Origin: Mesobacillus jeotgali
GTDB lineage: Bacteria > Bacillota > Bacilli > Bacillales > Cytobacillaceae
Direction of reading: 5' to 3'
DNA length: 64,000 nt
Assembly (NCBI RefSeq): GCF_900166585.1
Contig: NZ_FVZC01000008.1
Span: 620,001-684,000 of the forward strand
Every line of letters begins with the position of its first letter. Positions within the stretch are counted from its first letter, which is position 1. Of the stretch, positions 1-64,000 are shown piece by piece. The notes below the pieces were generated by a model that made no database searches, was not told where the DNA came from, and was given only the letters and a program-made list of their open reading frames with translations. The position numbers and the translations under genes were made by a program.

Positions 1-686
1 ATAAGAAGCCAGAACTGGCGGGTCCGAACCCGGTACCGAAACCTGACGCCCGGCCGCCGAAATCTATTAAACCTGTTCAACAGTTACCAGAGAAGGTGAA
101 TAGGAGTAAGGAAAAGGTTAATCCTGCTATAAAAAAGAAGCAAAAGGCTGGAAAACCTCCTGAACCTGCTATAAAGGAAAAAAGCCAGGCACTAAATCCG
201 ACAAAGCTTAACACTGTTAAGGTTACGAAGGCGTCAAAAGTGCTTCCTCCTAGCCAAAGGATTTACGAGGCAGATGAACACAGCGAAACTTCAGGCGAAA
301 ATGCCAGGCCAGAAAGTTTTACAGAACCCGAAAAGCCTGCAGGTTCAAAAAAGAGACGCACTTCTATGCATTTGGCGGAGGAACTTTTAATAGAGGACGA
401 ACAGGAAACTCCTTCTGATAATAAGAAGAATCCTAGAGTTATTGAGATGGCGAGTAATCCGCCACAACGAACACAATCGCCTGGAGGGCAATCAAACGAT
501 CAAAACAATGCGGGGGCAGGCCCGATAAGTTTTATTGCAGGTTTGTTTGACTGGAATGAATACTTTGGTGGGAATCATGGCCGTATCTATCATTCGTGTC
601 AGGCAGATTACTTTCATCAATGGATCAATGCCCCACCTTCACCACCGCCAAAGGCAGCTCCTTTTTTCTTAACGTTTACTGCTTAA
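1..686 (+). CDS. Proline/lysine-rich hypothetical protein (5' end outside window)
   Basis: The reading frame is open from the first bases of the window, so this is the 3' part of a longer gene; the GTG at 96 is only an internal codon. The visible part is low complexity: Lys, Pro, Glu and Ser rich, with spaced KKP/KPP blocks, no membrane segment and no recognisable domain. The C-terminal 60 residues are different: aromatic and His-containing (GLFDWNEYFGG, CQADYFHQWINAPP) followed by a proline run. This looks like a disordered linker carrying a short conserved tail. I do not recognise the family. The downstream secreted protein starts 33 bases after its stop and may be co-transcribed. Confidence 0.6.
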   Translation, partial: KKPELAGPNPVPKPDARPPKSIKPVQQLPEKVNRSKEKVNPAIKKKQKAGKPPEPAIKEKSQALNPTKLNTVKVTKASKVLPPSQRIYEADEHSETSGENARPESFTEPEKPAGSKKRRTSMHLAEELLIEDEQETPSDNKKNPRVIEMASNPPQRTQSPGGQSNDQNNAGAGPISFIAGLFDWNEYFGGNHGRIYHSCQADYFHQWINAPPSPPPKAAPFFLTFTA

Positions 687-719
687 TTAGCTAAAAAAAC
701 GATAGTAAAAGGGAGCAAA

Positions 720-1859
720 ATGAGAATGAAAAACATAAAGAAACTGGTAAAAACTTTCGTCGCAACCACAGTATTGTCATTTGGTATCATTTCAGGAGGC
801 CATTTCACTGAAGCAGCTGCACCTGACCAAGCAAACAACATGCAGAATCTCCAGGGAATTGAAAAAGCTTCTTCTGTCACTTCGGCAACTCCTAAAAAGG
901 CCGAGCTTACTGTCCAGCCTAAAGAAGAAACAAAGCCGGAGGTAACTGCATCTACAGCAGAAGCCAAACCAGAGGTAACTGCGCCAAAGGCAGAAGCAAA
1001 GCCTGAAGCTGATACCCAGACTGAAACAGCAGAAAAGGCTGTGGATCCTTCACAGTCTAAAAAGGCTGATGCCCAGCTAAAGAAAGAGAATAAAGTCATC
1101 AAATCGCAGGCAGGTCTGCATGCCAGTGAAAATGCTAGAATGCATGCTGCCGAAAACTCAGCCATTTTTGCCAATAGCCCAACGGAAGAAGAGAAAGAAA
1201 CTGAAGTACAGACGGAATATTATTATGGAACTGATTCAGCTACCGCAATTCCGAATCCTTCGGGGGATGATTTTTACCTCGGGAAGTTGGGATATGGCAG
1301 CGTGGTTCAATTTGATGCAAGCACAGGCAGTGGGAAATTCTTCAGCAGTGCCAGAGCAGAGGATGCTACATATGTTTACGGTTACTGGTTTTTAACTGGA
1401 ATCCAACAAGCTCCGGCAGGTATCTCTGCGAGTGAGTGGGGAGTGCAGCAGGCTAAATTGGCACTGGAAACCTATGAGGCTATGAAAAGTGTCTATGGCT
1501 CGAAAGTAAGACCTGTTATCTTTATTGATGTAGAACCGGCTTCAACTGGTACGAAGGAGTATGACTATGCAAACAATCAGGCGATCTATACCGCTTTTGT
1601 CAATTATCTGAATCAATATGAAGAAGGCGTTAAGCCTGGTACCTATTCCTCAAAATGGAGCTGGGAAGTTTCAATGGGAGAATTTTCACCAAGCACGCCG
1701 GGAGCTTACTGGGTGGCCTATTACCCTGGGGACATTCCTGAAGATTTAACAATCAGCAATCCTGATTGGGGCAATTTCCCGGGAACAACCGAGAAGGCGC
1801 AAATTTGGCAGTATTATGGCGGGGAAAATGACTATAATGTAGCGTGGAAGCTTCCTTAA
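720..1859 (+). CDS. Secreted GH25-like (TIM-barrel) protein
   Basis: The protein has 379 residues. The N-terminus is a Sec signal peptide (basic start, hydrophobic residues 12-30, cleavage likely near EAAA). Residues 40-150 form a disordered Lys/Glu/Pro/Ala linker with repeats of the type KPEVTA. Residues about 165-379 resemble the lysozyme-like glycoside hydrolase fold of GH25 or DUF1906 proteins: VVQFDAS at the start, FIDVEPAS with adjacent acidic residues in the expected catalytic strand, PGTYSSKWSWE, and a closing AQIWQYYGG strand with NDYNVA. An extracellular cell-wall hydrolase or a non-catalytic relative is the likely role. The SD is GGGAGC before ATG 720, and a strong hairpin terminator follows. 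The fold assignment is by motif only. Confidence 0.65.
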   Translation: MRMKNIKKLVKTFVATTVLSFGIISGGHFTEAAAPDQANNMQNLQGIEKASSVTSATPKKAELTVQPKEETKPEVTASTAEAKPEVTAPKAEAKPEADTQTETAEKAVDPSQSKKADAQLKKENKVIKSQAGLHASENARMHAAENSAIFANSPTEEEKETEVQTEYYYGTDSATAIPNPSGDDFYLGKLGYGSVVQFDASTGSGKFFSSARAEDATYVYGYWFLTGIQQAPAGISASEWGVQQAKLALETYEAMKSVYGSKVRPVIFIDVEPASTGTKEYDYANNQAIYTAFVNYLNQYEEGVKPGTYSSKWSWEVSMGEFSPSTPGAYWVAYYPGDIPEDLTISNPDWGNFPGTTEKAQIWQYYGGENDYNVAWKLP

Positions 1860-1878
1860 GATCTATAAAACATAACTC

Positions 1879-1917
1879 AAAGCTTGACTATCCCTAAATG
1901 GATAGTCAGGCTTTTTT
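1879..1917 (+). terminator. Intrinsic terminator after the GH25-like gene
   Basis: An 8-bp perfect stem GACTATCC/GGATAGTC (1886-1893 with 1900-1907), extended by AAGC/GCTT-type pairs, is followed by a run of six T. Confidence 0.85.
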
Positions 1918-2068
1918 GCAGTTTTGCCTTGGGAGCAAGCTTTTTCAGGGAGATACCATGGAGAACGAACAACTTTTATCATTTTATTTTATGTATCCCA
2001 TGACAGACACAAGGGTCATATTTTTTCTATATATTAAAAGATAATATTTTTGAATCGAGGTATGTTGA

Positions 2069-2506
2069 ATGGGTATCAGAAGAGCGACTCAAACAGAGGC
2101 AATGCATATTATTCAGCTGTCCGGTAAAGTCATGAAAGAGAGCTCCATGGGGTATGCGGAAAACAGTGCGCAAAATGCTTACAATCTTTTTATGCCAGTC
2201 CTTCAAAAAGGAGGCTATTTTCTAATCGATGTAGAAAATAACCTGCTGAAGGGATGGATTATGTTGGCTACGGACTATAATACTGTGAAGGATCAGGTAA
2301 TGGGGGCCCTGGTTAGTGTATATGTTTTTCCCAAATACAGAAAATCTGGTGTTGCCAGGGACCTTACAATAGCGGCCATTAATCAGTTTAAGGCGATGGG
2401 TTTCAGGACGATCCAGCTAAACGTCTTTCAGGGGAACCCCTCCAGAATCCTTTGTGAAAATTTAGGTTTCAAACCTGTTTCAACTGTGATGGAGTTGAAT
2501 ATTTAA
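2069..2506 (+). CDS. GNAT-family N-acetyltransferase
   Basis: The protein has 145 residues, the size of a single GNAT domain. The acetyl-CoA-binding motif A is visible: VSVYVFPKYRKSGVARDL at about 90-107, a slightly divergent Q/RxxGxG/A loop. It is followed by the helix and strand pattern FKAMGFRTIQLNVF and the closing motif B NPSRILCENLGFKPV. It would transfer an acetyl group from acetyl-CoA to an amine; the substrate cannot be told. The start ATG 2069 follows GAGGTATG. It stands alone between a terminator and a convergent-looking spacer. Confidence 0.85.
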   Translation: MGIRRATQTEAMHIIQLSGKVMKESSMGYAENSAQNAYNLFMPVLQKGGYFLIDVENNLLKGWIMLATDYNTVKDQVMGALVSVYVFPKYRKSGVARDLTIAAINQFKAMGFRTIQLNVFQGNPSRILCENLGFKPVSTVMELNI

Positions 2507-2659
2507 TCCACTAAGCCGCTTAAGTAAAAATAAACCTCCTTCTTTCATCAGGATTGGGTTACTCAATTTTTTTGGGTACGAACAGAAGGCTGCGTATACT
2601 GGGCCCAGACAAAATTGATGGAACATGCATAAACATAGGAGAAGAGGAGGTTCTTAAAT

Positions 2660-3073
2660 ATGTATCCATATATGAATGGTTATCAACGACATGATTATAG
2701 ATTTGGCGCTGGTTTTGGCTGGTTGCCGTTTTTAGGCGGATTAGCGGGTGGATTTCTTGGCGGAGCCCTGGCAGCTCCCCGTCCACTGCCACCCCCTCCG
2801 CCGCCTTTTGGTTTTCCTGGACCAGGCTTTCCAGGAGGACCTTATCTTCCCCCTGGAGGTTATCCTGGAGCAGGTTTTGGCGGTTACCCAGGCGGCAGTT
2901 TAGGTGGTTATCCAGGAGTGGGTGCACCAGGCTTTCCAGGTTCAGGCTACCCAATAGCACCAGGCGGAGCTGGGTATCAGGAAGATGGCTATCCATTTTA
3001 CGGTTACACCGGTTTAGATTCATTCGGTTCAGGTTACCCTGCAGGTGACAATAAAGCACAACCTAAATATTAA
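2660..3073 (+). CDS. Glycine/proline-rich small protein
   Basis: The protein has 137 residues. It starts MYPYMNGYQRHDYRFG, followed by a hydrophobic Gly-rich stretch (FLGGLAGGFLGGALAAP, residues 22-42) and a Pro/Gly/Tyr repeat region of GGYPG, PGFPG and GYPGAG units. The pattern GGLAGGxLGxAL followed by Tyr/Pro repeats is shared with the protein at 20609-20890, so the two may be distant paralogs. Such proteins in Bacillus are often surface or spore-coat associated, but that is an inference. The SD GAGGAGG lies 10 bases before ATG 2660. No enzymatic motif is visible. Confidence 0.7.
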   Translation: MYPYMNGYQRHDYRFGAGFGWLPFLGGLAGGFLGGALAAPRPLPPPPPPFGFPGPGFPGGPYLPPGGYPGAGFGGYPGGSLGGYPGVGAPGFPGSGYPIAPGGAGYQEDGYPFYGYTGLDSFGSGYPAGDNKAQPKY

Positions 3074-3081
3074 CGTGTGAA

Positions 3082-3106
3082 AAAGGCCTCTATGGAGGTC
3101 TTTTTT
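3082..3106 (+). terminator. Terminator after the Gly/Pro-rich gene
   Basis: The stem AAGGCCTC/GGAGGTCTT, with one G-T pair and a TAT loop, is followed by six T. Confidence 0.75.
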
Positions 3107-3226
3107 CATTTTCAGTCATTTCAATCCGCAACATGCTTCTTTTCATAATCCATGCAATACTGCTGGGAAACATGAATAGATATAGGCATGGCGGTAAAAA
3201 AGCAATAAGAGTCAGGAGTGAGGGGC

Positions 3227-4663
3227 ATGCCTGCAATCAATGGAGCGCAGCTTAAAGAAAGAATCCGCAATTTAAACAGCAATATTTGGTTTGATGGCCA
3301 TAAAGTCACGGGAGACATAACAGCTCATCCTGCCTTTAAGGGAGTAATCAGCAGTAAGGCGCGTTTATATGATTTTCAGCTGGAAAAGGAAAAATTGGAG
3401 CTTATGACATATCGTTCTCCATCGACTGGTGACCGCGTTGGCAGGTCTTTTCAACACCCCATCAAAAAAGAGGACCTGGAAATTAGGAGACTTGCCACCC
3501 AGGAGTGGGCAAAGCTGACAGGGGGAATGATGGGCAGGACGCCTGATTACATGAATACAGCTTTAATGGCTCTTAGTGCCTCTGCACATTTCTTTGAAGG
3601 AAAAAACAAATTAGGGCTAAATATAAAATCCATTTATGAAAATGCACGAGAAAATGACCTCACCCTCTCTCATACTTACGTTACCCCGCAGGTAAACCGT
3701 TCGCTTGGGTATCTTGAAGATAAAGCTCAGCCTATTTCCGCTCGGGCAGTCAAGGAGTCCTCCGAAGGAATTTTCATAAAGGGTGCGCGACTACTGGCCA
3801 CGCAGGGAGGGATCACGGATGAGCTGATGGTTTTGCCGGCTGGCGGGAAATTCATTGAAGAGGATTATGTTTACGCCTTTTCGATCCCGAGCAGCGCTGA
3901 AAATCTAAAGTTCGTCAGCCGGGAATCCTTCGTTTATAATGAATCCCATTTTGACCATCCGCTTGGATCCAGATTTGAAGAAATGGATACAATTGTGATT
4001 TTCGATAACACCTTTGTGCCTTGGGAAAGGGTATTCCTATATAAAGATATAAATGCAGCCATCCAATTGTTTAACGAAACAAATTTTAATTCTTTTTTAT
4101 ATCATCAAGCCTTATCCAGGCAGTTAACCAAATCCCAGTTCTTCCTGGGAACTGCCCAATTAATTACGGAAATGATCGGTATTGGTGAATACCATCATGT
4201 AAAAGAAAAAATCAGTGAAATTATCTGCGGTGTCGAACTGCTGAAGGGACTTCTTCTGTCATCAGAAATGCAGGCGGAACAAAATAAAGCTGGACTGATG
4301 GTGCCCGATGCGAACCCTCTCTCTGCGGCCAGTCTCATGTTCCCGAAGCTATACCCAAGGTTTGTTGAAATCCTCCAAATACTGGGCGCAAGCGGAACCA
4401 TCACTATCCCGACAAGCAATGACTTTAATTCTGAGGTAAGGACTGACCTTGATTTGTATCTGCAGGGAGCTGATGCCGGAGCTGAAGAAAGGGTTCAACT
4501 GTTCAGATTAGTGTGGGATATGTGCTCGAGTGCCTTTGCAGGAAGAGAAACAATCTACGAGCGGTTCTTCTTCGGTGATCCGGCCAGGCTTTCTGTCGGG
4601 CTTTATAACAAGTACGATAAAACTCCATACATGGTAATGGTGAATGACTTATTGAACAGTTAG
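3227..4663 (+). CDS. hpaB: 4-hydroxyphenylacetate 3-monooxygenase-type flavin hydroxylase (HpaB/YoaI family)
   Basis: The protein has 478 residues, full length for the oxygenase component of two-component FADH2-dependent aromatic hydroxylases. Typical blocks are the N-terminal FDGHKVTGDITAHPAFKG, YRSPSTGDRVGRSF, the MMGRTPDYMNTALMAL flavin-binding segment, THTYVTPQVNRS-like SHTYVTPQVNRS, and the C-terminal FAGRETIYERFFFGDPARL. It would hydroxylate a phenolic ring (4-hydroxyphenylacetate or a relative) using reduced flavin from a separate reductase, which is not adjacent here. I chose ATG 3227 because AGGAG at 3214-3218 sits 8 bases upstream; the earlier GTG 3218 lacks an SD. The gene stands alone, so the substrate is open. 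Confidence 0.9.
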   Translation: MPAINGAQLKERIRNLNSNIWFDGHKVTGDITAHPAFKGVISSKARLYDFQLEKEKLELMTYRSPSTGDRVGRSFQHPIKKEDLEIRRLATQEWAKLTGGMMGRTPDYMNTALMALSASAHFFEGKNKLGLNIKSIYENARENDLTLSHTYVTPQVNRSLGYLEDKAQPISARAVKESSEGIFIKGARLLATQGGITDELMVLPAGGKFIEEDYVYAFSIPSSAENLKFVSRESFVYNESHFDHPLGSRFEEMDTIVIFDNTFVPWERVFLYKDINAAIQLFNETNFNSFLYHQALSRQLTKSQFFLGTAQLITEMIGIGEYHHVKEKISEIICGVELLKGLLLSSEMQAEQNKAGLMVPDANPLSAASLMFPKLYPRFVEILQILGASGTITIPTSNDFNSEVRTDLDLYLQGADAGAEERVQLFRLVWDMCSSAFAGRETIYERFFFGDPARLSVGLYNKYDKTPYMVMVNDLLNS

Positions 4664-4963
4664 CTTGTCATTAAATATGTACGGTTTACACATAGGAAAC
4701 AATGGGGTTTTCAGAGAATCTCCTCAACCGCAGTATGAAGAAGCTGGGGGAATTTCTTAACGGGTCCCGTTTTGCAGGAGAAAACTCGAATTAACCTTGT
4801 ATTTAACATATTAAATCGTACAAAAAAAGGTAGCTAATTAGCTGCCTTTTTCTTATGGTTTTTGTACTGTTTTTTTATTTGTCTTTATTCAGCATAAGCA
4901 CCCTATAGTTTAAGTGCACTTTTTCACAAAGTTAGTTTTTCAGGAATGGTTCCCTATGTGTTC
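4664..4963. other. Intergenic region
   Basis: About 300 bases without a convincing gene. A 27-codon frame around 4677 lacks an SD. The only clear element is the terminator at 4822-4852. The AT-rich cassette-like island begins at the right edge. Confidence 0.6.
4822..4852 (+). terminator. Terminator downstream of hpaB
   Basis: The stem GGTAGC/GCTGCC (one G-T pair) is flanked by A and T tracts, so it could work on both strands. It lies 160 bases after the hpaB stop. Confidence 0.7.
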
Positions 4964-5020
4964 AATAAGAGTTTGAACAAAAAAGGGCGGTAATCCTGAT
5001 TGGATCAATCCACCCCTATG
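4964..5020. repeat. Cassette repeat copy R1 (right half only)
   Basis: It matches the right half of the repeat seen at 8001-8060, 8616-8680, 9186-9259 and 9924-9990: an AATAAG start, an AACAAAAAAGGG block, then the imperfect hairpin GGGCGGTAATCC / GGATCAATCCACCC. It lies directly at the 3' end of the methyltransferase. Read on the minus strand it is a hairpin followed by a T-rich stretch, so it could also terminate transcription. Confidence 0.75.
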
Positions 5021-5028
5021 GTTAATCA

Positions 5029-5817
5029 TTACAAAATTTCTTTACGTCCAATATATAAAAAATGTTGGCTTGTACCAATTAGATTTTCATCAGTGCTTAG
5101 ATGATAACCTATTTCTATCCACTTTCTGTACTCACTTTCATTTAATAAATTTATTTCTTTTTCCTTACACCCTAAAATATTTTCAATTCCTGCAAATATT
5201 AACTCCTTCAACCCATAGCTTTTCATAAATTCTTTAGCTTCTTTAGGATTGATGAAATAAGCCGTTGTAAAGCCTTTTCCATCCTTATTTTCTCCATCCT
5301 GCAAATATCCAAGTAACCCTTGAACCGATTCGATGGGATATAAGTTCAATAATGAATCTTGAAGTGGAGCATATACGGAAATAAACGAAGCAATGATAAT
5401 CCCATCTGGCTTCAATAGTTTTAATGCCCCTTCAACAGCTTTTCTCCTATCAGCTTCCTCGGTCAGATGATATAACGGTCCCATTAGAAGAATGACATCG
5501 AAATGATGCTGAAACTCCTCCAATTCTAACGCATTCCCGTGTATATAACCCTCTAAGGCAATACCTTTTTCAAACGATTTTCTTTTTGCAACTTCAATAT
5601 TTTTACTTGATAAATCTAAAAGAGTTACTTTATGACCTCTTTCTGCTAAATACATAGCATACCTACCTGGACCGCCACCAATATCGAAAATTTCCAAATT
5701 ATCTCCTTTGATAAAGTCATCAAGATACCGTTTGGTTATGTCAAACTCAATTTTATGACGCTGTAACCTTTCCCATTCGTCGTAAGCATTATCGTACCAA
5801 GCCTGGATTTCATTCAT
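5029..5817 (-). CDS. Class I SAM-dependent methyltransferase
   Basis: The protein has 262 residues. Motif I is clear at residues 58-68 (IFDIGGGPGRY), followed by motif II acidic LLDLSSKNIEVAK, and DVILLMGPLYHLTEEADR as motif IV/V. These fit a Rossmann-fold small-molecule methyltransferase of the Methyltransf_25/11 type. The acceptor cannot be told. The SD AAGGAGCAGG precedes ATG 5817. It is the first of five minus-strand genes separated by copies of one hairpin repeat. AT content is clearly higher than in the neighbouring hpaB, consistent with an acquired gene. Confidence 0.88.
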   Translation of the reverse strand: MNEIQAWYDNAYDEWERLQRHKIEFDITKRYLDDFIKGDNLEIFDIGGGPGRYAMYLAERGHKVTLLDLSSKNIEVAKRKSFEKGIALEGYIHGNALELEEFQHHFDVILLMGPLYHLTEEADRRKAVEGALKLLKPDGIIIASFISVYAPLQDSLLNLYPIESVQGLLGYLQDGENKDGKGFTTAYFINPKEAKEFMKSYGLKELIFAGIENILGCKEKEINLLNESEYRKWIEIGYHLSTDENLIGTSQHFLYIGRKEIL

Positions 5818-5922
5818 ATTCCTGCTCCTTCCAAAAGGAAATAATTAAACAAATTATAATCCTGTAGGAGTGGAAATATTAATAAAATTATGTCTCTTTT
5901 CTTACATTTGCTATTCAACTAT

Positions 5923-5936
5923 CCTGCTTCGTTAGT
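5923..5936. repeat. Cassette repeat copy R2 (left core only)
   Basis: The block CCTGCTTCGTTAGT is identical in sequence to the left edge of the repeat family. The usual hairpin half is missing or too diverged to recognise; the downstream gene ends 24 bases later. Confidence 0.55.
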
Positions 5937-5959
5937 ACAACAACCACTATGCAGAATCA

Positions 5960-6331
5960 TTAAGAAAAATTCCATTCGTCCTTTTTGTTTTTATCAGGTG
6001 GTTTTATAAACACATTCTCTCCAGGTTCAAATCCTTCTGGCTCCCAATCGTGATCCTCATAATTTTCTTGTTCAAATAAGTTACGTAAGAAGAGTATTGC
6101 TTCTTCCCAAGTCGTAAAAACCTGAAAAGAATAAGGTGGTTGACCTTCGTCATTCCAAACTGCCCAACTCCTATTGGGTAACTCCGTTGCATTCCATTGG
6201 GCATCTTCAGGAATACGGAAAATAAAAAAAGTGTTATAATAAGCTGCCGTCCAGTCTTGGAAGCCCATTTCCAAAGCAAATTCATCATATTTTTTAAAGA
6301 TTAATCCCCTAAAGAACTTTTTAATTTTCAT
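5960..6331 (-). CDS. Hypothetical protein in the cassette-like array
   Basis: The protein has 123 residues: basic N-terminus (MKIKKFFRGLIFKKYDEFAL), Trp-rich middle (DWTAAYYNTFFIF, SWAVWNDEGQPP) and acidic C-terminus with a DWEPEGFEPG stretch. There is no signal peptide or membrane segment. I do not recognise the family. ATG 6331 has GAGGTG 9 bases upstream, which supports a real gene. The repeat core that follows on its 5' side is interrupted by the IS110 element at 6376, which lies only about 45 bases from the start codon and may have replaced its promoter. Confidence 0.7.
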   Translation of the reverse strand: MKIKKFFRGLIFKKYDEFALEMGFQDWTAAYYNTFFIFRIPEDAQWNATELPNRSWAVWNDEGQPPYSFQVFTTWEEAILFLRNLFEQENYEDHDWEPEGFEPGENVFIKPPDKNKKDEWNFS

Positions 6332-6361
6332 CTATGAACACCTCATACCTTGTTCAACTAA

Positions 6362-6375
6362 CCTGCTTCGTTCGT
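6362..6375. repeat. Cassette repeat copy R3, left half (split by the IS)
   Basis: CCTGCTTCGTTCGT matches the left core of copy R5 exactly (9186-9199). The expected continuation is absent here but present at 8001, after the IS. Confidence 0.75.
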
Positions 6376-6626
6376 ATTATAAGGTCATCCAGATATGCAA
6401 ATATTTCTGGTTGACCTTTTTTTATATGGTCTTATTATAACGGTAGCCGGGGTAAAACGTAACTGCCCGTGGGACTTGGATCCCGTCAACAAAACAGTTT
6501 GCCCCCTACTTGTAGAAACATGATTGAGGCTGGTTGGGACATAGATCTCGTATAACAAGCGAAGCTGTGACACTGCAAGGAGAATAAGGGGTACCGGCAA
6601 AATAAAAGATTAGGAGATGGTTATGA
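6376..6626 (+). ncRNA. Candidate IS110 bridge RNA region (left-end non-coding)
   Basis: IS110-group elements encode a structured guide RNA in the non-coding left end, upstream of the transposase. This 251-base segment fits in place and size. It opens with a strong hairpin (AAGGTCA-CCAGA / TCTGG-TGACCTT, 6381-6418) and holds further short complementary blocks. A loop-like stretch at 6554-6565 contains AACAAGC, complementary to GCTTGTT at the IS right end, overlapping GCGAAGC, whose last six bases are complementary to GCTTCG in the target repeat. These pairings are only 6-7 bases long, so the assignment is an inference from position and family. Confidence 0.45.
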
Positions 6627-7862
6627 ATGAATCCAGTCGTTGGTCTGGATATTTCTAAGGGGGAAAGTCAGGTTCAAGCTTTTGTCGATAAAGGCAAACC
6701 ATTCCGTAAGAGCTTTAAAGTAGCTCATACACTTCAGGGTCTTGATTTACTTGGAGAGTTTTTAGAGGTAGTACAAAAAGAATCCGGTCTAAAACCTCCA
6801 GTTATTCTTGAAGCTACTGGACACTATCAAACACCCGTTGTTCATTATCTAGAGGAACGTGGGTATTTATTAATTATTATTAACCCTTTAATTTCCTACA
6901 AGGCGAAAAGTTCAAGTTTAAGGAAAGTAAAGACAGATGCCGTTGATGCTTACCACCTCTGCGAGTTGTTTTACAAGGAGGAGTTAGAGCCGTATAAAAA
7001 GCGAGGAGTTCAGCTTTTAAACCTTCGTAATCTTACAAGACAACACGAAAATATTACAGGAGTCATGATTCAGACAAAGCTGCAGTTCCAGGCTATTCTA
7101 GATCAAGTATTCCCTGAATATCGGGGAGTGTTCGGTGATTTATACTCTGTGGTATCACTCTTAACGTTAAAGGAGTTTCCGTCATCTGAAGACATAGTAA
7201 AGGCTAGTGATGAAGTACTCTCAAATAGAATTAAGGAATTATGTAAAAGTCGCTCAATCAGATGGGCCAATGAAAAAGCGTTACAACTAAAAGAGGCGGC
7301 AGCTCGCAATCCCTTTGAAAAGACAGTCTATCAGAGTCATATTTTAAGCTTAGGTATGTATATTAATATTATTCTTCAATACAAAGAGCATCTATCCACA
7401 TTGGAGTCTGAGATAGATGCCCTCGCTAAAGAAGTTGAAGAATATAATATTATCAAATCTATCCCTGGTATCGGTGAAAAGATCGCGGCAACGATCATTT
7501 CTGAAATTGGGGAGATAGATCGATTTACTGATCCTAAAAAGCTCGTGGCTTTCGCTGGAGTAGACCCTAGTGTTTTCGAATCTGGCAAGTTTACTGCCAC
7601 CAAGAATCGAATCACAAAAAGGGGATCCAGCAGGCTTCGTCACGCCTTATATATGGCTGTTAGATGTGCCATACGCGATTGTCGCAAACAGAAAACGACG
7701 GATGAAATCATTCCCCGAAACAAACGAATGCGTGAGTTTTACGACAAGAAGCGTGAAGAAGGAAAGCCTTTTAAGGTAGCAGTGATTGCTTGTGTAAATA
7801 AGCTTTTACATTGGATTTTTGCCCTATTAAAAAATAGAACCACTTTCCAAGATATTGCTTAG
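6627..7862 (+). CDS. IS110-family transposase
   Basis: The protein has 411 residues. The N-terminal DEDD/RuvC-like domain is clear: GLDISKGES (Asp 8), ILEATGHYQ (Glu about 62) and VKTDAVDAYHL (two Asp near 105). The C-terminal Transposase_20 domain has the helix-hairpin-helix IPGIGEKIAATIISEIG, the LVAFAGVDPSVFESG block and the conserved Ser in TKRGSSRLRHALY. Length and motif order are those of an intact enzyme, with no frameshift or stop. It would excise and insert the element through a circular intermediate, directed by its guide RNA. AGGAG precedes the start. Intactness suggests a fairly recent arrival. Confidence 0.93.
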   Translation: MNPVVGLDISKGESQVQAFVDKGKPFRKSFKVAHTLQGLDLLGEFLEVVQKESGLKPPVILEATGHYQTPVVHYLEERGYLLIIINPLISYKAKSSSLRKVKTDAVDAYHLCELFYKEELEPYKKRGVQLLNLRNLTRQHENITGVMIQTKLQFQAILDQVFPEYRGVFGDLYSVVSLLTLKEFPSSEDIVKASDEVLSNRIKELCKSRSIRWANEKALQLKEAAARNPFEKTVYQSHILSLGMYINIILQYKEHLSTLESEIDALAKEVEEYNIIKSIPGIGEKIAATIISEIGEIDRFTDPKKLVAFAGVDPSVFESGKFTATKNRITKRGSSRLRHALYMAVRCAIRDCRKQKTTDEIIPRNKRMREFYDKKREEGKPFKVAVIACVNKLLHWIFALLKNRTTFQDIA

Positions 7863-8000
7863 AAGCAACATCTAACTAAATAACGAAAAACCTTCCAATT
7901 CACAGAATATGAAGGTTATTTGGTATACCCTTTTTTAGTATATCACGGTTGAATTTTAGATTTTAATGAAAAATATTGACAAACTATTAGCTTGTTTTGT

Positions 8001-8060
8001 TTAATAAGGAATTCAATAAAAAAGGTGCTTAATCCTTCCTGGATCAACGCACCCGTTAGT
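8001..8060. repeat. Cassette repeat copy R3, right half
   Basis: AATAAGGAATTCAATAAAA, then the hairpin GGTGCTTAATCC-TTCCT-GGATCAACGCACC and the closing GTTAGT. This is the best-preserved right half of the family. It lies immediately at the 3' end of the CBO0543 gene on the minus strand. Confidence 0.8.
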
Positions 8061-8082
8061 TCAAGAATAAATCGGGACTTTA

Positions 8083-8538
8083 TTACTGAGTTTCTCTTTT
8101 ATCCGCTGTGTAGTCCAATACGAAATAAAGGATGTACAATGAAATAAAGTAAACCCCCGCCGAATAGATTGTTTTCCATTCGCCATAATGTAAAACTCTA
8201 ATATAAACTGCATACAATTCGAGAAATACAAGAATGAATGTCCATCCCAAGATATATATAAATTTCTTAAGGGCATTAGAATTCAGAGGAAAATAATTAA
8301 AAATAATAAGCAGAACAGCAACCTCACCAAGAGCTACAGATAGGTACAACCATTCTATTTGTTCTTTATCAAAATACCAGTAAAGTTTGTACTTTAAATC
8401 AAGATACAAATCAGTTACAAAATTCATCAACAATGCAAACTGTATTGTAGCTAGTAACTCGTGCCTAGTTCTTTTTCTGGGCATTTTGAGGGCAACTAAA
8501 AGAACTAATATAACTGTCACTATAAATAGCTTCACCAA
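8083..8538 (-). CDS. CBO0543-family membrane protein (cassette copy)
   Basis: About 151 residues with four or five hydrophobic segments (LFIVTVILVLLVAL, WLYLSVALGEVAVLLII, FIYILGWTFILVFLELYAV, YFISLYILYFVL). The polar signature TDLYLDLKYKLYWYFDKEQIEW matches TFIDFKYLGYWYFYKEINWG in the protein at 26849-27313, so they are paralogs. Function is unknown for the family; an integral membrane location is all that can be said. I chose TTG 8538 because GAGGTG lies 6 bases upstream and translation then begins at the first membrane segment; an in-frame TTG at 8574 would add 12 residues. Confidence 0.75.
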   Translation of the reverse strand: MVKLFIVTVILVLLVALKMPRKRTRHELLATIQFALLMNFVTDLYLDLKYKLYWYFDKEQIEWLYLSVALGEVAVLLIIFNYFPLNSNALKKFIYILGWTFILVFLELYAVYIRVLHYGEWKTIYSAGVYFISLYILYFVLDYTADKRETQ

Positions 8539-8615
8539 GAGGAACACCTCGTTTTTTAAAAACAACAATACCAACCATATTGTCAGTATTTTTTCGAGGA
8601 ATTATTCTTCTTTAA

Positions 8616-8680
8616 CCTGCTCCGTTAGTCGAATAAGGAATTCAACAAAAGGGAGATAAGCCCCCCTGGATCCTCGCTTA
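8616..8680. repeat. Cassette repeat copy R4
   Basis: CCTGCTCCGTTAGT, GAATAAGGAATTCAACAAAAGG, then a diverged hairpin half ending in CCCCCCTGGATCC. The stop codon of the neighbouring GNAT gene (8678-8680) lies at its edge. Confidence 0.75.
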
Positions 8681-9142
8681 TAAATAACCCTTCATCCTTA
8701 TAACTTTCCCATCAACCTCTGGACCAACTTCTTCCATTCCCATTTTACGATAAAATTTAATCGCAGCAGCATTTGATGGGGAAACTCTCAGATGATACTC
8801 ACTTACTTTGCTGTCTCCGAAAAATTGCAAAGCATAACTGTGCAATTCTTTTCCTCTGCCCTTCCCACGCATTTCGGGTATTAAATAATAAAGATTTACA
8901 TACCCAATATTGTTACCTTCATACTCACGAACAGTTAATTCAAGTTGCCCGATATATTTACCGTCCTCCTCCACTAAAATAAAGCCTTTTGGAAAAGTTG
9001 ATATTTTTTCATCTAACCAATGGAGATATTCTTTTTCATCACCGAACCCTGTAGTATCTCCAAAACTTACATAAAATGAATCTTTCCTAAATACAACTAC
9101 TGTATCTCGATGTTTCTTTATATCAATTTCTTCAAAATTCAT
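8678..9142 (-). CDS. GNAT-family N-acetyltransferase (cassette copy)
   Basis: From ATG 9142 the protein has 154 residues. The acetyl-CoA site is clear: YVNLYYLIPEMRGKGRGKELHSY (R-G-K-G-R-G-K loop at about 95-101). It is followed by YHLRVSPSNAAAIKFYRKMGM, the motif B strand and helix. I chose ATG 9142 because GGGGTG lies about 6 bases upstream; the in-frame start at 9181 has no SD. The substrate is unknown. It is one of five single minus-strand genes in the array; GNATs are among the commonest passengers of gene-cassette systems. Confidence 0.88.
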   Translation of the reverse strand: MNFEEIDIKKHRDTVVVFRKDSFYVSFGDTTGFGDEKEYLHWLDEKISTFPKGFILVEEDGKYIGQLELTVREYEGNNIGYVNLYYLIPEMRGKGRGKELHSYALQFFGDSKVSEYHLRVSPSNAAAIKFYRKMGMEEVGPEVDGKVIRMKGYL

Positions 9143-9185
9143 TGTTAACACCCCTTGCAAATATCCAATTCCCTTATTCAAAATT

Positions 9186-9259
9186 CCTGCTTCGTTCGTT
9201 AAATAAGGATTTCAATAAAAGGGTGCCTAAATCCTTTCTGGATTAACGAACCCGTTAGT
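9186..9259. repeat. Cassette repeat copy R5 (complete)
   Basis: The best complete copy: CCTGCTTCGTTCGTT, AAATAAGGATTTCAATAAAA, then GGGTGCCTAAATCC / GGATTAACGAACCC as an imperfect hairpin and the closing GTTAGT. The closing GTTAGT (ACTAAC on the minus strand) supplies the TAA stop of the CPBP gene at 9255-9257. Confidence 0.85.
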
Positions 9260-9900
9260 AGAAAAGTGACACTAAGAAATTATAGAATGAATGAATCATA
9301 ATTACTGACCAAAGAGAATTACTTTTCTTATATACAACCCCAAATATAATACTCAATACAAAAATTGTTATTATGGAACTAAAAATAGAAGGGAATTCAA
9401 AAAGACCTTTATAAAACCAAATGGGAAAATGAATGGCTACAAAGAGTAAAGATGTAATTGTATTAGCGATCCAAAATCTATGAAAATCCATAAGTTATCT
9501 TAATAAAAATCCCCTAAAGACGATCTCCTCAGTTATTCCGACTAATAGAATAACATTGAGCCATTCGTTAAACCCTAATTGAAAATCTATATTATTCTCT
9601 ATTATATTTAATACGAGAAAATAGGATATGAGGATTAAGGATGCCCACCCTGTCCATTCTAAACCTTTTCTAAAGTTTTGACGTAACCCTAAATACGAAG
9701 ATAAGTCGGTTTTCTCCATGATTTTGACTAAAAACATAACTGGAATGACCCAAATAACTATTTTTATAATGGCTGATATTATAGCTCTTGGAACAGAAGC
9801 CAACAAATCTAAATATCGAACTAACCATAATTCTCTCATACACCATAGGGGATAAAAAATTATATACCCAAATATAATTTTTATTTGCTTTTAATTCCAT
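9255..9900 (-). pseudogene. CPBP-family intramembrane metalloprotease, broken
   Basis: All three CPBP (Abi) motifs are present: EEIVFRGFLL, then FVAIHFP, then HSFYNF. An in-frame TAA at 9495-9497 separates the EExxxR motif from both His motifs; one base change from AAA or CAA would explain it. A second lesion is likely near 9830-9845: the well-placed start ATG 9900 (AAGGAG 8 bases upstream) opens MELKANKNYIWVYNFLSP in one frame, while the family-like VRYLDLLASVPRAIIS continues in another. The active site is thus split and the protein should be inactive. The nonsense mutation is seen directly; the frameshift is inferred from family-like sequence on both sides. Confidence 0.8.
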
Positions 9901-9923
9901 CAAAAACTCCTTCTTTCAATAAG

Positions 9924-9990
9924 CCTGCTTCTTCAGTTTAATAATGAATTCCGCACATAGTGCCGGCAATCCTTCCTGGATCCTAACAAA
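9924..9990. repeat. Cassette repeat copy R6 (right end of the array)
   Basis: CCTGCTTCTTCAGTTTAATAA at the left, then CAATCCTTCCTGGATCC as the hairpin centre; the outer stem is degraded. This marks the right boundary of the array. Confidence 0.65.
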
Positions 9991-10247
9991 AGGTAAGTAA
10001 TTAGCAATGCAATTAGCATTTAAATTCACAGCGCATTTGTACCCTTACTTATACGTTATTAGTAGTGTGTAAAAATGTATGTTAATTTCTATCTGATTTT
10101 ACACCTTAATAAACCAGAAAGCCTTATATCACAACAAAAATAAAAGGAGCTAAATAATGTGTTATTTAGCTCTCTAAAGCTGTTGCTATTCTATTTTTTC
10201 TCCCTCGAAACGGAACCGGTTAGGAATTTTATCCGGGCTTTTTGTGT
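9991..10247. other. Intergenic region with a perfect hairpin
   Basis: No gene seen. The 11-bp perfect inverted repeat GAGCTAAATAA / TTATTTAGCTC (10147-10157 with 10162-10172, loop TGTG) is not followed by a T run on the plus strand. Confidence 0.5.
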
Positions 10248-10361
10248 TTAATAGAAAAAGGCTTTTCTTTGCTGGCCGGCCGCATCCTTGTTAGGATTCT
10301 CACCATATTCCCAAACAACCGATTTCCACATTCTGAAATTTTTTCTTGCCTCTCTGTCCAT
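10248..10361 (-). CDS. Possible small basic protein (37 aa)
   Basis: A short frame from ATG 10361 (GGAAGGGACG just upstream as SD) to TAA at 10248. It begins MDREARKNFRMWKSVVWEY and ends QQRKAFFY; basic, with two Trp. I do not recognise it. It is supported only by the SD and plausible codons, and lies divergently from the glycosyltransferase. It could be chance. Confidence 0.3.
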   Translation of the reverse strand: MDREARKNFRMWKSVVWEYGENPNKDAAGQQRKAFFY

Positions 10362-10422
10362 ATCGTCCCTTCCTTGTTTTGCATACTCTACACTGACATG
10401 CATATTCAATGGAAAGGAGAAG

Positions 10423-11517
10423 ATGGATTTGCCGACAGCTATGCATTTAAATTTACGTATTGATCCTACGCAATATATTCCCCAGATACGTCATGTCCCC
10501 GGTTATGACTATATCCATTTAGTGCGAGATCCCAAATATATGACGGATCTTTCTCTCTTGAACGAAAAGGTCCATTATCTGAGTGAAATTTTTTTACCCA
10601 ATGAATTTGTGAAAAAACATGATATTTCGCTTCTACATGCCCATCATGGACAATTAGGGATTTTATTGCTGCCGTTTAAAGAAAAGACAAAGCTCCCTTT
10701 AGTGACCAGTATCCGCGGCAGGGACGCCACATTAGGGCATCAGCCGGTTGGTTATTTAGAAAACATGAGAATGCTTTTTGAAAAAGGTGACCTATTCTTT
10801 CCTGTGTGCCAATACTTAGCTGACCGGATCATTTCGTGGGGATGCCCGCCGGAAAAAGTCAAAGTACTTTATGGCGGAGTCGATTTATCCAAATATCACT
10901 ACAGGGCACCGGCCATGGAGGGTTCACAGTCGATTCTGACTGTAGGAAGGTTAGTGGAAAAAAAGGGCCATCCAGTTCTAATGAAAGCATTTAGCAAGAT
11001 AAGTGGTAAATTTCCTCTGGCTACCCTGACAATAATCGGCAGAGGGGAAATGAAGGAAGAACTGGAATCACTGGCATCTCAACTGAATTTGGGTGAATCT
11101 TTCCAGCTGCTTGGTCATCTTCATAAAGATGAAGTACGAAAGCGTATGGCAAATGCTGATTTGTTTTGTGCGGCTAGCCTGGAAGCATCAAATGGAGATC
11201 TTGAAGGCATACCCAATACGTTGAAAGAGGCAATGGCACTTGGTGTACCTGTGATTTCCACCAATCATGCAGGCATTCCTGAGTTGATCACACATCAACA
11301 CGAAGGTTTCTTAGTTGAAGAAAATAGTGTTGATGAGCTTGCGGAGGCTCTTGAATTTATGTTAAGCAATAGGGCATTGTGGCGGGATTATACAATTGCC
11401 GCAAGAAAGAAAGTTGAAAAGCTTTTTGATGAAAAGAAGCAGCTTCGGCTGCAGGCTCAGTATTATGATGAATTATTAGGAGGAAGAACATGCAGTTTTT
11501 TGAATCTATTAATTTAA
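10423..11517 (+). CDS. Glycosyltransferase family 4 (GT-B)
   Basis: About 364 residues from ATG 10423. The C-terminal GT-B domain is typical: ILTVGRLVEKKGHPVLMKAF, the LLGHLHKDEVRKRMANADLF segment, and the nucleotide-sugar motif DLEGIPNTLKEAMALGVPVIST (E-x7-E). The N-terminal half contains LLHAHHGQLGI and SIRGRDAT. It transfers a sugar from a nucleotide donor, probably to an envelope polysaccharide or lipid. The N-terminus is about 30-50 residues shorter than many relatives. The frame is open upstream to 10288, but that extension is low-similarity and GGAG just before 10423 supports this start. It overlaps the kinase-like gene by 28 bases. Confidence 0.82.
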   Translation: MDLPTAMHLNLRIDPTQYIPQIRHVPGYDYIHLVRDPKYMTDLSLLNEKVHYLSEIFLPNEFVKKHDISLLHAHHGQLGILLLPFKEKTKLPLVTSIRGRDATLGHQPVGYLENMRMLFEKGDLFFPVCQYLADRIISWGCPPEKVKVLYGGVDLSKYHYRAPAMEGSQSILTVGRLVEKKGHPVLMKAFSKISGKFPLATLTIIGRGEMKEELESLASQLNLGESFQLLGHLHKDEVRKRMANADLFCAASLEASNGDLEGIPNTLKEAMALGVPVISTNHAGIPELITHQHEGFLVEENSVDELAEALEFMLSNRALWRDYTIAARKKVEKLFDEKKQLRLQAQYYDELLGGRTCSFLNLLI

Positions 11518-12686
11518 ACCAAAGTGCTGAAAAGATTGAAATTGATGCCAGCCGGAACTATCCAATAGTCAGCAGGGGGTCCGAAAGTGTCATCTTTAAA
11601 ATATCCCATGAACATTGTTTGAAAGTCTACACAAACATGGATCAGCTTAAGCTGGAGGCGGATGGCCTGTATGCGGCCCAGGATTTATCCTTTATACCAA
11701 AGTTATATAGAGTCGGGCCGAATTTTATGATCAGAGAATTCTACGATGCGCCAACCCTAAAGGATTATCTTAAGAACTGTACGTACCTTCCTGAAAATAT
11801 CGCTATAAACCTTCTGACAATCGTAAAGGGCATGAAAAAGGCAAAATTAATGATGGGCAACGATCCATTGGATCATATCTTTGTCACTGGGAATGAAGAG
11901 TTAAAATGGATCAGTCCTATTAAAGAAATCAAGGGGAATTCTCTCATTCCGCTTTCATTGCTCAATGACTTGAAGGGAATTTTACTGCAGGATTCCTTTT
12001 TGTCACATGTAAAAAAACTGGATCCGGGTCTATATAATAAATGGAAGGTGTTTTTAATGGAAAATCAAGTGGATTATAAGCGGTTTACTGATAACACTGA
12101 AGAGAAATATGAGAATCTAACCCATAATCTAATAGGTCAAGGGCGTCAGGGGGCAGTCTATCGGGTTGATGAAGATAAATGTGTAAAAATTTACCCAAAA
12201 CAGAGTCACTTTCTTAAAGAAAGGGAGGTTCTACTGTCAAGTCAGCACCTTTCTTTTATTCCTAAAGTCTATGAAACAGGTCCTAATTATATTTTAATGG
12301 AATATTTGCAGGGACCGGATTTAAATACGTTTTTAAAAAAGCAATCGAAACTGCAGGAAGAAGTCACAATCAATCTGCTAAAGATTCTGGAATCCATGAA
12401 AGAATCAGGCTTTACAAAAATCGATGCACCATTAAGGCATATATTTATCACTGGGCAGGGGTTCAAGTTAATCGATCATGTCTATTCATTCTCCAAAAAA
12501 CAAAAACGTCCGCTTGAGCTATTCAGGAACCTGCATGAAAGGAAATTCCTCGATTCTTTTCTGGAACAGGTCAAAGCGATCAACCCGAAACTCTATGCAG
12601 AGTGGACAAATAAGCCAATACCTCTCACAAAAGAAGAAGCGGAAGAAGAGGTTAAAAAGATTAGAAAAAAAGAGAAGGACCAGTGA
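11490..12686 (+). CDS. Tandem kinase-like protein (two related domains)
   Basis: The protein has 398 residues in two halves that align with each other. Half one (about 25-190) has [16 protein letters not shown] with the VAIK-type Lys, [18 protein letters not shown] and PLDHIFVTG, but no DFG-like Asp (WISPI there). Half two (about 205-370) has a glycine-rich loop [46 protein letters not shown] and KLIDHV, where Asp could act as the DFG Asp. The first half looks like a pseudokinase and the second may bind ATP. A Glu/Lys-rich tail ends the protein. AGGAGG precedes ATG 11490 inside the glycosyltransferase gene. The role in the sugar operon is unknown. Confidence 0.7.
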
Positions 12687-12688
12687 AA

Positions 12689-13696
12689 ATGAAGATACTG
12701 GTAACGGGTGCTGCCGGATTTATCGGCTTCCATGTTTCATGTCGTTTATTAGCAGAGGGGTATGAGGTAATTGGCGCAGACAACCTGAATGATTATTATG
12801 ATGTGACCTTGAAAAAAGAGCGATTTGAGATTTTGGAAAAAATTCCAGGCTTCCATTTTTTTAAATTAAGTTTGGAGGATGCTGGTTCGCTTAATGCCAT
12901 TTTTGAACATCACTCCATTGACATTGTGATCAACCTCGCTGCTCAGGCTGGAGTCCGTTACAGCATCACTCATCCGCATTCATATGTCGAATCCAATATC
13001 ACCGGCTTTTTAAATGTTTTAGAGGCATGCAGGAACTATAGTGTAAAACATTTAATATATGCTTCTTCAAGCTCAGTTTACGGCGCGAACGAGAAGGTTC
13101 CTTTTTCTACATCCGACCCCATCGATCATCCCGTAAGTATGTACGCCGCCACAAAAAAAGCCAATGAATTAATGGCTCATACCTATAGTCATTTGTATAA
13201 TATTCCTACTACTGGCCTTCGATTTTTTACTGTTTATGGACCATGGGGACGACCGGATATGGCCTATTACTCATTCACAAGGGACATCATCGAGGGAAAG
13301 AAGATCAAAGTGTTCAATCATGGCGATATGAAAAGGGATTTTACTTTTATAGATGATATAGTAGAAGGAATAATCAGGCTGGTTGATCGCCCACCTTCTC
13401 CTGACCCCGATTGGGATCCTCAAAATCCTGATCCAAGCTCAAGCTATGCTCCCTATAAAATTTATAATATAGGTAACAACCATCCGGTAAAGTTAACAGA
13501 ATTCATTCAAATATTGGAGAAACTGCTCGGCAAAAAAGCAATGACGGAGTTCCTGCCAATGCAGCCAGGTGATGTAAAGGAGACGTTTGCGGACATATCT
13601 GACTTACAGCAGGAAATAGGCTTTTCTCCAGCTACACCATTGGAGACAGGGTTAAGCCATTTTGTTAAATGGTATAAAAATTATCATAACTCGTAA
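12689..13696 (+). CDS. NAD-dependent epimerase, probable UDP-glucuronate 4-epimerase
   Basis: About 335 residues, an extended short-chain dehydrogenase. It has the Rossmann start [22 protein letters not shown], the Ser/Tyr/Lys triad SSSSVYG and YAATKKANE, and the [19 protein letters not shown] and [13 protein letters not shown] blocks. AAQAGVRYS together with RPDMAYY is typical of the CapI-like UDP-GlcA/UDP-GalA epimerases. It would supply a UDP-uronate to the upstream glycosyltransferase, forming a three-gene envelope-sugar operon. I chose ATG 12689 because AGAAGGA lies 9 bases upstream; GTG 12683 in the same frame is possible. Its start nearly touches the stop of the kinase-like gene. Confidence 0.88.
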
Positions 13697-13717
13697 ATCC
13701 TGAAATCAATGGCACAT

Positions 13718-13756
13718 GAAAGCATTCCTTCTACTTTGAAGGGAATGCTTTTTTTG
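13718..13756. terminator. Bidirectional terminator between epimerase and YwaF-like gene
   Basis: The stem AAAGCATTCCTTC / GAAGGGAATGCTTT has T tracts on both sides. The left arm overlaps the stop of the minus-strand gene, whose last codons form part of the stem. Confidence 0.85.
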
Positions 13757-14459
13757 ATCTCGCCCAAAATGGAATATATAAAATCAAGAAGGTGATGAAC
13801 GCAATGCCTTCCAGTGAAAGGATATACCAGGGCCATGGTCCGAGATAATCAATCAGCGACGGATTTACCGGCTTTTCGGAAATGTACATATAATTCCCTT
13901 CAATCAGGAAGTTGACGACAAAAATTAGTAATGTGTATGCATTCAACCACAAAAATGCCTTCAATATGGACTTGCCGGTCGGTTTGAAACCTTCCACGAA
14001 TACCATGAACAAGTTCGCGATGACCGTGCCGCCATGTGAAACAAAAAAGTGGATATAACGGTAGTGCGGAAATGTATAAAGACTGATATCCGGTGTGAGC
14101 ATTGCCTGAAGCGCGCTTCCTACGCCGACGAAGTATGTGAATTCAAACAATGCATACCGTTTATTCAACAGAAGAATGGCTGAAAGAATAAGAGAAATGC
14201 TGCTGAGATGCAGGGGCAGGGAGTATTGGAATGCCCAATGACCGCTCCACCAAAGCCAGGCTTGCAGACTTACTTCTGAAAGGATTAACATCGTGAACAT
14301 GCCAATTCTGGCAGCACGATTGAGCACGGGTTTTCTTAAGTGCATGCGGAAAAAGAACAATAAGAATATAATTAGCAAAAAAACTGTTAGAGTAATAAGA
14401 TGAGCGGTTGAAAACAGCTGAAAGACATTTTCCTTGCCTGGATCAAAGTATTGGCTCAT
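13731..14459 (-). CDS. YwaF-like integral membrane protein (TIGR02206 type)
   Basis: The protein has 242 residues with six or seven membrane segments, starting MSQYFDPGKENVFQLFS and the helix ITLTVFLLIIFLLFFF. LWWSGHWAFQYSLPLHL and DISLYTFPHYRYIHFFVSHG match the conserved features of the YwaF/TIGR02206 family: aromatic and His residues at membrane boundaries. Function is unknown. It stands alone, divergent from nothing on its 5' side and convergent with the epimerase. GGAGAACGG precedes the ATG. Confidence 0.82.
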   Translation of the reverse strand: MSQYFDPGKENVFQLFSTAHLITLTVFLLIIFLLFFFRMHLRKPVLNRAARIGMFTMLILSEVSLQAWLWWSGHWAFQYSLPLHLSSISLILSAILLLNKRYALFEFTYFVGVGSALQAMLTPDISLYTFPHYRYIHFFVSHGGTVIANLFMVFVEGFKPTGKSILKAFLWLNAYTLLIFVVNFLIEGNYMYISEKPVNPSLIDYLGPWPWYILSLEGIAFITFLILYIPFWARSKKAFPSK

Positions 14460-14540
14460 ACCCGTTCTCCATTCTTAATAAGTTCCGGTTTGATTCCTCT
14501 TACTTTAACATATTCACATAAAGCATATGCATACCAAAGC

Positions 14541-14571
14541 AAAAAGCAGCATCGGTGTTCGATGCTGCTTC
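14541..14571 (-). terminator. Terminator of the opuC operon
   Basis: A 10-bp stem AGCAGCATCG/CGATGCTGCT with an AACAC loop and T run on the minus strand, directly after opuCD. Confidence 0.88.
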
Positions 14572-14577
14572 TTAAAA

Positions 14578-15210
14578 CTATAGCTTTAATTTTCTCTCGA
14601 TTGTACCCAGGCTCAAATCAGCGATGATCGCCAAAATAGATGCTGGAATAGCTCCGACATAAATGCGAATGTCATTTCTAGAATTGATGCCAGAAAATAT
14701 TTCGCGTCCCAGCCCATCTCCGCCTACGAATGGAGCAAGTGTGGCGACGCCGACTGCAATGACTGCGGCGATACGCAGGCCAGCCATAATGAAAGGCATT
14801 GCCAGAGGAAGCTGGACTTTAGTCAACAGTTGAAAATACGTCATTCCGATTCCATGCCCGGCTTCAGTGATGGATCGGTCGACCTGTTGCAGGCCAACAT
14901 AGGTATTCCGGATGATCGGCAAAAGTGAGTAGAGAAAAAGTGCGACTACTACAGTATAAAAACCTAGCCCGAAATAAAGCATCAACAATGCAAGCAGGGC
15001 TAAACTGGGGATAATCTGAATGATATTTGCAACTGATAGGATAACAGGTGCGAGCTTAGGGTATCGATTGCAGAGGATTCCCAGCAAGGTTCCAACAATT
15101 AGGGCGGCTGCTACCCCGCAAAGTACCATCAGCAAATGTTGTCCAGTATATAGTAAGATCATATCAAGGTTATCCTTGATATAAGTGAATAGTTCCTTTA
15201 AAAAAGTCAT
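14578..15210 (-). CDS. opuCD: Osmoprotectant ABC transporter permease OpuCD
   Basis: About 210 residues with five or six membrane helices and the binding-protein-dependent permease signature (EAA-like loop AGHGIGMTYFQLLTKVQLPLA). NIIQIIPSLALLALLM and LPIIRNTYVGLQQVDRSITEA are typical of the OpuB/OpuC permeases. It forms half of the membrane channel with OpuCB for glycine betaine, choline or carnitine uptake under osmotic stress. I chose ATG 15210, 8 bases after GGAG; GTG 15219 is an alternative. It is the last gene of a four-gene operon. Confidence 0.88.
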   Translation of the reverse strand: MTFLKELFTYIKDNLDMILLYTGQHLLMVLCGVAAALIVGTLLGILCNRYPKLAPVILSVANIIQIIPSLALLALLMLYFGLGFYTVVVALFLYSLLPIIRNTYVGLQQVDRSITEAGHGIGMTYFQLLTKVQLPLAMPFIMAGLRIAAVIAVGVATLAPFVGGDGLGREIFSGINSRNDIRIYVGAIPASILAIIADLSLGTIERKLKL

Positions 15211-15224
15211 TTTCTTCACTCCAT

Positions 15225-16118
15225 TTATTTTTTAAGGAGGCCCTTTTGCTGTAAGAATTCTCGTGCTACATCTCGTTCACTTCGATTATTGATATCTACT
15301 TCATAATTAAGCCTGGTGATTGTTTCTTCATCAATCTTGCCTGTAAGTTCCTCGATGATTTCGTTCAATTCCGGATGAGCTTCCAATATTTCATTCCTTG
15401 CCACCATCGAAGCATCATATGGCGGGAAGAAGCGCTTGTCATCCTTTAAGGTTTTTAATTTGTATTCAATCAACCTCGGATCAGTAGAGTAGGCAAGGAC
15501 AACATCGACATTTTTGCTGGCTACTGCTTCATAGACAAGGTTAACATCCATTGAATAGGCCTTTTGAAAATTGAAATCATAATGCTTAATAAATGCCGGA
15601 TAACCATCCTGCTTCCTCTCCATCCATGATGAATCCACTCCAAACTCCATATCAGATTGATATTTTTGCAGATCTGATACATTGTTAAGGCCCTTTTCCT
15701 TCGCCACATCCTCTCTGACGGTAAGGGCATACGTATTTTCCCAGCCAAGCGGATCAAACCATTTTAAATTATAGTGGCGGTCGAAACCCTCCTGCGCCTG
15801 CTTCAGCACAGCTTCCCGGTCAGTGGTTTGTTTTACGGGAAAAAAATTATTAAAGATAACGCCAGAATACATTAAGGCCATATCGATATCATCTCGGCCC
15901 ATCGATTTTAAGATCATGGAATTCGATAGCAGGTCTGGTATGACATCGACCTTTAAATTTGTACGGTCTTCAATGAGTTCTTTATAAATCGCAGCCATGA
16001 TCTTTGTCTCTGTGTATGTGGCGGCGCCGATTTTAATCGTATCTTTTGAACTGCAGCCTGATAGCGATAAAAGCAAAGCCAAAAGGGCAGCAGCTAGAAT
16101 AGTGATAGCTTTAGGCAT
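15225..16118 (-). CDS. opuCC: Osmoprotectant-binding lipoprotein OpuCC
   Basis: The protein has 297 residues. It has a lipoprotein signal peptide with lipobox LSLSGCSS (Cys about 22). The mature part starts TIKIGAATYTETKIMAAIYKE and holds the quaternary-ammonium-binding PBP features: DLLSNSMILKSM, MYSGVIF, YALTVRED and VDVVLAYSTDPRLIEY. It captures betaine-like solutes outside the membrane and hands them to OpuCB/OpuCD. GGGGAG precedes the ATG. OpuB and OpuC are hard to separate by sequence, so ligand breadth (choline only or wide) is open. Confidence 0.9.
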   Translation of the reverse strand: MPKAITILAAALLALLLSLSGCSSKDTIKIGAATYTETKIMAAIYKELIEDRTNLKVDVIPDLLSNSMILKSMGRDDIDMALMYSGVIFNNFFPVKQTTDREAVLKQAQEGFDRHYNLKWFDPLGWENTYALTVREDVAKEKGLNNVSDLQKYQSDMEFGVDSSWMERKQDGYPAFIKHYDFNFQKAYSMDVNLVYEAVASKNVDVVLAYSTDPRLIEYKLKTLKDDKRFFPPYDASMVARNEILEAHPELNEIIEELTGKIDEETITRLNYEVDINNRSERDVAREFLQQKGLLKK

Positions 16119-16142
16119 ATTTTTCTCCCCATTTTTAGAATT

Positions 16143-16799
16143 TTACATTGCCTGCCGGCTTTGTTCTCTATTTTTTCGCGTAATGAACCCAAGAATGAAA
16201 TCTACAAGAAGTGCTAGGATAATTGCGCTGATTGTACCTGTGAAAATAAGAAAGTTATCATTATTCGCCATTCCGGCAATAATTAAATCTCCAAGTCCCC
16301 CAGCACCGATCAAAGCGGCAAGTGTGGTCCAGCTAATGATATAAACGGTAGTAAGACGGATACCGGACAGAATGAACGGAAATGCGAGAGGCATTTCGAT
16401 TTTCCACAATCGCTGCATGGAACTGTAACCAATCCCTCTTGCTGATTCAATGACCCCCTGGTCGACCTCTTTAATGCCCGAATACGTATTCCGCAATAAA
16501 GGGAGGAGGGAGTATAGGAATAAGGCAAACACGGCAGGTTTTAAACCAATTCCCATCAGCGGGATTAACATAGCCAGAAGGGCAATGGTTGGTACTGTTT
16601 GGAATATATTGACGATGCCGAAAACAAGGGCTGAAATAGGTCCCTCTTTAATGCGGGTAAGGATAATACCTGTTGTGATGGCAACCAGGCACCCCAAAGC
16701 AACGGCAAGGCCGACAATCATTAAATGCTCCCCCGACCGGGCAGCAATATCAGGCATACGCAGCTGCAAAAATTCAAAATAATCCTGAAGGAGCTTCAC
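16143..16799 (-). CDS. opuCB: Osmoprotectant ABC transporter permease OpuCB
   Basis: The protein has 218 residues with five or six helices, paralogous to OpuCD: NIFQTVPTIALLAMLIPLMG and LPLLRNTYSGIKEVDQGVIE match the same blocks there. The permease loop is ARGIGYSSMQRLWKIEMPLAFP. The start is GTG 16799, read from GGTGG-TTTAA-GTG; the stop of opuCA is directly adjacent, which suggests translational coupling. Confidence 0.9.
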   Translation of the reverse strand: MKLLQDYFEFLQLRMPDIAARSGEHLMIVGLAVALGCLVAITTGIILTRIKEGPISALVFGIVNIFQTVPTIALLAMLIPLMGIGLKPAVFALFLYSLLPLLRNTYSGIKEVDQGVIESARGIGYSSMQRLWKIEMPLAFPFILSGIRLTTVYIISWTTLAALIGAGGLGDLIIAGMANNDNFLIFTGTISAIILALLVDFILGFITRKNREQSRQAM

Positions 16800-17951
16800 T
16801 TAAACCACCTCATGTTCATTAGGAAAGATTTCTTCGATTGGGAAGACCTCCGCCATCAGCCGTACCATGCTGCCGCGGGTAATGATTCCCACCAGCTTCT
16901 GTTCATTCGTTACTACTGGAACATAGGGAAGATTATGCTGGCTCATGTATTCGAGTGCGACGGTAAAGGGAATATCAGGCTCTACGGTATAGGTAAATGG
17001 AAGCATCACATCTCCTAATGTTTTCGTTTCGTCCTGGTAGTGGCCAAGAACATTTAGGATTGGAGTATATCCCAGCAGCCGTCTTTTTTGGTCGACAATA
17101 ATAAGGGAATCCACTCTTCTTTGTTCCATTAGCTTTAATGCCGCGGCCAATCCCCGCTCAGGATAGGCAGTTGCCGGATTATCAGTCATTACTTCTTTTA
17201 CTGTGGGGATTTCCTGCTTTTCCCGCAGCCTGTCCTTACCGATGAAGTCTTTAACAAAGTCATTTGCGGGATGTCGTAAAATATAGTCTGGTGATCCAAC
17301 CTGAACGACTTCACCATCCTTCATGAGGACGATATTATCGGCAATCTTGATCGCTTCATCCATATCATGCGTTACAAAAACAATGGTCTTTTTAAGTTCC
17401 TCTTGAACGTTGACTAATTCGTTCTGCAGCTGTTCTCTGCTTATAGGATCGAGAGCGCTAAATGGCTCATCCATTAAAATGATTTCAGGTTCTGCGGCAA
17501 GGGCTCTGATTACTCCTACTCGCTGCTGCTGGCCTCCGCTAAGCTCGCGCGGTTTCCTGTCCCGATATATGCTTGGATCTAAATGAACCATGGAAAGCAG
17601 TTCATTGACTTTTGTCTGGGTTTTTTGTTCATCCCACTTCAAAAGCCTTGGTACCGCGGCAACATTATCCGCAATTGTCATATGCGGAAATAACCCTATG
17701 TTCTGAATGACATATCCGATTTTGCGGCGGAGCTGGACTGGATCAATTTTTGAAATGTCTTCGTTATTGATAAACACATTTCCATTTGAAGGTTTGATCA
17801 AGCGGTTGACCAATTTCATGGTTGTTGATTTTCCACAGCCGCTTGGCCCGATTATGGCGTGGATCTTTCCAGACTCGAGTTCCAGATCTATATTTTTCAA
17901 TGCTTGGAATCCATCATTGTATTTCTTGGATACATTTGCAAACCGTATCAT
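16800..17951 (-). CDS. opuCA: Osmoprotectant ABC transporter ATP-binding protein OpuCA (with CBS domains)
   Basis: The protein has 383 residues. The ATPase domain (1-235) has Walker A GPSGCGKST, signature LSGGQQQRVGV, Walker B EIILMDEPFSALDP and the switch His in FVTHDMDEA. Residues about 255-370 are two CBS repeats (SLIIVDQKRRLLGYTPI, YVPVVTNEQKLVGIITRGS), which in this family sense ionic strength or nucleotides and gate transport. First gene of opuCABCD. No GbsR/OpcR-type regulator gene is adjacent in the window. Confidence 0.93.
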   Translation of the reverse strand: MIRFANVSKKYNDGFQALKNIDLELESGKIHAIIGPSGCGKSTTMKLVNRLIKPSNGNVFINNEDISKIDPVQLRRKIGYVIQNIGLFPHMTIADNVAAVPRLLKWDEQKTQTKVNELLSMVHLDPSIYRDRKPRELSGGQQQRVGVIRALAAEPEIILMDEPFSALDPISREQLQNELVNVQEELKKTIVFVTHDMDEAIKIADNIVLMKDGEVVQVGSPDYILRHPANDFVKDFIGKDRLREKQEIPTVKEVMTDNPATAYPERGLAAALKLMEQRRVDSLIIVDQKRRLLGYTPILNVLGHYQDETKTLGDVMLPFTYTVEPDIPFTVALEYMSQHNLPYVPVVTNEQKLVGIITRGSMVRLMAEVFPIEEIFPNEHEVV

Positions 17952-18264
17952 GTTAGTTCCTCCATCTCAGTCTGATGTACTAGTTCTTAGAAGTTACTTA
18001 GCAACCTAGTTAGCATTTAATACCCCTTTTTAGGGAGGCGAAACAATTTCAGGACTCTTACCGATAATTCCCTGACGTGGGAATCATACTTGAAAAAGTG
18101 AGAAAGGGACCGGGGATAGCAGATTTATAGTAATCAGAAATCACAAAAATTGGCCAACCAATTAGAAGACTATAATATGGCCAAACTGCTAGTTTTAAAA
18201 TATTCGCTTATGGAAACAAATTTGATATGATAATAGTGGATCAAATAAAAGGAGGAATTTTCCT
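17952..18264. other. Divergent promoter region between opuCA and the flavoprotein
   Basis: About 310 bases with no gene. A TATAAT at 18171 has a poorly spaced TTGGCC 15 bases upstream, and TATGATAAT at about 18225 is closer to the flavoprotein start. I could not fix promoters with confidence. Confidence 0.4.
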
Positions 18265-18828
18265 ATGTATGATGTGGCAATTATCGGAGCTGGCCCTGCA
18301 GGCGGAAGCGCAGCCATTTTCGCAGCGAAGGCTGGCAAGAAAACAATCGTATTGGACAACAATAAAAGTGTGACAAAGCGCGCATGGATGGAGAACCATT
18401 ATGGCGCTCCTGAAATCGCTGGTCCTGACTTAGTCGAAACTGGCATCAAGCAGGCCAAGAAATTTGGTGCTGAGTTCGTTGAAACTACTGTAACCTCTGT
18501 GAGCAAAACAGAAAGCGGCCTTAAAATCGTTACTGAAAATGGCGAGTATGAAGCAAAGCATGTGATCATCGCTTCAGGCATGATGACGGATGTAGCTGAA
18601 GCATCAGGTCTTGCCACAAAAGATGGCACAGAGCCAAGAATCAAGACCATTTTCGATGTGGATGCTGCCGGAAAAACAAATGTTGACGGTGTTTGGGCTG
18701 CAGGCACTTGCGCAGGCGTAAGCATGCACACCATCATCACAGCTGGCGACGGCGCGAAGGTTGCGATCAATGTGATCAGTGAACTGAACGGTGAGCGTTA
18801 TGTGGACCACGATGTTCTAAAAGCTTAA
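18265..18828 (+). CDS. Minimal thioredoxin-reductase-like FAD protein (187 aa)
   Basis: It begins with a dinucleotide fold (VAIIGAGPAGGSAAIFAA) and ends with the FAD-contact motif typical of thioredoxin-reductase-like proteins (GVWAAGTCAGVSMHTIITAGDGAKVAINV), including HVIIASGMM in between. At 187 residues it is little more than the FAD domain. The central NADPH-binding domain and the redox CxxC of thioredoxin reductase are absent, and only one Cys is seen near the C-terminal motif. It may act as a flavin-binding partner or use another electron donor. AAAGGAGG precedes ATG 18265, and a terminator follows, so it is a single-gene unit. Confidence 0.82.
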   Translation: MYDVAIIGAGPAGGSAAIFAAKAGKKTIVLDNNKSVTKRAWMENHYGAPEIAGPDLVETGIKQAKKFGAEFVETTVTSVSKTESGLKIVTENGEYEAKHVIIASGMMTDVAEASGLATKDGTEPRIKTIFDVDAAGKTNVDGVWAAGTCAGVSMHTIITAGDGAKVAINVISELNGERYVDHDVLKA

Positions 18829-18833
18829 TGGTT

Positions 18834-18863
18834 AAAAGCCTTGCAGTAATCTGCAAGGCTTTG
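18834..18863. terminator. Terminator after the FAD protein
   Basis: A perfect 12-bp stem AAAGCCTTGCAG/CTGCAAGGCTTT with a TAAT loop. Confidence 0.85.
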
Positions 18864-18898
18864 ATTATATTATAGGTTTTGCCAATCAGGGTTAAAAT

Positions 18899-19165
18899 CT
18901 AGTTGCTATAATTAAACTGTTCCTCAATCTTGCCATCTTCATCATGAATATAAGCCATTGTGCCGGCTTCTTCAGCCATTCGTTTGGCTTCATCTGCAGC
19001 CTCGGATTTTGAGCCTGAAGTAAATTCAGGGTCATCTTGTCCCTCTTTTTTGACTGCCCACCCCTCTTCATCATGGGGTACGGCATGGAATCTTGCTTCA
19101 TCAGTCCCAGCCCGGTCCTTGAAATATTCCTCGCGTTCCATACTATCATTCTTATTTTGAGCCAT
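18899..19165 (-). CDS. DUF2188-type small protein
   Basis: The protein has 88 residues, strongly acidic and polar. The second half fits the DUF2188 pattern: WAVKKEGQDDPEFTSGSKSE, AADEAKRMAEEAG and IHDEDGKIEEQFNY (a beta strand, a helix for residue shuffling, a closing strand). The N-terminal part (MAQNKNDSMEREEYFKDRAG) is charged and perhaps disordered. Function is unknown. AAGGAGG precedes ATG 19165. It lies alone on the minus strand beside a spore gene group. Confidence 0.8.
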   Translation of the reverse strand: MAQNKNDSMEREEYFKDRAGTDEARFHAVPHDEEGWAVKKEGQDDPEFTSGSKSEAADEAKRMAEEAGTMAYIHDEDGKIEEQFNYSN

Positions 19166-19281
19166 CTTAATACCTCCTTGGTTGTATTAGTTTTTACCTG
19201 AGAAAGGTATTAAGACTTTACCCGCAAATAATCCCTAAAAACGCATCGGCACATGATGGATATTTTTGGAGTTAAAAAGGT

Positions 19282-19722
19282 TTATAGTATTCTATCATCC
19301 TGGCTGTCTGCATTTGCAGCAAACTGCCGTGGATAGGTAATCTGTAAAATGCCATCCTGGAAGCTGGATTGAATGAACCTGGCCTCGGTAGGTTCGGGAA
19401 GCGGAATCAAGCGTTCGAATTCACCGTAAAACCTTTCCCTTTTGACCTCCATATCAGGCGGAAATAAAGATCTCACTTTTCCTTTTACCACCAGAGTGTC
19501 TTCCTGCCTTAGTGCAACAGACAGATCGCTTCTGCTTAAGCCTGGAACCTCGATGACCAGGCAGATGGCGGATTCATTTTTATAAATATCGTATAAAGGG
19601 AAATCATCACTTGCATGAACCACTCTCTCCGGGATCCCATGATTGAATAACCCCCGCCAAAAATCATCTTTTGGATATTTATTCGTCAACTCGAGCCACA
19701 TTTTCACTTTCTCCATATCCAT
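19282..19722 (-). CDS. Hsp20/alpha-crystallin-type protein
   Basis: The protein has 146 residues. The core ACD strands are visible: FPLYDIYKNESAICLVIEVPGLSRSDLSVAL, TLVVKGKVRS, ERFYGEFERLIPLPEP and FQDGILQITYPRQ (the GILxIxxP motif). It lacks a long C-terminal IxI tail. Related small heat-shock proteins in Bacillus include coat proteins CotM and CotP. With GerP-like genes next to it, a sporulation role is plausible but inferred. GGGAGGG precedes ATG 19722. Confidence 0.8.
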   Translation of the reverse strand: MDMEKVKMWLELTNKYPKDDFWRGLFNHGIPERVVHASDDFPLYDIYKNESAICLVIEVPGLSRSDLSVALRQEDTLVVKGKVRSLFPPDMEVKRERFYGEFERLIPLPEPTEARFIQSSFQDGILQITYPRQFAANADSQDDRIL

Positions 19723-19746
19723 GTCATGGCCCTCCCATAGAAGTTT

Positions 19747-19989
19747 CTATATTTGATTCGCAATAGGAGCTGAAGGGTTCGCGATTTGATCCTGGTCGCT
19801 GACATCTGGATCCAAAATCCCGGTATTCTGCAAAGAAGATGATGGCGAGAAATCACCTAGAGAAAAATTGACTCCGAAGTTCTTGCTGTTAGACGTGTGG
19901 CTATTATGGACGGTAGGTCCTATATCCAGGTTTCCGTTTTGAGTGATTCCATTGACTTTGATATTGAAAATATTTATTTGGTAAGGCAT
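19747..19989 (-). CDS. GerPA/GerPF-type spore germination protein
   Basis: The protein has 80 residues from ATG 19989, supported by AAGGAGG. It starts MPYQINIFNIKVNGITQNGN and has the family motif DIGPTVHNSHTSNSKNFG, close to the DIGPxxxNSHTANSK core of the GerP proteins. They help nutrients pass the spore coat. It lies just upstream of the Hsp20 gene and downstream of a paralog, likely one late-sporulation transcript. Confidence 0.85.
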   Translation of the reverse strand: MPYQINIFNIKVNGITQNGNLDIGPTVHNSHTSNSKNFGVNFSLGDFSPSSSLQNTGILDPDVSDQDQIANPSAPIANQI

Positions 19990-20092
19990 CGAAAACCTCC
20001 TTGTTTTACTCATGACAGCTGTTTGTCTTCTTGCTGCTCCAGGTTAATTTAATCAAGAGGCGGCAATGAACCCCTCATTTAGACCAGGGAGA

Positions 20093-20362
20093 CTATATGA
20101 TGGGTTCATCGACCGGGACCAGAGGGACTCCCTGGAAGGTTGAATCCGCAGTGGCAATCGCTGCTTGATCATTTACATCCGGATCAATATAGACATTATC
20201 CAGTAATGCTTCAGTTGGTGATGCATCTCCAAAAGAAGAATTTATTCCTTGTGACTTATCGTTAGCAGTATGGCTGTTATGGATGGCTGATCCAATGGTG
20301 ATGGAGCCATTTCCCGATACGCTGTTCACTTTGAAATAAAAGAGATTGATCGTGACTGGCAT
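20093..20362 (-). CDS. GerPA/GerPF-type spore germination protein (paralog)
   Basis: The protein has 89 residues, starting MPVTINLFYFKVNSVSGNGS, then TIGSAIHNSHTANDKSQG and the tail DPDVNDQAAIA. These align with the protein at 19747-19989 (DPDVSDQDQIA), so the two are paralogs in tandem. The complete gerPABCDEF operon is not present here. Confidence 0.85.
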   Translation of the reverse strand: MPVTINLFYFKVNSVSGNGSITIGSAIHNSHTANDKSQGINSSFGDASPTEALLDNVYIDPDVNDQAAIATADSTFQGVPLVPVDEPII

Positions 20363-20608
20363 AGCATTTCATCCTTATTTCGTCTTTGAGGTACTATATG
20401 CAGTCCTCTGCCCAAATGTTCTTTTGCATTAAAAGAGGGGGATTATCCGGGAAACTGGATAAATACCTAAATAATCCATTCTTCAGATGGATAAACACCC
20501 AGGAAATTTCTTTGTTTTTGCATAATCTTTAGTAACCTTTTGTAAAAAGGAACATTTCTTGCTGTTTAAACTGTAAGAAGACTACAAAAAATAGAGGAGG
20601 AAAATGCA

Positions 20609-20890
20609 ATGACTGTTTCAAATCAGTATTCACATGCAATCAACCAGGTGCCATTTGATCAAAATGATATGAGGTTTGGAAGGCCGTTTGGCTTCGGAAG
20701 GCCGTTTTTTGGCCGGCCATTTTTCGGAAGACCCTTCTGGGGGAGGCCATTCTTCGGAGGGCCATTTTTAGGCGGGCTAGCCGCAGGATTGCTGGGTGCG
20801 GCATTGTTCAGTCCGTTTTATGGATATGGATTCGGCTATCCATATTATGCCCCGTACCCATACTATGCTCCATACCCTTATTATTGGTGA
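20609..20890 (+). CDS. Repeat-rich Gly/Phe/Arg/Tyr small protein
   Basis: The protein has 93 residues. The middle is a run of FGRPFF/FGRPFW units (residues 22-52), then a Gly/Ala hydrophobic patch LGGLAAGLLGAAL, then YPYYAPYPYYAP repeats to the end. The composition is like spore-coat or surface proteins, and it resembles the protein at 2660-3073 in its GGLAGGLLG patch. AGAGGAGG precedes ATG 20609. It lies just before cwlJ. The function is not known. Confidence 0.75.
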   Translation: MTVSNQYSHAINQVPFDQNDMRFGRPFGFGRPFFGRPFFGRPFWGRPFFGGPFLGGLAAGLLGAALFSPFYGYGFGYPYYAPYPYYAPYPYYW

Positions 20891-20993
20891 AAAATAAGCC
20901 CCTTCCTGGTTTTCTGGGACTAAAAATAATATTATGTGATGGCACAAGCTGTTTGGAAATAAAATGTAATATTAACTAGCGGAGGTTTAAACC

Positions 20994-21422
20994 ATGGCAG
21001 TAGTAAAGCATACAGAGGCAGATATAGACCTGCTGGCGAGACTCCTCAGGGCGGAGGGTGAGGGGGAAGGCCAGCAGGGAATGCTGATGATAGGAAATGT
21101 GGGAATCAACCGAATCAGGGGGAATTGTTCTGACTTTAAAGGATTAAGGACGATTCCTCAGATGGTCTACCAGGAACATGCATTTGAGGCTACCCAGAAG
21201 GGCTATTTTTACCAGAGGGCCAGGGAATCGGAAAAGAGGCTTGCAAGGCGTGCAGTAAAAGGCGAACGGATATGGCCGTCCAAATTCGCTCTCTGGTATT
21301 TCAGGCCGCCGGGAGATTGCCCGCCCACCTGGTACAATCAGCCGCATGCGGGGCGTTTTAAGCTGCATTGTTTCTATGAACCTACTGGCGAAGAATGCGA
21401 AAATATTTATAATACCTTTTAA
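20994..21422 (+). CDS. cwlJ: Spore cortex-lytic enzyme CwlJ
   Basis: The protein has 142 residues, the same length as B. subtilis CwlJ and close to it along its whole length: DLLARLLRAEGEGEGQQGM, GNVGINRIRGNCSDFKGLRT, ERIWPSKFALWYFRPPGDCP and the C-terminal CENIYNTF. It has the SleB-type hydrolase fold with catalytic Glu in the LRAEGEGEG segment and no signal peptide, as expected of a coat-located enzyme made in the mother cell. It degrades cortex peptidoglycan during germination, notably with Ca-DPA. GerQ, its usual partner, is not adjacent. GCGGAGG precedes ATG 20994. Confidence 0.95.
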   Translation: MAVVKHTEADIDLLARLLRAEGEGEGQQGMLMIGNVGINRIRGNCSDFKGLRTIPQMVYQEHAFEATQKGYFYQRARESEKRLARRAVKGERIWPSKFALWYFRPPGDCPPTWYNQPHAGRFKLHCFYEPTGEECENIYNTF

Positions 21423-21427
21423 TGGGC

Positions 21428-21455
21428 TGGCGATAATATTCGCCATCTTTTTTTT
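21428..21455 (+). terminator. Terminator after cwlJ
   Basis: The stem TGGCGA/TCGCCA is followed by eight T. Confidence 0.85.
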
Positions 21456-21505
21456 GCTATCTTGACTTCAAAACCAATAAGGAGTAAAGTTTAAAAAGGT
21501 TAATA

Positions 21506-21528
21506 GTTAAACAGTTTAACAGTTAAAC
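21506..21528. promoter_or_regulatory. Candidate MarR operator
   Basis: GTTAAAC-A-GTTTAAC is a 7-bp perfect inverted repeat with one spacer base, followed after one base by a third GTTAAAC. It lies 37 bases before the MarR start, where an autoregulatory site is expected. Confidence 0.6.
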
Positions 21529-21564
21529 GATAGAATTAAATAAAGGCGAGGTGAATACATAAAT

Positions 21565-22026
21565 ATGAGTGATAAATTAATAAAGGATTTGGTTGATCAC
21601 TATATCGATGTTTCCTTTTCGGTCAATAAGGTTGCAGAGGGGATGATCAAGGAAGAAATTGGGTCTGACCTGACGAATGATCAGCATTATACATTGCGTT
21701 ATATCAACAAGGTAGGCTCTTGTACATCATCCGAGCTGGCTGAGGTTTTTGATGTCAAAAAAAGTGCCATAACAGCCATTATTACAAGGTTATGGGAAAA
21801 GGGGCTCATCCAGAGAACAAGGGATGAACATGACCGTCGTCTGGTCTATCTGGCTTTGACGGATAAAGGAAATGAACTATTCCAGAGGACAGAGGAGCGG
21901 ATTCATGCACTGGTAGAATCGATTATAACAAGATTCGATCAGGATGATATCATCCAGTTCTTAAAGGTATACGACAAGTTGAATGAAATTTTAACAGAAA
22001 GAAAGAGTAGGGTGGAATCATCATGA
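21565..22026 (+). CDS. MarR-family transcriptional regulator (YdgG-like)
   Basis: The protein has 153 residues with a winged-helix core: LTNDQHYTLRYINKVGSCTSSELAEVFDVKKSAITAIITRLWEKGLI, with the wing RTRDEHDRRLVYLALTDKGNE (the DxR signature of MarR). It overlaps the MMPL transporter gene by ATGA (22023-22026), so it very likely controls that transporter and itself. B. subtilis ydgG-ydgH has the same pairing. GAGGTG precedes the start. Confidence 0.9.
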   Translation: MSDKLIKDLVDHYIDVSFSVNKVAEGMIKEEIGSDLTNDQHYTLRYINKVGSCTSSELAEVFDVKKSAITAIITRLWEKGLIQRTRDEHDRRLVYLALTDKGNELFQRTEERIHALVESIITRFDQDDIIQFLKVYDKLNEILTERKSRVESS

Positions 22027-25000
22027 AATTCATTATAAAGCAAAAATGGTTTGTCATTATTGCATGGATACTTGTAGCTGCAGGCTTGTTCATGGCTGCA
22101 CCAAATATGGCAGAACTTGTGAGGGAAAAGGGACAAATTACTGTGCCTGACGAATACTCCTCGACGCTGGCCGGCAAAATTATGGATGAAGTCAGGGAGC
22201 AGGAAGGAGGAGGCGATGAAACCCAGGTCGCACTCGTCTTCCATAGCGAAAAAAAGTTGACGGAAGAAGAAATCAAGGAAGCGGAAACAGCAATCCGTAA
22301 GCTTGAAGATAATAGGGAGAAAATCGGGATTACCGATATCCTGACACACTTCAATGAGGAGAGCCTTAAGGAACAGCTTGTTTCAGATGATGGTAAGTCA
22401 ATCCTGACATCTGTGACAGTCAGCTGGAACGATCGTGAACCAAGTGAAATAAGGCAACTGCTTTATGAAACCATTGAAGACGTAAAAGTAGACCACTATT
22501 ACACGAGCCAGTGGCTGATCAATGAGGATCTGATGACCAGCTCAGAAGAAGGCTTGAAAAAAACAGAGGGAATCACGGTTGTTTTTATTCTTGTTGTTCT
22601 CCTTCTAGTGTTCAGGTCGGTCATCGCTCCGGTCATTCCGCTGCTGACAGTCGGTATGGCATACCTTGTGTCACAGTCGATCGTAGCAGTGCTCGTTGAT
22701 CAATTCAATTTCCCGCTTTCAAACTATACGCAGATTTTCCTTGTTGCCGTATTGTTCGGAATCGGAACGGATTACTGTATTTTACTGCTCAGCCGCTTTA
22801 AGGAAGAGCTGGCACATCATGAAACTGTTGGGGCGGCAATTGTCGCGACTTATAAAAATGCAGGGCGCACCGTATTTTTCAGCGGTGTAGCCGTTATGAT
22901 CGGCTTCGCCGCAATTGGATTCTCACAATTCATTTTATACCAGTCCGCTGCTGCCGTAGCGATTGGTGTAGCCATGCTTTTGCTGGGATTATTTACTATT
23001 GTCCCGTTCTTCATGGCGGTATTAGGACAAAAGATTTTCTGGCCTTCAAAGCAAAGCGCGGAGCATGGTGAAAGCAAGTTATGGGGAACAGTCGGAAGAT
23101 TCTCACTGGCACGACCATTCCTGAGCCTGCTGATTGTCGCTGCAGTTTGCGTACCGTTCCTGATTGCTTACGACGGAGACCTTAGCTATAACTCGCTGGA
23201 TGAAATCAGCGGAGATGTAAACTCCATTAGGGCCTTCAACGCTATTGCCGACAGCTTCGGCCCAGGCGAATCCATGCCGACTCAGGTCATTTTGAAAAAT
23301 GACGAGAGAATGGACTCAGCAGAATACATTGAATTAGCTGAAAAAATCAGCACCGAGCTTGAAAAAGTAGACCTGGTTGACACGGTCCGATCAGTCACCA
23401 GGCCAACAGGAGAGCCAATTGAAGACTTCTTCGTTTCCAAACAGGCCGAAACACTAGGTTCAGGACTTGGAGAAGGAAAAGAAGGGCTAGATAAAATCAG
23501 CGAAGGACTTAACGAGGCTGAAACTGAATTGTCAAAGTCCGCTCCAGAATTGGAGGGAGCAGCTGACGGCATCAATGAGCTTATTAATGGAACAACCGCA
23601 ATCAAGTCCGGCCTTGGGGAAATCCAGACGAACCTTGCAAAAATCGAGGACGGCATCCGCCAGGGCTCTGCGGGCTCCGATCAGATTCAGGCGGGGCTGG
23701 CAGAAGCGAAGACTGGAGCTGAGGAGTTGCTCGCCGGGTATAAACAGCTGCAATCCAAGTATGTGGAGATGCAGGCAGGCCTGGCGCAGCTTGAGGCTGG
23801 TTATAAAGAGGCTGGTAATGGCTTATCAGGGTTATCAGCTGGAATATCACAGGCACAACTATCATTATTTAACCACTTAGAAAACAGCTACGATGTAGAA
23901 AGTGATGGAAAGTATCAGGAGCTAAAATTAACCCTTGCAAAATATCAGGAGGGGCTAGCTCAAACATCCACTGGAATAAACCAATTAAACCAGAAGCTTC
24001 CGTTGATTACCGGCGGCATGGCCCAGGCAAACGAAGCCTTTGCAGGAGCACTGGCCCAGCAGGCTAAGTTCAGCCCAGGGCTCGAACAGCTCATCAACGG
24101 AATCGAGAAACAGCAGGCAGGGCTTAATCAGCTTGCTGACGGCCAGGGGCAAATTGTTGATAATTTCCCTAAGCTGACAAATGGATTAACAGGAATCAAC
24201 GCAGGCCAGCAGCAGCTTTTGGCTGGCTTTGGCGGACTGGGGACACAGCTGAACCAGCTCACAGACGGACTCAGCCAGAGCACCGATGGTTTGAATCAGG
24301 TGTCTGAAGGCCTTGGCTCGGCTCAGGAATATCTCGATGGCCTGGCAAGCTCAGATTCCAATGGTTTCTACCTGCCGGAGGATGTACTGGAAAGCGAGGA
24401 CTTCGCACAGGTATTTGATGTCTATTTTTCAGAAGACCGCAAAGTCATGACGATGGATGTCATTTTTGAAGCAAATCCTTACTCTAACAAGGCGATGGCA
24501 CAGATTCCAGAACTCAAAGATGCAGTGGATCGCGCTACGAAAGGAACAAAGCTGGAAAACGCCGATGTAGCCATTGGCGGGATCACGAGCACGAATGCCG
24601 ACCTTGACACGATGTCCGGCCAGGATTATTCCCGTACTGTGATTCTGATGCTGCTGGGGATTGGCATCATCCTTGTATTCTTGTTCCGTTCGATAATCAT
24701 GCCAATCTACATTATTGGTTCATTAATTCTAACGTACTATACTTCAATGGCGGTCAACGAAGTCATCTTTGTTGATATCCTTGGATACACAGGCATCAGC
24801 TGGGCGGTTCCATTCTTCGCCTTTGTCATCCTGGTTGCCCTTGGTGTCGACTACAGTATCTTCCTGATGGACCGTTTCAATGAATATAAGGACCTGTCAA
24901 TCTCGGAAGCCATGCTGCTTTCGATGAAAAAGATGGGGACGGTCATTATCTCGGCTGCCGTCATTCTTGGCGGAACTTTTGCTGCGATGATGCCTTCCGG

Positions 25001-25139
25001 AATGATGTCATTGCTGCAGATTGCATCGATTCTCCTCGTAGGATTGTTCCTGTACGCATTCATCATGCTGCCGCTGTTCATCCCGGTATTGGTGAAGAAC
25101 TTTGGTGAAGCAAACTGGTGGCCGTTTAAAAGAGTATAA
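22023..25139 (+). CDS. MMPL-family transporter (YdgH-like)
   Basis: The protein has 1038 residues, an RND-superfamily exporter with 12 membrane segments. Helix 1 (11-30) is followed by an extracellular domain, then a bundle at 180-370 with GIGTDYCILLLSRFKEEL (the GxxxDY proton-relay motif). A second bundle at about 855-1030 has ALGVDYSIFLMDRFNEY. Between them (about 480-800) lies a long extracellular coiled coil of repeated G-L-x-x-L-x-x-G units (IQAGLAEAKTG, GINQLNQKL, QLTDGLSQSTDG), typical of the longer Firmicutes members. The cargo is probably lipid or drug. Co-regulated with the overlapping MarR gene. Confidence 0.93.
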   Translation: MKFIIKQKWFVIIAWILVAAGLFMAAPNMAELVREKGQITVPDEYSSTLAGKIMDEVREQEGGGDETQVALVFHSEKKLTEEEIKEAETAIRKLEDNREKIGITDILTHFNEESLKEQLVSDDGKSILTSVTVSWNDREPSEIRQLLYETIEDVKVDHYYTSQWLINEDLMTSSEEGLKKTEGITVVFILVVLLLVFRSVIAPVIPLLTVGMAYLVSQSIVAVLVDQFNFPLSNYTQIFLVAVLFGIGTDYCILLLSRFKEELAHHETVGAAIVATYKNAGRTVFFSGVAVMIGFAAIGFSQFILYQSAAAVAIGVAMLLLGLFTIVPFFMAVLGQKIFWPSKQSAEHGESKLWGTVGRFSLARPFLSLLIVAAVCVPFLIAYDGDLSYNSLDEISGDVNSIRAFNAIADSFGPGESMPTQVILKNDERMDSAEYIELAEKISTELEKVDLVDTVRSVTRPTGEPIEDFFVSKQAETLGSGLGEGKEGLDKISEGLNEAETELSKSAPELEGAADGINELINGTTAIKSGLGEIQTNLAKIEDGIRQGSAGSDQIQAGLAEAKTGAEELLAGYKQLQSKYVEMQAGLAQLEAGYKEAGNGLSGLSAGISQAQLSLFNHLENSYDVESDGKYQELKLTLAKYQEGLAQTSTGINQLNQKLPLITGGMAQANEAFAGALAQQAKFSPGLEQLINGIEKQQAGLNQLADGQGQIVDNFPKLTNGLTGINAGQQQLLAGFGGLGTQLNQLTDGLSQSTDGLNQVSEGLGSAQEYLDGLASSDSNGFYLPEDVLESEDFAQVFDVYFSEDRKVMTMDVIFEANPYSNKAMAQIPELKDAVDRATKGTKLENADVAIGGITSTNADLDTMSGQDYSRTVILMLLGIGIILVFLFRSIIMPIYIIGSLILTYYTSMAVNEVIFVDILGYTGISWAVPFFAFVILVALGVDYSIFLMDRFNEYKDLSISEAMLLSMKKMGTVIISAAVILGGTFAAMMPSGMMSLLQIASILLVGLFLYAFIMLPLFIPVLVKNFGEANWWPFKRV

Positions 25140-25144
25140 TTAAT

Positions 25145-25176
25145 AAGAGGCAGCCATTTGGCTGCCTCTTTTTTTA
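25145..25176. terminator. Bidirectional terminator after the MMPL gene
   Basis: The stem AAGAGGCAGCCA/TGGCTGCCTCTT is followed by a T run; the convergent DsbA-like gene ends inside it. Confidence 0.88.
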
Positions 25177-25806
25177 ACAACCATCCACTCCGCATGACAT
25201 CCCTTCATCCGGGTCATCCATTTGTGAAAGGATGATTTGCTCCAATGCCTTTTTTGACCTCATCCCTGGAACCACCCGGTCTCCGACAATGAAAGTTGGA
25301 ACGGCAGTGATGTCCACCTCATTATAAGCATGGTTCAAAGCTTGTTGATGTGCTTTTTTATACTGCCTTGTTTCCAGCGCATGGCGATATTTATCCTGAT
25401 CAAGACCAACTTCACCAGCAAGCAATGTTAAAACCTCGACATCCCCGATATCTAACCCTCTCTGGAAAAATGCCCTGAGCATATGGTCATTGTACTCATT
25501 TCCTTTTCCTTTTTCCTTCGCAAACTGGTAGCCCTCAAATGCAAGATGCGTATATGGCTGGGGAGACACATCCGGAAGGACAATCTCTACTCCCATCCGC
25601 TCGGCCATAGGATAAACCGATTGCTCCCAAGTGCTTTGCAAATAATGTTCTTCAGGCTTCAGCGTTTTGTTTGGATATGGCCTTAATTCAAAAGGCATCC
25701 ATTCCAACTCGACATCCTTCCCCTTAATGGCTTCCTTCAGCGGAAACTCCGCCAAAAAGCAAAACGGTCAAACATAATCAGAATATATTTTGATTTTGAG
25801 TGTCAT
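25174..25806 (-). CDS. FrnE/DsbA-family oxidoreductase with in-frame TGA at the active-site Cys (candidate selenoprotein, UPFC)
   Basis: Reading from ATG 25806 (AAGGAGG 5 bases before) gives MTLKIKIYSDYV, then TGA (25770-25768), then PFCFLAEFPLKEAI in the same frame to a stop at 25174; 210 codons including TGA. The family start is normally SDYVCPFC or SDxVCPWC, so TGA replaces exactly the first Cys of the CxxC redox motif. The remaining domain is intact: an inserted helical region with YTHLAFEGYQFAKE, the cis-Pro loop TAVPTFIVGDRVVPG, and a C-terminal CGVDGC. It is very likely a thiol-disulfide oxidoreductase with Sec in place of Cys. Ordinary gene calling would start at 25755 and lose the active site. 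An alternative is a nonsense mutation. Confidence 0.85.
25740..25752 (-). promoter_or_regulatory. Candidate bacterial SECIS hairpin for the FrnE-like gene
   Basis: On the minus strand GCGGA-GTT-TCCGC forms a 5-bp stem with a loop that begins with G. The loop G is 21 bases after the TGA, within the roughly 16-37 base window of bacterial SECIS elements. The stem is short, so this is supportive rather than decisive. Confidence 0.55.
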
Positions 25807-26024
25807 GATTTCCTCCTTAAAAATAGTAACGATAATAGGTTTCGTTTGAATTTTACCTTTATGCACCAAGGTTAAACTTGAAGTGAACATTTCATTGCTA
25901 AAAATCAGGCTAAACCATATGATGGAAATATCATACTTCAAAGGGGATAGAATATTGCGTACATATAAATTGGTTTTTTCATATGAAGAGGTGAAATTTT
26001 TATAAAAGAATGGGAGACTAAAAA

Positions 26025-26567
26025 ATGACAACAAATCTTTTTCGCGGAAAAAACTTAAAGCTAACAGCAAAAAAAGAAGGGGATATAGAAATCATCGCTT
26101 CCTGGGATGAAGATCCCGAGTACTTGAGAAATGTGGACACTGATATTGCAGTACCCCGTCCGGCTGAGCATTTTGAAGGTGAGGGTGATCCTCGGTCAAA
26201 TAGCTTCTACTTCCGCTTAAGGACAATTGAGGATGACAGATTAATCGGATTTATCGTCATCCACAGTATTGAATGGAATAACAGAGCAGGTATGCTTGCG
26301 ATGGGCATCGGCAATGCCAATGACCGTGGCAAAGGATATGGATCGGAGGCCTTGCAGCTTATCCTTCGTTACGCCTTCCATGAACTCAACCTGCATAGAG
26401 TGGGCCTGGATGTAATTGAGTACAATAAACGGGGAATACGTGCCTATGAAAAAGCCGGCTTTCAGGTCGAAGGCAGGATGAGGCAGGCTGTGCATAGAGA
26501 TGGCAAGATTTATGACCGAATTACGATGGGAATCCTGCGGTCAGAATGGGAGAAAAATCAACTATAG
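26025..26567 (+). CDS. GNAT-family N-acetyltransferase (RimJ/RimL-like)
   Basis: The protein has 180 residues. RLTAKKEGDIEIIASW-like opening, IGFIVIHSIEWNNRAGMLAMGIG, then the acetyl-CoA loop NDRGKGYGSEALQLILRYAF, HRVGLDVIEYNKRGIRAYEKAGF and a closing strand (GRMRQAVHRDGKIYD). The pattern matches the Acetyltransf_3 group, which includes ribosomal-protein and small-molecule acetylases. The substrate is unknown. The gene is a single transcription unit, with GGGAG before ATG 26025. Confidence 0.88.
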   Translation: MTTNLFRGKNLKLTAKKEGDIEIIASWDEDPEYLRNVDTDIAVPRPAEHFEGEGDPRSNSFYFRLRTIEDDRLIGFIVIHSIEWNNRAGMLAMGIGNANDRGKGYGSEALQLILRYAFHELNLHRVGLDVIEYNKRGIRAYEKAGFQVEGRMRQAVHRDGKIYDRITMGILRSEWEKNQL

Positions 26568-26848
26568 CTTTAAAAATAGTTAACAGAATCGCTATTGAGG
26601 TTCCGTTTTCGGGATAATTAGATATTGGCATTAGAAATGGCATGTGTATGGGCACACATCATTTTGCTAATTAAATAGGCCTTTTTTTCAGCTTATCAAT
26701 TAACCATATGCAGATATAACATGGCTGTCCAGTGGCGGGCGAAGCCAAAGATCCTGGAAAAAGAAAGGCACAGAAGACAAAAAAATTATACAGCTGAATA
26801 TTATTAGAGTACAGAAGAAAGCTATAGGTTAAAAAGGAGCCCTTACAT

Positions 26849-27313
26849 ATGTTTGGACTTATAGCTGCAATTATCCTTTTTAACTTAATTGCTTTTATGA
26901 CAAATAAGAGGCTGACAAAAAATCAAATTGTACATATCTGGATGTTTACAATTGCTTTCCAGGCTGTTGCAGAGACATTCATAGACTTTAAATACCTGGG
27001 CTACTGGTACTTCTATAAAGAAATAAATTGGGGAGTACTTCCGGCTCTAACGGTTTTGATTCCCCCCGTTAATATGATATTTCTGAATTTCTACCCGTTT
27101 GGACATCGTTTTTATAAACAACTACTATATATCGCTATATGGGTTTTAGCCATTACGGGTTATGAAGCGATCACCTTATTACCCGAACCATGGGGGTATT
27201 TTAACCATGGGTGGTGGAACCTGTGGTACTCGGCAATAGTTAACCCTTTCTTGCTGGGCATTGTCGCGCTTTATTATAAATGGATATGCAAAATTGAAAA
27301 GGGAATTTACTAG
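26849..27313 (+). CDS. CBO0543-family membrane protein
   Basis: The protein has 154 residues and four or five membrane segments (FGLIAAIILFNLIAFM, VLPALTVLIPPVNMIFLNFYP, LLYIAIWVLAITGYEAITLL, NPFLLGIVALYY). The polar signature TFIDFKYLGYWYFYKEINWG is shared with the protein at 8083-8538. GAGCCC/AAAAAGGAG precedes ATG 26849. The family has no known function. This copy lies outside the repeat-bounded array and has no adjacent repeat. Confidence 0.8.
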   Translation: MFGLIAAIILFNLIAFMTNKRLTKNQIVHIWMFTIAFQAVAETFIDFKYLGYWYFYKEINWGVLPALTVLIPPVNMIFLNFYPFGHRFYKQLLYIAIWVLAITGYEAITLLPEPWGYFNHGWWNLWYSAIVNPFLLGIVALYYKWICKIEKGIY

Positions 27314-27398
27314 GCATATCGATTAGCAAGGGTAAGGTAGGGAAAAGCTTCTGAAGAAAATTATTGAACTAAATGGAGCTTTTGCTGATAAAATAACA

Positions 27399-27427
27399 AA
27401 AAAACTCGCCTTTGTGGGCGAGTTTTC
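27399..27427. terminator. Bidirectional terminator between the CBO0543 gene and brnQ
   Basis: The stem AAAACTCGCC/GGGCGAGTTTT has A and T tracts on both sides. Confidence 0.85.
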
Positions 27428-27452
27428 TAATTATATGGGATTTGATCTGAGG

Positions 27453-28784
27453 TTACTCAGATGCCGGATTCAATTCTTTTGCAGATATAAACTTATCGAA
27501 TACCCATCCAGCGAGGCCGCCGATCAAAGCTGGCAGAAGCCAGCCCAGTCCTTCAGCATAAAGCGGAAGCGATTGAAGCAGGGCCATAAGTGCTTCTGAT
27601 TCAACGCCAAATGTTTTCAGTCCATCCACAACACTGACCATTCCAGCTGCCAGAACAGCTCCAACATAGACTCCTCGTGCACCTTTGAAAAAACGGTCCA
27701 GGAAGGAAAGGATGACAAGGACAATCGTTATTGGATAAAGCACAATCAATACTGGTACTGAGATAGAGATAATCTGGTTCAGGCCAAGGTTTGAAATCAA
27801 TAAGCTGACCAATGTCACGGCTAATGTGAAAGTTTTATAAGAAACGTTTGGTATCATCTTGTTGAAGAATTGACTAGTTGCCGCAACAAGACCCACAGCT
27901 GTTGTGAAACAGGCAAGCGTTACAATCAAACCCAAAAGCAGCATTCCCGGTACACCAAAAATCAACTCGGCAGCTGCCGTTAAAATTTCACCGCCATTTT
28001 CGAATTGGCTGCCTGAAGCCATTTTAGCTCCAAGCAATCCCACTGTTACATAGACAAAAGACAAACCGACCCCAGCAATGATGCCTGCCTTTAATGTTTC
28101 TCTTACAACCATCCTGCGCTCCAACGCTTTTTTCTGCTGGACAGCTCCAACTACTATAATTCCGAAGGCGAGTGCTGCGATCGTATCCATGGTTAGGTAC
28201 CCCTCCAGGAATCCGGTAGCAAACGGTGCATTCGTATACTTTGCTGAAACCTCTCCAAATGACCCCTCAAGCTTGAAAACGCTTCCGAGTACCAGCAGAA
28301 GAATCGCAGCCAGCATAACAGGCGTTAAAATACTTCCAATCCGTTCCACCATTTTTGACGGATTCAATGTCACCCAGTATACAAGAGCAAAAAACACAAC
28401 AGTGAACAATAAAAGAAACGCAGTATGTGAGCCGCCTTCTGCCAAAAATGGCTTAAGGGACATTTCAAAAGCAACGTTCGCACTTCTCGGGATTCCAAAG
28501 AATGGCCCAATCGACAGGTATACCGCTGCGCTGAAAACAACCGCAAAAACAGGATGTACCCTTGAACCAATTTCTTTAACACCATCCTTCGCCATTGAAA
28601 TGACAACGACAGTCAATAGAGGCAGGCCAACTCCAGTTACAATGAAACCAAGCATTGCAGGCCAAAAATTCGCTCCTGCTTCCTGCCCTAAAAATGGCGG
28701 GAAAATTAGATTCCCTGCTCCAAAAAACAATGCAAATAACATCAGACCGATTGTGAGTGTTTCTTTACCCTTTAAGCTTCCCAT
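27453..28784 (-). CDS. brnQ: Branched-chain amino acid transport protein BrnQ
   Basis: From ATG 28784 the protein has about 443 residues and 12 predicted membrane helices. Typical blocks are FALFFGAGNLIFPPFLGQEAG near the start, VTGVGLPLLTVVVISMA, IGPFFGIPRSANVAFEMS and LACFTTAVGLVAATSQFF. It carries Ile, Leu and Val into the cell with Na+ or H+. I chose ATG 28784 because AGGAGG sits 9 bases upstream; the in-frame start at 28817 lacks one. It is preceded on the same strand by a T-box leader, so transcription is expected to rise when the cognate branched-chain tRNA is uncharged. Confidence 0.95.
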   Translation of the reverse strand: MGSLKGKETLTIGLMLFALFFGAGNLIFPPFLGQEAGANFWPAMLGFIVTGVGLPLLTVVVISMAKDGVKEIGSRVHPVFAVVFSAAVYLSIGPFFGIPRSANVAFEMSLKPFLAEGGSHTAFLLLFTVVFFALVYWVTLNPSKMVERIGSILTPVMLAAILLLVLGSVFKLEGSFGEVSAKYTNAPFATGFLEGYLTMDTIAALAFGIIVVGAVQQKKALERRMVVRETLKAGIIAGVGLSFVYVTVGLLGAKMASGSQFENGGEILTAAAELIFGVPGMLLLGLIVTLACFTTAVGLVAATSQFFNKMIPNVSYKTFTLAVTLVSLLISNLGLNQIISISVPVLIVLYPITIVLVILSFLDRFFKGARGVYVGAVLAAGMVSVVDGLKTFGVESEALMALLQSLPLYAEGLGWLLPALIGGLAGWVFDKFISAKELNPASE

Positions 28785-28861
28785 CCTTAATCTCCTCCTA
28801 ATATAATGTTTTGGCACTGAGAGTATAGGAATTTCAGAACGGATTATTATATAATCAAAAA

Positions 28862-29115
28862 TAAAAACCCGCCCCCTAAAAACTAGGGACGAGTTATGCT
28901 CGCGTTACCACCCTGATTCCGCAAAAACATGCGGCCCTCATCAACGTACCATCATACGTGTTCCCTTTAACGGCGGACACCCGGCAAAAGCTTACTGCTG
29001 TTAAGGTTCAGCTAAGCATCTCAGAGATGATATCCCTCTATAACCTGAACACCGGCTTGCAGCTAATCACCGGCTCTCTTTGGATCAGTTCCATAAAGGA
29101 CGTGTTCTCGTCATC
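28862..29115 (-). promoter_or_regulatory. T-box riboswitch of brnQ
   Basis: The T-box core AGGGTGGTAACGCGAG (minus strand, 28914-28899) is followed by a terminator stem (CTCGTCCCTAG / TAGGGGGCGGG) with a T run. About 190 bases 5' of the T-box form the Stem I region, including GAGAGCCGG/CCGGTG complementary blocks. The layout is standard for T-box leaders. The specifier codon is probably within GGGATATCATCTC (an Ile ATC codon is present), but I cannot fix it without a fold. Confidence 0.92.
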
Positions 29116-29415
29116 GATTTTATTATTTTGAAATATATTTACTTGAACTATAATAATATTCAGATAATAAAATGTCAATACTATTTCCTAAGGAAAATTT
29201 TTTATTAAAAATTCGATCACCTAAAGGATTCCATTTAATGGACAAATTGCGGCCAGGTATGATTCGAAATGTATAAGAAGAGCTGTTACTAGACATTTTA
29301 GTGGGTGCCAAGCTCAGAAATCTCTATTAAAATCTTTGATAATAAAATATATTATTCATAATATGACAATCCGTATTAAAATTGGGATATATAAGTCAGA
29401 AAATGGAGAAATGCC

Positions 29416-30309
29416 ATGAATTTCAAAAAGCTCGATGCATTTATGATGGTTGTTGAAAAAAACAGTTTTTCAGAGGCGGCAGCTGCCCTGAAAAGTTCCC
29501 AGCCATCGGTTAGCTTGAAAATTAAGAGTCTCGAAGATGAACTGGGATTTGAATTGCTCGATAGAGGAGCGGCTGGTATCAGGCCAACATCTGCAGGGAT
29601 GCTGGTATATGGTGCGGCCAAGGACATTAAGAGCAGGTGGAAAATACTCGAAGATCATCTCAGTGAATTTCAGGGTACACTGACTGGCACCTTGTCCATT
29701 GGAGCGAGCACGATACCGGGAACCTATCTGCTTCCGGGCTGGATTAAGAAATTCCGCAGTCTGTATCCGAAGGTAGATGTAAAGATAAACATTGGTGACT
29801 CCAAAAAGGTGCTGGATCAGCTGCAGAATCATCAAATTGATGCCGCCATTATCGGGATGAAGGTTGACTCCCGCCTGCTGACAAGTAAGCCGATCGCCTC
29901 TGACTCACTTGTGTTGATCACACCTGAGGGGCATCCGCTAATTAATGCAAAATCACCTGATTTTACCCAAATCCAGCAATATGATTCCGTCCTTCGTGAA
30001 GAAGGATCAGGAACCAGGAAAATGATGGAGCATTATTTGATTGAAAAAGGTATGTCAGTCGATGACCTGAATGTTGCTGTTTCCATCGGAAGCACGGAAT
30101 CCGTCATCGCTGCAGTGGAAGCAGGACTTGGCATCAGCTTTGTTTCAAGGCTTGCGGCCATGCCCGCAGCAAAAGCTGGCCGCATTTCGATTATTAATAA
30201 CTTTGAACCCTACGAAAGGGAATTCTATCTTGTGTCACATTCAGATGCTGAAAACCGTCCGTTAATCAAGCAGTTCACCGAAGCGGTTATGGACTTTAGG
30301 ACAAAGTAA
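29416..30309 (+). CDS. LysR-family transcriptional regulator
   Basis: The protein has 297 residues. The N-terminal winged HTH (1-60) has FMMVVEKNSFSEAAAALKSSQPSVSLKIKSLEDELG. The C-terminal LysR_substrate domain has LSIGASTIPGTYLLPGWIKKF, a stretch I associate with LysR proteins linked to selenium metabolism in Firmicutes; that association is from memory. It also resembles CysL-type regulators of sulfur genes. The effector is unknown. It stands upstream of the moaD-like gene, with a 51-bp tandem array between. GGAG precedes ATG 29416. Confidence 0.88.
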   Translation: MNFKKLDAFMMVVEKNSFSEAAAALKSSQPSVSLKIKSLEDELGFELLDRGAAGIRPTSAGMLVYGAAKDIKSRWKILEDHLSEFQGTLTGTLSIGASTIPGTYLLPGWIKKFRSLYPKVDVKINIGDSKKVLDQLQNHQIDAAIIGMKVDSRLLTSKPIASDSLVLITPEGHPLINAKSPDFTQIQQYDSVLREEGSGTRKMMEHYLIEKGMSVDDLNVAVSIGSTESVIAAVEAGLGISFVSRLAAMPAAKAGRISIINNFEPYEREFYLVSHSDAENRPLIKQFTEAVMDFRTK

Positions 30310-30326
30310 GGGCGCGTGATCAGGAA

Positions 30327-30545
30327 TTTGTCCGAAGTGACCCCATGTTCAGGCAAAACCAAAGGTCCCACCCCGGGTTTTGTTCGAAGAGCCCCATGTT
30401 CAGACAAAACAAAGGTCCCACCCCGGGTTTTGTCCAAAGTGGCCCCATGTTCAGACAAAACAAAGGTCCCCGCTCTGGTTTTGTCCAAAGTGACCCCGTG
30501 TTCAGACAAAACAAAGGCCCAAATTAGAATATTTGTCCCAAATGG
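30327..30545. repeat. Tandem array, 51-bp unit, four copies
   Basis: TTCAGRCAAAAC recurs at 30348, 30399, 30450 and 30501, an exact 51-bp period. Each unit has TTTTGTCCAAAGTG, CCCCATGTTCAGACAAAAC and AAAGGTCCCACCCCGGG blocks. Because 51 is a multiple of 3, open frames with repeated peptides appear on both strands (for example around MFRQNKG); they lack SD sites and I regard them as incidental. Confidence 0.85.
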
Positions 30546-30621
30546 CATCCTGTCATGATAAATATAAAGACATCTTTAAATTTTCACATTATTATTAGAG
30601 TAGGAGAAAGGGGCGTTTGCG

Positions 30622-30894
30622 ATGCAGGTAAAGGTATTTGCTAATCTGAGGGAAATATGCGGAGGCGTGACAGTCGAGGTACTTCCTGATGGTGACCGGG
30701 TAATGGACGTTCTGGACAAGATGTGCGAAATGTTCCCGGATTTGCATGAGGAAATTTTTACAGAAGAGAAGAGGCTGAAGCCATTCGTCCATGTTTATAT
30801 TAATGGCCGCAATATTGTCCATGATCAGGAACTTGAAACGATCGTGAAAAACAGTGACCAATTTGCCTTGTTCCCACCTGTTGCTGGTGGCTGA
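30622..30894 (+). CDS. moaD: MoaD/ThiS-like sulfur carrier protein
   Basis: The protein has 90 residues with a ubiquitin-like fold: MQVKVFANLREICGG, VLPDGDRVMDVLDKMCEMFP, VHVYINGRNIV and the closing FALFPPVAGG. The C-terminal Gly-Gly is the site that an E1-like enzyme adenylates and thiocarboxylates. With AOR and a ThiF-type E1 nearby, a role in making the pterin cofactor for AOR is likely. GGAGAAAGGGG lies before ATG 30622. Divergent from typical housekeeping MoaD by its position next to AOR. Confidence 0.88.
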   Translation: MQVKVFANLREICGGVTVEVLPDGDRVMDVLDKMCEMFPDLHEEIFTEEKRLKPFVHVYINGRNIVHDQELETIVKNSDQFALFPPVAGG

Positions 30895-30895
30895 T

Positions 30896-31168
30896 ATGGT
30901 TGATAGAATACTAGAGTTCCGCGGAATTAACCGTGATCATCTTGGCATGTATTTTGAAGAACTGGGCGGCAGACTTGTGACGGAGTCCTTCCCGTACGTG
31001 TATGAGGGAGAACGATGGAGAGGGGAAATCTTGAGCGAAGACGAACTCGCTTTTACCAAAACGTTCATCGTCAATGCTGTACATATCCGTTTTGCGGCGA
31101 AAACCCTTGAGGAGCTTGAACGATTGATCAAAAATTACCGTTATAAAACAACCCGGGTAGGCGGGTAG
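30896..31168 (+). CDS. Small protein of unknown function ending in Gly-Gly, next to moaD
   Basis: Starting at ATG 30896, one base after the moaD stop, the protein has 90 residues: MVDRILEFRGINRDHLGMYFEELGG at the start, charged, with an IxFAAKTLEELERLIKNYRYK helix near the end and a terminal TTRVGG. I do not recognise the family. The Gly-Gly end resembles a sulfur-carrier or a substrate of E1-type conjugation, but no ubiquitin fold is obvious. Tight linkage with moaD and the AOR gene suggests a role in cofactor handling. The frame is open further upstream (30854), overlapping moaD, but this start is better placed. Confidence 0.7.
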   Translation: MVDRILEFRGINRDHLGMYFEELGGRLVTESFPYVYEGERWRGEILSEDELAFTKTFIVNAVHIRFAAKTLEELERLIKNYRYKTTRVGG

Positions 31169-31201
31169 GTTTCGGCATCTGATTGCCGGAACCTTTTTTT
31201 A
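31168..31201 (+). terminator. Terminator after the Gly-Gly-ending gene
   Basis: The stem GGTTTCGGCA/TGCCGGAACC (one mismatch) is followed by seven T. Confidence 0.85.
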
Positions 31202-31216
31202 TCTGAAAAAATGGAA

Positions 31217-31315
31217 GTGGTCGATATAATGCAAAAAGTGGTCGATATATCGTAAAATGTGGTCGATAAAATCAAAAATCCGCTTATATATTGCGAAAAG
31301 TGATCGATATATTTT
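31217..31315. repeat. Tandem array, about 21-bp unit
   Basis: GTGGTCGATA occurs at 31217, 31238 and 31259 (exact 21-bp period). A degenerate copy follows at about 31280, then GTGATCGATA at 31300. The units are separated by A-rich spacers. It lies between convergent genes, downstream of the terminator and just before the AOR terminator. Confidence 0.75.
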
Positions 31316-31353
31316 ATTTTTCGCCAATAAATAAAAACCACCCCATATCAAAA

Positions 31354-31384
31354 ACAAAAAACCAGGCAAATTCGCCTGGTTTCC
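31354..31384 (-). terminator. Terminator of the AOR gene
   Basis: The stem AACCAGGC/GCCTGGTT with a T tract on the minus strand. Confidence 0.85.
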
Positions 31385-31394
31385 TTCAAAACTG

Positions 31395-33236
31395 TTAAAC
31401 TTCTTCTGTAGCTGGAGCTGTTTCTTCACCGATGATGCCCAGTTCGCGAAGCTTTTCTTCGGTAACAACGCCGTCTTTCCAGCCGCGGACATTATAATAG
31501 TCTTCTAGCATGATATCCATACGGGAGACAAGTCCTTCACTGTTTCCAGAAGCACCTTCTTCAGTGAAGCGTTTTGGAAGGAAGTCATCCTCACGCTTGT
31601 TGAAGCCGGCAAGGTTATTGTAGTAACGCTCAAGATTGTAGATTCTTTCTCCTGCAAGCATGACATCATCCGCTGTCATTGGGATGCCTGTCATTGTGCT
31701 GTATTGCTCAGCATAGTGCTCAGCATTTTCAGAGAAAGAAGAGAATTTACAGATATTCATAGAGTCAGAGAATGAAAGCAGGTTCTGGAATACATTCAGA
31801 AGCTCAGCTTTCCCTTCTGCTACTGTACGGTCAGTTGGCTCTGGAATACCGGCGATTTCAGATGCGATTGTGTAGCCGCGAAGGTGGCAGGCACCACGGT
31901 TACTAGTCGCATAGCCAAGGCCGATTCCCTGGATTCCGCGTGGATCGTAAGCAGGGATGGATTGGCCTTTAACTGACATTGACAGTTCAGGTACTCCCCA
32001 TGCAGCTGTCGCGCGTGCAGGACCTTCAGCAAGGATGCCACCGAAGCCTTCACGGAACGCAATTTTTCGTGCGATCTCGATCATGCCGTCAGCATCGCCC
32101 CAGTCAAGCTTCTCTTCAACAATTCCTTTTTCATAGGCTTCCATTGTCACAGAGATGGCATGGCCAAGCTCGATTGTATCCATTCCATATTCGTTACAGA
32201 TATCGATTAAGTATGCAATCGCTTCAGAGTTGCTCAATCCGCTGTTTGCACCAAGCGCCCATGCAGATTCAAACTCAAAGCTTTCTACGCGAGTCTTATA
32301 TTTTCCTTCCTTGACTTCAACCTCGATCTTACAGCCGACCGGGCAAGCGTGGCATGTGTTGTTGGCAACGAGAATATGCTCGTTCACCCACTCGCCGGAA
32401 TGCTTTTCTGCTTCATCCCAGTGTGTCAGTTGAGAGTTGCGTGTTGGAAGCGCTCCCACTTCATTGATCAAGTTAGTAAGGACGTTTGTTCCATATACGG
32501 ACAAGCCGCCTTTGTTAGGAGCAGTCAGGCCGCCTTCAAGAATCGCTTTAACAGCTTTCTTGTTAGCCTGATTGTAATCATCTTTTTGAGCAGGCTCAGG
32601 CATGTTGCCCTTCTGTGCTGCCTTGATTACGATTGCTTTAAGCTTTTTATATCCTGCAACCGCACCAGTTCCGCCACGCCCAGCCGCACGGTCATGCTCG
32701 TTCATGAAACCGGCAAAACGTACGCCATTTTCACCAGCCTGGCCAATCGTCATAACGCTGAGGTTTTCTTCGCCATGAGCATCTTTCAAAGCCTGTACAG
32801 TCGCGCGCGTGCTCAATCCCCACAATTGAGAAGCGTCACGGATTTCTGCCTGGCCATCCTCGATATACAGGTAGACAGGCTTGTCGCTCTTGCCTTTGAA
32901 AATCACGTTGTCGATTCCAGCCCACTTCAGACGGGCAGCTGTCCAACCGCCCATATGAGAGTCAGTAACCGTGCCAGTAAGCGGTGACTTTGTTACGACA
33001 GCAAGACGTCCGCTCATTGAAGAACGAGAACCGGTGACAGGGCCAGTCATAATACATAGAATGTTTTCTTCTGATAGAGGCTCCACTTCTGGTCCGTTGT
33101 CCAGTACATACTTGACTCCAAGGCCGCGGCCGCCGATATATTTCCTTACATCTTCTTCATTGATGCCCCGGTAACCGACAGTGCCATTGGTTAAGTCAAC
33201 TATGACTTCTTTGTTTTTAAATCCCCCAAGATTCAT
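31395..33236 (-). CDS. aor: Aldehyde:ferredoxin oxidoreductase (tungsten/molybdenum bis-pterin enzyme)
   Basis: The protein has 613 residues, full length for the AOR family. The N-terminal pterin domain has YIGGRGLGVKYV, GPVTGSRSSMSGR and TDSHMGGWTAARLKWAG. AGRGGTGAVAG follows. The [4Fe-4S] ligands are CHACPVGC (about residues 297-304) and a later Cys in MNICKF. EFESAWALGANSG and GIGLGYATSNRGACHLRG are typical. It oxidises aldehydes to acids with ferredoxin as acceptor. A tungstate ABC transporter at 44.2-46.6 kb fits a tungsten enzyme. GAGGTGG precedes ATG 33236. It is divergent from the ThiF-type gene, with a palindrome between. Confidence 0.93.
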   Translation of the reverse strand: MNLGGFKNKEVIVDLTNGTVGYRGINEEDVRKYIGGRGLGVKYVLDNGPEVEPLSEENILCIMTGPVTGSRSSMSGRLAVVTKSPLTGTVTDSHMGGWTAARLKWAGIDNVIFKGKSDKPVYLYIEDGQAEIRDASQLWGLSTRATVQALKDAHGEENLSVMTIGQAGENGVRFAGFMNEHDRAAGRGGTGAVAGYKKLKAIVIKAAQKGNMPEPAQKDDYNQANKKAVKAILEGGLTAPNKGGLSVYGTNVLTNLINEVGALPTRNSQLTHWDEAEKHSGEWVNEHILVANNTCHACPVGCKIEVEVKEGKYKTRVESFEFESAWALGANSGLSNSEAIAYLIDICNEYGMDTIELGHAISVTMEAYEKGIVEEKLDWGDADGMIEIARKIAFREGFGGILAEGPARATAAWGVPELSMSVKGQSIPAYDPRGIQGIGLGYATSNRGACHLRGYTIASEIAGIPEPTDRTVAEGKAELLNVFQNLLSFSDSMNICKFSSFSENAEHYAEQYSTMTGIPMTADDVMLAGERIYNLERYYNNLAGFNKREDDFLPKRFTEEGASGNSEGLVSRMDIMLEDYYNVRGWKDGVVTEEKLRELGIIGEETAPATEEV

Positions 33237-33279
33237 CTTAACTAATCCACCTCTTTCACTTTTAATAGTAAAATATCCC

Positions 33280-33299
33280 TAAGAGGGTAAACCCTCTTA
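33280..33299. promoter_or_regulatory. Candidate operator between aor and the ThiF-type gene
   Basis: An 8-bp perfect inverted repeat TAAGAGGG-TAAA-CCCTCTTA lies 44 bases from the aor start and 80 bases from the divergent gene. It has no T run, so it is not a terminator. It could serve both promoters. Confidence 0.5.
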
Positions 33300-33378
33300 A
33301 TATTTAGTATAGTGAAAATTTTCTCTAAAAAAAAGCTTTATTTAAAGATATAATTTAAATAGAAGTGAGGGGATTACC

Positions 33379-34407
33379 ATGAAGGAAATGGAGCGTTATT
33401 CAAGACAAATGTTATTTAAGCCAATTGGCAGCCAAGGCCAGGAGAAACTGCTGAATAGTTCTGCAGTCATCGTCGGCATGGGCGCGCTTGGTACAGTGAT
33501 TTCCAATCATCTGGTGCGCTCAGGTGTGGGACATGTCCGCATCATCGACCGCGACCTGGTCGAGCTTTCCAATCTCCAGCGCCAGACACTATATGATGAA
33601 GAGGATGCGCGCGAAAACCTGCCCAAGGTCATCGCCGCTGAAAAAAAACTGAAGAAAATCAATTCAGAGGTAAGAGTTGAGGCAGTCATTGCTGACCTGA
33701 CGCTCGACAATGCCGAGGATTTGCTTGCTGGCTTTGATGTGATTGTCGATGGAACGGATAATTTCATGGCCCGTTATCTCATCAATGATGTCGCAGTGAA
33801 ATATGGTATTCCATGGGTGTACGGAGGTGCCGTCAGCTCGCGAGGCATGTTCGCTGTAATCAAACCGGGCGAGACTCCGTGTTATCGCTGTCTTTTCCCG
33901 TCTATCCCCGCAGGCCTTGGAGAAACATGCGACAGCATCGGTGTGCTTTCCCCAATTACAGATATTATCGGATCGTTTGAAGCGGTTGAAGCATTGAAAC
34001 TTCTTGTGGGAGCTGATTCAAATCCTAATCTAGAACAGATGGATATCTGGTACAACTCGAATTTTCAAATGGATATCAGCCAGGGACTCAACCCTGAATG
34101 CCCGGCATGTGTCCATCATCAATACGAATTTCTCGACCGTTCATCTGACCAGCAGATCAATTATGCATCACTTTGCGGGCGCAACACCATCCAGATCAAA
34201 CCACGTCAGAAGGCGAAAATGGACCTTGAAAAACTGGCAGCCCGTTTGAAAAATAATGGCGAAGTAAAAGGAAATCCATTCCTGCTGCGCTTCATGCCGG
34301 ATGAAGATATCACCATGGTCATTTTCCAGGACGGAAGGGTACTCGTCCACGGTACGAATGATTTGGTAAAAGCAAAAACCTATTATGCGAGGTATTTGGG
34401 CACATAG
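33379..34407 (+). CDS. ThiF/MoeB-type E1-like adenylyltransferase
   Basis: The protein has 342 residues. The ThiF domain (1-250) has RYSRQMLF, the nucleotide site VIVGMGALGTVISNHLVRSGVGH, RIIDRDLVELSNLQRQTLY, VDGTDNFMARYLINDV and the catalytic-loop region GLGETCDSIGVLSP. CYRC and CPAC pairs would bind zinc. The extra 90 residues at the C-terminus resemble a small alpha-beta tail (ITMVIFQDGRVLVHGTND), as found in some MoeB/ThiF proteins. It should adenylate the Gly-Gly end of the MoaD-like protein. Divergent from aor. GTGAGGGG precedes ATG 33379. Confidence 0.9.
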   Translation: MKEMERYSRQMLFKPIGSQGQEKLLNSSAVIVGMGALGTVISNHLVRSGVGHVRIIDRDLVELSNLQRQTLYDEEDARENLPKVIAAEKKLKKINSEVRVEAVIADLTLDNAEDLLAGFDVIVDGTDNFMARYLINDVAVKYGIPWVYGGAVSSRGMFAVIKPGETPCYRCLFPSIPAGLGETCDSIGVLSPITDIIGSFEAVEALKLLVGADSNPNLEQMDIWYNSNFQMDISQGLNPECPACVHHQYEFLDRSSDQQINYASLCGRNTIQIKPRQKAKMDLEKLAARLKNNGEVKGNPFLLRFMPDEDITMVIFQDGRVLVHGTNDLVKAKTYYARYLGT

Positions 34408-34494
34408 TTGTTAAAATTGGCCAGGTTGATTATGGCGGCTGCAGCGAGATGCTGAGATTGCCCGGTTAAATTTTCGTCAAAGGGGAAGAGGAGT

Positions 34495-35862
34495 ATGGCA
34501 GGCTATATTAATGAGTTGAAGAGTGTGATAGGGGATGAACTTGTAAGTGTAAATGAGACGATATTGGAGCTTCATGGCCGCGATGAGTCTTATCACGAAC
34601 CGCGCCTGCCTGATGTCGTTGTTTTTCCGAAAGATAAAGCCGATGTCAGCAAGATTCTTAAATTTGCGAACGAACGGAAAATACCAGTTGTCCCTTTCGG
34701 ATTGGGCACCAGTCTAGAAGGGCATGTCATCCCTGTTAATGGTGGCATTTCCCTTGACCTATCGCAGATGAATTCGATTTTGGAAGTGAAGGAAAACGAC
34801 TTTCTTGTAAAAGTACAGCCTGGCGTTACCAGGTCCGTTTTGAATAAAGAGCTAAAAAAATATGGCTTGTTTTTCACCGTCGACCCTGGTGCTGATGCAA
34901 CCCTTGGCGGGATGGCTGCCACCAATGCGAGCGGTACGACTTCCGTCAGGTACGGCATCATGCGGGACCAGGTGAGGGATCTGGAAGTAGTCCTTGCCAA
35001 TGGGGATATCATCCATACTGGCACCCTTGCCGCCAAGTCTTCTTCAGGAATCCATCTGAACGGCATGTTTGTCGGGTCTGAAGGAACGCTTGGGGTCATA
35101 ACAGAGCTCACTTTGAAGGTGTATGGAATCCCGGAAGCGATTACTGCAGCCCGCGCTGTTTTTCCTTCTGTAAAAAGCGCCGTCGATGCAGTTGTTGGAA
35201 TATTAGCCGGCGGCATTCCCGTTGCCCGAATTGAGTTTGTCGATGCGGAATCAGTCAAAAAAGTGAATGAATACATGGAAACTCAGTACGAAGAAGACAC
35301 CACGCTATTCATGGAGTTTCACGGGAACGAAGCGGGCTTAGCACAGGATGTAGAGTTCGCCAGTGAAATATTAAAGGACCATGGCTGCACAAGCTTCCAG
35401 TTCGAGGCCGATTCCAAAGCACGCAACCAGCTTTGGGAAGCCAGGCACAATCTGCTTTACGCATATAAACACACTGCCGGAAAAAAAAGCATCATGCTGA
35501 CAGACGTCAGTGTCCCAGTTTCCGAATTGACAGGAGCAATCCTGCGCACCAGGGAACTGATTGATGAATCAATGATTGAAGGATCGATCGTCGGCCATGT
35601 CGGTGACGGCAACTATCATGTTTTGCTGCTGCTGGATAAAGAAAATCCTGAAGAGGTAAAGATGAGCGAACAGATCAATGAAGCAATCGTCCACTATGCG
35701 CTGGAGCGCGGCGGAACCTGCACCGGAGAGCATGGAGTAGGATTGGGGAAAGCAAAATACCAGCGGCTCGAGCATGGGACAGCCTATGAAGTAATGAAAA
35801 CCATCAAGAAAAGCCTGGATCCGAACGGGATTCTGAATCCGGGTAAGATTTTTATAGATTAA
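34495..35862 (+). CDS. glcD: FAD-linked oxidase, GlcD/D-lactate dehydrogenase-like
   Basis: The protein has 455 residues. The N-terminal FAD_binding_4 domain has VVVFPKDKADVSKILKFANE, PVVPFGLGTSLEGHV, VDPGADATLGGMAATNASG and SSSGIHLNGMFVGSEGTLGVITE. The C-terminal FAD-oxidase domain ends in GDGNYHVLLLLD, GTCTGEHGVGLGKAKY and DPNGILNPGKI. It oxidises 2-hydroxy acids (glycolate or D-lactate). The GlcE/GlcF subunits are not adjacent. B. subtilis YsfC is similar. AGAGGAG precedes ATG 34495. Confidence 0.9.
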   Translation: MAGYINELKSVIGDELVSVNETILELHGRDESYHEPRLPDVVVFPKDKADVSKILKFANERKIPVVPFGLGTSLEGHVIPVNGGISLDLSQMNSILEVKENDFLVKVQPGVTRSVLNKELKKYGLFFTVDPGADATLGGMAATNASGTTSVRYGIMRDQVRDLEVVLANGDIIHTGTLAAKSSSGIHLNGMFVGSEGTLGVITELTLKVYGIPEAITAARAVFPSVKSAVDAVVGILAGGIPVARIEFVDAESVKKVNEYMETQYEEDTTLFMEFHGNEAGLAQDVEFASEILKDHGCTSFQFEADSKARNQLWEARHNLLYAYKHTAGKKSIMLTDVSVPVSELTGAILRTRELIDESMIEGSIVGHVGDGNYHVLLLLDKENPEEVKMSEQINEAIVHYALERGGTCTGEHGVGLGKAKYQRLEHGTAYEVMKTIKKSLDPNGILNPGKIFID

Positions 35863-35868
35863 ATGCAA

Positions 35869-35898
35869 TAAAGCGGCCAATGGCCGCTTTATTTTTTG
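35869..35898. terminator. Terminator after glcD
   Basis: The stem AAAGCGGCCA/TGGCCGCTTT is followed by ATTTTTT. Confidence 0.88.
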
Positions 35899-35938
35899 AA
35901 CCCGCTAAAATTTCTCTTCGAAAAAAGCAATTACAAAG

Positions 35939-36065
35939 ATAATCTCTCCGTTATGCCCGATAATCTCTCCGGTTATAGAGATATTCTCTTCAGTTTGCTG
36001 CATAATCTCCCCGAAAAGTGAAATAATCTCTACGTTTTACACCATAATCTCTACTTTTTCCAAAA
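35939..36065. repeat. Tandem array, 21-bp unit, six copies
   Basis: ATAATCTC (or ATATTCTC) starts at 35939, 35960, 35981, 36002, 36023 and 36044, an exact 21-bp period. Only the first 8-12 bases of each unit are kept; the rest varies. It fills the space between convergent glcD and yeiH. Confidence 0.85.
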
Positions 36066-36076
36066 AATAGAACCAA

Positions 36077-37096
36077 TTAATAAAACAGCCTCACCAGCAA
36101 ATACCCAAACACCGAAAGCAGCACGGAGCCTGCAAGTCCTGCTGACAAAGCTTTACCGCCCATTTGCCGGAATGACTTAAAGTCAACGTTCAATCCTAGT
36201 CCAGCCATTGCCATCCCGATTAGCAAATAGGCGAAACTGACGATAGCCGATGCAGCTCCTTGGCTGATGAGTCCAGTCGTATTGAATGCGCTGACCGCCA
36301 GGAATCCAAGGATGAACCATGGAATTGGGAGAGAGGCAAATGTCACTTTTTTGCCTGCTGCCCCAGTTGCCTTCCGCTGAATCAGAAATCCAATTAGAAT
36401 GGCGACAGGAACAAGCAGCGCTACTCGCGTCAACTTCACGATAATGGCAAGATCCAAGGCTGCCTGTCCAGCCGGATCGGCAGCTGCGACAACATGTGCG
36501 ATCTCATGCAAAGTCCCTCCGGCAAAAACGCCATAGTCCAGAGTATTCAACCCTAGATAAGAGAATATCAGGGTGTATAAAATCGTGAAAATCGTACCAA
36601 GTACAGCTACGTTCGCTGCACCGACGGCAGTTTCTTTTTCATTGGCTTTGATGACCGGTGCGATGGCAACGACAGCGGCAGCTCCACATATGGCTGTTCC
36701 GCAGGCAGTCAGGATGCCCAGCCTTTTCTCAACCTTAAAAACACGGCTCAGTCCGTAGACTGCGAGCAATGCAAAAGTCAGGTTCGCAAATGCGATGAAA
36801 AATACAGTCGTGCCGGCATTGTAAATATCAAACAGATTCAGCCGGAAACCAAGTAAAATGATTCCGAGCCGAAGCAGCTTTTTGCTGGAATAAGAAGCCC
36901 CCTCCAATAGTCCGCTGTCCACTCCGACAGAAGCACGCCATACCATTCCGAGCATGATGGCGATGACGAGCTGGCCCATGATCGCGAAAAAAGGCAGTCC
37001 AGCGATCAGGCGCGCGGCCAGTGCCAGAACAAGAGTCAAGGCAATGCCTTTTAAGACTGGCACTGTAAAACGAGGCAAAAGATCATTCATTTTCAT
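36077..37096 (-). CDS. yeiH: YeiH-family membrane protein (putative sulfate exporter)
   Basis: The protein has 339 residues with about 9-10 membrane helices. Typical blocks are MLGMVWRASVGVDSGLLEGA-like IAIMLGMVWRA, LRLGIILLGFRLNLFDI, CGTAICGAAAVVAIAPVIKA, FAGGTLHEIAHVVAAA and AGLGLNVDFKSFRQMGGKAL. The family (Cons_hypoth698) is annotated as sulfate exporter on weak evidence. GGAGG lies 10 bases before ATG 37096. It is a single gene with the tandem array at its 3' end. Confidence 0.9.
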   Translation of the reverse strand: MKMNDLLPRFTVPVLKGIALTLVLALAARLIAGLPFFAIMGQLVIAIMLGMVWRASVGVDSGLLEGASYSSKKLLRLGIILLGFRLNLFDIYNAGTTVFFIAFANLTFALLAVYGLSRVFKVEKRLGILTACGTAICGAAAVVAIAPVIKANEKETAVGAANVAVLGTIFTILYTLIFSYLGLNTLDYGVFAGGTLHEIAHVVAAADPAGQAALDLAIIVKLTRVALLVPVAILIGFLIQRKATGAAGKKVTFASLPIPWFILGFLAVSAFNTTGLISQGAASAIVSFAYLLIGMAMAGLGLNVDFKSFRQMGGKALSAGLAGSVLLSVFGYLLVRLFY

Positions 37097-37271
37097 TACT
37101 ACACTTCCTCCAAAACTATCTTAAACGATAAAAGAAAAATAGCAAACCCCATACGTGTATGTGGAAGAATTGTCAATATTCACAAAACGGATATATGTAG
37201 GCTAAGCTCAGGTACGGAATGATGATTATAATAAAACTAACAATACAATCTCCAAAAGCAGGTGAGCTAAA

Positions 37272-38477
37272 ATGGAGAAAAACATGTCGGAGAGAAGGTT
37301 CCTTGTCTTAGTCATTGCGGCAATCATGCTGTTTATGCTGATTCATCTTTATCACGGGGACCTTTCAGCTTATTTGAATCCTGAAAAATATATCGCCATT
37401 CATATCATTTTGGAACTTTTCAGTATAATTGTTTCCTTTTCGATTTTTTCCTATGGATGGAAAACCTTTGGCTTTACTCAGTCCAGAAAAACCCTGATGC
37501 TGGCTTTCTTGTTTTTCAGTGTTGGAGTTCTTGATGTTTTACACACGCTTACTTTTAAAGGAATGCCTTTTTTTATCACCGACAGCTCGATTGCAAAGGC
37601 AACATGGTTTTGGGTCACAGCCAGGACGATTGAGTCATTGATGATGGTGCTTGTCCTAATTTCGCCCGAATACAAGCTGACACTCGATCCTAGGCGAGTC
37701 TGCCTGGCTTCGTGTACCGTGCTTCTCGCTGTCATCATGTATGTGATTTTTAAGTATGAACAAAGTCTGCCGCTGCTTGTCATTGAGGGAGAAGGAACAA
37801 CTGTTTTAAAAAATGTCATTGAATATGGTGTCAGTTTCCTCCATTTTATTTCGATCGTGATTTCACTATATTTTTACTACGAGGGGAAAAATGGCCAACA
37901 TCTGTATGTGGCGCTGGCGTTTACATTTTTACTCCTGTCCGAGCTCGTTTTTACCATCTACCAGAGCGTTTATGACATTGACAATTTTACAGGCCATCTA
38001 TACAAAGCAATTGGTTACTTCTTCATCATGAGAGGATTTTACTTCTCGACAATTGCCAACGACAGCCTGCTGAAAGATTCTCGTGAAAAAGTATGGTCCC
38101 AAACAGAAGAGATGATCCAGAGTCACTATGGAATCCTTTTTAGACTGGCAAAACAGGGAAATAACTACATCCATCAAATTGTCGGAGGCGGTTTGCTGGA
38201 TGATCTCGGCTTCACCATGAATGAAATCAACGGCAAGACCCTGGGAGATTTTTTACCTGAAAAGGCTGCTGGAATCGAGAAGTATTATGAATGTGCCTGG
38301 AAAAATAATGAGAAGATCGTCTTTGAAATCGAAATTGGCGGGAGTACCTATGCCATTTCACTTATGCCAGTTTTGAAAAACGGGGAAGTTGTCGAGATTG
38401 CTGGGGCAGTTATGGGAATCGTCAAGTATTCACGGTTGGACCGCTGTTCAAGAAGTACAAAGGCAAGTGCCTTGTGA
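37272..38477 (+). CDS. MASE3 membrane sensor with a degenerate PAS domain and no output domain
   Basis: The protein has 401 residues. Residues 9-265 hold seven or eight hydrophobic segments of MASE3 type (LELFSIIVSFSIFSYGWKTFGF, FFSVGVLDVLHTLTFKGMPFF, WFWVTARTIESLMMVLVL, GHLYKAIGYFFIMRGFYF). Residues about 285-390 look like one PAS domain (EEMIQSHYGILFRLAKQG, FTMNEINGKTLGDFLPEKAA, AISLMPVLKNGEVVEIAGAV). In relatives a GGDEF or histidine kinase follows, but here the protein ends in RCSRSTKASAL and a terminator. It may be truncated or may signal by partner contact. Confidence 0.78.
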   Translation: MEKNMSERRFLVLVIAAIMLFMLIHLYHGDLSAYLNPEKYIAIHIILELFSIIVSFSIFSYGWKTFGFTQSRKTLMLAFLFFSVGVLDVLHTLTFKGMPFFITDSSIAKATWFWVTARTIESLMMVLVLISPEYKLTLDPRRVCLASCTVLLAVIMYVIFKYEQSLPLLVIEGEGTTVLKNVIEYGVSFLHFISIVISLYFYYEGKNGQHLYVALAFTFLLLSELVFTIYQSVYDIDNFTGHLYKAIGYFFIMRGFYFSTIANDSLLKDSREKVWSQTEEMIQSHYGILFRLAKQGNNYIHQIVGGGLLDDLGFTMNEINGKTLGDFLPEKAAGIEKYYECAWKNNEKIVFEIEIGGSTYAISLMPVLKNGEVVEIAGAVMGIVKYSRLDRCSRSTKASAL

Positions 38478-38485
38478 GAGTAAAG

Positions 38486-38513
38486 AAAACCTGCTTCCAG
38501 GCAGGTTTTTTTC
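38486..38513 (+). terminator. Terminator after the MASE3 gene
   Basis: The stem AACCTGC/GCAGGTT is followed by seven T. Confidence 0.82.
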
Positions 38514-38731
38514 TTTATTGTTAATCAGTCCTTAATGGAATTTTAGAAAACTCAGCGAATAAGCTATTAGTATCAGCCCTGTCCGTTCTTTAGGGTGACC
38601 AACTCAAGAAGGGAGCACTTTTTTCAGTACTCAAGAGGTTGTAAATAGTCTTTTTACAGGATGTTATTTAGCAGAAGGAAATGTTAATTTGGTTATGTGT
38701 TTACAAATTTCAACAATGTTTCCGAAAAAAA

Positions 38732-38745
38732 TGTAAGCACTTACA
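38732..38745 (+). promoter_or_regulatory. Candidate cre site (CcpA) upstream of nagP
   Basis: TGTAAGCACTTACA matches the cre consensus TGWAANCGNTNWCA at all positions but one (A for the central G). It lies 25 bases before the probable start, so catabolite repression of this PTS gene is likely. Confidence 0.65.
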
Positions 38746-38769
38746 ATTTTAAAGGAAGAGGTGTTGATA

Positions 38770-40146
38770 GTGCTGGGATTTTTACAAAGAATCGGGAAGG
38801 CTTTAATGCTTCCAATCGCTGTTTTGCCTGCAGCGGCTTTGTTGCTTCGCCTTGGGCAGCCGGACTTATTGGATATTGCTTTTATTTCTGCAGCAGGTGA
38901 TGCGATTTTTGCCAATCTTGCGCTGCTGTTCGCGATCGGTGTGGCAGTTGGCATCGCGAAGGACGGGAATGGCGCTGCAGGTCTTGCCGGTGCAATTGGC
39001 TATTTCGTTTTGACTAAGGGTGCCGGCGCCATTAATGAAGATATCAATATGGCCGTGCTTGGAGGTATTTTATCCGGGGTAATCGCAGGATTACTTTATA
39101 ACCGTTACCATGATATCAAGCTGCCAGACTATCTTGGCTTTTTCGGGGGCAGACGTTTCGTCCCGATCATTACTTCCCTGGTGATGATTGTATTGGCAGG
39201 AGTCTTTGGTTATGTATGGCCGCCAATCCAGGCTGGCATCAACAATATCGGAGAGTGGATCGTTGGAGCTGGCGCGCTTGGCGTTGGGGTATTCGGTTTC
39301 CTGAACCGCTTATTGATCCCATTGGGTCTTCACCATGTTCTAAATGCACTTGTATGGTTTGAATTTGGTGAATTTACGAATGCAGCAGGAGATATTGTAA
39401 AGGGGGACCTGAACCGTTTCTTCGCAGGTGACCCTAAGGCCGGGATCTTCATGAACGGCTTCTTCCCAGTGATGATGTTCGGTCTTCCAGCTGCGGCGTT
39501 CGCGATGATTGCGGCGGCAAAAAAAGAGCGGAAGAAAGCAGTAACAGGCGCACTGGCCGGCGTTGCTTTCACTTCATTCCTGACAGGGATCACAGAACCG
39601 ATTGAATTCTTGTTCATGTTCTTGTCTCCTTTATTATATGGGATCCACGCTGTCATGACTGGCCTGGCCATGTCCATTACCTACTTGCTGGATATCCACC
39701 ATGGTTTTGGATTCTCAGCAGGGGCGATTGATTATGTCCTGAACTATGGGATTGCACAAAAGCCGTTATTGCTGCTGGGTGTCGGGCTCTTATACGGTGT
39801 ACTATATTTTGTGATTTTCTACTTTTTGATCATCAAACTAGACCTTAAAACACCAGGACGTGAGGATGAAGTCGAGGGAGAGTATACAGAAAGCGGTGCG
39901 GCAAAAGGGAATTACGCTGAGCTTGCAGATCATTATCTTGCTGCATTGGGAGGCAAAAGCAATCTTAGGGAACTAGACAATTGCGTGACTCGCCTTCGTT
40001 TAAAGGTCGATGATATATCGCAAGTGAATGAGGCAGAACTAAAACGGCTCGGCGCGAAAGGGGTACTGAAACTAAACAAAACAGATCTGCAGGTGATTGT
40101 AGGGACAGATGTGGAGTACCTGGCAAATGAAATGAAGCGAAAATAA
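38770..40146 (+). CDS. nagP: PTS transporter subunit IIBC, N-acetylglucosamine type
   Basis: About 458 residues. The IIC domain has FLQRIGKALMLPIAVLPAAALLLRLG, IAKDGNGAAGLAGAIGYFVL, GLHHVLNALVWFEFGEF and GITEPIEFLFMFLSPLLY. The IIB domain (about 375-458) has the phosphorylated Cys in LDNCVTRLRLKVDD and GVLKLNKTDLQVIVGTD. This is the NagP/GlcNAc group by the GEFTNAAGDIVKGDLNRFFAGDP block. There is no IIA, so it uses another IIA-Glc. I chose GTG 38770, 6 bases after GAGGTG; the frame opens at GTG 38761. A cre-like site lies upstream. Confidence 0.88.
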   Translation: MLGFLQRIGKALMLPIAVLPAAALLLRLGQPDLLDIAFISAAGDAIFANLALLFAIGVAVGIAKDGNGAAGLAGAIGYFVLTKGAGAINEDINMAVLGGILSGVIAGLLYNRYHDIKLPDYLGFFGGRRFVPIITSLVMIVLAGVFGYVWPPIQAGINNIGEWIVGAGALGVGVFGFLNRLLIPLGLHHVLNALVWFEFGEFTNAAGDIVKGDLNRFFAGDPKAGIFMNGFFPVMMFGLPAAAFAMIAAAKKERKKAVTGALAGVAFTSFLTGITEPIEFLFMFLSPLLYGIHAVMTGLAMSITYLLDIHHGFGFSAGAIDYVLNYGIAQKPLLLLGVGLLYGVLYFVIFYFLIIKLDLKTPGREDEVEGEYTESGAAKGNYAELADHYLAALGGKSNLRELDNCVTRLRLKVDDISQVNEAELKRLGAKGVLKLNKTDLQVIVGTDVEYLANEMKRK

Positions 40147-40313
40147 GAATCATCAGTACTAAGATGTATCATCTTATCCATTCGCCCCGTCGCAAACGAC
40201 ATGTTATGTGCAGATGGCTGCGGCGATAATCCCTTATTTTGTAAGTTCCAATCAGCAATTATCCGGGTAAAAACAAACACGGCCGCTGATACTAACTTTA
40301 GGAGGGATTCATC

Positions 40314-40505
40314 ATGGATAAAGATAAATTTGTGAACATCGACCCAAATGCACAGCCGGTGAATCAACGTGAATTGGAAGAACAGCTGAAGACAACAGAG
40401 GCGAATCAAAAGCTTCAGGATGCTTTTTACGATGAAAACAAAAGCAATGGCGTAGACCCAGCAAACCTGAATAACCAGTCAGCGATTCTTACCGACATGG
40501 ACTAA
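40314..40505 (+). CDS. Small acidic hypothetical protein (63 aa)
   Basis: The protein starts MDKDKFVNIDPNAQPVNQRE and continues with Gln/Asn/Glu-rich sequence (LKTTEANQKLQDAFYDEN), ending SAILTDMD. It is soluble, without Cys or hydrophobic segments, and resembles the short, disordered proteins common in Bacillus. AGGAGGG lies 8 bases before ATG 40314 and a clear terminator follows, so the gene is real. The function is not known. Confidence 0.75.
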   Translation: MDKDKFVNIDPNAQPVNQRELEEQLKTTEANQKLQDAFYDENKSNGVDPANLNNQSAILTDMD

Positions 40506-40533
40506 AAGCCGGCAGATGTTTGCCGGCTTTTTG
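40503..40533. terminator. Terminator after the 63-aa gene
   Basis: The stem AAAGCCGGCA/TGCCGGCTTT is followed by TT; the minus-strand small gene starts its 3' end nearby. Confidence 0.85.
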
Positions 40534-40558
40534 CTTATTTGGACGAGACAATCTTCTT

Positions 40559-40714
40559 TTATTGATGGCGGTCTGTTTTATCGCTCTGGTCTTTGTTGCG
40601 TTTATTGCCCTTGCTGTTATCCCCACTGGTCAGCTCGCCGGAGAATTCGGCCATCTGGTTCCCGCGTTTAGGGGAATTTTGGTTTTCGCTGCCTTTATTG
40701 AACTTTTTGGTCAC
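40559..40714 (-). CDS. Small basic hydrophilic protein (51 aa)
   Basis: GTG 40714 follows GGAGGG with 6 spacer bases. The product begins MTKKFNKGSENQNSPKRGNQ and ends KDQSDKTDRHQ; Asn, Lys, Ser and Gly rich with no hydrophobic core. It resembles the short DNA-binding or spore-core type proteins of Bacillus in composition, but I do not recognise it. A plus-strand frame over the same bases (40520-40720) is hydrophobic and without SD, and looks like its shadow. Confidence 0.6.
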   Translation of the reverse strand: MTKKFNKGSENQNSPKRGNQMAEFSGELTSGDNSKGNKRNKDQSDKTDRHQ

Positions 40715-40785
40715 TGTTAGCCCTCCTATTGGTTAGTTCGGCTTAGTTTTCCCTGAAAGCAGTGGGCTATATGTACATTTTCTCG

Positions 40786-40818
40786 ATAAAAAAGAGGCAG
40801 CTATTTGACGGCTGCCTC
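40786..40818 (-). terminator. Terminator of the small gene downstream of the sensor kinase
   Basis: The stem GAGGCAGC/GCTGCCTC is followed on the minus strand by six T. Confidence 0.82.
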
Positions 40819-40824
40819 CTCGGT

Positions 40825-41133
40825 TTACCCTTTTATTAATTGTTCAATTTCTTTTTCGCTTACGTTTTCTACCTGGGCAGATCCTTTTAATTCCTGGATC
40901 AGCTCATTGGCTTCCTCATAAAGCGTGTCATCGGTAAATTCCTCGGAATAGTACAAGGAATCATCCAGCAAAGCCTTTACCCGCAGCCTTGTTCCAGATT
41001 CCGTGTCCTCATCTCCAAGTGTGACTGCAGAGCGCGAGGTTTCGTGCTGGCTTAGCAAAACTTTATTCGCATTTTCATCCTTCTTTACAGCTTCAACAAT
41101 TTCCGCCAACGAATGAACTCGTTTCAATGACAT
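40825..41133 (-). CDS. Hypothetical protein downstream of the sensor kinase
   Basis: From ATG 41133 the protein has 102 residues: MSLKRVHSLAEIVEAVKKDE, acidic middle LGDEDTESGTRLRVKALLDD, and a helical C-terminus (ELIQELKGS, VSEKEIEQLI). It is soluble. I do not recognise the family. Upstream GGGGTG is close to the ATG; a GTG at 41136 or a longer form to 41181 (overlapping the kinase stop) is possible. Same orientation as the kinase and probably co-transcribed. Confidence 0.65.
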   Translation of the reverse strand: MSLKRVHSLAEIVEAVKKDENANKVLLSQHETSRSAVTLGDEDTESGTRLRVKALLDDSLYYSEEFTDDTLYEEANELIQELKGSAQVENVSEKEIEQLIKG

Positions 41134-41177
41134 CACCCCTCTATTATGTATTCCATATTTGAGGAATTTAAAACCAA

Positions 41178-42527
41178 TCAAATGACAATTTCGAAAATTG
41201 TCCCTTTGCCGACCTCACTTTTAATACTAATTTTGCCGCCATGCGCCTCTACTAGTTCTTTTACAATCGCAAGACCGAGACCAGAGCCGCCTAGAGCTGT
41301 TGACCTGGACTTGTCAACGCGGTAAAAACGGTCGAATACCCAGGCCTGATCGTCCTTTGGTATGCCTTTGCCTTGATCTTCAATAGCCAGATGGGTGCGG
41401 CCGCGCTTTTTAAAAGCATGGATTGTGGTCTTAGTGCCTGCATCTGAATACTTACGGGCATTATCGAGCAGGTTGATGATGATCTGCTCAAAACGGACTG
41501 GATCAGCCTCGATATAGATTTCCCCTTCACATATGAAATTAAGCTTAATATTTTTTTCATTAAAAGAAGGAAGCATTTTCGTCTGGATACCTTGCAAAAG
41601 TTTACAAAGTTCCACAGATTCTTTTTGGATGGAAAAAGTATTTTCATCCATTTTGGCGAGCTCAAATAAACTCTTGACCAGGCCGGAAAGCTTGGTTGCT
41701 TCCTCATTGATAATCTGCAGATATTTGCTCCTGTCCTCTGGATTTGTCGATTCTTTTCCTGCAATATCAGCATAGCCTTTTATATAAGTCAGCGGGGTCC
41801 TTAGTTCGTGGGAGATACTCGCCAGAAACTCACTTCGCTGGCGTTTTATATGATTTAGGTCATTTGCCAGCACCTGAATTGATTCCCCCAGCTCCCCTAG
41901 TTCATCGTTCCCAAGGTGGGGCAACGCGACTGAATAGTCCCCCTGACGGATTTTCAAGGTAGCCTCATTCATTTTAATCACAGGCTTTGTAATGAACCTG
42001 GAGAGAAAAAGCGTGATGATCACCATTGAGGAAAGCAGCAGGATTCCGGCAAGCCAGAAGTGCCTGTTAAGCTTGGCGATAAGCCCCTGGACACGCTCGG
42101 TGTTCTTGAACATATAGACGTTTCCGGTTTCCTCTAATGGACTGACCGAAGCGATGTATTTCATATCCCTCCAGTCATCCTCAAGGATCAAGCCTGATCG
42201 CGGAACATCTCTGGGAGCTGCCGCCACGATATTCTGCATCGACTGATCCATCGGAATCGAGGAAGTAACTACCTCTCCTTTTTGGTCTGTAATAACAACA
42301 TGAGTCTCCGTCCTTGATTCCATCGTCGTGATGTGGTGAATTGTTTCCGGTGTATAGGAGGTTTCCAGAATATCGCGATGGTTATTCCCGCGGGTTTGCA
42401 GGGAATTCAGCTCTTCATCAATCCTTGAATGAATGATTGAAAAGTGAAGGTAATAAAACAGTATGCCCTCAACCATCAAGATCGTTATGAAAAATACTAT
42501 GCCTATTTTAAGTGAAATACGGTCCAT
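41178..42527 (-). CDS. Membrane sensor histidine kinase (orphan)
   Basis: The protein has 449 residues. One helix at about 8-28, an extracellular domain to about 150, a second helix at about 157-177, then HAMP (KPVIKMNEATLKIRQGDYSV). The HisKA domain has the phospho-His in FLASISHELRTPLTYIKGYAD. The HATPase domain shows all boxes: INLLDNARKYSD, EDQGKGIP, VFDRFYRVDKSRS and GGSGLGLAIVKELVEAHGG. It should be an active kinase. No response regulator gene is adjacent on either side, so the partner is elsewhere. The downstream small gene is the only operon partner. Confidence 0.92.
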   Translation of the reverse strand: MDRISLKIGIVFFITILMVEGILFYYLHFSIIHSRIDEELNSLQTRGNNHRDILETSYTPETIHHITTMESRTETHVVITDQKGEVVTSSIPMDQSMQNIVAAAPRDVPRSGLILEDDWRDMKYIASVSPLEETGNVYMFKNTERVQGLIAKLNRHFWLAGILLLSSMVIITLFLSRFITKPVIKMNEATLKIRQGDYSVALPHLGNDELGELGESIQVLANDLNHIKRQRSEFLASISHELRTPLTYIKGYADIAGKESTNPEDRSKYLQIINEEATKLSGLVKSLFELAKMDENTFSIQKESVELCKLLQGIQTKMLPSFNEKNIKLNFICEGEIYIEADPVRFEQIIINLLDNARKYSDAGTKTTIHAFKKRGRTHLAIEDQGKGIPKDDQAWVFDRFYRVDKSRSTALGGSGLGLAIVKELVEAHGGKISIKSEVGKGTIFEIVI

Positions 42528-42666
42528 GTCTGCTCACTCCAAAGGTTCTTTGCATTCATCATACTAAAAAACACAGGTAAGAATAAGTGGTTCTTAAGTG
42601 GAATAATTTGGTTTATAATTGCTTTATGTAGATAATTTATTCGATAGTGCATAGGGGGAGTGGAGC

Positions 42667-43215
42667 ATGGAGAAAGATTTTCATTTTTCCAAAATGAGGA
42701 TAGCGGTCCTGTTCAGCTTAGTCTGTATGACGACCATAGGGTTTACCTGGGGATTCCTGGACATGCTTTCAGAGCCGGGGAATGGGGGAGTACTTATTCT
42801 GTTTGGGGCTATCATTTTATTTTTCGGGTGGGTCCTGGTTTTCCTCGGGAGGACCTTTTTCCAAAATGAAGCGAATGTGACAATAAGTGACCAGGGACTC
42901 ATCTTAAGAGGGAAAGCAGGACCGGGGTTCATCCCGTGGGAGGATATAGAAGGAATCCTGCCATATGAGGCCCACGGCAATGCAACACTGGGAGTAATCC
43001 TGAAGGATGAGGAACGCTATCTGAATTCGATGCCAAAGGGAGGCCAGCGTCTCGCAAGACTAAATGTCAAAACCGGGTTTCCTGCCTTTAACATAGGCCT
43101 GAGCAATATTAAAGACAAGCAGGGACTGCTCGATCTCCTGCTTGAAATGAATGTTCCTTTCTTTATTGAAGGGAACGGGACGGAGCATAGCGAACAGGAA
43201 TCTAATTTAAAATAG
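42667..43215 (+). CDS. STM3941-type membrane protein
   Basis: The protein has 182 residues with two membrane helices near the N-terminus (AVLFSLVCMTTIGFTWGFL, GVLILFGAIILFFGWVLVFL). The soluble C-terminal part, ANVTISDQGLILRGKAGPG, IPWEDIEGILPYEAHG and FPAFNIGLSNI, has the PH-like pattern of the STM3941 group. Function is unknown. AGGGGGAGTGGAGC lies before ATG 42667. Confidence 0.7.
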   Translation: MEKDFHFSKMRIAVLFSLVCMTTIGFTWGFLDMLSEPGNGGVLILFGAIILFFGWVLVFLGRTFFQNEANVTISDQGLILRGKAGPGFIPWEDIEGILPYEAHGNATLGVILKDEERYLNSMPKGGQRLARLNVKTGFPAFNIGLSNIKDKQGLLDLLLEMNVPFFIEGNGTEHSEQESNLK

Positions 43216-43221
43216 TATGGT

Positions 43222-43252
43222 AAGCGGAGAAGCCGGGTTCTCCGCTTTTTGT
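43222..43252 (+). terminator. Terminator after the STM3941-type gene
   Basis: The stem AAGCGGAGAA/TTCTCCGCTT (GCCGGG loop) is followed by TTT. Confidence 0.82.
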
Positions 43253-43323
43253 TTTATCGGAACTTCGAAAACTGACTAGCTTCAAGTGTTTCGGGGCTGA
43301 TCAAGGTGCCTGAGCCTTTCTCA

Positions 43324-43392
43324 TTATAATAAGTCATTCACCTTGTTGAAACATCCCGTTATAATAAGTCATTCACCCTGTAAATCATCCCG
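43324..43392. repeat. 35-bp tandem duplication at the 3' end of the SDR gene
   Basis: TTATAATAAGTCATTCACC occurs at 43324 and 43359, each followed by TTGTTGAAA- or CTGTAAAT-CATCCCG. The right copy encodes the last residues of the SDR; the left copy is a non-coding duplicate beyond its stop. Confidence 0.7.
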
Positions 43393-44111
43393 TTTTCCAG
43401 GCTGTCCGCCAATATTAATTTGACGAGCGCTCCTGCAACAACGTCAGGACTGCGCAGGCTGCCGCTTTCTTTGTATTTTCTGAAGGTCTCCAGATCGGCG
43501 AATGCCTCCTCATTGGATGAGCGGATGGTTGACTGCATATCGGTATCCATGATACCAGGGCTGAAAGCAATGACTCTGCTCGGACTTCCGTTTTGCTCCA
43601 GCTCCAGGCCGGCTGTCATCGTAAACATATTGACAGCAGCCTTCGTGCTGCAATAAATGCTCCAGCCGTGGATTGGCCGCTCGGCAGCGCCTGATGTCAC
43701 ATTCGCAATCACAACTTTACAGCCAGTATCCTTTGCTTTTTGTAAAAATAAGTTACTGATGAGAATGGGTGCAGTCAAATTGACGTGGACATTTGTCTGG
43801 ACGAGTGAAGGGTCAAGTTCTCCTCCGACCTCAATAGGCTCAATCACGCCGGCATTGTTGATAACATAGACGATTTCCGCATCCTTAAAAACAAACTCAG
43901 CAATCTTTGAGAAAACACTCTGAACCTGATCAGCAGCAGCGAGGTCACAGCTAAAATGTGAATAGCTGCCGCCGGCATGCTCTGCAGCCTGCTTCAGTAA
44001 GCTGCTTTCATTTCTTGATACAGAAACGACATGAATATCTTTTTCCAACATTTGTTGTGCGGCTGCGGCCCCGAGTCCCCGGGAGGCACCAGTGATGATT
44101 GCGTATTTCAT
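43359..44111 (-). CDS. Short-chain dehydrogenase, benzil-reductase-like (YueD group)
   Basis: From ATG 44111 (AGGAGTG upstream) the protein has 250 residues. It has the NADPH motif ITGASRGLGAAAAQQML, NNAGVIEP, VTSGAAERPIHGWSIYCSTKAAV (Ser, Tyr and Lys of the triad) and FSPGIMDTDMQS. SGAAERPIHGWSIYC and the 250-residue size match the (S)-benzoin-forming benzil reductase group known from Bacillus YueD. It reduces a carbonyl with NADPH; the natural substrate is not known. Confidence 0.87.
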   Translation of the reverse strand: MKYAIITGASRGLGAAAAQQMLEKDIHVVSVSRNESSLLKQAAEHAGGSYSHFSCDLAAADQVQSVFSKIAEFVFKDAEIVYVINNAGVIEPIEVGGELDPSLVQTNVHVNLTAPILISNLFLQKAKDTGCKVVIANVTSGAAERPIHGWSIYCSTKAAVNMFTMTAGLELEQNGSPSRVIAFSPGIMDTDMQSTIRSSNEEAFADLETFRKYKESGSLRSPDVVAGALVKLILADSLENGMIYRVNDLL

Positions 44112-44174
44112 AACAGACACTCCTATATTGATAATTTTTCCTGCAAGACAAATCTTTATCTTTTCTATTTTATC

Positions 44175-44208
44175 AAAAAACAAAAAAACATGGCTTTATG
44201 GCCATGTT
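44175..44208 (-). terminator. Terminator of the tupABC operon
   Basis: The stem AACATGGC/GCCATGTT is followed by seven T on the minus strand. Confidence 0.85.
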
Positions 44209-44218
44209 CAGCAAAATT

Positions 44219-44950
44219 CTAATGGATAAGGCTTTTCCAATCATTTATAAAAGGGGAAGCAGATGCGTTGGGGGATGACAACACTTCCTCTGTGGGACCA
44301 GTCTGTTTCAGCTCGCCATCCATCAGGATCGCAAGTGTTCCAGCAAGGTATTTGAGTTCCATAAGATCGTGGCTGACAAACACGGTTGTCGTTTTTGTCT
44401 GCCCGATGATTGACTTAATATCCTTCAATAGCTGCACCTTTGTGGGGAAGTCAAGTGCAGAGAAGGGTTCATCGAGAAACAGGACTTCCGGCTCCAGCAC
44501 CATTGCCCGCGCAAGGTTGACGCGCTGGGCCTCGCCGCCGGACAAATGGGCCGCGTGTTTTTTTGCAAGGTGGCTGATCTGGAATTTTCCTAGCCAGCAG
44601 GCAACCTTCTGTTTTATTTCCTGGCGGGGAAGATTCCTCAGCTTCAATCCTATCGCTACGTTTTGAAAGACTGTTGTGTCAAGAAGCAGCGGCTGCTGCA
44701 TCGCGACGGCGAACTTTCTGCGCACATCAAGTGCCAGGTCATCAGAGATATCCTGATCCTTGAAAAAGATTGATCCCTGTGCGGGTTTTTCCAGCAGGGA
44801 CAAGGCTTTGATAAAAGTACTTTTTCCGGCACCATTCGGACCCATGATCCCAAGCACTTCCCCCTGTTGGATCTCAAAATGAGGGATGAACAGCAGATTT
44901 TTTTTACCGGCTCTCACTTCCAAATTTTTCACAGTAATCAGTGGGATCAT
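44219..44950 (-). CDS. tupC: Tungstate ABC transporter ATP-binding protein
   Basis: The protein has 243 residues: Walker A GPNGAGKSTF, signature LSGGEAQRVNL, Walker B EVLFLDEPFSALDF and switch VFVSHDLME. It powers import of the oxyanion together with the permease. It overlaps the permease gene by ATGA (44947-44950) and is the last gene of regulator-tupA-tupB-tupC order on the minus strand. By context it transports tungstate rather than molybdate (see tupA). Confidence 0.9.
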   Translation of the reverse strand: MIPLITVKNLEVRAGKKNLLFIPHFEIQQGEVLGIMGPNGAGKSTFIKALSLLEKPAQGSIFFKDQDISDDLALDVRRKFAVAMQQPLLLDTTVFQNVAIGLKLRNLPRQEIKQKVACWLGKFQISHLAKKHAAHLSGGEAQRVNLARAMVLEPEVLFLDEPFSALDFPTKVQLLKDIKSIIGQTKTTTVFVSHDLMELKYLAGTLAILMDGELKQTGPTEEVLSSPNASASPFINDWKSLIH

Positions 44951-45651
44951 AGGCTCCGCTTCCTTTGCTGTAAGTAAGTCAGGGTAAACGTAATGATGAA
45001 CGCCAATGTCATAAGGATGAATGAAAGTGCCAGGGCGATGTCAAAATTGCCTTTCGATACTTCCATGACGATTGAGGTCGTAAGAATCCGTGTCTCGCCG
45101 CTGATGTTGCCGCCGACCATCATTGCGGCGCCGACTTCGGCAATGACCCTTCCAAATCCAGCGATGATTGCTGCCAGGATCGCGAGCTTGACCTCTTTCA
45201 TCAAAATCCAATATAACTGGAATCTGGTTGCTCCAAGTGCCTTAACCTGGAGAATCAGTTTAGGATTGATTTGCTGGAATGCTGTGCTCGTCAGTGCCGT
45301 CACGATTGGCAGCGAAACGAGAATCTGTGCCATGATGATGGCTGTTGGTGTGTAAAGCCAGGCAAGATCACCAAGCGGGCCTGATCGCCACAGGAAAAGA
45401 GTAATCCACAGGCCGGCGACAACAGGAGGGAGCCCCATGCCGATATTGATAATGGCAAGGATGAATCTCCTTCCCGGGAAACGGGCCAGTCCAAGAAACA
45501 TACCAGCAGGAATGCCAATCATTGTGCTGATCAGAACCGCCGTAACCGAAACCCTCATCGTAAGCAAGGTAATCTCGAGTATTTCCCGGTCTCCCGACAT
45601 GATCATCTCTATTGCTTTTTTTAATCCTTCTAGTAAAAGTTCCATAAGCAA
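44947..45651 (-). CDS. tupB: Tungstate ABC transporter permease
   Basis: The protein has 234 residues with five or six helices. The permease signature is around LILQVKALGATRFQLYWILMKEV. RFILAIINIGMGLPPVVAGL and AEVGAAMMVGGNISGETRILTTSI are typical of TupB and related permeases for tungstate. ATG 45645 is an alternative start; either suits. It overlaps tupC. Confidence 0.9.
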   Translation of the reverse strand: MLMELLLEGLKKAIEMIMSGDREILEITLLTMRVSVTAVLISTMIGIPAGMFLGLARFPGRRFILAIINIGMGLPPVVAGLWITLFLWRSGPLGDLAWLYTPTAIIMAQILVSLPIVTALTSTAFQQINPKLILQVKALGATRFQLYWILMKEVKLAILAAIIAGFGRVIAEVGAAMMVGGNISGETRILTTSIVMEVSKGNFDIALALSFILMTLAFIITFTLTYLQQRKRSL

Positions 45652-45690
45652 TCAGGCTTTCTTTCAAATTTTGTCTAGTAAAATGAGAAT

Positions 45691-46551
45691 CTATTCGAAA
45701 AGGAAGAATAATGGTTCGCCGTATTCATCGACGCCAAATTCCTTGATGATCTTCTTTGTATCTTCTGAAACCATATATTCCACAAATGCTTTCGCACCTT
45801 CTGCATTCACTTTATCATGTTTTTCTTTGTTCACTTGCATAACGTGATAAATATTCAGCAGGCTTTCGTCACCTTCAACAAGGATCTCTGTGTCAGGCAT
45901 GTTCTTTTTCTGGGCCAGGAAAGTAGCCCGGTCTGTCAGAGTATAAGCTTTTTTCTCGGAAGCGATCTGCAGTGTTGCGCCCATCCCTTGTCCAGCTTCG
46001 ATGTATCCTTCACCAAGGCTTTTCTGATCAAGTGAAGATTTCTTCCAAAGCTCCAGTTCCTTTTTATGAGTGCCGGAATCATCACCGCGGGAAACGAAGG
46101 AAGCTTTTGATTCAATGATTTTAGTCAATGTCTCGGGTACTGTTAAGCCTTTTACCTTCGCTGGGTCTTCAGCAGGCCCGACAATAATGAAGTCGTTATA
46201 CATTACTTTCTGGCGGTTGATGGCATCGCCGCTTTTCACAATTTCTTCTTCCGCTGCAGGAGCATGCACAAGAAGGACGTCCGCTTCACCCCGTGTTCCC
46301 ATTTCAAGTGCCTGTCCTGTACCAACTGCGATGATTTTGAGATTATAATTGTTCTTTTCTTCAAAATCTGGCTTCAGGACCTCCAGCAATCCGCTGTCCT
46401 GGGTACTTGTAGTGGTAGCGAGGATCAGGTCAGTTTTTTCAGGTTTAGTTTCTGGTTTTTTTTGCGTTTCCGTTGTGGTTGAATCAGAACAGCCAGTTAC
46501 GAAAGCGAACATTAATACAAGCAAAATGGAGATTAACTGTTTTAATTTCAT
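45691..46551 (-). CDS. tupA: Tungstate-binding lipoprotein
   Basis: The protein has 286 residues: a lipoprotein signal with lipobox FVTGCSD (Cys 21). The mature part starts DLILATTTSTQDSGLLEVL, the TTTS motif of TupA proteins that contacts the tungstate oxygens. AVGTGQALEMGTRGEADVLLVHAP and YNDFIIVGPAEDPAKVKG follow. TupA binds tungstate far more tightly than molybdate in studied cases. It feeds TupB/TupC; the AOR 12 kb away would be a natural consumer. Confidence 0.92.
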   Translation of the reverse strand: MKLKQLISILLVLMFAFVTGCSDSTTTETQKKPETKPEKTDLILATTTSTQDSGLLEVLKPDFEEKNNYNLKIIAVGTGQALEMGTRGEADVLLVHAPAAEEEIVKSGDAINRQKVMYNDFIIVGPAEDPAKVKGLTVPETLTKIIESKASFVSRGDDSGTHKKELELWKKSSLDQKSLGEGYIEAGQGMGATLQIASEKKAYTLTDRATFLAQKKNMPDTEILVEGDESLLNIYHVMQVNKEKHDKVNAEGAKAFVEYMVSEDTKKIIKEFGVDEYGEPLFFLFE

Positions 46552-46565
46552 TTCCTATGCCTCCG

Positions 46566-47477
46566 TTAATGATTTACATAAATGATTTTGCCAAAATCCC
46601 CGGCATCATAGCCATCAAGATCTTCGATGCTTTCTTTAAAATTGGTGAGCTGGATCAGGTCGATCATGTGCTGGAGCGATTCTGTGTTGGCAGGTGTCCA
46701 GCGAAACACTAGGTCAAACTGTTCTTTGGTGAGCGGGATGAAATCGAGGCCAAGCTGGCTTGCTGCGCACCTGATGCCAAAAGCGACGTCCGCTGTGCCC
46801 CTGCTGATATGTGCAGCTGCACCCAGATGGTTCCATTCTTCATTTTCGTAGCCTTTCACAGATGTCAGCTCCAGTTTCGCTTCTGCAAGGAAGGAATCCA
46901 GCAGGAAACGGGTACCGGCACCTTTTTGACGATTGACAATGGTAACATCGTTCCTTGACAGATCCTTGATCCCTGTAATGCTTTTTGGATTGCCCTTTGC
47001 CACGATTAAACCCTGTTCTCTAGCTGCAAGCCTCATCACAGTAATGGGCTCGTGGACAAACAACTGGCGGATGAAGGGCAGATTATATTGCTGCGACGTC
47101 GGGTCGAGCAGATGGACGGCCGCGATGTCAGCACTTCCGCGGTAAAGCATCATCAAACCTTCGAGACTGCCAATGTAGGAAGGAGTGATTGAGAGACCTG
47201 TACCTTCTGAAGCTATGTACTTAACAAGCTGCTCGACCAGAAAGTCATGGCTGCCCGCGAGCTGTAAAGAAAGATTGACTCCGGATACTTGAGTACCCCG
47301 GTTTCTAGCTGGCAATGAGGCCATGCTGGCTTTATATCTTTCAAACTCGCTTTCTTCTATCCGCATTTTATTGCCCACTTTAAATGCGGCAAGGTCGCCG
47401 CGCTTAATCATTTCATAAACCGTATGCTTTGAAATTTTCAGCATGGAAGCGATTTCATCTGGAGTATAGATTTGCAA
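46566..47477 (-). CDS. Excisionase-type HTH regulator with periplasmic-binding-like domain (oxyanion regulator)
   Basis: The protein has 303 residues. Residues 1-50 are a MerR/excisionase-type HTH (TPDEIASMLKISKHTVYEMIKRGDLAAFKVGNKMRI). Residues about 65-300 resemble a binding protein without signal peptide (LAGSHDFLVEQLVKYIAS, GSADIAAVHLLDP, NRQKGAGTRFLLDSFLAEA). This layout is found in regulators next to molybdate/tungstate transporters. It probably senses tungstate or molybdate in the cytoplasm and controls tupABC. The site at 47539-47638 upstream has candidate operators. Confidence 0.85.
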   Translation of the reverse strand: MQIYTPDEIASMLKISKHTVYEMIKRGDLAAFKVGNKMRIEESEFERYKASMASLPARNRGTQVSGVNLSLQLAGSHDFLVEQLVKYIASEGTGLSITPSYIGSLEGLMMLYRGSADIAAVHLLDPTSQQYNLPFIRQLFVHEPITVMRLAAREQGLIVAKGNPKSITGIKDLSRNDVTIVNRQKGAGTRFLLDSFLAEAKLELTSVKGYENEEWNHLGAAAHISRGTADVAFGIRCAASQLGLDFIPLTKEQFDLVFRWTPANTESLQHMIDLIQLTNFKESIEDLDGYDAGDFGKIIYVNH

Positions 47478-47538
47478 AGGTTTCCCTCCTTTTCTTCCTA
47501 ATTCAAATATAATAAAATATTTAATAGTTAGATATAGT

Positions 47539-47638
47539 TTTTGTTAAGTTTTGTTTGGTTTCGTTTAGTTTTGTCAGAAATTCATCATATTTTGTTCACA
47601 AAGAAGGAATTATTTTTCCAGATAAAACCTTAACAAAA
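47539..47638. promoter_or_regulatory. Repeated TTTTGTTAAG motif in the divergent region
   Basis: TTTTGTTAAG (47539-47548) has an exact inverted copy CTTAACAAAA at 47629-47638. Between them lie TTTTGT, TTTGGTTTCG and GTTTAGTTTTGT, weaker variants of the same motif. It lies between the oxyanion regulator and the HesB-like gene, so one factor could control both. Confidence 0.45.
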
Positions 47639-47723
47639 TACTCCGGGCAGTATTATGTATTTCTCGGCCATTTCATGATAAACTAAACACTACTCATATT
47701 TGATGCAGAAAGGAAACGAAAGA

Positions 47724-47999
47724 ATGCAGATTTCAGATAAAGCGCGCGACATTTTAAAAGAAATCCTCGCTGAGCGCAATGCAAATGGTATCCGTGTCTA
47801 CTTTGGCGGCTTTGGCTGAGGAGGACCTCAGGTTGGTCTGGCTCTGGAGGAGCCGGAAGAAGAAGATCATGTAACGGTAATAAATGAAATCCAGGTAGCA
47901 ATTGAGTCCAATATCGTCGAGTATACAGAAGGTATGTCACTTGAATATGACGAGTACCGTGAAGGCCTGGTCCTGATGGGCGGCGACGGCGGCTGCTGA
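47724..47999 (+). CDS. HesB-like protein with in-frame TGA (candidate selenoprotein)
   Basis: ATG 47724 opens MQISDKARDILKEILAERNA and runs GIRVYFGGFG, then TGA at 47817-47819 (codon 32), then GGPQVGLALEEPEEEDH in the same frame, ending GLVLMGGDGGC with TGA stop at 47997; 91 codons including TGA. HesB/IscA-like proteins have FxGFGCGGP here, so TGA replaces the conserved Cys; this family is known to contain natural selenoproteins. Identity before and after the TGA is one continuous domain and both halves are intact. The role is unclear (thiol or metal binding). AAAGGAAA precedes the start, and a terminator follows. Nonsense mutation is the alternative. Confidence 0.88.
47840..47854 (+). promoter_or_regulatory. 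Candidate bacterial SECIS hairpin for the HesB-like gene
   Basis: GGCTC-TGGAG-GAGCC is a 5-bp G/C-rich stem with loop TGGAG. The two loop Gs lie 27-28 bases after the TGA, within the usual bacterial SECIS distance. An alternative hairpin GACC-TCAGGTT-GGTC lies at 47824-47838. Confidence 0.6.
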
Positions 48000-48037
48000 T
48001 AAATACACACAACTGTGTGGATTGCCTGAAATGAAAA

Positions 48038-48071
48038 AATGCACACCATCTCTGAATGGTGTGCATTTTTC
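48038..48071 (+). terminator. Terminator after the HesB-like gene
   Basis: A 10-bp stem TGCACACCAT/ATGGTGTGCA is followed by five T. Confidence 0.88.
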
Positions 48072-48110
48072 GTAATTAAAAACTGGAAAAAAACAGCCGG
48101 AATTTCCAAT

Positions 48111-48230
48111 TCGCTATAAAAAATAAAAATTCGCTATAAAAAGTATAAAGTCGCTATAAAAAGAAAAAATTCGCTATAAAAAATAAAAACTCGCTATAAA
48201 ACCAAGATTTTCGCTATAAAAAATTTCAGA
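48111..48230. repeat. Tandem array, 20-bp unit, six copies
   Basis: TCGCTATAAA starts at 48111, 48131, 48151, 48171, 48191 and 48211: an exact 20-bp period with A-rich variable halves. It lies between the convergent HesB-like gene and uppP and touches the uppP stop. Confidence 0.9.
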
Positions 48231-49008
48231 ACTGGCCGCTATACTGAAAATACAACACAACAAGGCCGATTAACCACACATAAATCGCAAAAGGTTTCAA
48301 TGAATTCTTTTTTAGATAGCCAATCATCCATTTTACAGCGATGTAACCAAATATCGCAGCTGAAATGATGCCAATCAGCAATGCCTGAAGTGAAATGGTT
48401 TCGCTGCCGCTGGTGAAAAGGTCTTTTCCTTGCAACACGATTGCGCCAAGGATTGCAGGTGTCGAAAGCAGAAAAGAGAAGTAGGCTGCTGTTTCTCGGT
48501 CGAGTTTTCGCCAAAGTGCAGCGACAATGGTCAGGCCTGAGCGCGAAATCGCCGGAAATATAGCTGCGGCCTGGAAGCTCCCGATAACCAGGGCATCAGT
48601 ATAGCTGATGTCTTCCATCTTCTTGCGGCCATCTTTAATCGAATCCGCGAACCACATTAACGTTCCGGTAATCAGGAATTCCCAGCCAATCGTAACTCCC
48701 GTCTTGGATATTTCATCAAAATAATCCTCAAACAGCAATCCGACAACCACAGCGGGAAGTGTGCCGACAACAAGCAGGAAGGTCAGTTTGCCGAATGGGT
48801 CTTTCAAAATCTTGATAAATTCATTTCTGTAAAACACAAACACTGCAAGCAGTGTTCCGACATGGAGCATGGTGTCGAGCAGCAGGCCTGCTTCCTCGAG
48901 TCCAAACAGGTTCCTGCCGAGATAAAGATGCCCAGTCGAACTGATCGGCAAGAACTCGGTCAGTCCCTGAATCAGCCCTAGAATGAAAGCTTCAATTTTA
49001 GATAGCAT
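48226..49008 (-). CDS. uppP: Undecaprenyl-diphosphatase UppP (BacA)
   Basis: The protein has 260 residues with about eight helices. The active-site blocks are present: LGLIQGLTEFLPISSTGHL (Glu and Ser motif), FQAAAIFPAISRSGLTIVAAL (the SGxxR-like PAISRSG motif) and the His in GTLLAVF-preceding MLHVGT. It dephosphorylates undecaprenyl-PP to recycle the wall lipid carrier and gives bacitracin resistance. It is a single gene. Confidence 0.95.
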   Translation of the reverse strand: MLSKIEAFILGLIQGLTEFLPISSTGHLYLGRNLFGLEEAGLLLDTMLHVGTLLAVFVFYRNEFIKILKDPFGKLTFLLVVGTLPAVVVGLLFEDYFDEISKTGVTIGWEFLITGTLMWFADSIKDGRKKMEDISYTDALVIGSFQAAAIFPAISRSGLTIVAALWRKLDRETAAYFSFLLSTPAILGAIVLQGKDLFTSGSETISLQALLIGIISAAIFGYIAVKWMIGYLKKNSLKPFAIYVWLIGLVVLYFQYSGQF

Positions 49009-49298
49009 GAAGAATCCCCACTTTTCTTTTCATAGACTTTGTCCCTTACCAAGCTATGAAACATGTCCCTGTGGTATGCAAGCTATTTTTGATGACAGTT
49101 CCAGGATGGCAGCATCATCCTTATCACTATGTCTATTTGCCCGATTACTGTAAATTTGTATATGTAATAATAACCATTTCAGAGTCAGAAGTTGTGATTT
49201 ATTGTCGAAAAAAATATAATGAAGTATTGAACAGTTCTTCAACAAGGCAGATAGGAGCAACGTACAAAAATCGCCTTCATTTAAAAAGGGGAATAAAC

Positions 49299-50474
49299 AT
49301 GACAACGAATCAAAAAACGAATTCCCGGCTCGACTATGGGCTGGTTACGATATTGATCCTTTTATTTCTTGCCAGCTGCATTGCCATTTACAGTGCCCAG
49401 ACAACGGGGCAGTATGGCTCTGAAAACTTTCTGATCAAACAGATTATCTGGTATGTCATCGGTGCCGGTATCATTACCGCAGTCATCACACTGGATTCGG
49501 ACCAGCTGCAAAAACTGAGCTGGTATGCGTACGGCTTTGGACTGGTGCTGCTGGCAGGGCTGATTGTTGCTCCATCAGGTATCGCGCCGGTCATCAATGG
49601 GGCAAAAAGCTGGTACAAGGTGCCGGCAATGGGGACTCTGCAGCCGTCTGAACTAGTCAAGGTGTTCATCATCCTGGCGCTTGCGCGGGTGATAGTCGAT
49701 CATCATCAGAAGTACCGCTTAAAGACTATCCAGACAGATTTATGGCTGCTGATTAAGATCGGCCTGGTGACACTGGCACCGCTCATGCTTGTCATGCAGC
49801 AGCCTGACCTTGGGACTTCACTTGTGTATATTGCCATTATGCTCGGGATGATTTTCATCTCAGGCATTACCTGGAAGCTGCTTGTCCCGATTTTTGGGAC
49901 AGGGCTGACATTGATATCGATCATTTTTTACTTTGTCATTTGGAAGCCGGAAATCCTGGAGAAATACCTTGGGGTAAAAGAGTACCAGTTTGGCCGGATC
50001 TATTCCTGGCTTGATCCATATAATTACCAGAGTTCAACGGGCTTCCAGCTGACGAGATCGTTACTGGCGATTGGCTCCGGCGAAACGGTAGGGAAGGGCT
50101 ATGGAACAAGGGAAGTATACCTTCCTGAGAGCCATACCGACTTCATCTTCAGCATCATCGGTGAGGAATTTGGCTTCGTTGGCGCAAGTATCCTTGTCAG
50201 CTTATTTTTCCTGCTGATTTACCAGATCACGAAAATTGGAATGGAGACCAAAAACGATTTCTACACCTATATTTGTGTCGGTGTCATCAGTATGATCACC
50301 TTCCACGTCTTCCAGAATATCGGCATGACAATCGGCCTCCTGCCGATCACGGGAATCCCGCTGCCATTCATCAGCTACGGGGGAAGCTCTTTGATGGGAA
50401 ACATGCTGGCAGTAAGCCTGATCTTTTCAATACGATACCATTACAAAAAGTATATGTTTTCGACTTCAACATAA
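49299..50474 (+). CDS. rodA: FtsW/RodA/SpoVE-family SEDS protein, RodA-like
   Basis: From ATG 49299 (AAAGGGGAA upstream) the protein has 391 residues and ten helices. Typical SEDS blocks are LITAVITLDSDQLQKL-like N-terminus, LQPSELVKVFIILALAR, MQQPDLGTSLVYIAIMLGMIF, the loop with YSWLDPYNYQSSTGFQLTRSL, ESHTDFIFSIIGEEFGFVG and LPITGIPLPFISYGGSSL. It polymerises peptidoglycan glycan strands with a class B PBP. The frame continues upstream to 49056, but that part lacks family features. The RodA/FtsW/SpoVE choice is uncertain. Confidence 0.85.
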   Translation: MTTNQKTNSRLDYGLVTILILLFLASCIAIYSAQTTGQYGSENFLIKQIIWYVIGAGIITAVITLDSDQLQKLSWYAYGFGLVLLAGLIVAPSGIAPVINGAKSWYKVPAMGTLQPSELVKVFIILALARVIVDHHQKYRLKTIQTDLWLLIKIGLVTLAPLMLVMQQPDLGTSLVYIAIMLGMIFISGITWKLLVPIFGTGLTLISIIFYFVIWKPEILEKYLGVKEYQFGRIYSWLDPYNYQSSTGFQLTRSLLAIGSGETVGKGYGTREVYLPESHTDFIFSIIGEEFGFVGASILVSLFFLLIYQITKIGMETKNDFYTYICVGVISMITFHVFQNIGMTIGLLPITGIPLPFISYGGSSLMGNMLAVSLIFSIRYHYKKYMFSTST

Positions 50475-50476
50475 AG

Positions 50477-50506
50477 GAGCAGGAATCATGTGATTCCTGC
50501 TCTTCT
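50477..50506. terminator. Bidirectional terminator between the rodA-like gene and gerC
   Basis: The stem GAGCAGGAATCA/TGATTCCTGCTC (only 0-2 loop bases) is followed by TTCTT. Confidence 0.8.
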
Positions 50507-51573
50507 TATTCAATAATCCCCACTTCTGTAATGATGACGTCCGTATTTACATGGACAGTCATATTCTTGTATCCATCTTCCCATCTTTTAAAATCAAAGC
50601 CTCTTGTTTTGCTTTTGACAAAATGACCGAATCCAACAGGATCGATTCCCTTCTCCTGAAAATCTTTGATCATCGCTGTGGCCTCTTTATTGACCTTCGC
50701 TTCAAATGCTTTTTCGATTTCTTTGACAACCGCTGGTGTTACCAGTTGCCCTGTATATTCACGGATCAGCCCATGTATCTTTATATCAACCGTTACACTG
50801 TATGGATTCCGTCTGACCACTTTCATTTTATGTTTTGAATCTAAATTCTTAATCAAAGCCGTGTCCTTACCTAATTCGAGTTTATATGATCCTTCACTGA
50901 ACTTATCTGTCAGCAGCTTGAAGAAAAACATTTTTTCTGGAGAGAGTTCGCCCATGAGTTTATCATCCTTGAATAGAGCAATTCCTACTATATCAATGAC
51001 TTCAGGCTCCACCTTTTTAAATATTGGGAGGTAGGGATCTTTCCCTTCCTGATAAAGATCAAGTAAATAGAGATGCATATTGGTCATGGGCAGATTTTTG
51101 GTTTTCATATTGTGCTCGATCAGTTGAGACAAATGAACGGCGTTGCCCCGGTTGCCATATGTACCAGTTAATATGCGTTTAGACGATTCATCTGCTACTG
51201 CAAAATAAACCCCTGCACCGATACTTGCGTCGCGCTGAAAGGCATCGGTAAAATCGTTGATTCCTTTTCTGGCAACATCCTTCCCAAACAACGCTATTTC
51301 CAGGGATCCTGTGACAATCGGCTGGGGAGATTTCCGCTGTACTTCCTGGACAAGATCCCTGGCACTTGCAGCCCTGGCAGAGTATGTGAAGTTGCCGATT
51401 TTTTTATCAGGATTGAATATGGGAATCATGATGGTACCTTCAATCAAGTCATCCTCAACCATGTCATAGCCCACGCCCATTTCAATATTGACATCATCAA
51501 TAATTTCTTTTTCCACACAGCCTGAAAGGAGGACGGCCGAAACAGTGAGCAGAAATAGTTTTTTAATTATCAT
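50506..51573 (-). CDS. gerC: Ger(x)C-family spore germination lipoprotein
   Basis: The protein has 355 residues: lipobox VLLSGCVEK (Cys 19), then the GerC core EIIDDVNIEMGVGYDMVEDD, ARAASARDLVQEVQRKSPQP, EIALFGKDVARKGI and the C-terminal GLIREYTGQLVTPAVVKEIE. It is the C subunit of a nutrient germinant receptor in the spore inner membrane. It overlaps the gerB gene by 11 bases. Which nutrient is sensed cannot be told. Confidence 0.9.
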   Translation of the reverse strand: MIIKKLFLLTVSAVLLSGCVEKEIIDDVNIEMGVGYDMVEDDLIEGTIMIPIFNPDKKIGNFTYSARAASARDLVQEVQRKSPQPIVTGSLEIALFGKDVARKGINDFTDAFQRDASIGAGVYFAVADESSKRILTGTYGNRGNAVHLSQLIEHNMKTKNLPMTNMHLYLLDLYQEGKDPYLPIFKKVEPEVIDIVGIALFKDDKLMGELSPEKMFFFKLLTDKFSEGSYKLELGKDTALIKNLDSKHKMKVVRRNPYSVTVDIKIHGLIREYTGQLVTPAVVKEIEKAFEAKVNKEATAMIKDFQEKGIDPVGFGHFVKSKTRGFDFKRWEDGYKNMTVHVNTDVIITEVGIIE

Positions 51574-52660
51574 TTTTACTTCTCACCTTCTTGGCGATGA
51601 ATGTGCCGATAAATAAAATTGGTATATAAATATAGGTCAATGCGAAGCCGATTTTTGCGGTCCAATCATTCAGTAAATTAATTTTGGCACGACTATCAAA
51701 AAATAACATCGCAAACAAACTGATGAGCGCGAGAAGAATGACGCCTTTTTTTTGCTGCAGCTTGAATGCCCTTTTTAAAATCATGCTGGAACCCCATAAT
51801 GCTATGCATATATTTGGCAGGATGACCAAGTTCCAGTTGGCAATTCCGATGTATTCAAACCTTTCGACGAACGGCATGGTAACGATTTTCCACATTTCCA
51901 GGGTGGCCCAGATGGATTTGGCCAACTGGGCTTCTGAAAAATAAACAAAAGTAATAATAGCGAGAGCTGTGTAAATAATCGTTGTCAAAAATACACCCAA
52001 ATGAGCCCATTTTTGGGACTTTGGCGCATCTTTGATAAATGGATAGAAAAAGAGCGGGACTTCGAATCCAATATAGGTGAGTGCCATATTATAGGCACCC
52101 ATAGATAACTCTTTAATAGAATGATCGAATACCGGCAGAAGATTTCTAAAATCTGCATATTTTAAAGCAAAAAAGAATGTAAGAAGAAGATAACTTGGCA
52201 GGACGAGACAGAAAAAAGCAATCCCGGTTACTGTACGAAATCCCCCGAACACGATATAGACAGACAGAATCATAAAAACGAAACTATACCAGAACACACT
52301 GATTTCGGGAAACATCCAAACCTGGATTACTTCCAGATATGTCCGCAAGACCGCCAGAATTAATATCATGAGATAAACGATGAATAAAGAACTTAAAGCA
52401 GCGCCGATTTTCTTCCCGAATACAAAAGCGTTTGCAGCTACAATATCCCCATTAACTGTTCCGCAGATTTTATAGATCATCCATATGATAATGTGGATGC
52501 TAAAACCAGCAGCCAGGACGGACATCCAGGCATCATATCCAGCATCCTTGGCAATGATGCGCTGATAACCAAGCACTCCTATGCCGATTTGCATGGACAT
52601 AATCAAATAGAGAACGAGAAAAGGGGAAATCTGCAATCTTTCTGGTACTTGCTGCTGCAT
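51563..52660 (-). CDS. gerB: GerB-family spore germination permease
   Basis: The protein has 365 residues and ten membrane helices of the APC superfamily. ISPFLVLYLIMSMQIGIGVLGY, DAWMSVLAAGFSIHIIIWMIY, MFPEISVFWYSFVFM and FFYPFIKDAPKSQKWAHL are typical of GerB/GrkB germinant-receptor permeases. GGAGG lies 9 bases before ATG 52660. Middle gene of gerA-gerB-gerC. Confidence 0.9.
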   Translation of the reverse strand: MQQQVPERLQISPFLVLYLIMSMQIGIGVLGYQRIIAKDAGYDAWMSVLAAGFSIHIIIWMIYKICGTVNGDIVAANAFVFGKKIGAALSSLFIVYLMILILAVLRTYLEVIQVWMFPEISVFWYSFVFMILSVYIVFGGFRTVTGIAFFCLVLPSYLLLTFFFALKYADFRNLLPVFDHSIKELSMGAYNMALTYIGFEVPLFFYPFIKDAPKSQKWAHLGVFLTTIIYTALAIITFVYFSEAQLAKSIWATLEMWKIVTMPFVERFEYIGIANWNLVILPNICIALWGSSMILKRAFKLQQKKGVILLALISLFAMLFFDSRAKINLLNDWTAKIGFALTYIYIPILFIGTFIAKKVRSKNDN

Positions 52661-52679
52661 TATTCATAACCTCCAATTC

Positions 52680-54224
52680 TCATTCATCGATGTCCTTCTT
52701 TTCCTTCGCTTTTTTCTCATTAAAGCGTTTGGGATTTTCGGTTCTCAAATATTGTGGCCGGTTGTACTGCATGGTAAAAGGGAGACGGATGATTGCATCT
52801 TTAAAGTCAGTGACCCTTGGCGGGTAAAGAGGCTCCAAAAAGGGCCTTCCCAGTGATGTCAGTCTAATTAGGTGAGTCAGAAGGAATGAAAATGCGACAA
52901 CGATCCCAAGCAAACCCCAGAGTTCAGCAAAGAACAAGAAGGGGAAACGCAGCAGCCTGATTGTGTTGCCCATCCGGTAGACAGGTGTTGTAAACGATGC
53001 CAGTGCAGCCAGGGCAACGATGATCAGCAGTACGTTACTGGTCAGTCCGGCTTCAACGGAAGCTGTACCGATAACGATACCGCCTACGATACCGATTGTC
53101 TGGCCAACCTTGGTGGGCAGCCGGGCTCCTGCCTCACGCAATAGCTCAATCGTCAGCTCAAGGAATAATGCTTCCAGGATCGGAGGGAGCGGGATTTCCC
53201 TTCTCGACGTAATCAATGTGCTCAAAAGATCTTTTGGAATCAGCTCATAATGATAGGATAAAGTTGCCACATAAATGGGCGTAATCAGAATAGAGAACGC
53301 AACCGCAAATAATCGAATCAGACGGAAAAAAGAAGAGAGTAAATAATTCAGGAAATAGTCTTCAAATGAACCGAAAAATTCTACCAGTGTTGTTGGGCCA
53401 ATCAGCGCATGGGGTGATCCGTCGACAAGGATGGCGACTTTTCCTTCTGCAAGTATGGCGGCAATCCGGTCAGGCCTTTCCGTATCAAGCAACTGCGGGA
53501 AAGGGGAATTCTGATTGTCGGAAATTAACTGGACAATATAGGAGCTGTCTGTAATTTCGTCAAACTCAATCTCCTTTACGCGCTGGATCACGGTATTGAC
53601 ATTTTCCTTGTTCGTGATGCCCTCTATGTAAAGGATGGCGACACCGGATTTAGATATTGAGCCAACGGTATAATTTTCAATCACCAACTCTTTCACAGGA
53701 ACCCTTTTCCGAATCATATTAAGATTTTGGTCAATTGACTCGACAAAAGATTCTTTTGGACCGATGACGCTGAACTCTACTTCTGGCTGGCTAACTGACC
53801 GGACGATTTCCTTTTGCGCGGCAATGAAGGCAAAATACTTTTCTTCATTTTCCAGTGTTAGCAATACATATCCATTAAATAGCTTTGTTTCAATATCCTC
53901 GTTTTTGTCTGAAATTTGTACATCTGCAATAGGAAGAAGTTTTTTGACATCTGCAATGGTATGAAAATCGCCTTCAAGCAGGTTAGGAAGGGCATTGTTC
54001 TGAAGAACACTTTCGTCCACAAGAGTCGATATAAAGGAAAAACAAAATTTCTTTGCGCTCTTTTGGTTCACATAAAAAGTCTTTCGATAATCGTGCGACT
54101 TGAATAACAGGTTTTCCCACTCGTGGTCGTTTAGATATTGATCAGGCTTTTGGCCATTAGTATCCTGTCTTGCAGCTTCTTTTTGGATGTCTTCCATCAA
54201 TTTTTTCTTGAATAGCTTCTTCAT
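52680..54224 (-). CDS. gerA: GerA-family spore germination protein
   Basis: From ATG 54224 (GGAGAG upstream) the protein has 514 residues. The N-terminal cytoplasmic domain has DVQISDKNEDIETKLFNGYVLL and FSVIGPKESFVESIDQNLNMIRKRV; DGSPHALIGPTTLVEFFGSFEDYF precedes the membrane part. Then come helices with IPLPPILEALFLELTIELLREAGARLPT and IGIVGGIVIGTASVEAGLTSNVLLI. It ends in a Lys/Glu tail. It is the A subunit of a nutrient germinant receptor. The in-frame start at 54335 is not supported. Confidence 0.92.
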   Translation of the reverse strand: MKKLFKKKLMEDIQKEAARQDTNGQKPDQYLNDHEWENLLFKSHDYRKTFYVNQKSAKKFCFSFISTLVDESVLQNNALPNLLEGDFHTIADVKKLLPIADVQISDKNEDIETKLFNGYVLLTLENEEKYFAFIAAQKEIVRSVSQPEVEFSVIGPKESFVESIDQNLNMIRKRVPVKELVIENYTVGSISKSGVAILYIEGITNKENVNTVIQRVKEIEFDEITDSSYIVQLISDNQNSPFPQLLDTERPDRIAAILAEGKVAILVDGSPHALIGPTTLVEFFGSFEDYFLNYLLSSFFRLIRLFAVAFSILITPIYVATLSYHYELIPKDLLSTLITSRREIPLPPILEALFLELTIELLREAGARLPTKVGQTIGIVGGIVIGTASVEAGLTSNVLLIIVALAALASFTTPVYRMGNTIRLLRFPFLFFAELWGLLGIVVAFSFLLTHLIRLTSLGRPFLEPLYPPRVTDFKDAIIRLPFTMQYNRPQYLRTENPKRFNEKKAKEKKDIDE

Positions 54225-54326
54225 TGCACTCTCCGCCAATCTTGATTTACGTTTATCATTTCCGAAAATGGGAGGATTATGAAAGTCTTTTGAAGTTGTT
54301 AGGTTCAAAAGGTACGAAAAATAAAA

Positions 54327-54348
54327 AACCCGCAAATCATTGCGGGTT
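54327..54348. repeat. Left 22-bp direct repeat flanking the IS1182-like element (terminator hairpin)
   Basis: AACCCGCAAATCATTGCGGG plus TT, an inverted repeat (AACCCGCA/TGCGGGTT) identical in sequence to 55921-55942. Read on the minus strand it is followed by TTTTTTATTTTT, so it was an intrinsic terminator, probably for the siderophore-binding gene. The IS lies between the two copies. Confidence 0.88.
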
Positions 54349-55920
54349 CAGGCTGTCGAGAAACTCTCGACAGCCTATATTTTTTATTAATAACTTCATC
54401 AATTCACCGCGTTAATTTGTTATAATATTAGTAATACTACTGAGGATGGTGGATTGGATGTTCAGACCTAGAAGAGATTCACAAAATGAAGCTGAATTTG
54501 TTTTCATTGAAGACTTGGTCCCTGAGGACCACTTTCTACGAAAGGTTGATAAGTACATAGATTTTTCTTTTATCGAGAAAAAAGTCCGTCCATTTTATTC
54601 TGAGAATAACGGTCGCCCTTCGGACCCTATTATGCTTTTTAAGATGATGTTCATTGGTTATTTTTATGGCATTCGTTCTGAACGACAATTAGAACGGGAA
54701 GTTCAGATGAATGTTGCCTACAGGTGGTTCCTGGGTTTAAAGCTGAATGATCCAGTACTAGATCATTCGACAATCAGTTGGAATCGACGAAAACGTTTTA
54801 AGGATACGAACATCTTTCAAGAGATCTTTGATGAAATTGTCCTTCTGGCCATTAATCATAAAATGGTGGGTGGAAGGGTGTTATTTACTGACTCCACTCA
54901 CCTTAAAGCCAATGCAAATAAACACAAATTTACTCGTGAAGAAATCGAAATCGAGACTAGGGAATACATAGAAGAACTCAATAAAGCTGTTGATGAAGAT
55001 AGAACAAACCACGGAAAAAAGCACTAAAAGAAAGAGAGGAGGTGACAGAGACCAAGGAAATTCGAAAAAGTACAACCGATCCTGATTGTGGCTTCATGTC
55101 CAGAGATAATAAGCAGGAAATGTTCTGTTATCTGGACCACCGAACAACAGATATGAAGTTTAATATCATAACAGATGCCTATGTAACACCTGGAAATGTC
55201 CATGACTCTGTCCCTTACCTTTCTAGATTGGATCGTCAAATTGATCGTTTTGGATTTAAAGTAGAAGCTGTGGCGCTCGACTCAGGATATTTAACAAATC
55301 CAATTTGTAAAGGTCTACACGACCGAAGTATTTTTGGTGTAATTGCCCATCGGAGATATCAGCCAACAAAAGGTCTTTTCCCAAAATGGAAGTTTACATA
55401 TGACAAAGAACAAGACATCTATACTTGTCCTAATGACCAAGAGTTGGTTTACCGCACCACAACAAGAGATGGATACCGTGAATATAAGTCCGACTCTAAA
55501 AAATGTTCAGAATGCCCACTCCTGAAGGAGTGCACAAGATCAAAAAATAAACAAAAGGTCATAACTCGTCATGTGTGGGAGGACTTCAAGGAAAAGGTCC
55601 GCCTAAACAGACTCTCCCTCTCCGGAAAAATGCTTTATAAATATAGAAAAGAAAAAGTCGAGCGAAGCTTCGCAGATTCGAAAGAACTGCATGGGCTTCG
55701 CTATTGCCGGTTGCGGGGCTTACACAATGCGAGTGAGCAGGTGTTACTCACCGCAGCGTGTCAGAATATAAAAAAGATCGCCACACACCTAGCCAAGCTA
55801 GGATAATGGTGGCGATCAGTCGTTTCCTAACTCAAAAGGTGAATATGTCCATAAAAAAGAAAGTTACCCAATAAAAAAAAGCTTGTGGAAGAAAAAAATA
55901 GTACCTTTCTCCACAAGCTG
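54349..55920 (+). mobile_element. IS1182-like insertion sequence
   Basis: 1572 bp, bounded by the 22-bp direct repeats. The ends are imperfect inverted repeats: CAGGCTGTCGAGAAA at the left and CAGCTTGTGGAGAAA (read inward) at the right, 12 of 15 the same. Each end also folds on itself (AGGCTGTCGAGA/TCTCGACAGCCT at the left; AGCTTGTGGA/TCCACAAGCTT-like at the right). It carries one transposase in two overlapping frames. Confidence 0.85.
54446..55806 (+). CDS. IS1182-family transposase in two frames (programmed -1 shift or frameshift)
   Basis: The first frame (54446-55027) gives [44 protein letters not shown] and [14 protein letters not shown], then runs to a stop after HGKKH. The second frame continues [31 protein letters not shown] and the DDE-domain features [23 protein letters not shown] [26 protein letters not shown], the Cys pair [11 protein letters not shown], and the closing [19 protein letters not shown]. 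The join lies at GGAAAAAAGC (55013-55022), which contains the slippery heptamer A-AAA-AAG. A -1 slip there joins both frames cleanly, as does one missing A. The full product would be about 450 residues, normal for the family. Confidence 0.85.
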
Positions 55921-55942
55921 AACCCGCAAATCATTGCGGGTT
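55921..55942. repeat. Right 22-bp direct repeat flanking the IS1182-like element
   Basis: Exact copy of 54327-54348. The plus strand has TTTTTCG after it. On the minus strand the T tract that made it a terminator for the upstream-transcribed gene is now replaced by the IS end. Confidence 0.88.
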
Positions 55943-56166
55943 TTTCGATATGCGGGGGATAGTTTAATAAAATCTTGGGGGGATTTTATTAAATGATGCT
56001 TTCGTAAGGATAATGTTAAAATCCTAAAGCCGATTTTAACGTATATAAGGCCACTTTGCTGGTCGATATTAAGTTTTGCATGCTCTTTTCTCATAAGAGT
56101 CAAGTTTGCAAACAAAGTATGGCATTCAATCTTATGTTGTAATCAAGAGCAACAAATCAAAAGAGC

Positions 56167-57129
56167 CTATTTCAACATATGTTTTTCAAGATCATCCAGC
56201 ATCAAGTTTGCAGCCATTACGCCGCCGGCGGTATTCCAGATAGCATCATCTACCTTATGGACTTCACCTTTTTTCGCTACTTCAAGGTTTTGGAATAGAG
56301 GATCCTCGATCCAATCCTTTTCAACATCAGTTGCTTTGCCGTCGCCCTCATCATATGTGAAGTAGAACAGGATATCACCGTCCATCGCCGGGATCCTTTC
56401 CTTTGTTACACCTTTTTCAGCAAAGTCATCTTTATTCTGATTTTCTGGACGAGCAAGACCAATTTGTTCAAGGATTACTCCGGAGAATGAATCTTTGTGA
56501 TAAATACGTACATCGCCAGCCATGAAACGGACCATTGAGACCTCTGTATTTACTTTATCTCCAAGCTTTTCTTTTAAATCTTCGATGCGCTGATCATACG
56601 CTGCGAGTACTTCCTTGCCCTTTTCCTCTTTGTTTACAGCTTTTGCATAAAGCTCAAAGTTATTTTTCCAGTTTCCGCGAAGGTCCTCTGCAAAAACGGT
56701 AGGGGCGATCGCTTTTAGCTGCTCATAAATATCTTCCTGGCGCATTTTGTTGCCGATGATTAAATCTGGCTGCAGCGCAGCTATAGCTTCTACATTAACC
56801 TGGCTCTCGACACCGACAACCTGAACATCTTTCATATCTTCTGCGATGTGGTCATACCACGGGTCTCCAGTCCAGGATTGGACAGCTCCAACAGGAGTGA
56901 CTCCAAGTGCCAGAAGGGCTTCTGTTCCTTCATTTGTCAGGATGACAATCTTTTTGGGAGTCTTTTCCAGAGTAGTCGTACCCATTGCATGTTCAACTGT
57001 GTAGCTTTCTTCCTTTTGCTTAGGTTCCTCTGCTGTATCCTTAGCTTTTTCTTCACCGGTTCCGCATGCTGCCAGAAGCAGGATCGTGAACATGCTGATA
57101 AGCATAAGCAAATTTTTTGTGACTTTCAT
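56167..57129 (-). CDS. yfiY: Iron-siderophore-binding lipoprotein (YfiY-like)
   Basis: The protein has 320 residues: lipobox LLLAACGTG (Cys 22), a linker of Lys/Glu, then the class III binding-protein fold with MGTTTLEKTPKKIVILTNEGTEALLALGV, AIAALQPDLIIGNKMRQED, LEQIGLARPENQNKDDF and DAIWNTAGGVMAANLML. It matches the FeCT/YfiY group for hydroxamate-citrate siderophores. It is divergent from the permease operon with two Fur boxes between. AGGAGG precedes the start. Confidence 0.9.
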   Translation of the reverse strand: MKVTKNLLMLISMFTILLLAACGTGEEKAKDTAEEPKQKEESYTVEHAMGTTTLEKTPKKIVILTNEGTEALLALGVTPVGAVQSWTGDPWYDHIAEDMKDVQVVGVESQVNVEAIAALQPDLIIGNKMRQEDIYEQLKAIAPTVFAEDLRGNWKNNFELYAKAVNKEEKGKEVLAAYDQRIEDLKEKLGDKVNTEVSMVRFMAGDVRIYHKDSFSGVILEQIGLARPENQNKDDFAEKGVTKERIPAMDGDILFYFTYDEGDGKATDVEKDWIEDPLFQNLEVAKKGEVHKVDDAIWNTAGGVMAANLMLDDLEKHMLK

Positions 57130-57152
57130 ATGTATATCCTCCTAAATGTTAT

Positions 57153-57167
57153 TGATAATCATTTTCA
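57153..57167. promoter_or_regulatory. Fur box 1
   Basis: TGATAATCATTTTCA matches the 7-1-7 Fur consensus TGATAATNATTATCA at 14 of 15 positions. It lies 23 bases upstream of the yfiY start. Confidence 0.85.
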
Positions 57168-57218
57168 ATGACTGCATCCTTATGATAAAATGCAATTAGA
57201 TACGATGTCAATAATAAT

Positions 57219-57233
57219 TGATAATGATTTTCA
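57219..57233. promoter_or_regulatory. Fur box 2
   Basis: TGATAATGATTTTCA matches the 7-1-7 Fur consensus at 14 of 15 positions. It lies between the divergent yfiY and yfiZ genes, so both are probably repressed by Fe-Fur. Confidence 0.85.
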
Positions 57234-57389
57234 TCATCAATGAAGTTTTTGTGAACATGTTACTGAACGGGTGAAAAACAGCTTCTTTTTACGTAAAGTT
57301 GAAATGAACAAAATAAGCATCTTTTGAAGATTCTATTTTAGAATTTTCAAAGCTTAGTTATTAGTATTAGGGAAAGAAAGGTAGACATC

Positions 57390-58394
57390 ATGCTTGTGAA
57401 AACCAATGGGCAAAGATGGATCGGGTTAATGGCGGCCATCTTATTAATTTTATTTTTAATATCCGCAAGTATCGTCTATGGCTATACAGATACATCATGG
57501 GACACAGCTTTTGCTGCTTTCACCAACTATGATGGTTCGAATGAACATATTATCATTCAATCCGTCCGGCTGCCGCGCGCTCTGATTGCAGCTGCTGTCG
57601 GTGCCAGCCTGGCGATTGCCGGTGTCCTGATGCAAACATTGACGAAAAACCCGCTTGCTTCACCAGGAATTTTTGGCGTCAATGCCGGAGCTGGATTCGC
57701 TGTGGTAGTAGCTGTGACGATGTTTTCAGTCAGCAGTCTTCAGGCATTTGCATGGATATCCTTTTTTGGTGCTGCACTGGCGGCTCTAAGCGTCTATGTG
57801 ATTGGTTCTGCTGGCCGTGAAGGTTTGACTCCGATGAAGTTGACACTTGCAGGGGCAGCGATGTCAGCGATGTTTTCATCCTTCACTCAGGGTTTGCTCG
57901 TACTCGATGAAGCAGCGCTGGAACAGGTTCTCTACTGGCTTGCGGGCTCTGTCCAGGGGCGCAGGCTGGAAACTCTCATCAGCGTCCTGCCTTATTTAGC
58001 ATTTGGCTGGCTGGCAGCAATCCTTATTTCCTCAAAAATGAACGTTTTATCAATGGGTGAGGATGTAGCAAAGGGGCTTGGTTTGAATACAGGTCTTGTA
58101 AAGCTTGCTGCAGGCGTGATCATTGTTCTTCTATCTGGCGGAGCTGTTGCGGTAGCAGGACCTATTGGATTTATAGGAATTGTCATTCCCCACTTGACAA
58201 GGGCGGTGGTCGGCATTGATCACCGCTGGGTGATACCTTTCTCGGCGCTATTTGGAGGAATGCTGTTATTGGCGGCGGATATCGCTGCCCGATACGTATT
58301 GATGCCGCAGGAAATTCCTGTGGGTGTCATGACGGCGATGATTGGGACTCCATTTTTCATTTATATAGCGAGAAAGGGGTTCAATGGAAAATGA
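57390..58394 (+). CDS. yfiZ: Siderophore ABC transporter permease (FecCD family, YfiZ-like)
   Basis: The protein has 334 residues and about nine or ten helices. SVRLPRALIAAAVGASLAIAGVLMQTLTKNPLASPGIFGVNAGAG-type opening (seen as VRLPRALIAAAVGASLAI and KNPLASPGIFGVNAGAG) and PIGFIGIVIPHLTRAVVGIDHR (coupling helix for the ATPase) are typical. It forms a heterodimeric channel with the next gene. ATG 57390 follows GAAAGG. Overlaps the next gene by ATGA. Confidence 0.92.
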   Translation: MLVKTNGQRWIGLMAAILLILFLISASIVYGYTDTSWDTAFAAFTNYDGSNEHIIIQSVRLPRALIAAAVGASLAIAGVLMQTLTKNPLASPGIFGVNAGAGFAVVVAVTMFSVSSLQAFAWISFFGAALAALSVYVIGSAGREGLTPMKLTLAGAAMSAMFSSFTQGLLVLDEAALEQVLYWLAGSVQGRRLETLISVLPYLAFGWLAAILISSKMNVLSMGEDVAKGLGLNTGLVKLAAGVIIVLLSGGAVAVAGPIGFIGIVIPHLTRAVVGIDHRWVIPFSALFGGMLLLAADIAARYVLMPQEIPVGVMTAMIGTPFFIYIARKGFNGK

Positions 58395-59446
58395 GCAAGT
58401 ATAAAAGCTTAAGGTTTTTTAAGGGTAATATATCTTTTTTGATAGATAAAAAGGCAGCCGGGATATTCTTCGGATTGCTGGTTGCGGCACTGGCTGTGTT
58501 CGTCATCGGTACAGGAATGGGGGATATGGCCATTAGTCCATTGAGTGTGGTTGCCGTGTTTTTTGGCGGGGGAAGCGATATGGAGCGACTTGTCGTGCAA
58601 TCCTTCCGCCTTCCGAGAATCATCGTCGCCTTGATGGTTGGCATTAGTTTGGCCGTCGCAGGAGGGCTTCTTCAGGGGATGATAAGAAACCCGCTGGCTT
58701 CGCCTGATATCCTTGGCATAACCGGCGGGGCATCGGTGGCGGTAGTCGGCTTTCTGGCCGTTTTCAGCGGTGATAATAATGCATTGACTGTAAGCATAGA
58801 ATGGATGCCTGTAGCAGCTTTTGCAGGTGCTTCGATCGTAGCGTTCCTTGTTTATTTTCTTTCCTGGAAAAATGGGGTTTCACCTGTGCGCCTTGTTTTG
58901 ATTGGCATAGGCATATCCGCTATGATGCAGGCTTTGACCACTTTAATGATGATCATGGGTCCGATTTACCGGGCAAGTCAGGCAAATATCTGGATTACAG
59001 GAACGGTGTATGGTTCTACCTGGAGTAATGTCTCGGTGCTCGTTCCTTGGACAGTCATCATGCTATTGATTGCTTTCATCCTTGCACGGAATGTGAATGT
59101 ACAGGAACTCGGGGAAGACATAGCCACGGGGGTCGGGGGACAGGTCCAGAGGCAGCGTTTTGTCCTGCTGCTTGTCAGCACTGCACTCATCGCCAGCTCG
59201 GTCGCTTTTGCCGGCGGAATCGGTTTTGTTGGCCTTATGGCTCCGCATATGGCAAGAAGGCTTGTCGGATCGGCATTTGGTGCTCTTTTGCCCGTATCGG
59301 CCGTCATTGGCGGGATCCTTGTCATGCTTGCTGACTTGATCGGACGTACGATGTTTTCGCCATTAGAAGTGCCGGCGGGCGTTTTTACGGCTGGAATCGG
59401 AGCACCATATTTTATATATCTGCTTTACAAGACACGCAATTCTTAA
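58391..59446 (+). CDS. yfhA: Siderophore ABC transporter permease (FecCD family, YfhA-like)
   Basis: The protein has 351 residues, a paralog of the preceding permease: FRLPRIIVALMVGISLAVAG, RNPLASPDILGITGGAS, GGIGFVGLMAPHMARRLVGS. The N-terminus has an extra 30 basic residues. It pairs with YfiZ. The start overlaps the previous stop, suggesting translational coupling. Confidence 0.92.
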   Translation: MSKYKSLRFFKGNISFLIDKKAAGIFFGLLVAALAVFVIGTGMGDMAISPLSVVAVFFGGGSDMERLVVQSFRLPRIIVALMVGISLAVAGGLLQGMIRNPLASPDILGITGGASVAVVGFLAVFSGDNNALTVSIEWMPVAAFAGASIVAFLVYFLSWKNGVSPVRLVLIGIGISAMMQALTTLMMIMGPIYRASQANIWITGTVYGSTWSNVSVLVPWTVIMLLIAFILARNVNVQELGEDIATGVGGQVQRQRFVLLLVSTALIASSVAFAGGIGFVGLMAPHMARRLVGSAFGALLPVSAVIGGILVMLADLIGRTMFSPLEVPAGVFTAGIGAPYFIYLLYKTRNS

Positions 59447-59470
59447 TTCTGACAGAAAGGGGAATCGGCC

Positions 59471-60292
59471 ATGAACCATGCAATTGAAACGGAAAAACTG
59501 ACGCTATCATATGGAGATTCCATTATCATAAATGAATTAGACATAAAGATTCCCAAGGGAGAAATCACCGTTTTTATTGGAGGCAACGGCTGCGGAAAAT
59601 CGACTTTGCTGCGCTCGATTGCCAGGCTGCTTAAACCCCAGGCGGGATCCATCCTGCTTGAAGGCGAGGCAATCTCAAGGCTTTCAACCAAACAGGTAGC
59701 CCGTAAAATGGCGATTCTGCCCCAATCTCCTGCAGCACCGGAGGGTTTGACAGTACTGCAGCTTGTCAAACAGGGCAGGTACCCTTACCAGACCTGGCTG
59801 AAGCAATGGTCGGTAGAGGATGAAAAAAGTGTGGAGAATGCTTTGAAGGCCACAGGCATAGAACATCTGAAGGACCGGACAGTTGACTCATTGTCTGGCG
59901 GACAGCGTCAGCGTGCATGGATCGCGATGACCCTGGCACAGGATACAGATATTATCCTCCTTGATGAGCCGACAACCTATCTGGACATGACTCATCAAAT
60001 TGAAATCCTGGATTTGCTTTATGAATTGAATGAAAATGAGGGCAGAACGATTGTCATGGTTTTACATGACCTGAATCTTGCCTGCAGATATGCTCATAAT
60101 ATCGTTGCAATCAAGGATCAGAAGATCTTTGATCAGGGAAAGCCGGAAGTCGTCATTAACTGTGGGCTTGTGAAGCATGTCTTTGGAATGGATTGTGAAG
60201 TGACGATCGACCCGCTATTCGGCACACCGCTGTGCATTCCGCACGGCAAAGGGCGCCGAATCCTTAAGGATAAAATGGGAGTCTTAACATGA
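59471..60292 (+). CDS. yusV: Siderophore ABC transporter ATP-binding protein (YusV-like)
   Basis: The protein has 273 residues: Walker A GGNGCGKSTLLR, signature LSGGQRQRAWIAM, Walker B IILLDEPTTYLD and the switch in VMVLHDLNLACRYAH. It has the Fe-siderophore (FepC) subfamily features (PKGEITVFIGGNG, LSTKQVARKMAILPQ). It energises the two permeases. In B. subtilis YusV serves several siderophore systems; here it is in the operon. AAAGGGG lies before ATG 59471. Confidence 0.93.
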   Translation: MNHAIETEKLTLSYGDSIIINELDIKIPKGEITVFIGGNGCGKSTLLRSIARLLKPQAGSILLEGEAISRLSTKQVARKMAILPQSPAAPEGLTVLQLVKQGRYPYQTWLKQWSVEDEKSVENALKATGIEHLKDRTVDSLSGGQRQRAWIAMTLAQDTDIILLDEPTTYLDMTHQIEILDLLYELNENEGRTIVMVLHDLNLACRYAHNIVAIKDQKIFDQGKPEVVINCGLVKHVFGMDCEVTIDPLFGTPLCIPHGKGRRILKDKMGVLT

Positions 60293-61047
60293 AATCCGAA
60301 CTGACAGGCAATGAAATTGCGACTCTCGCCAACTATCGATTTGCCGTTTCTGAACCTGAAAAGGAGGTCCAAATCGATTTCACACCTTTCACAGATGAAG
60401 CGACAATGGGCGTTTATCTGGAAAGGTTCAATGAAGGGTTGAACGCTCCGGATGCCAAAACAGCAGCATCTGTGTTTATGAAACGTCATGCTTTTCTCGC
60501 TGTCCTCTACTTATATTCAATGACCGCTTTTAACAAAAGGCTGGATGTTTCACCTGGAAATATTATTCTTGCGGATTCCATAAAGGATGGTCTTTGGCTG
60601 CCGGAGTTTTATCTGAAGAGCAAAAATACCGATGTCTGTCCGGATGGGCATCGAGATACATGGAGGACGGAAGCGGTCAGGCACTTATTCATGGATAATC
60701 TGTCTCCTGTTATAGACGCCATCTCTAAATCTGCGAGAATCTCGAAATTGATTTTATGGGAAAATGTTGCAGTCTATATGTTTTGGCTATATGAAAAGAT
60801 TCTGAGCGAAACCGATGATCCAGATGTCAAAATAAGGGCGGCGGAGGATTTTTCTTTTCTGGTCGAATCAGCACCCGGTAAACTATTCGGAAAGTACCAT
60901 AAGAACCCAATTACCCGATTTTACCGCGAACCGGTTTATCAAGAAGAAACCGATTCTTTTATCAGAATCCGGAAAACCTGCTGTTACAGCTATAGGCTGA
61001 AAGAAAAAGGCAGTTACTGCAAAACATGCCCACGAACATGTGGATGA
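60289..61047 (+). CDS. FhuF-like ferric siderophore reductase
   Basis: The protein has 252 residues and ends CCYSYRLKEKGSYCKTCPRTCG. The Cys pattern CC-x10-C-x2-C is that of FhuF-type [2Fe-2S] siderophore reductases. The N-terminal 200 residues are alpha-helical and resemble the C-terminal domain of IucA/IucC-like proteins (FMKRHAFLAVLYLYSMTAFNK, WENVAVYMFWLYEKIL). It reduces iron bound to the siderophore in the cytoplasm to release it. It overlaps yusV by ATGA (60289-60292). Confidence 0.85.
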   Translation: MKSELTGNEIATLANYRFAVSEPEKEVQIDFTPFTDEATMGVYLERFNEGLNAPDAKTAASVFMKRHAFLAVLYLYSMTAFNKRLDVSPGNIILADSIKDGLWLPEFYLKSKNTDVCPDGHRDTWRTEAVRHLFMDNLSPVIDAISKSARISKLILWENVAVYMFWLYEKILSETDDPDVKIRAAEDFSFLVESAPGKLFGKYHKNPITRFYREPVYQEETDSFIRIRKTCCYSYRLKEKGSYCKTCPRTCG

Positions 61048-61065
61048 GGATATAGGAGGATATAA

Positions 61066-61311
61066 ATGAATAACGAAATTGCTGAGCAAATCAATGGTTT
61101 GCTTGAAAAATACACCGAGTTGCTCGTTGGCGAAGCATCTTCCGAGAATATCGATAAAGTTAAAACCTGGATCATGTACAGCCATATCGCCAAGTCAATG
61201 CCACCACTCGCTAAGCACTGGAACGCTGAATACCCAGAGGCCCGGGAACAGATCAAGAATGTGATAGCAGAAGTCAAAGAAATGAATGAGCTGAACCGGC
61301 AGAAACAATGA
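61066..61311 (+). CDS. yusU: DUF2573/YusU-like small protein
   Basis: The protein has 81 residues: MNNEIAEQINGLLEKYTELL, VGEASSENIDKVKTWIMYSH and IAKSMPPLAKHWNAEYPEA. It resembles YusU (DUF2573), which is next to yusV in B. subtilis. Soluble and helical; the function is unknown. TAGGAGG precedes ATG 61066. It is the last gene of the operon and a terminator follows. Confidence 0.8.
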   Translation: MNNEIAEQINGLLEKYTELLVGEASSENIDKVKTWIMYSHIAKSMPPLAKHWNAEYPEAREQIKNVIAEVKEMNELNRQKQ

Positions 61312-61338
61312 ACCATCTCAAAGCGAGGTGGTTTTTTT
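61311..61338 (+). terminator. Terminator of the siderophore operon
   Basis: The stem AACCATCTC/GAGGTGGTT (one G-T pair) is followed by T7. Confidence 0.82.
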
Positions 61339-61500
61339 AGGCTCAGTTCCCGAGTGAATTTGAAATGAAGACAATTAGGCAAACAGAGTTGCATTAAGCG
61401 AAGGAAGCTGAAAAGTAAAGGGAAGAACAAACATTGTGTTTGTGCTTGAAGGTATTGAAGGCAAGTCATAAGTGAAAAAGGGGAACACAGACACCCTGTT

Positions 61501-62728
61501 ATGTGCCCTAAAAACGGAGGAAGCGAAGAGTTCGGTAACAAGTAAGGGGAACATGTGCCCTAAAAACGGAGGAAGCGAAGAGATCGGTAACAAGTAAAGG
61601 GAACATGTGCCCCAAAACCAGAGGAAGCGAAGAGTTCGGTAACAATAAGGGGAACATGTGCCCCAAAAGCGGAGGAATCGAAAAGTTCGGTAACAAGTAA
61701 GGGGAACATGTGCCCCAAAAGCGGAGGAATCGAAAAGTTCGGTAACAAGTAAGGGGAACATGTGCCCGAAAAGTGGTGGAAGCGAAGAGTTCGGTAACAA
61801 GTAAGGGGTACATGTGCCCCAAAACCAGAGGAAGCGAAGAGTTCGGTAACAAGTAAGGGGAACATGTGCCCCAAAACCAGAGGAAGCGAAGAGTTCGGTA
61901 ACAAGTAAGGGGAACATGTGCCCGAAAAACGGAGGAATCGAAGAGTTCGGTAACAAGTAAGGGGAACATGTGCCCGAAAAGTGGAGGAAGCGAAGAGTTC
62001 GGTAACAGGTAAGGGGAACATGTGCCCGAAAAGCGGAGGAAGCAAAGAGTTCGGTAACAAGTAAAGGAAACATGTGCCCGAAAAACGGAGGAAGCAAAGA
62101 GTTCGGTAACAAGTAAAGGGAACATGTGCCCGAAAAGTGGTGGAATCGAAGAGTTCGGTAATAAGTAAGGGGAATATGTGCCCCAAAACCAGAGGAAGCG
62201 AAGAGTTCGGTAACAAGTAAGGGGAACATGTGCCCGAAAAGCGGAGGAAGCAAAGAGTTCGGTAACAAGTAAAGGGAACATGTGCCCGAAAAACGGAGGA
62301 ATCGAAGAGTTCGGTAACAAGTAAGGGGAACATGTGCCCCAAAACCAGAGGAATCGAAGAGTTCGGTAACAAGTAAGGGGTACATATGCCCGAAAAGCGG
62401 TGGAAGCAAAGAATTCGGTAACAAGTAAGGGGAACATGTGCCCCAAAACCAGAGGAATCGAAAAGTTCGGTAACAAGTAAGGGGAACATGTGCCCGAAAA
62501 GCGGAGGAAGCAAAGAATTCGGTAACAAGTAAGGGGAACATGTGCCCGAAAACCAGAGGAATCGAAAAGTTCGGTAACAAGTAAGGGGAACATGTGCCCC
62601 ATAACCAGAGGAATCGAAGAGTTCGGTAACAAGTAAAGAGAAGATGTGCCCGAAAAGCGGAGGAAGCGAAGAGGCCGGTAACAAGTAAGAGGAAAATGCT
62701 CTCGAATAGCGGAGGCGCAGTAACAGAA
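61501..62728. repeat. Large tandem array, 52-bp unit, about 23 copies
   Basis: The unit, starting at CCC, is CCCnAAAAnCnGAGGAAnCG, then AAGAGTTCGGTAACAAGTAA and GGGGAACATGTG, 52 bases. Copies are more than 85% alike. One copy (61610-61659) has a 2-base deletion. Variants recur in a mosaic: CCCCAAAACCAGAGG, CCCGAAAAGCGGAGG, CCCGAAAAACGGAGG and CCCGAAAAGTGGTGG types. On the minus strand no unit has a stop in any frame, so three long frames (374 to 419 codons) run through it, all spurious-looking. The copies decay at the right end (62680-62728). It lies between the convergent yusU and coat genes. Confidence 0.93.
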
Positions 62729-62768
62729 AAACAAGAAAGTCAGCATTTTACCACTTACTAAAACCAAT

Positions 62769-62797
62769 AAGAACCGGGCGATTTTACCCGGTTCTTT
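62769..62797. terminator. Bidirectional terminator at the coat-gene end
   Basis: The stem AGAACCGGG/CCCGGTTCT is followed by T tracts on both strands. Confidence 0.85.
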
Positions 62798-62811
62798 CCT
62801 AGCAGATACAA

Positions 62812-63159
62812 TTATTGAATCTGTTGCCCGCCATAAGGGAATTGGTTGGTATACCCCTGGAACTGCTGGTGTGATTGCTGCAGCTTTTGCGCTTCGGCTG
62901 CTTCTACTGCATACCAGCCTTTTTTGAACATCAGGTTGTAAAGGCTCCGCTGTGCGTTTGCTGTCTCTGTGTAGATGGCAAGTACATCCTGGTACAGTTC
63001 GTCGTGGCTGACTTCATGAAGTGCCTGGGTGTACGCATCGGTCATATATTTTTCGGTCGTTAGAATATCATTGATGAAATCTCGTTCGTTCATTTGCGGT
63101 GTTTTTTGGACCTGTGTTTCTGGGTTTTGGATTTTTTGCTGATTCTGGTTCTGATTCAT
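62812..63159 (-). CDS. CotF-like spore coat protein
   Basis: The protein has 115 residues. The Coat_F core is visible: MNERDFINDILTTEKYMTDAYTQALHEVSHDELYQDVLAIYTETANAQRSLYNLMFKKGWYAVEAAE (shown as pieces NERDFINDILTTEKYMTDAY and QRSLYNLMFKKGWY). It is flanked by Gln/Asn-rich ends. It probably belongs to the spore coat. AGGAGG precedes ATG 63159. The neighbouring gene at 63186 is related. Confidence 0.83.
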   Translation of the reverse strand: MNQNQNQQKIQNPETQVQKTPQMNERDFINDILTTEKYMTDAYTQALHEVSHDELYQDVLAIYTETANAQRSLYNLMFKKGWYAVEAAEAQKLQQSHQQFQGYTNQFPYGGQQIQ

Positions 63160-63185
63160 CCGCTTTTCCTCCTTTTTATGTTCGA

Positions 63186-63470
63186 TTATTGCATTCCCGG
63201 CGTTCCGGAATATGCCTGGTTTTCGGGGCTGTTCAAGTGTGAAAGCATTTTCTCATAATGTCTCTGATGCATTTGTCCGCATCTCTCAATTTCCATTTTA
63301 AGTTCCTGGTCATGGCATTGTTGTGCAAAGAAATGTGCCTTTTTCATTGCAAGTAAATTCCATGAAAGCATATCTGTTAAGTATAAAGAATCTTTAGTGG
63401 ATACAACTGATGGCGGCGTCTGCATGATCCCTTGCTGCTGGCCTTGAAAATTCATGTTTTGCTCCTGCAT
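63186..63470 (-). CDS. CotF-like spore coat protein (shorter)
   Basis: The protein has 94 residues: a Gln-rich start, LYLTDMLSWNLLAMKKAHFF, MEIERCGQMHQRHYEKMLSH and a short tail. It is similar to the YraF/YraG group of coat proteins. It lies 26 bases before the next coat gene on the minus strand, likely one operon. CAGGAGG precedes ATG 63470. Confidence 0.78.
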   Translation of the reverse strand: MQEQNMNFQGQQQGIMQTPPSVVSTKDSLYLTDMLSWNLLAMKKAHFFAQQCHDQELKMEIERCGQMHQRHYEKMLSHLNSPENQAYSGTPGMQ

Positions 63471-63688
63471 ATTAATACCTCCTGTTTATATGATCATTCC
63501 TACGGATACTATCTTTCCCGGGGGGAATTAAAGTATGCAAGACAGGATTCGTCAAAAAAGAACATTTTCGTACAAAAGTAATATTCAAAGCTGTAAAAAA
63601 GTGATAAAATGATTTTGCAAAATATATATAGATGAAGCAATTTTTTTAAAGAGATTTGTATACGTTTTCATTAAGGGGAGGAAAAGCT

Positions 63689-64000
63689 ATGGAACAATTA
63701 ATGAGGAACTTCTTTCTTTTTCTATCGAAAAATAAATTCTTTACCAAAATGGCAAAGCGATACGGCCTTCGATTAGGAGCGAAACGCTTTGTTTCAGGCG
63801 AAACGGTCGAACAGGCAGTGGAAGTCATCAAGGAACTTAATCATAAGAACCTTGCAGCAACTGTCGACTATCTTGGCGAATTCGTGGACAATGAAAGAGA
63901 AGCAAACGAAAGAGCTGAAAGTTCAATTGCGATGATAAAAGCGATTGGCCGTGAAAAATTGGATGCGCAGTTAAGTGTCAAGATGACATCGCTCGGTTTT
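63689..64000 (+). CDS. putB: Proline dehydrogenase, N-terminal part (runs off the window)
   Basis: ATG 63689 follows GGGGAGG. The visible 104 residues are MEQLMRNFFLFLSKNKFFTK, AKRYGLRLGAKRFVSGETVE, and AAVDYLGEFVDNEREANERA-like ATVDYLGEFVDNEREA ending at QLSVKMTSLGF. This is the start of the PRODH TIM barrel. It oxidises proline to pyrroline-5-carboxylate with FAD. The rest lies beyond position 64000. Confidence 0.88.
   Translation, partial: MEQLMRNFFLFLSKNKFFTKMAKRYGLRLGAKRFVSGETVEQAVEVIKELNHKNLAATVDYLGEFVDNEREANERAESSIAMIKAIGREKLDAQLSVKMTSLGF

Follow-up and report, generated by a model that had tools for sequence, protein, structure and literature searches.

At this locus of Mesobacillus jeotgali, the gene for a FrnE/DsbA-like oxidoreductase has an in-frame TGA where its relatives have the first cysteine of the CxxC active site. 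Has the codon ended the gene and cost the cell an enzyme, or is it read as selenocysteine (Sec)? We took up this question in the surrounding 64,000 nucleotides of DNA (the window), in the rest of the genome, and in related genomes.

Reading frame across the TGA codon

On the minus strand of the window, the frame runs from ATG 25806 through a single TGA (25768-25770) and is thereafter open until TAA 25176-25174. Direct reading confirmed what had been claimed from the DNA: an SDYV-TGA-PFC frame with one TGA, exactly at the first active-site Cys, and intact on both sides of it. With U13 the product has 210 aa, beginning MTLKIKIYSDYV-U-PFCFLAEF.... The residues preceding position 13 and the PFC following it are conserved in relatives, and Cys occupies position 13 in all 33 database matches aligned.

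Ordinary annotation was expected to start at 25755 and miss the active site, and this is what happens. The standard-code ORF begins at TTG 25755, inside the hairpin described below and past the active site; the resulting 193-aa form (P0003) is present among public predictions at 99% identity. Protein database matches numbered 2320; within the best 120, those of at least 83% identity are 174–193 aa long and lack the active site, while matches spanning the whole query start at 76% identity. Features of the locus and the other TGA genes discussed below are collected in Table 1. The stem of the terminator-like hairpin is the same on both strands (shuffles: mean 1.0, sd 1.1).

Table 1. Positions of the FrnE-type gene, its elements and related TGA genes (window positions unless a contig or locus is given)
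Feature	Position	Strand	Details and basis
FrnE/DsbA-like gene, predicted selenoprotein	25174..25806	-	210 aa with Sec13, UPFC active site; frame reading, Pfam DSBA, fold match
TGA codon, predicted selenocysteine 13 in place of first CxxC Cys	25768..25770	-	Frame reading and codons of relatives
SECIS-like hairpin GGCGGA-GTT-TCCGCT	25739..25753	-	Loop GTT 25747-25745, loop G 25747; comparison of relatives
Shine-Dalgarno-like AAGGAGG	25812..25818	-	Upstream of ATG 25806; direct reading
C-terminal CX4C (Cys205, Cys210), as in Deinococcus FrnE	25177..25194	-	Translation and literature (PMC8945050)
Terminator-like hairpin	25145..25170	.	Between FrnE-type gene and convergent transporter gene 22023-25139
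HesB/IscA-like TGA gene, FGUGGPQVGLALEEP	47700..48002	+	TGA 47817-47819; start TTG 47700, ATG 47703 or ATG 47724
Second FrnE-like gene (P0002, 227 aa)	G000:C7:674442-675122 (L046:1501-2181)		TGA at first Cys, TDFA-U-PFC; own hairpin

Selenocysteine machinery and other TGA genes

A bacterial selenoprotein calls for a genome that encodes tRNA-Sec, SelA, SelB and SelD. The search of the rest of the genome (4.63 Mb, 9 contigs) that had been proposed as a check found all of them: a tRNA-Sec with anticodon TCA (56.1 bits; cut-off 47), and selA (560.3 bits), selB (363.6) and selD (399.2), each above its curated cut-off. The selD frame has its own in-frame TGA (TKAG-U-GCK), as does a gene for a formate dehydrogenase alpha subunit, FdhA (DGCNRT-U-HAPS). 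In-frame TGAs also occur in a HesB-like gene and a second FrnE-like gene of the genome, and loop-G hairpins also lie downstream of the TGA in fdhA, selD and these two. Across the family, selA was above its cut-off in 172 of 193 genomes.

The original prediction pointed to a second such gene 22 kb away. There is indeed a TGA gene at that place, but it is HesB/IscA-like and not a second FrnE. Its best-scoring model, the HesB-like selenoprotein TIGR01911, gave 61.0 with the TGA entered as Cys, just under the cut-off of 66.35; this is a family different from FrnE. The gene ends in TGC-TGA-TAA, the last codon before TAA being another TGA; because the fold downstream of it is weak (-7.4 kcal/mol), this terminal TGA is probably a stop.

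The second FrnE-like protein of the genome (P0002) is 31% identical to the FrnE-type protein of the window and is the closer of the two to Deinococcus FrnE (178.6 bits). Among 20 loci of its gene in the genus (L032-L051), the codon is TGA in 19 and Cys in one (L045). No NCBIfam model was above cut-off for P0002, which had three weak matches.

Active-site codons among relatives

Of 179 relatives that a scan of named genomes turned up, we read the codon in the best 80. At the first active-site Cys it was TGA in 7, TGT in 44 and TGC in 29, so that an in-frame TGA aligns with the Cys codon of homologs; the 7:73 ratio is no frequency, because one of the six search patterns was a Cys-coded active site, favouring Cys types. 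The second active-site Cys was encoded by TGC or TGT in all 80. Five of the seven TGA loci (L052-L055, L060) have protein rows identical to those of same-genus genomes, among them Mesobacillus selenatarsenatis SF-1 (L054) and M. subterraneus DSM 13966 (L055), identical to G007 and G018. The remaining two are from Cytobacillus oceanisediminis 15_TX (L098) and a Planctomycetia MAG (L115).

Within the genus, ten of the 21 genomes, counting that of the window, have a close ortholog (at least 75% identity), and in each of the ten it holds one internal TGA. The family search took in 193 genomes, the genus among them, and counted as close orthologs those with at least 54% identity over at least 190 aligned residues. 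Twenty-two genomes have a close ortholog holding one internal TGA, which by reading is at the active site in 19; G098, G099 and the second G029 copy fall outside that reading. A stop-free close ortholog occurs in 14 genomes. G029 (C39, C43) is counted in both classes, having a stop-free copy at 71% identity plus a TGA-containing copy at 56%. Left out of these counts were G128, a fragment that does not include the site, G047, whose alignment begins only at residue 61, and G049, which has 50% identity and one TAA. In all, 20 distinct proteins, among them the one in the window, have TGA as the first-Cys codon, and the second Cys codon is intact in every locus read. A sequencing error behind the TGA is unlikely, since many separately assembled genomes carry it.

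The original prediction expected orthologs to alternate, with Cys in species that lack Sec and TGA in those that use it. One half of this stood: all TGA orthologs were in selA-bearing genomes, 7 of 7 named and 22 of 22 in the family, the latter with E of at most 1.5e-163. The other half did not, and the alternation is one-sided, because many Cys-type genomes also carry selA. Among the 50 of the 80 named genomes tested, selA was above cut-off in 31, including 24 of the 43 with Cys (one-sided Fisher P 0.026 against the TGA genomes, without regard to kinship); it was also found in 13 of the 14 family genomes with a stop-free ortholog (exception G172). Twenty-one family genomes had no selA above cut-off: 10 are among the listed rows of the ortholog search, 2 had no match and 9 had only unlisted rows. 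The listed ones showed one TGA, in the FrnE-like paralog of G179, an 81% complete genome. These sequences indicate that TGA orthologs go with selA, yet selA does not force TGA.

A hairpin that goes with the TGA

The loop G of the SECIS-like hairpin had been placed 21 bases downstream and, counting on from the TGA, base 21 is indeed this G. The fold energy of the window's hairpin does not stand out (z -1.36), being matched by 24 of 200 shuffles. Because its free energy alone is weak, the case for Sec rests on the contrast between TGA and Cys relatives. It is this comparison, energy alone not being significant, that reveals what is expected of a selenoprotein gene, a hairpin just 3' of the TGA with a G in a small apical loop.

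Removing 14 duplicates from 110 rows left 20 Sec and 76 Cys rows, all distinct. In these we scored pairing between positions 18-23 and 27-32, which were fixed and numbered from the TGA. All six pairs form in 19 of the 20 Sec rows and five in the other one. None of the 76 Cys rows has six; they have five pairs in 8, four in 31, three in 23, two in 10 and one in 4. The loop G is present in 20/20 Sec rows versus 14/76 Cys rows. Covariation is no test of the hairpin, because its pairs hardly vary.

The comparison extends to codons and to the protein itself. The stem codons GCG, GAG and CCG all occur in every one of the 20 Sec rows, and in 15, 13 and 36, respectively, of the 76 Cys rows. With amino acids fixed and the codon usage of 25 window ORFs, synonymous choice alone would produce the full hairpin with P 0.005 in the window; in six other rows P ranges from 0.0005 to 0.005. 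At residue 21 all 20 Sec rows have Phe (10), Ala (6) or Val (4). Of the 76 Cys rows, 10 have one of these (Val 7, Ala 3), and the others have Lys (26), Gln (22), Gly (10), Glu (6), Asn (1) or Asp (1).

Alternative explanations

Were the TGA a true stop, the locus would be a pseudogene, its enzyme lost to a nonsense mutation. This agrees with a frame that is broken under the standard code and a remainder that has no active site, but not with the recurrence of the TGA at one codon of 20 distinct proteins whose frames are otherwise intact, nor with selA in each tested TGA genome, named or family. The hairpin that goes with the TGA and the Shine-Dalgarno-like site ahead of the full-length start also speak against decay, and we give it almost no credence. 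Equally poor is the prospect of a 193-aa protein started at the TTG and serving some other use without a CxxC. A mechanical ORF does begin there, and database entries of that length exist for close relatives; however, the TTG sits inside the hairpin, AAGGAGG is positioned for ATG 25806, and the conservation on both sides of position 13 covers residues that such a protein would not include.

Some basal UGA read-through occurs generally, and the codon might be decoded as another amino acid, or passed by general read-through, with no part played by Sec. Our analysis found no point in support of this. TGA ends other ORFs of the window (four long ones were checked: 48226-49008, 57390-58394, 37272-38477 and 60289-61047), and the genome has a complete Sec gene set and other Sec-type genes, which makes such decoding very unlikely. 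All three alternatives were rejected. The reading of the TGA as selenocysteine, as originally proposed, is supported by the Sec gene set of the genome, the codons of orthologs and the TGA-associated hairpin; judged from sequence, the FrnE-type locus is very probably a functional selenoprotein gene.

Protein family and proposed mechanism

Pfam, sequence and predicted fold agree on a DsbA-fold protein closest to FrnE. Pfam DSBA matches at 95.4 bits (cut-off 25.6), and a PDB sequence search with E up to 0.001 returned only FrnE of Deinococcus radiodurans (E 6.6e-16). An AlphaFold2 model in which Cys stood in for Sec (built from 34 sequences; mean pLDDT 85.7) had as its top structural matches five Deinococcus FrnE entries, with E of 3.9e-13 to 2.3e-12. 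For the FrnE-type protein (P0001) no NCBIfam model was above cut-off, the only match being NF041057 at 22.3 bits against a cut-off of 190.

A C-terminal CX4C is found in many, though not all, FrnE proteins, and here it is CGVDGC at residues 205-210. D. radiodurans FrnE (5cnw, 5co3, 5coh, 5cp1, 5xwh), the best match in both sequence and fold, shares this motif and the N-terminal CPxC; it differs in having Cys rather than Sec, in its 27-29% structural-match identity, and in its chain of 260 residues versus 210. A review (PMC8945050) places its CX2C at 22-25 and its CX4C at 239-244, and Sec13/Cys16 and Cys205/Cys210 match these motifs by position. In DTT-grown crystals, according to this review, one molecule places its tail at the active site of a second, with a Cys22-Cys244 disulfide between them, and the tail was proposed to regenerate the active site. 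The tail of our model is of low confidence, with pLDDT below 50 at residues 201-205 and 207-210. Among relatives, 14 of the 20 Sec rows have CX4C within the last 22 residues, where 6 show none; the 76 Cys rows have CX4C in 36, CX5C in 25 and neither in 15.

We propose that SelB and Sec-tRNA(UCA) would bind the hairpin and insert Sec13, giving the UPFC active site. Sec13 would attack a substrate disulfide, Cys16 would resolve it, and the CX4C tail may help regenerate the active site. The protein has Cys or Sec only at residues 13, 16, 205 and 210 (UxxC and CX4C), which suggests a Sec13-Cys210 step in regeneration, perhaps by way of an intermolecular selenenylsulfide matching the Cys22-Cys244 bond of the Deinococcus crystals. 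The Sec13-Cys210/CX4C relay is plausible. The enzyme itself is likely to act in the cytoplasm as a disulfide reductase/isomerase that defends against redox stress, a role reported for Deinococcus FrnE. Tentatively, and as a possible rather than a probable picture, we combine three elements: a FrnE-type Sec13 recycled by the protein's own CX4C tail through an intermolecular selenenylsulfide, its coexistence in one Bacillaceae cell with the FrnE-like selenoprotein P0002 (31% identical), and a recoding hairpin that shaped the protein itself at residue 21.

Evolution and neighbourhood

We placed the 20 Sec and 76 Cys rows on a quick tree, with weak support for 39 of its 93 inner branches. The Sec/Cys label changes 3 times, compared with a mean of 18.4 on shuffling, and none of 500 shuffles was as low; the well-supported branches force only one change. 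Three changes are compatible with one Sec origin or with several. The copy on L115, a contig of 64.7% GC labelled as a Planctomycetia MAG, has the TGA and the same hairpin, and its genome has selA; it may reflect either horizontal transfer or a binning error. In a plasmid collection 226 records match, one of them at 60-80% identity.

Within a flank of about 1.5 kb, an MMPL-type transporter gene and a GNAT-type or BrnQ-type gene, names that we assigned by reading, are kept in 9 of 10 genus copies. These neighbours were not found in the same flank of G011 or of copies outside the genus (L098, L115, L143-L151). In the window, gene 27453-28817 is presumably a BrnQ-type branched-chain amino acid transporter, as we read it, and upstream of it is a T-box leader (28882-29123, minus strand, 116.2 bits). 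A tandem array at 61501-62715 (52-base unit, 23.4 copies, 89% matches) has long open frames in three phases and is probably not coding.

Relation to known selenoproteins

In what follows we take COG2761 to be the FrnE group. Selenoproteins of this general kind are in print: a Sargasso Sea study of 2005 described a 'DsbA-like protein' with 9 sequences, COG2761, the motif UXXC and a SECIS (PMC1088965). One paper gives the DsbA-like selenoprotein 45 genes in 41 organisms and reports that aerobes use Sec as well (PMC5029168), another has a 'DsbA-like protein form 1' with PF01323 and UxxC (PMC13188914), and three selenoproteins were counted in Bacillales in 2006 (PMC1794560). As far as the accessible text of PMC1088965, PMC5029168 and PMC13188914 goes, their proteins and ours have in common a DSBA protein, Sec in place of the first Cys of the CxxC motif and, 3' of it, a bacterial SECIS whose loop has a G; the same text does not name FrnE, the C-terminal CX4C or this Bacillaceae group, and the likeness is one of description (for PMC1088965, the COG2761 number and the UXXC motif). 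With DsbA-like COG2761 UXXC selenoproteins already published (PMC1088965), the kind is known and the novelty is limited. In the accessible portions of published selenoprotein surveys we did not find this Bacillaceae clade or the pairing of UxxC with CX4C named, and among papers that a literature search on selenoproteins and FrnE found, none was on a bacterial FrnE, judging by titles and the beginnings of abstracts; a further search found no paper linking Mesobacillus with selenocysteine.

The locus adds a well-supported predicted selenoprotein to a Bacillaceae group where selA is common. With its Sec/Cys split and shared hairpin, the family is well suited to the question of why Sec takes the place of Cys, and through the CX4C tail a Sec-Cys relay can be put to the test.
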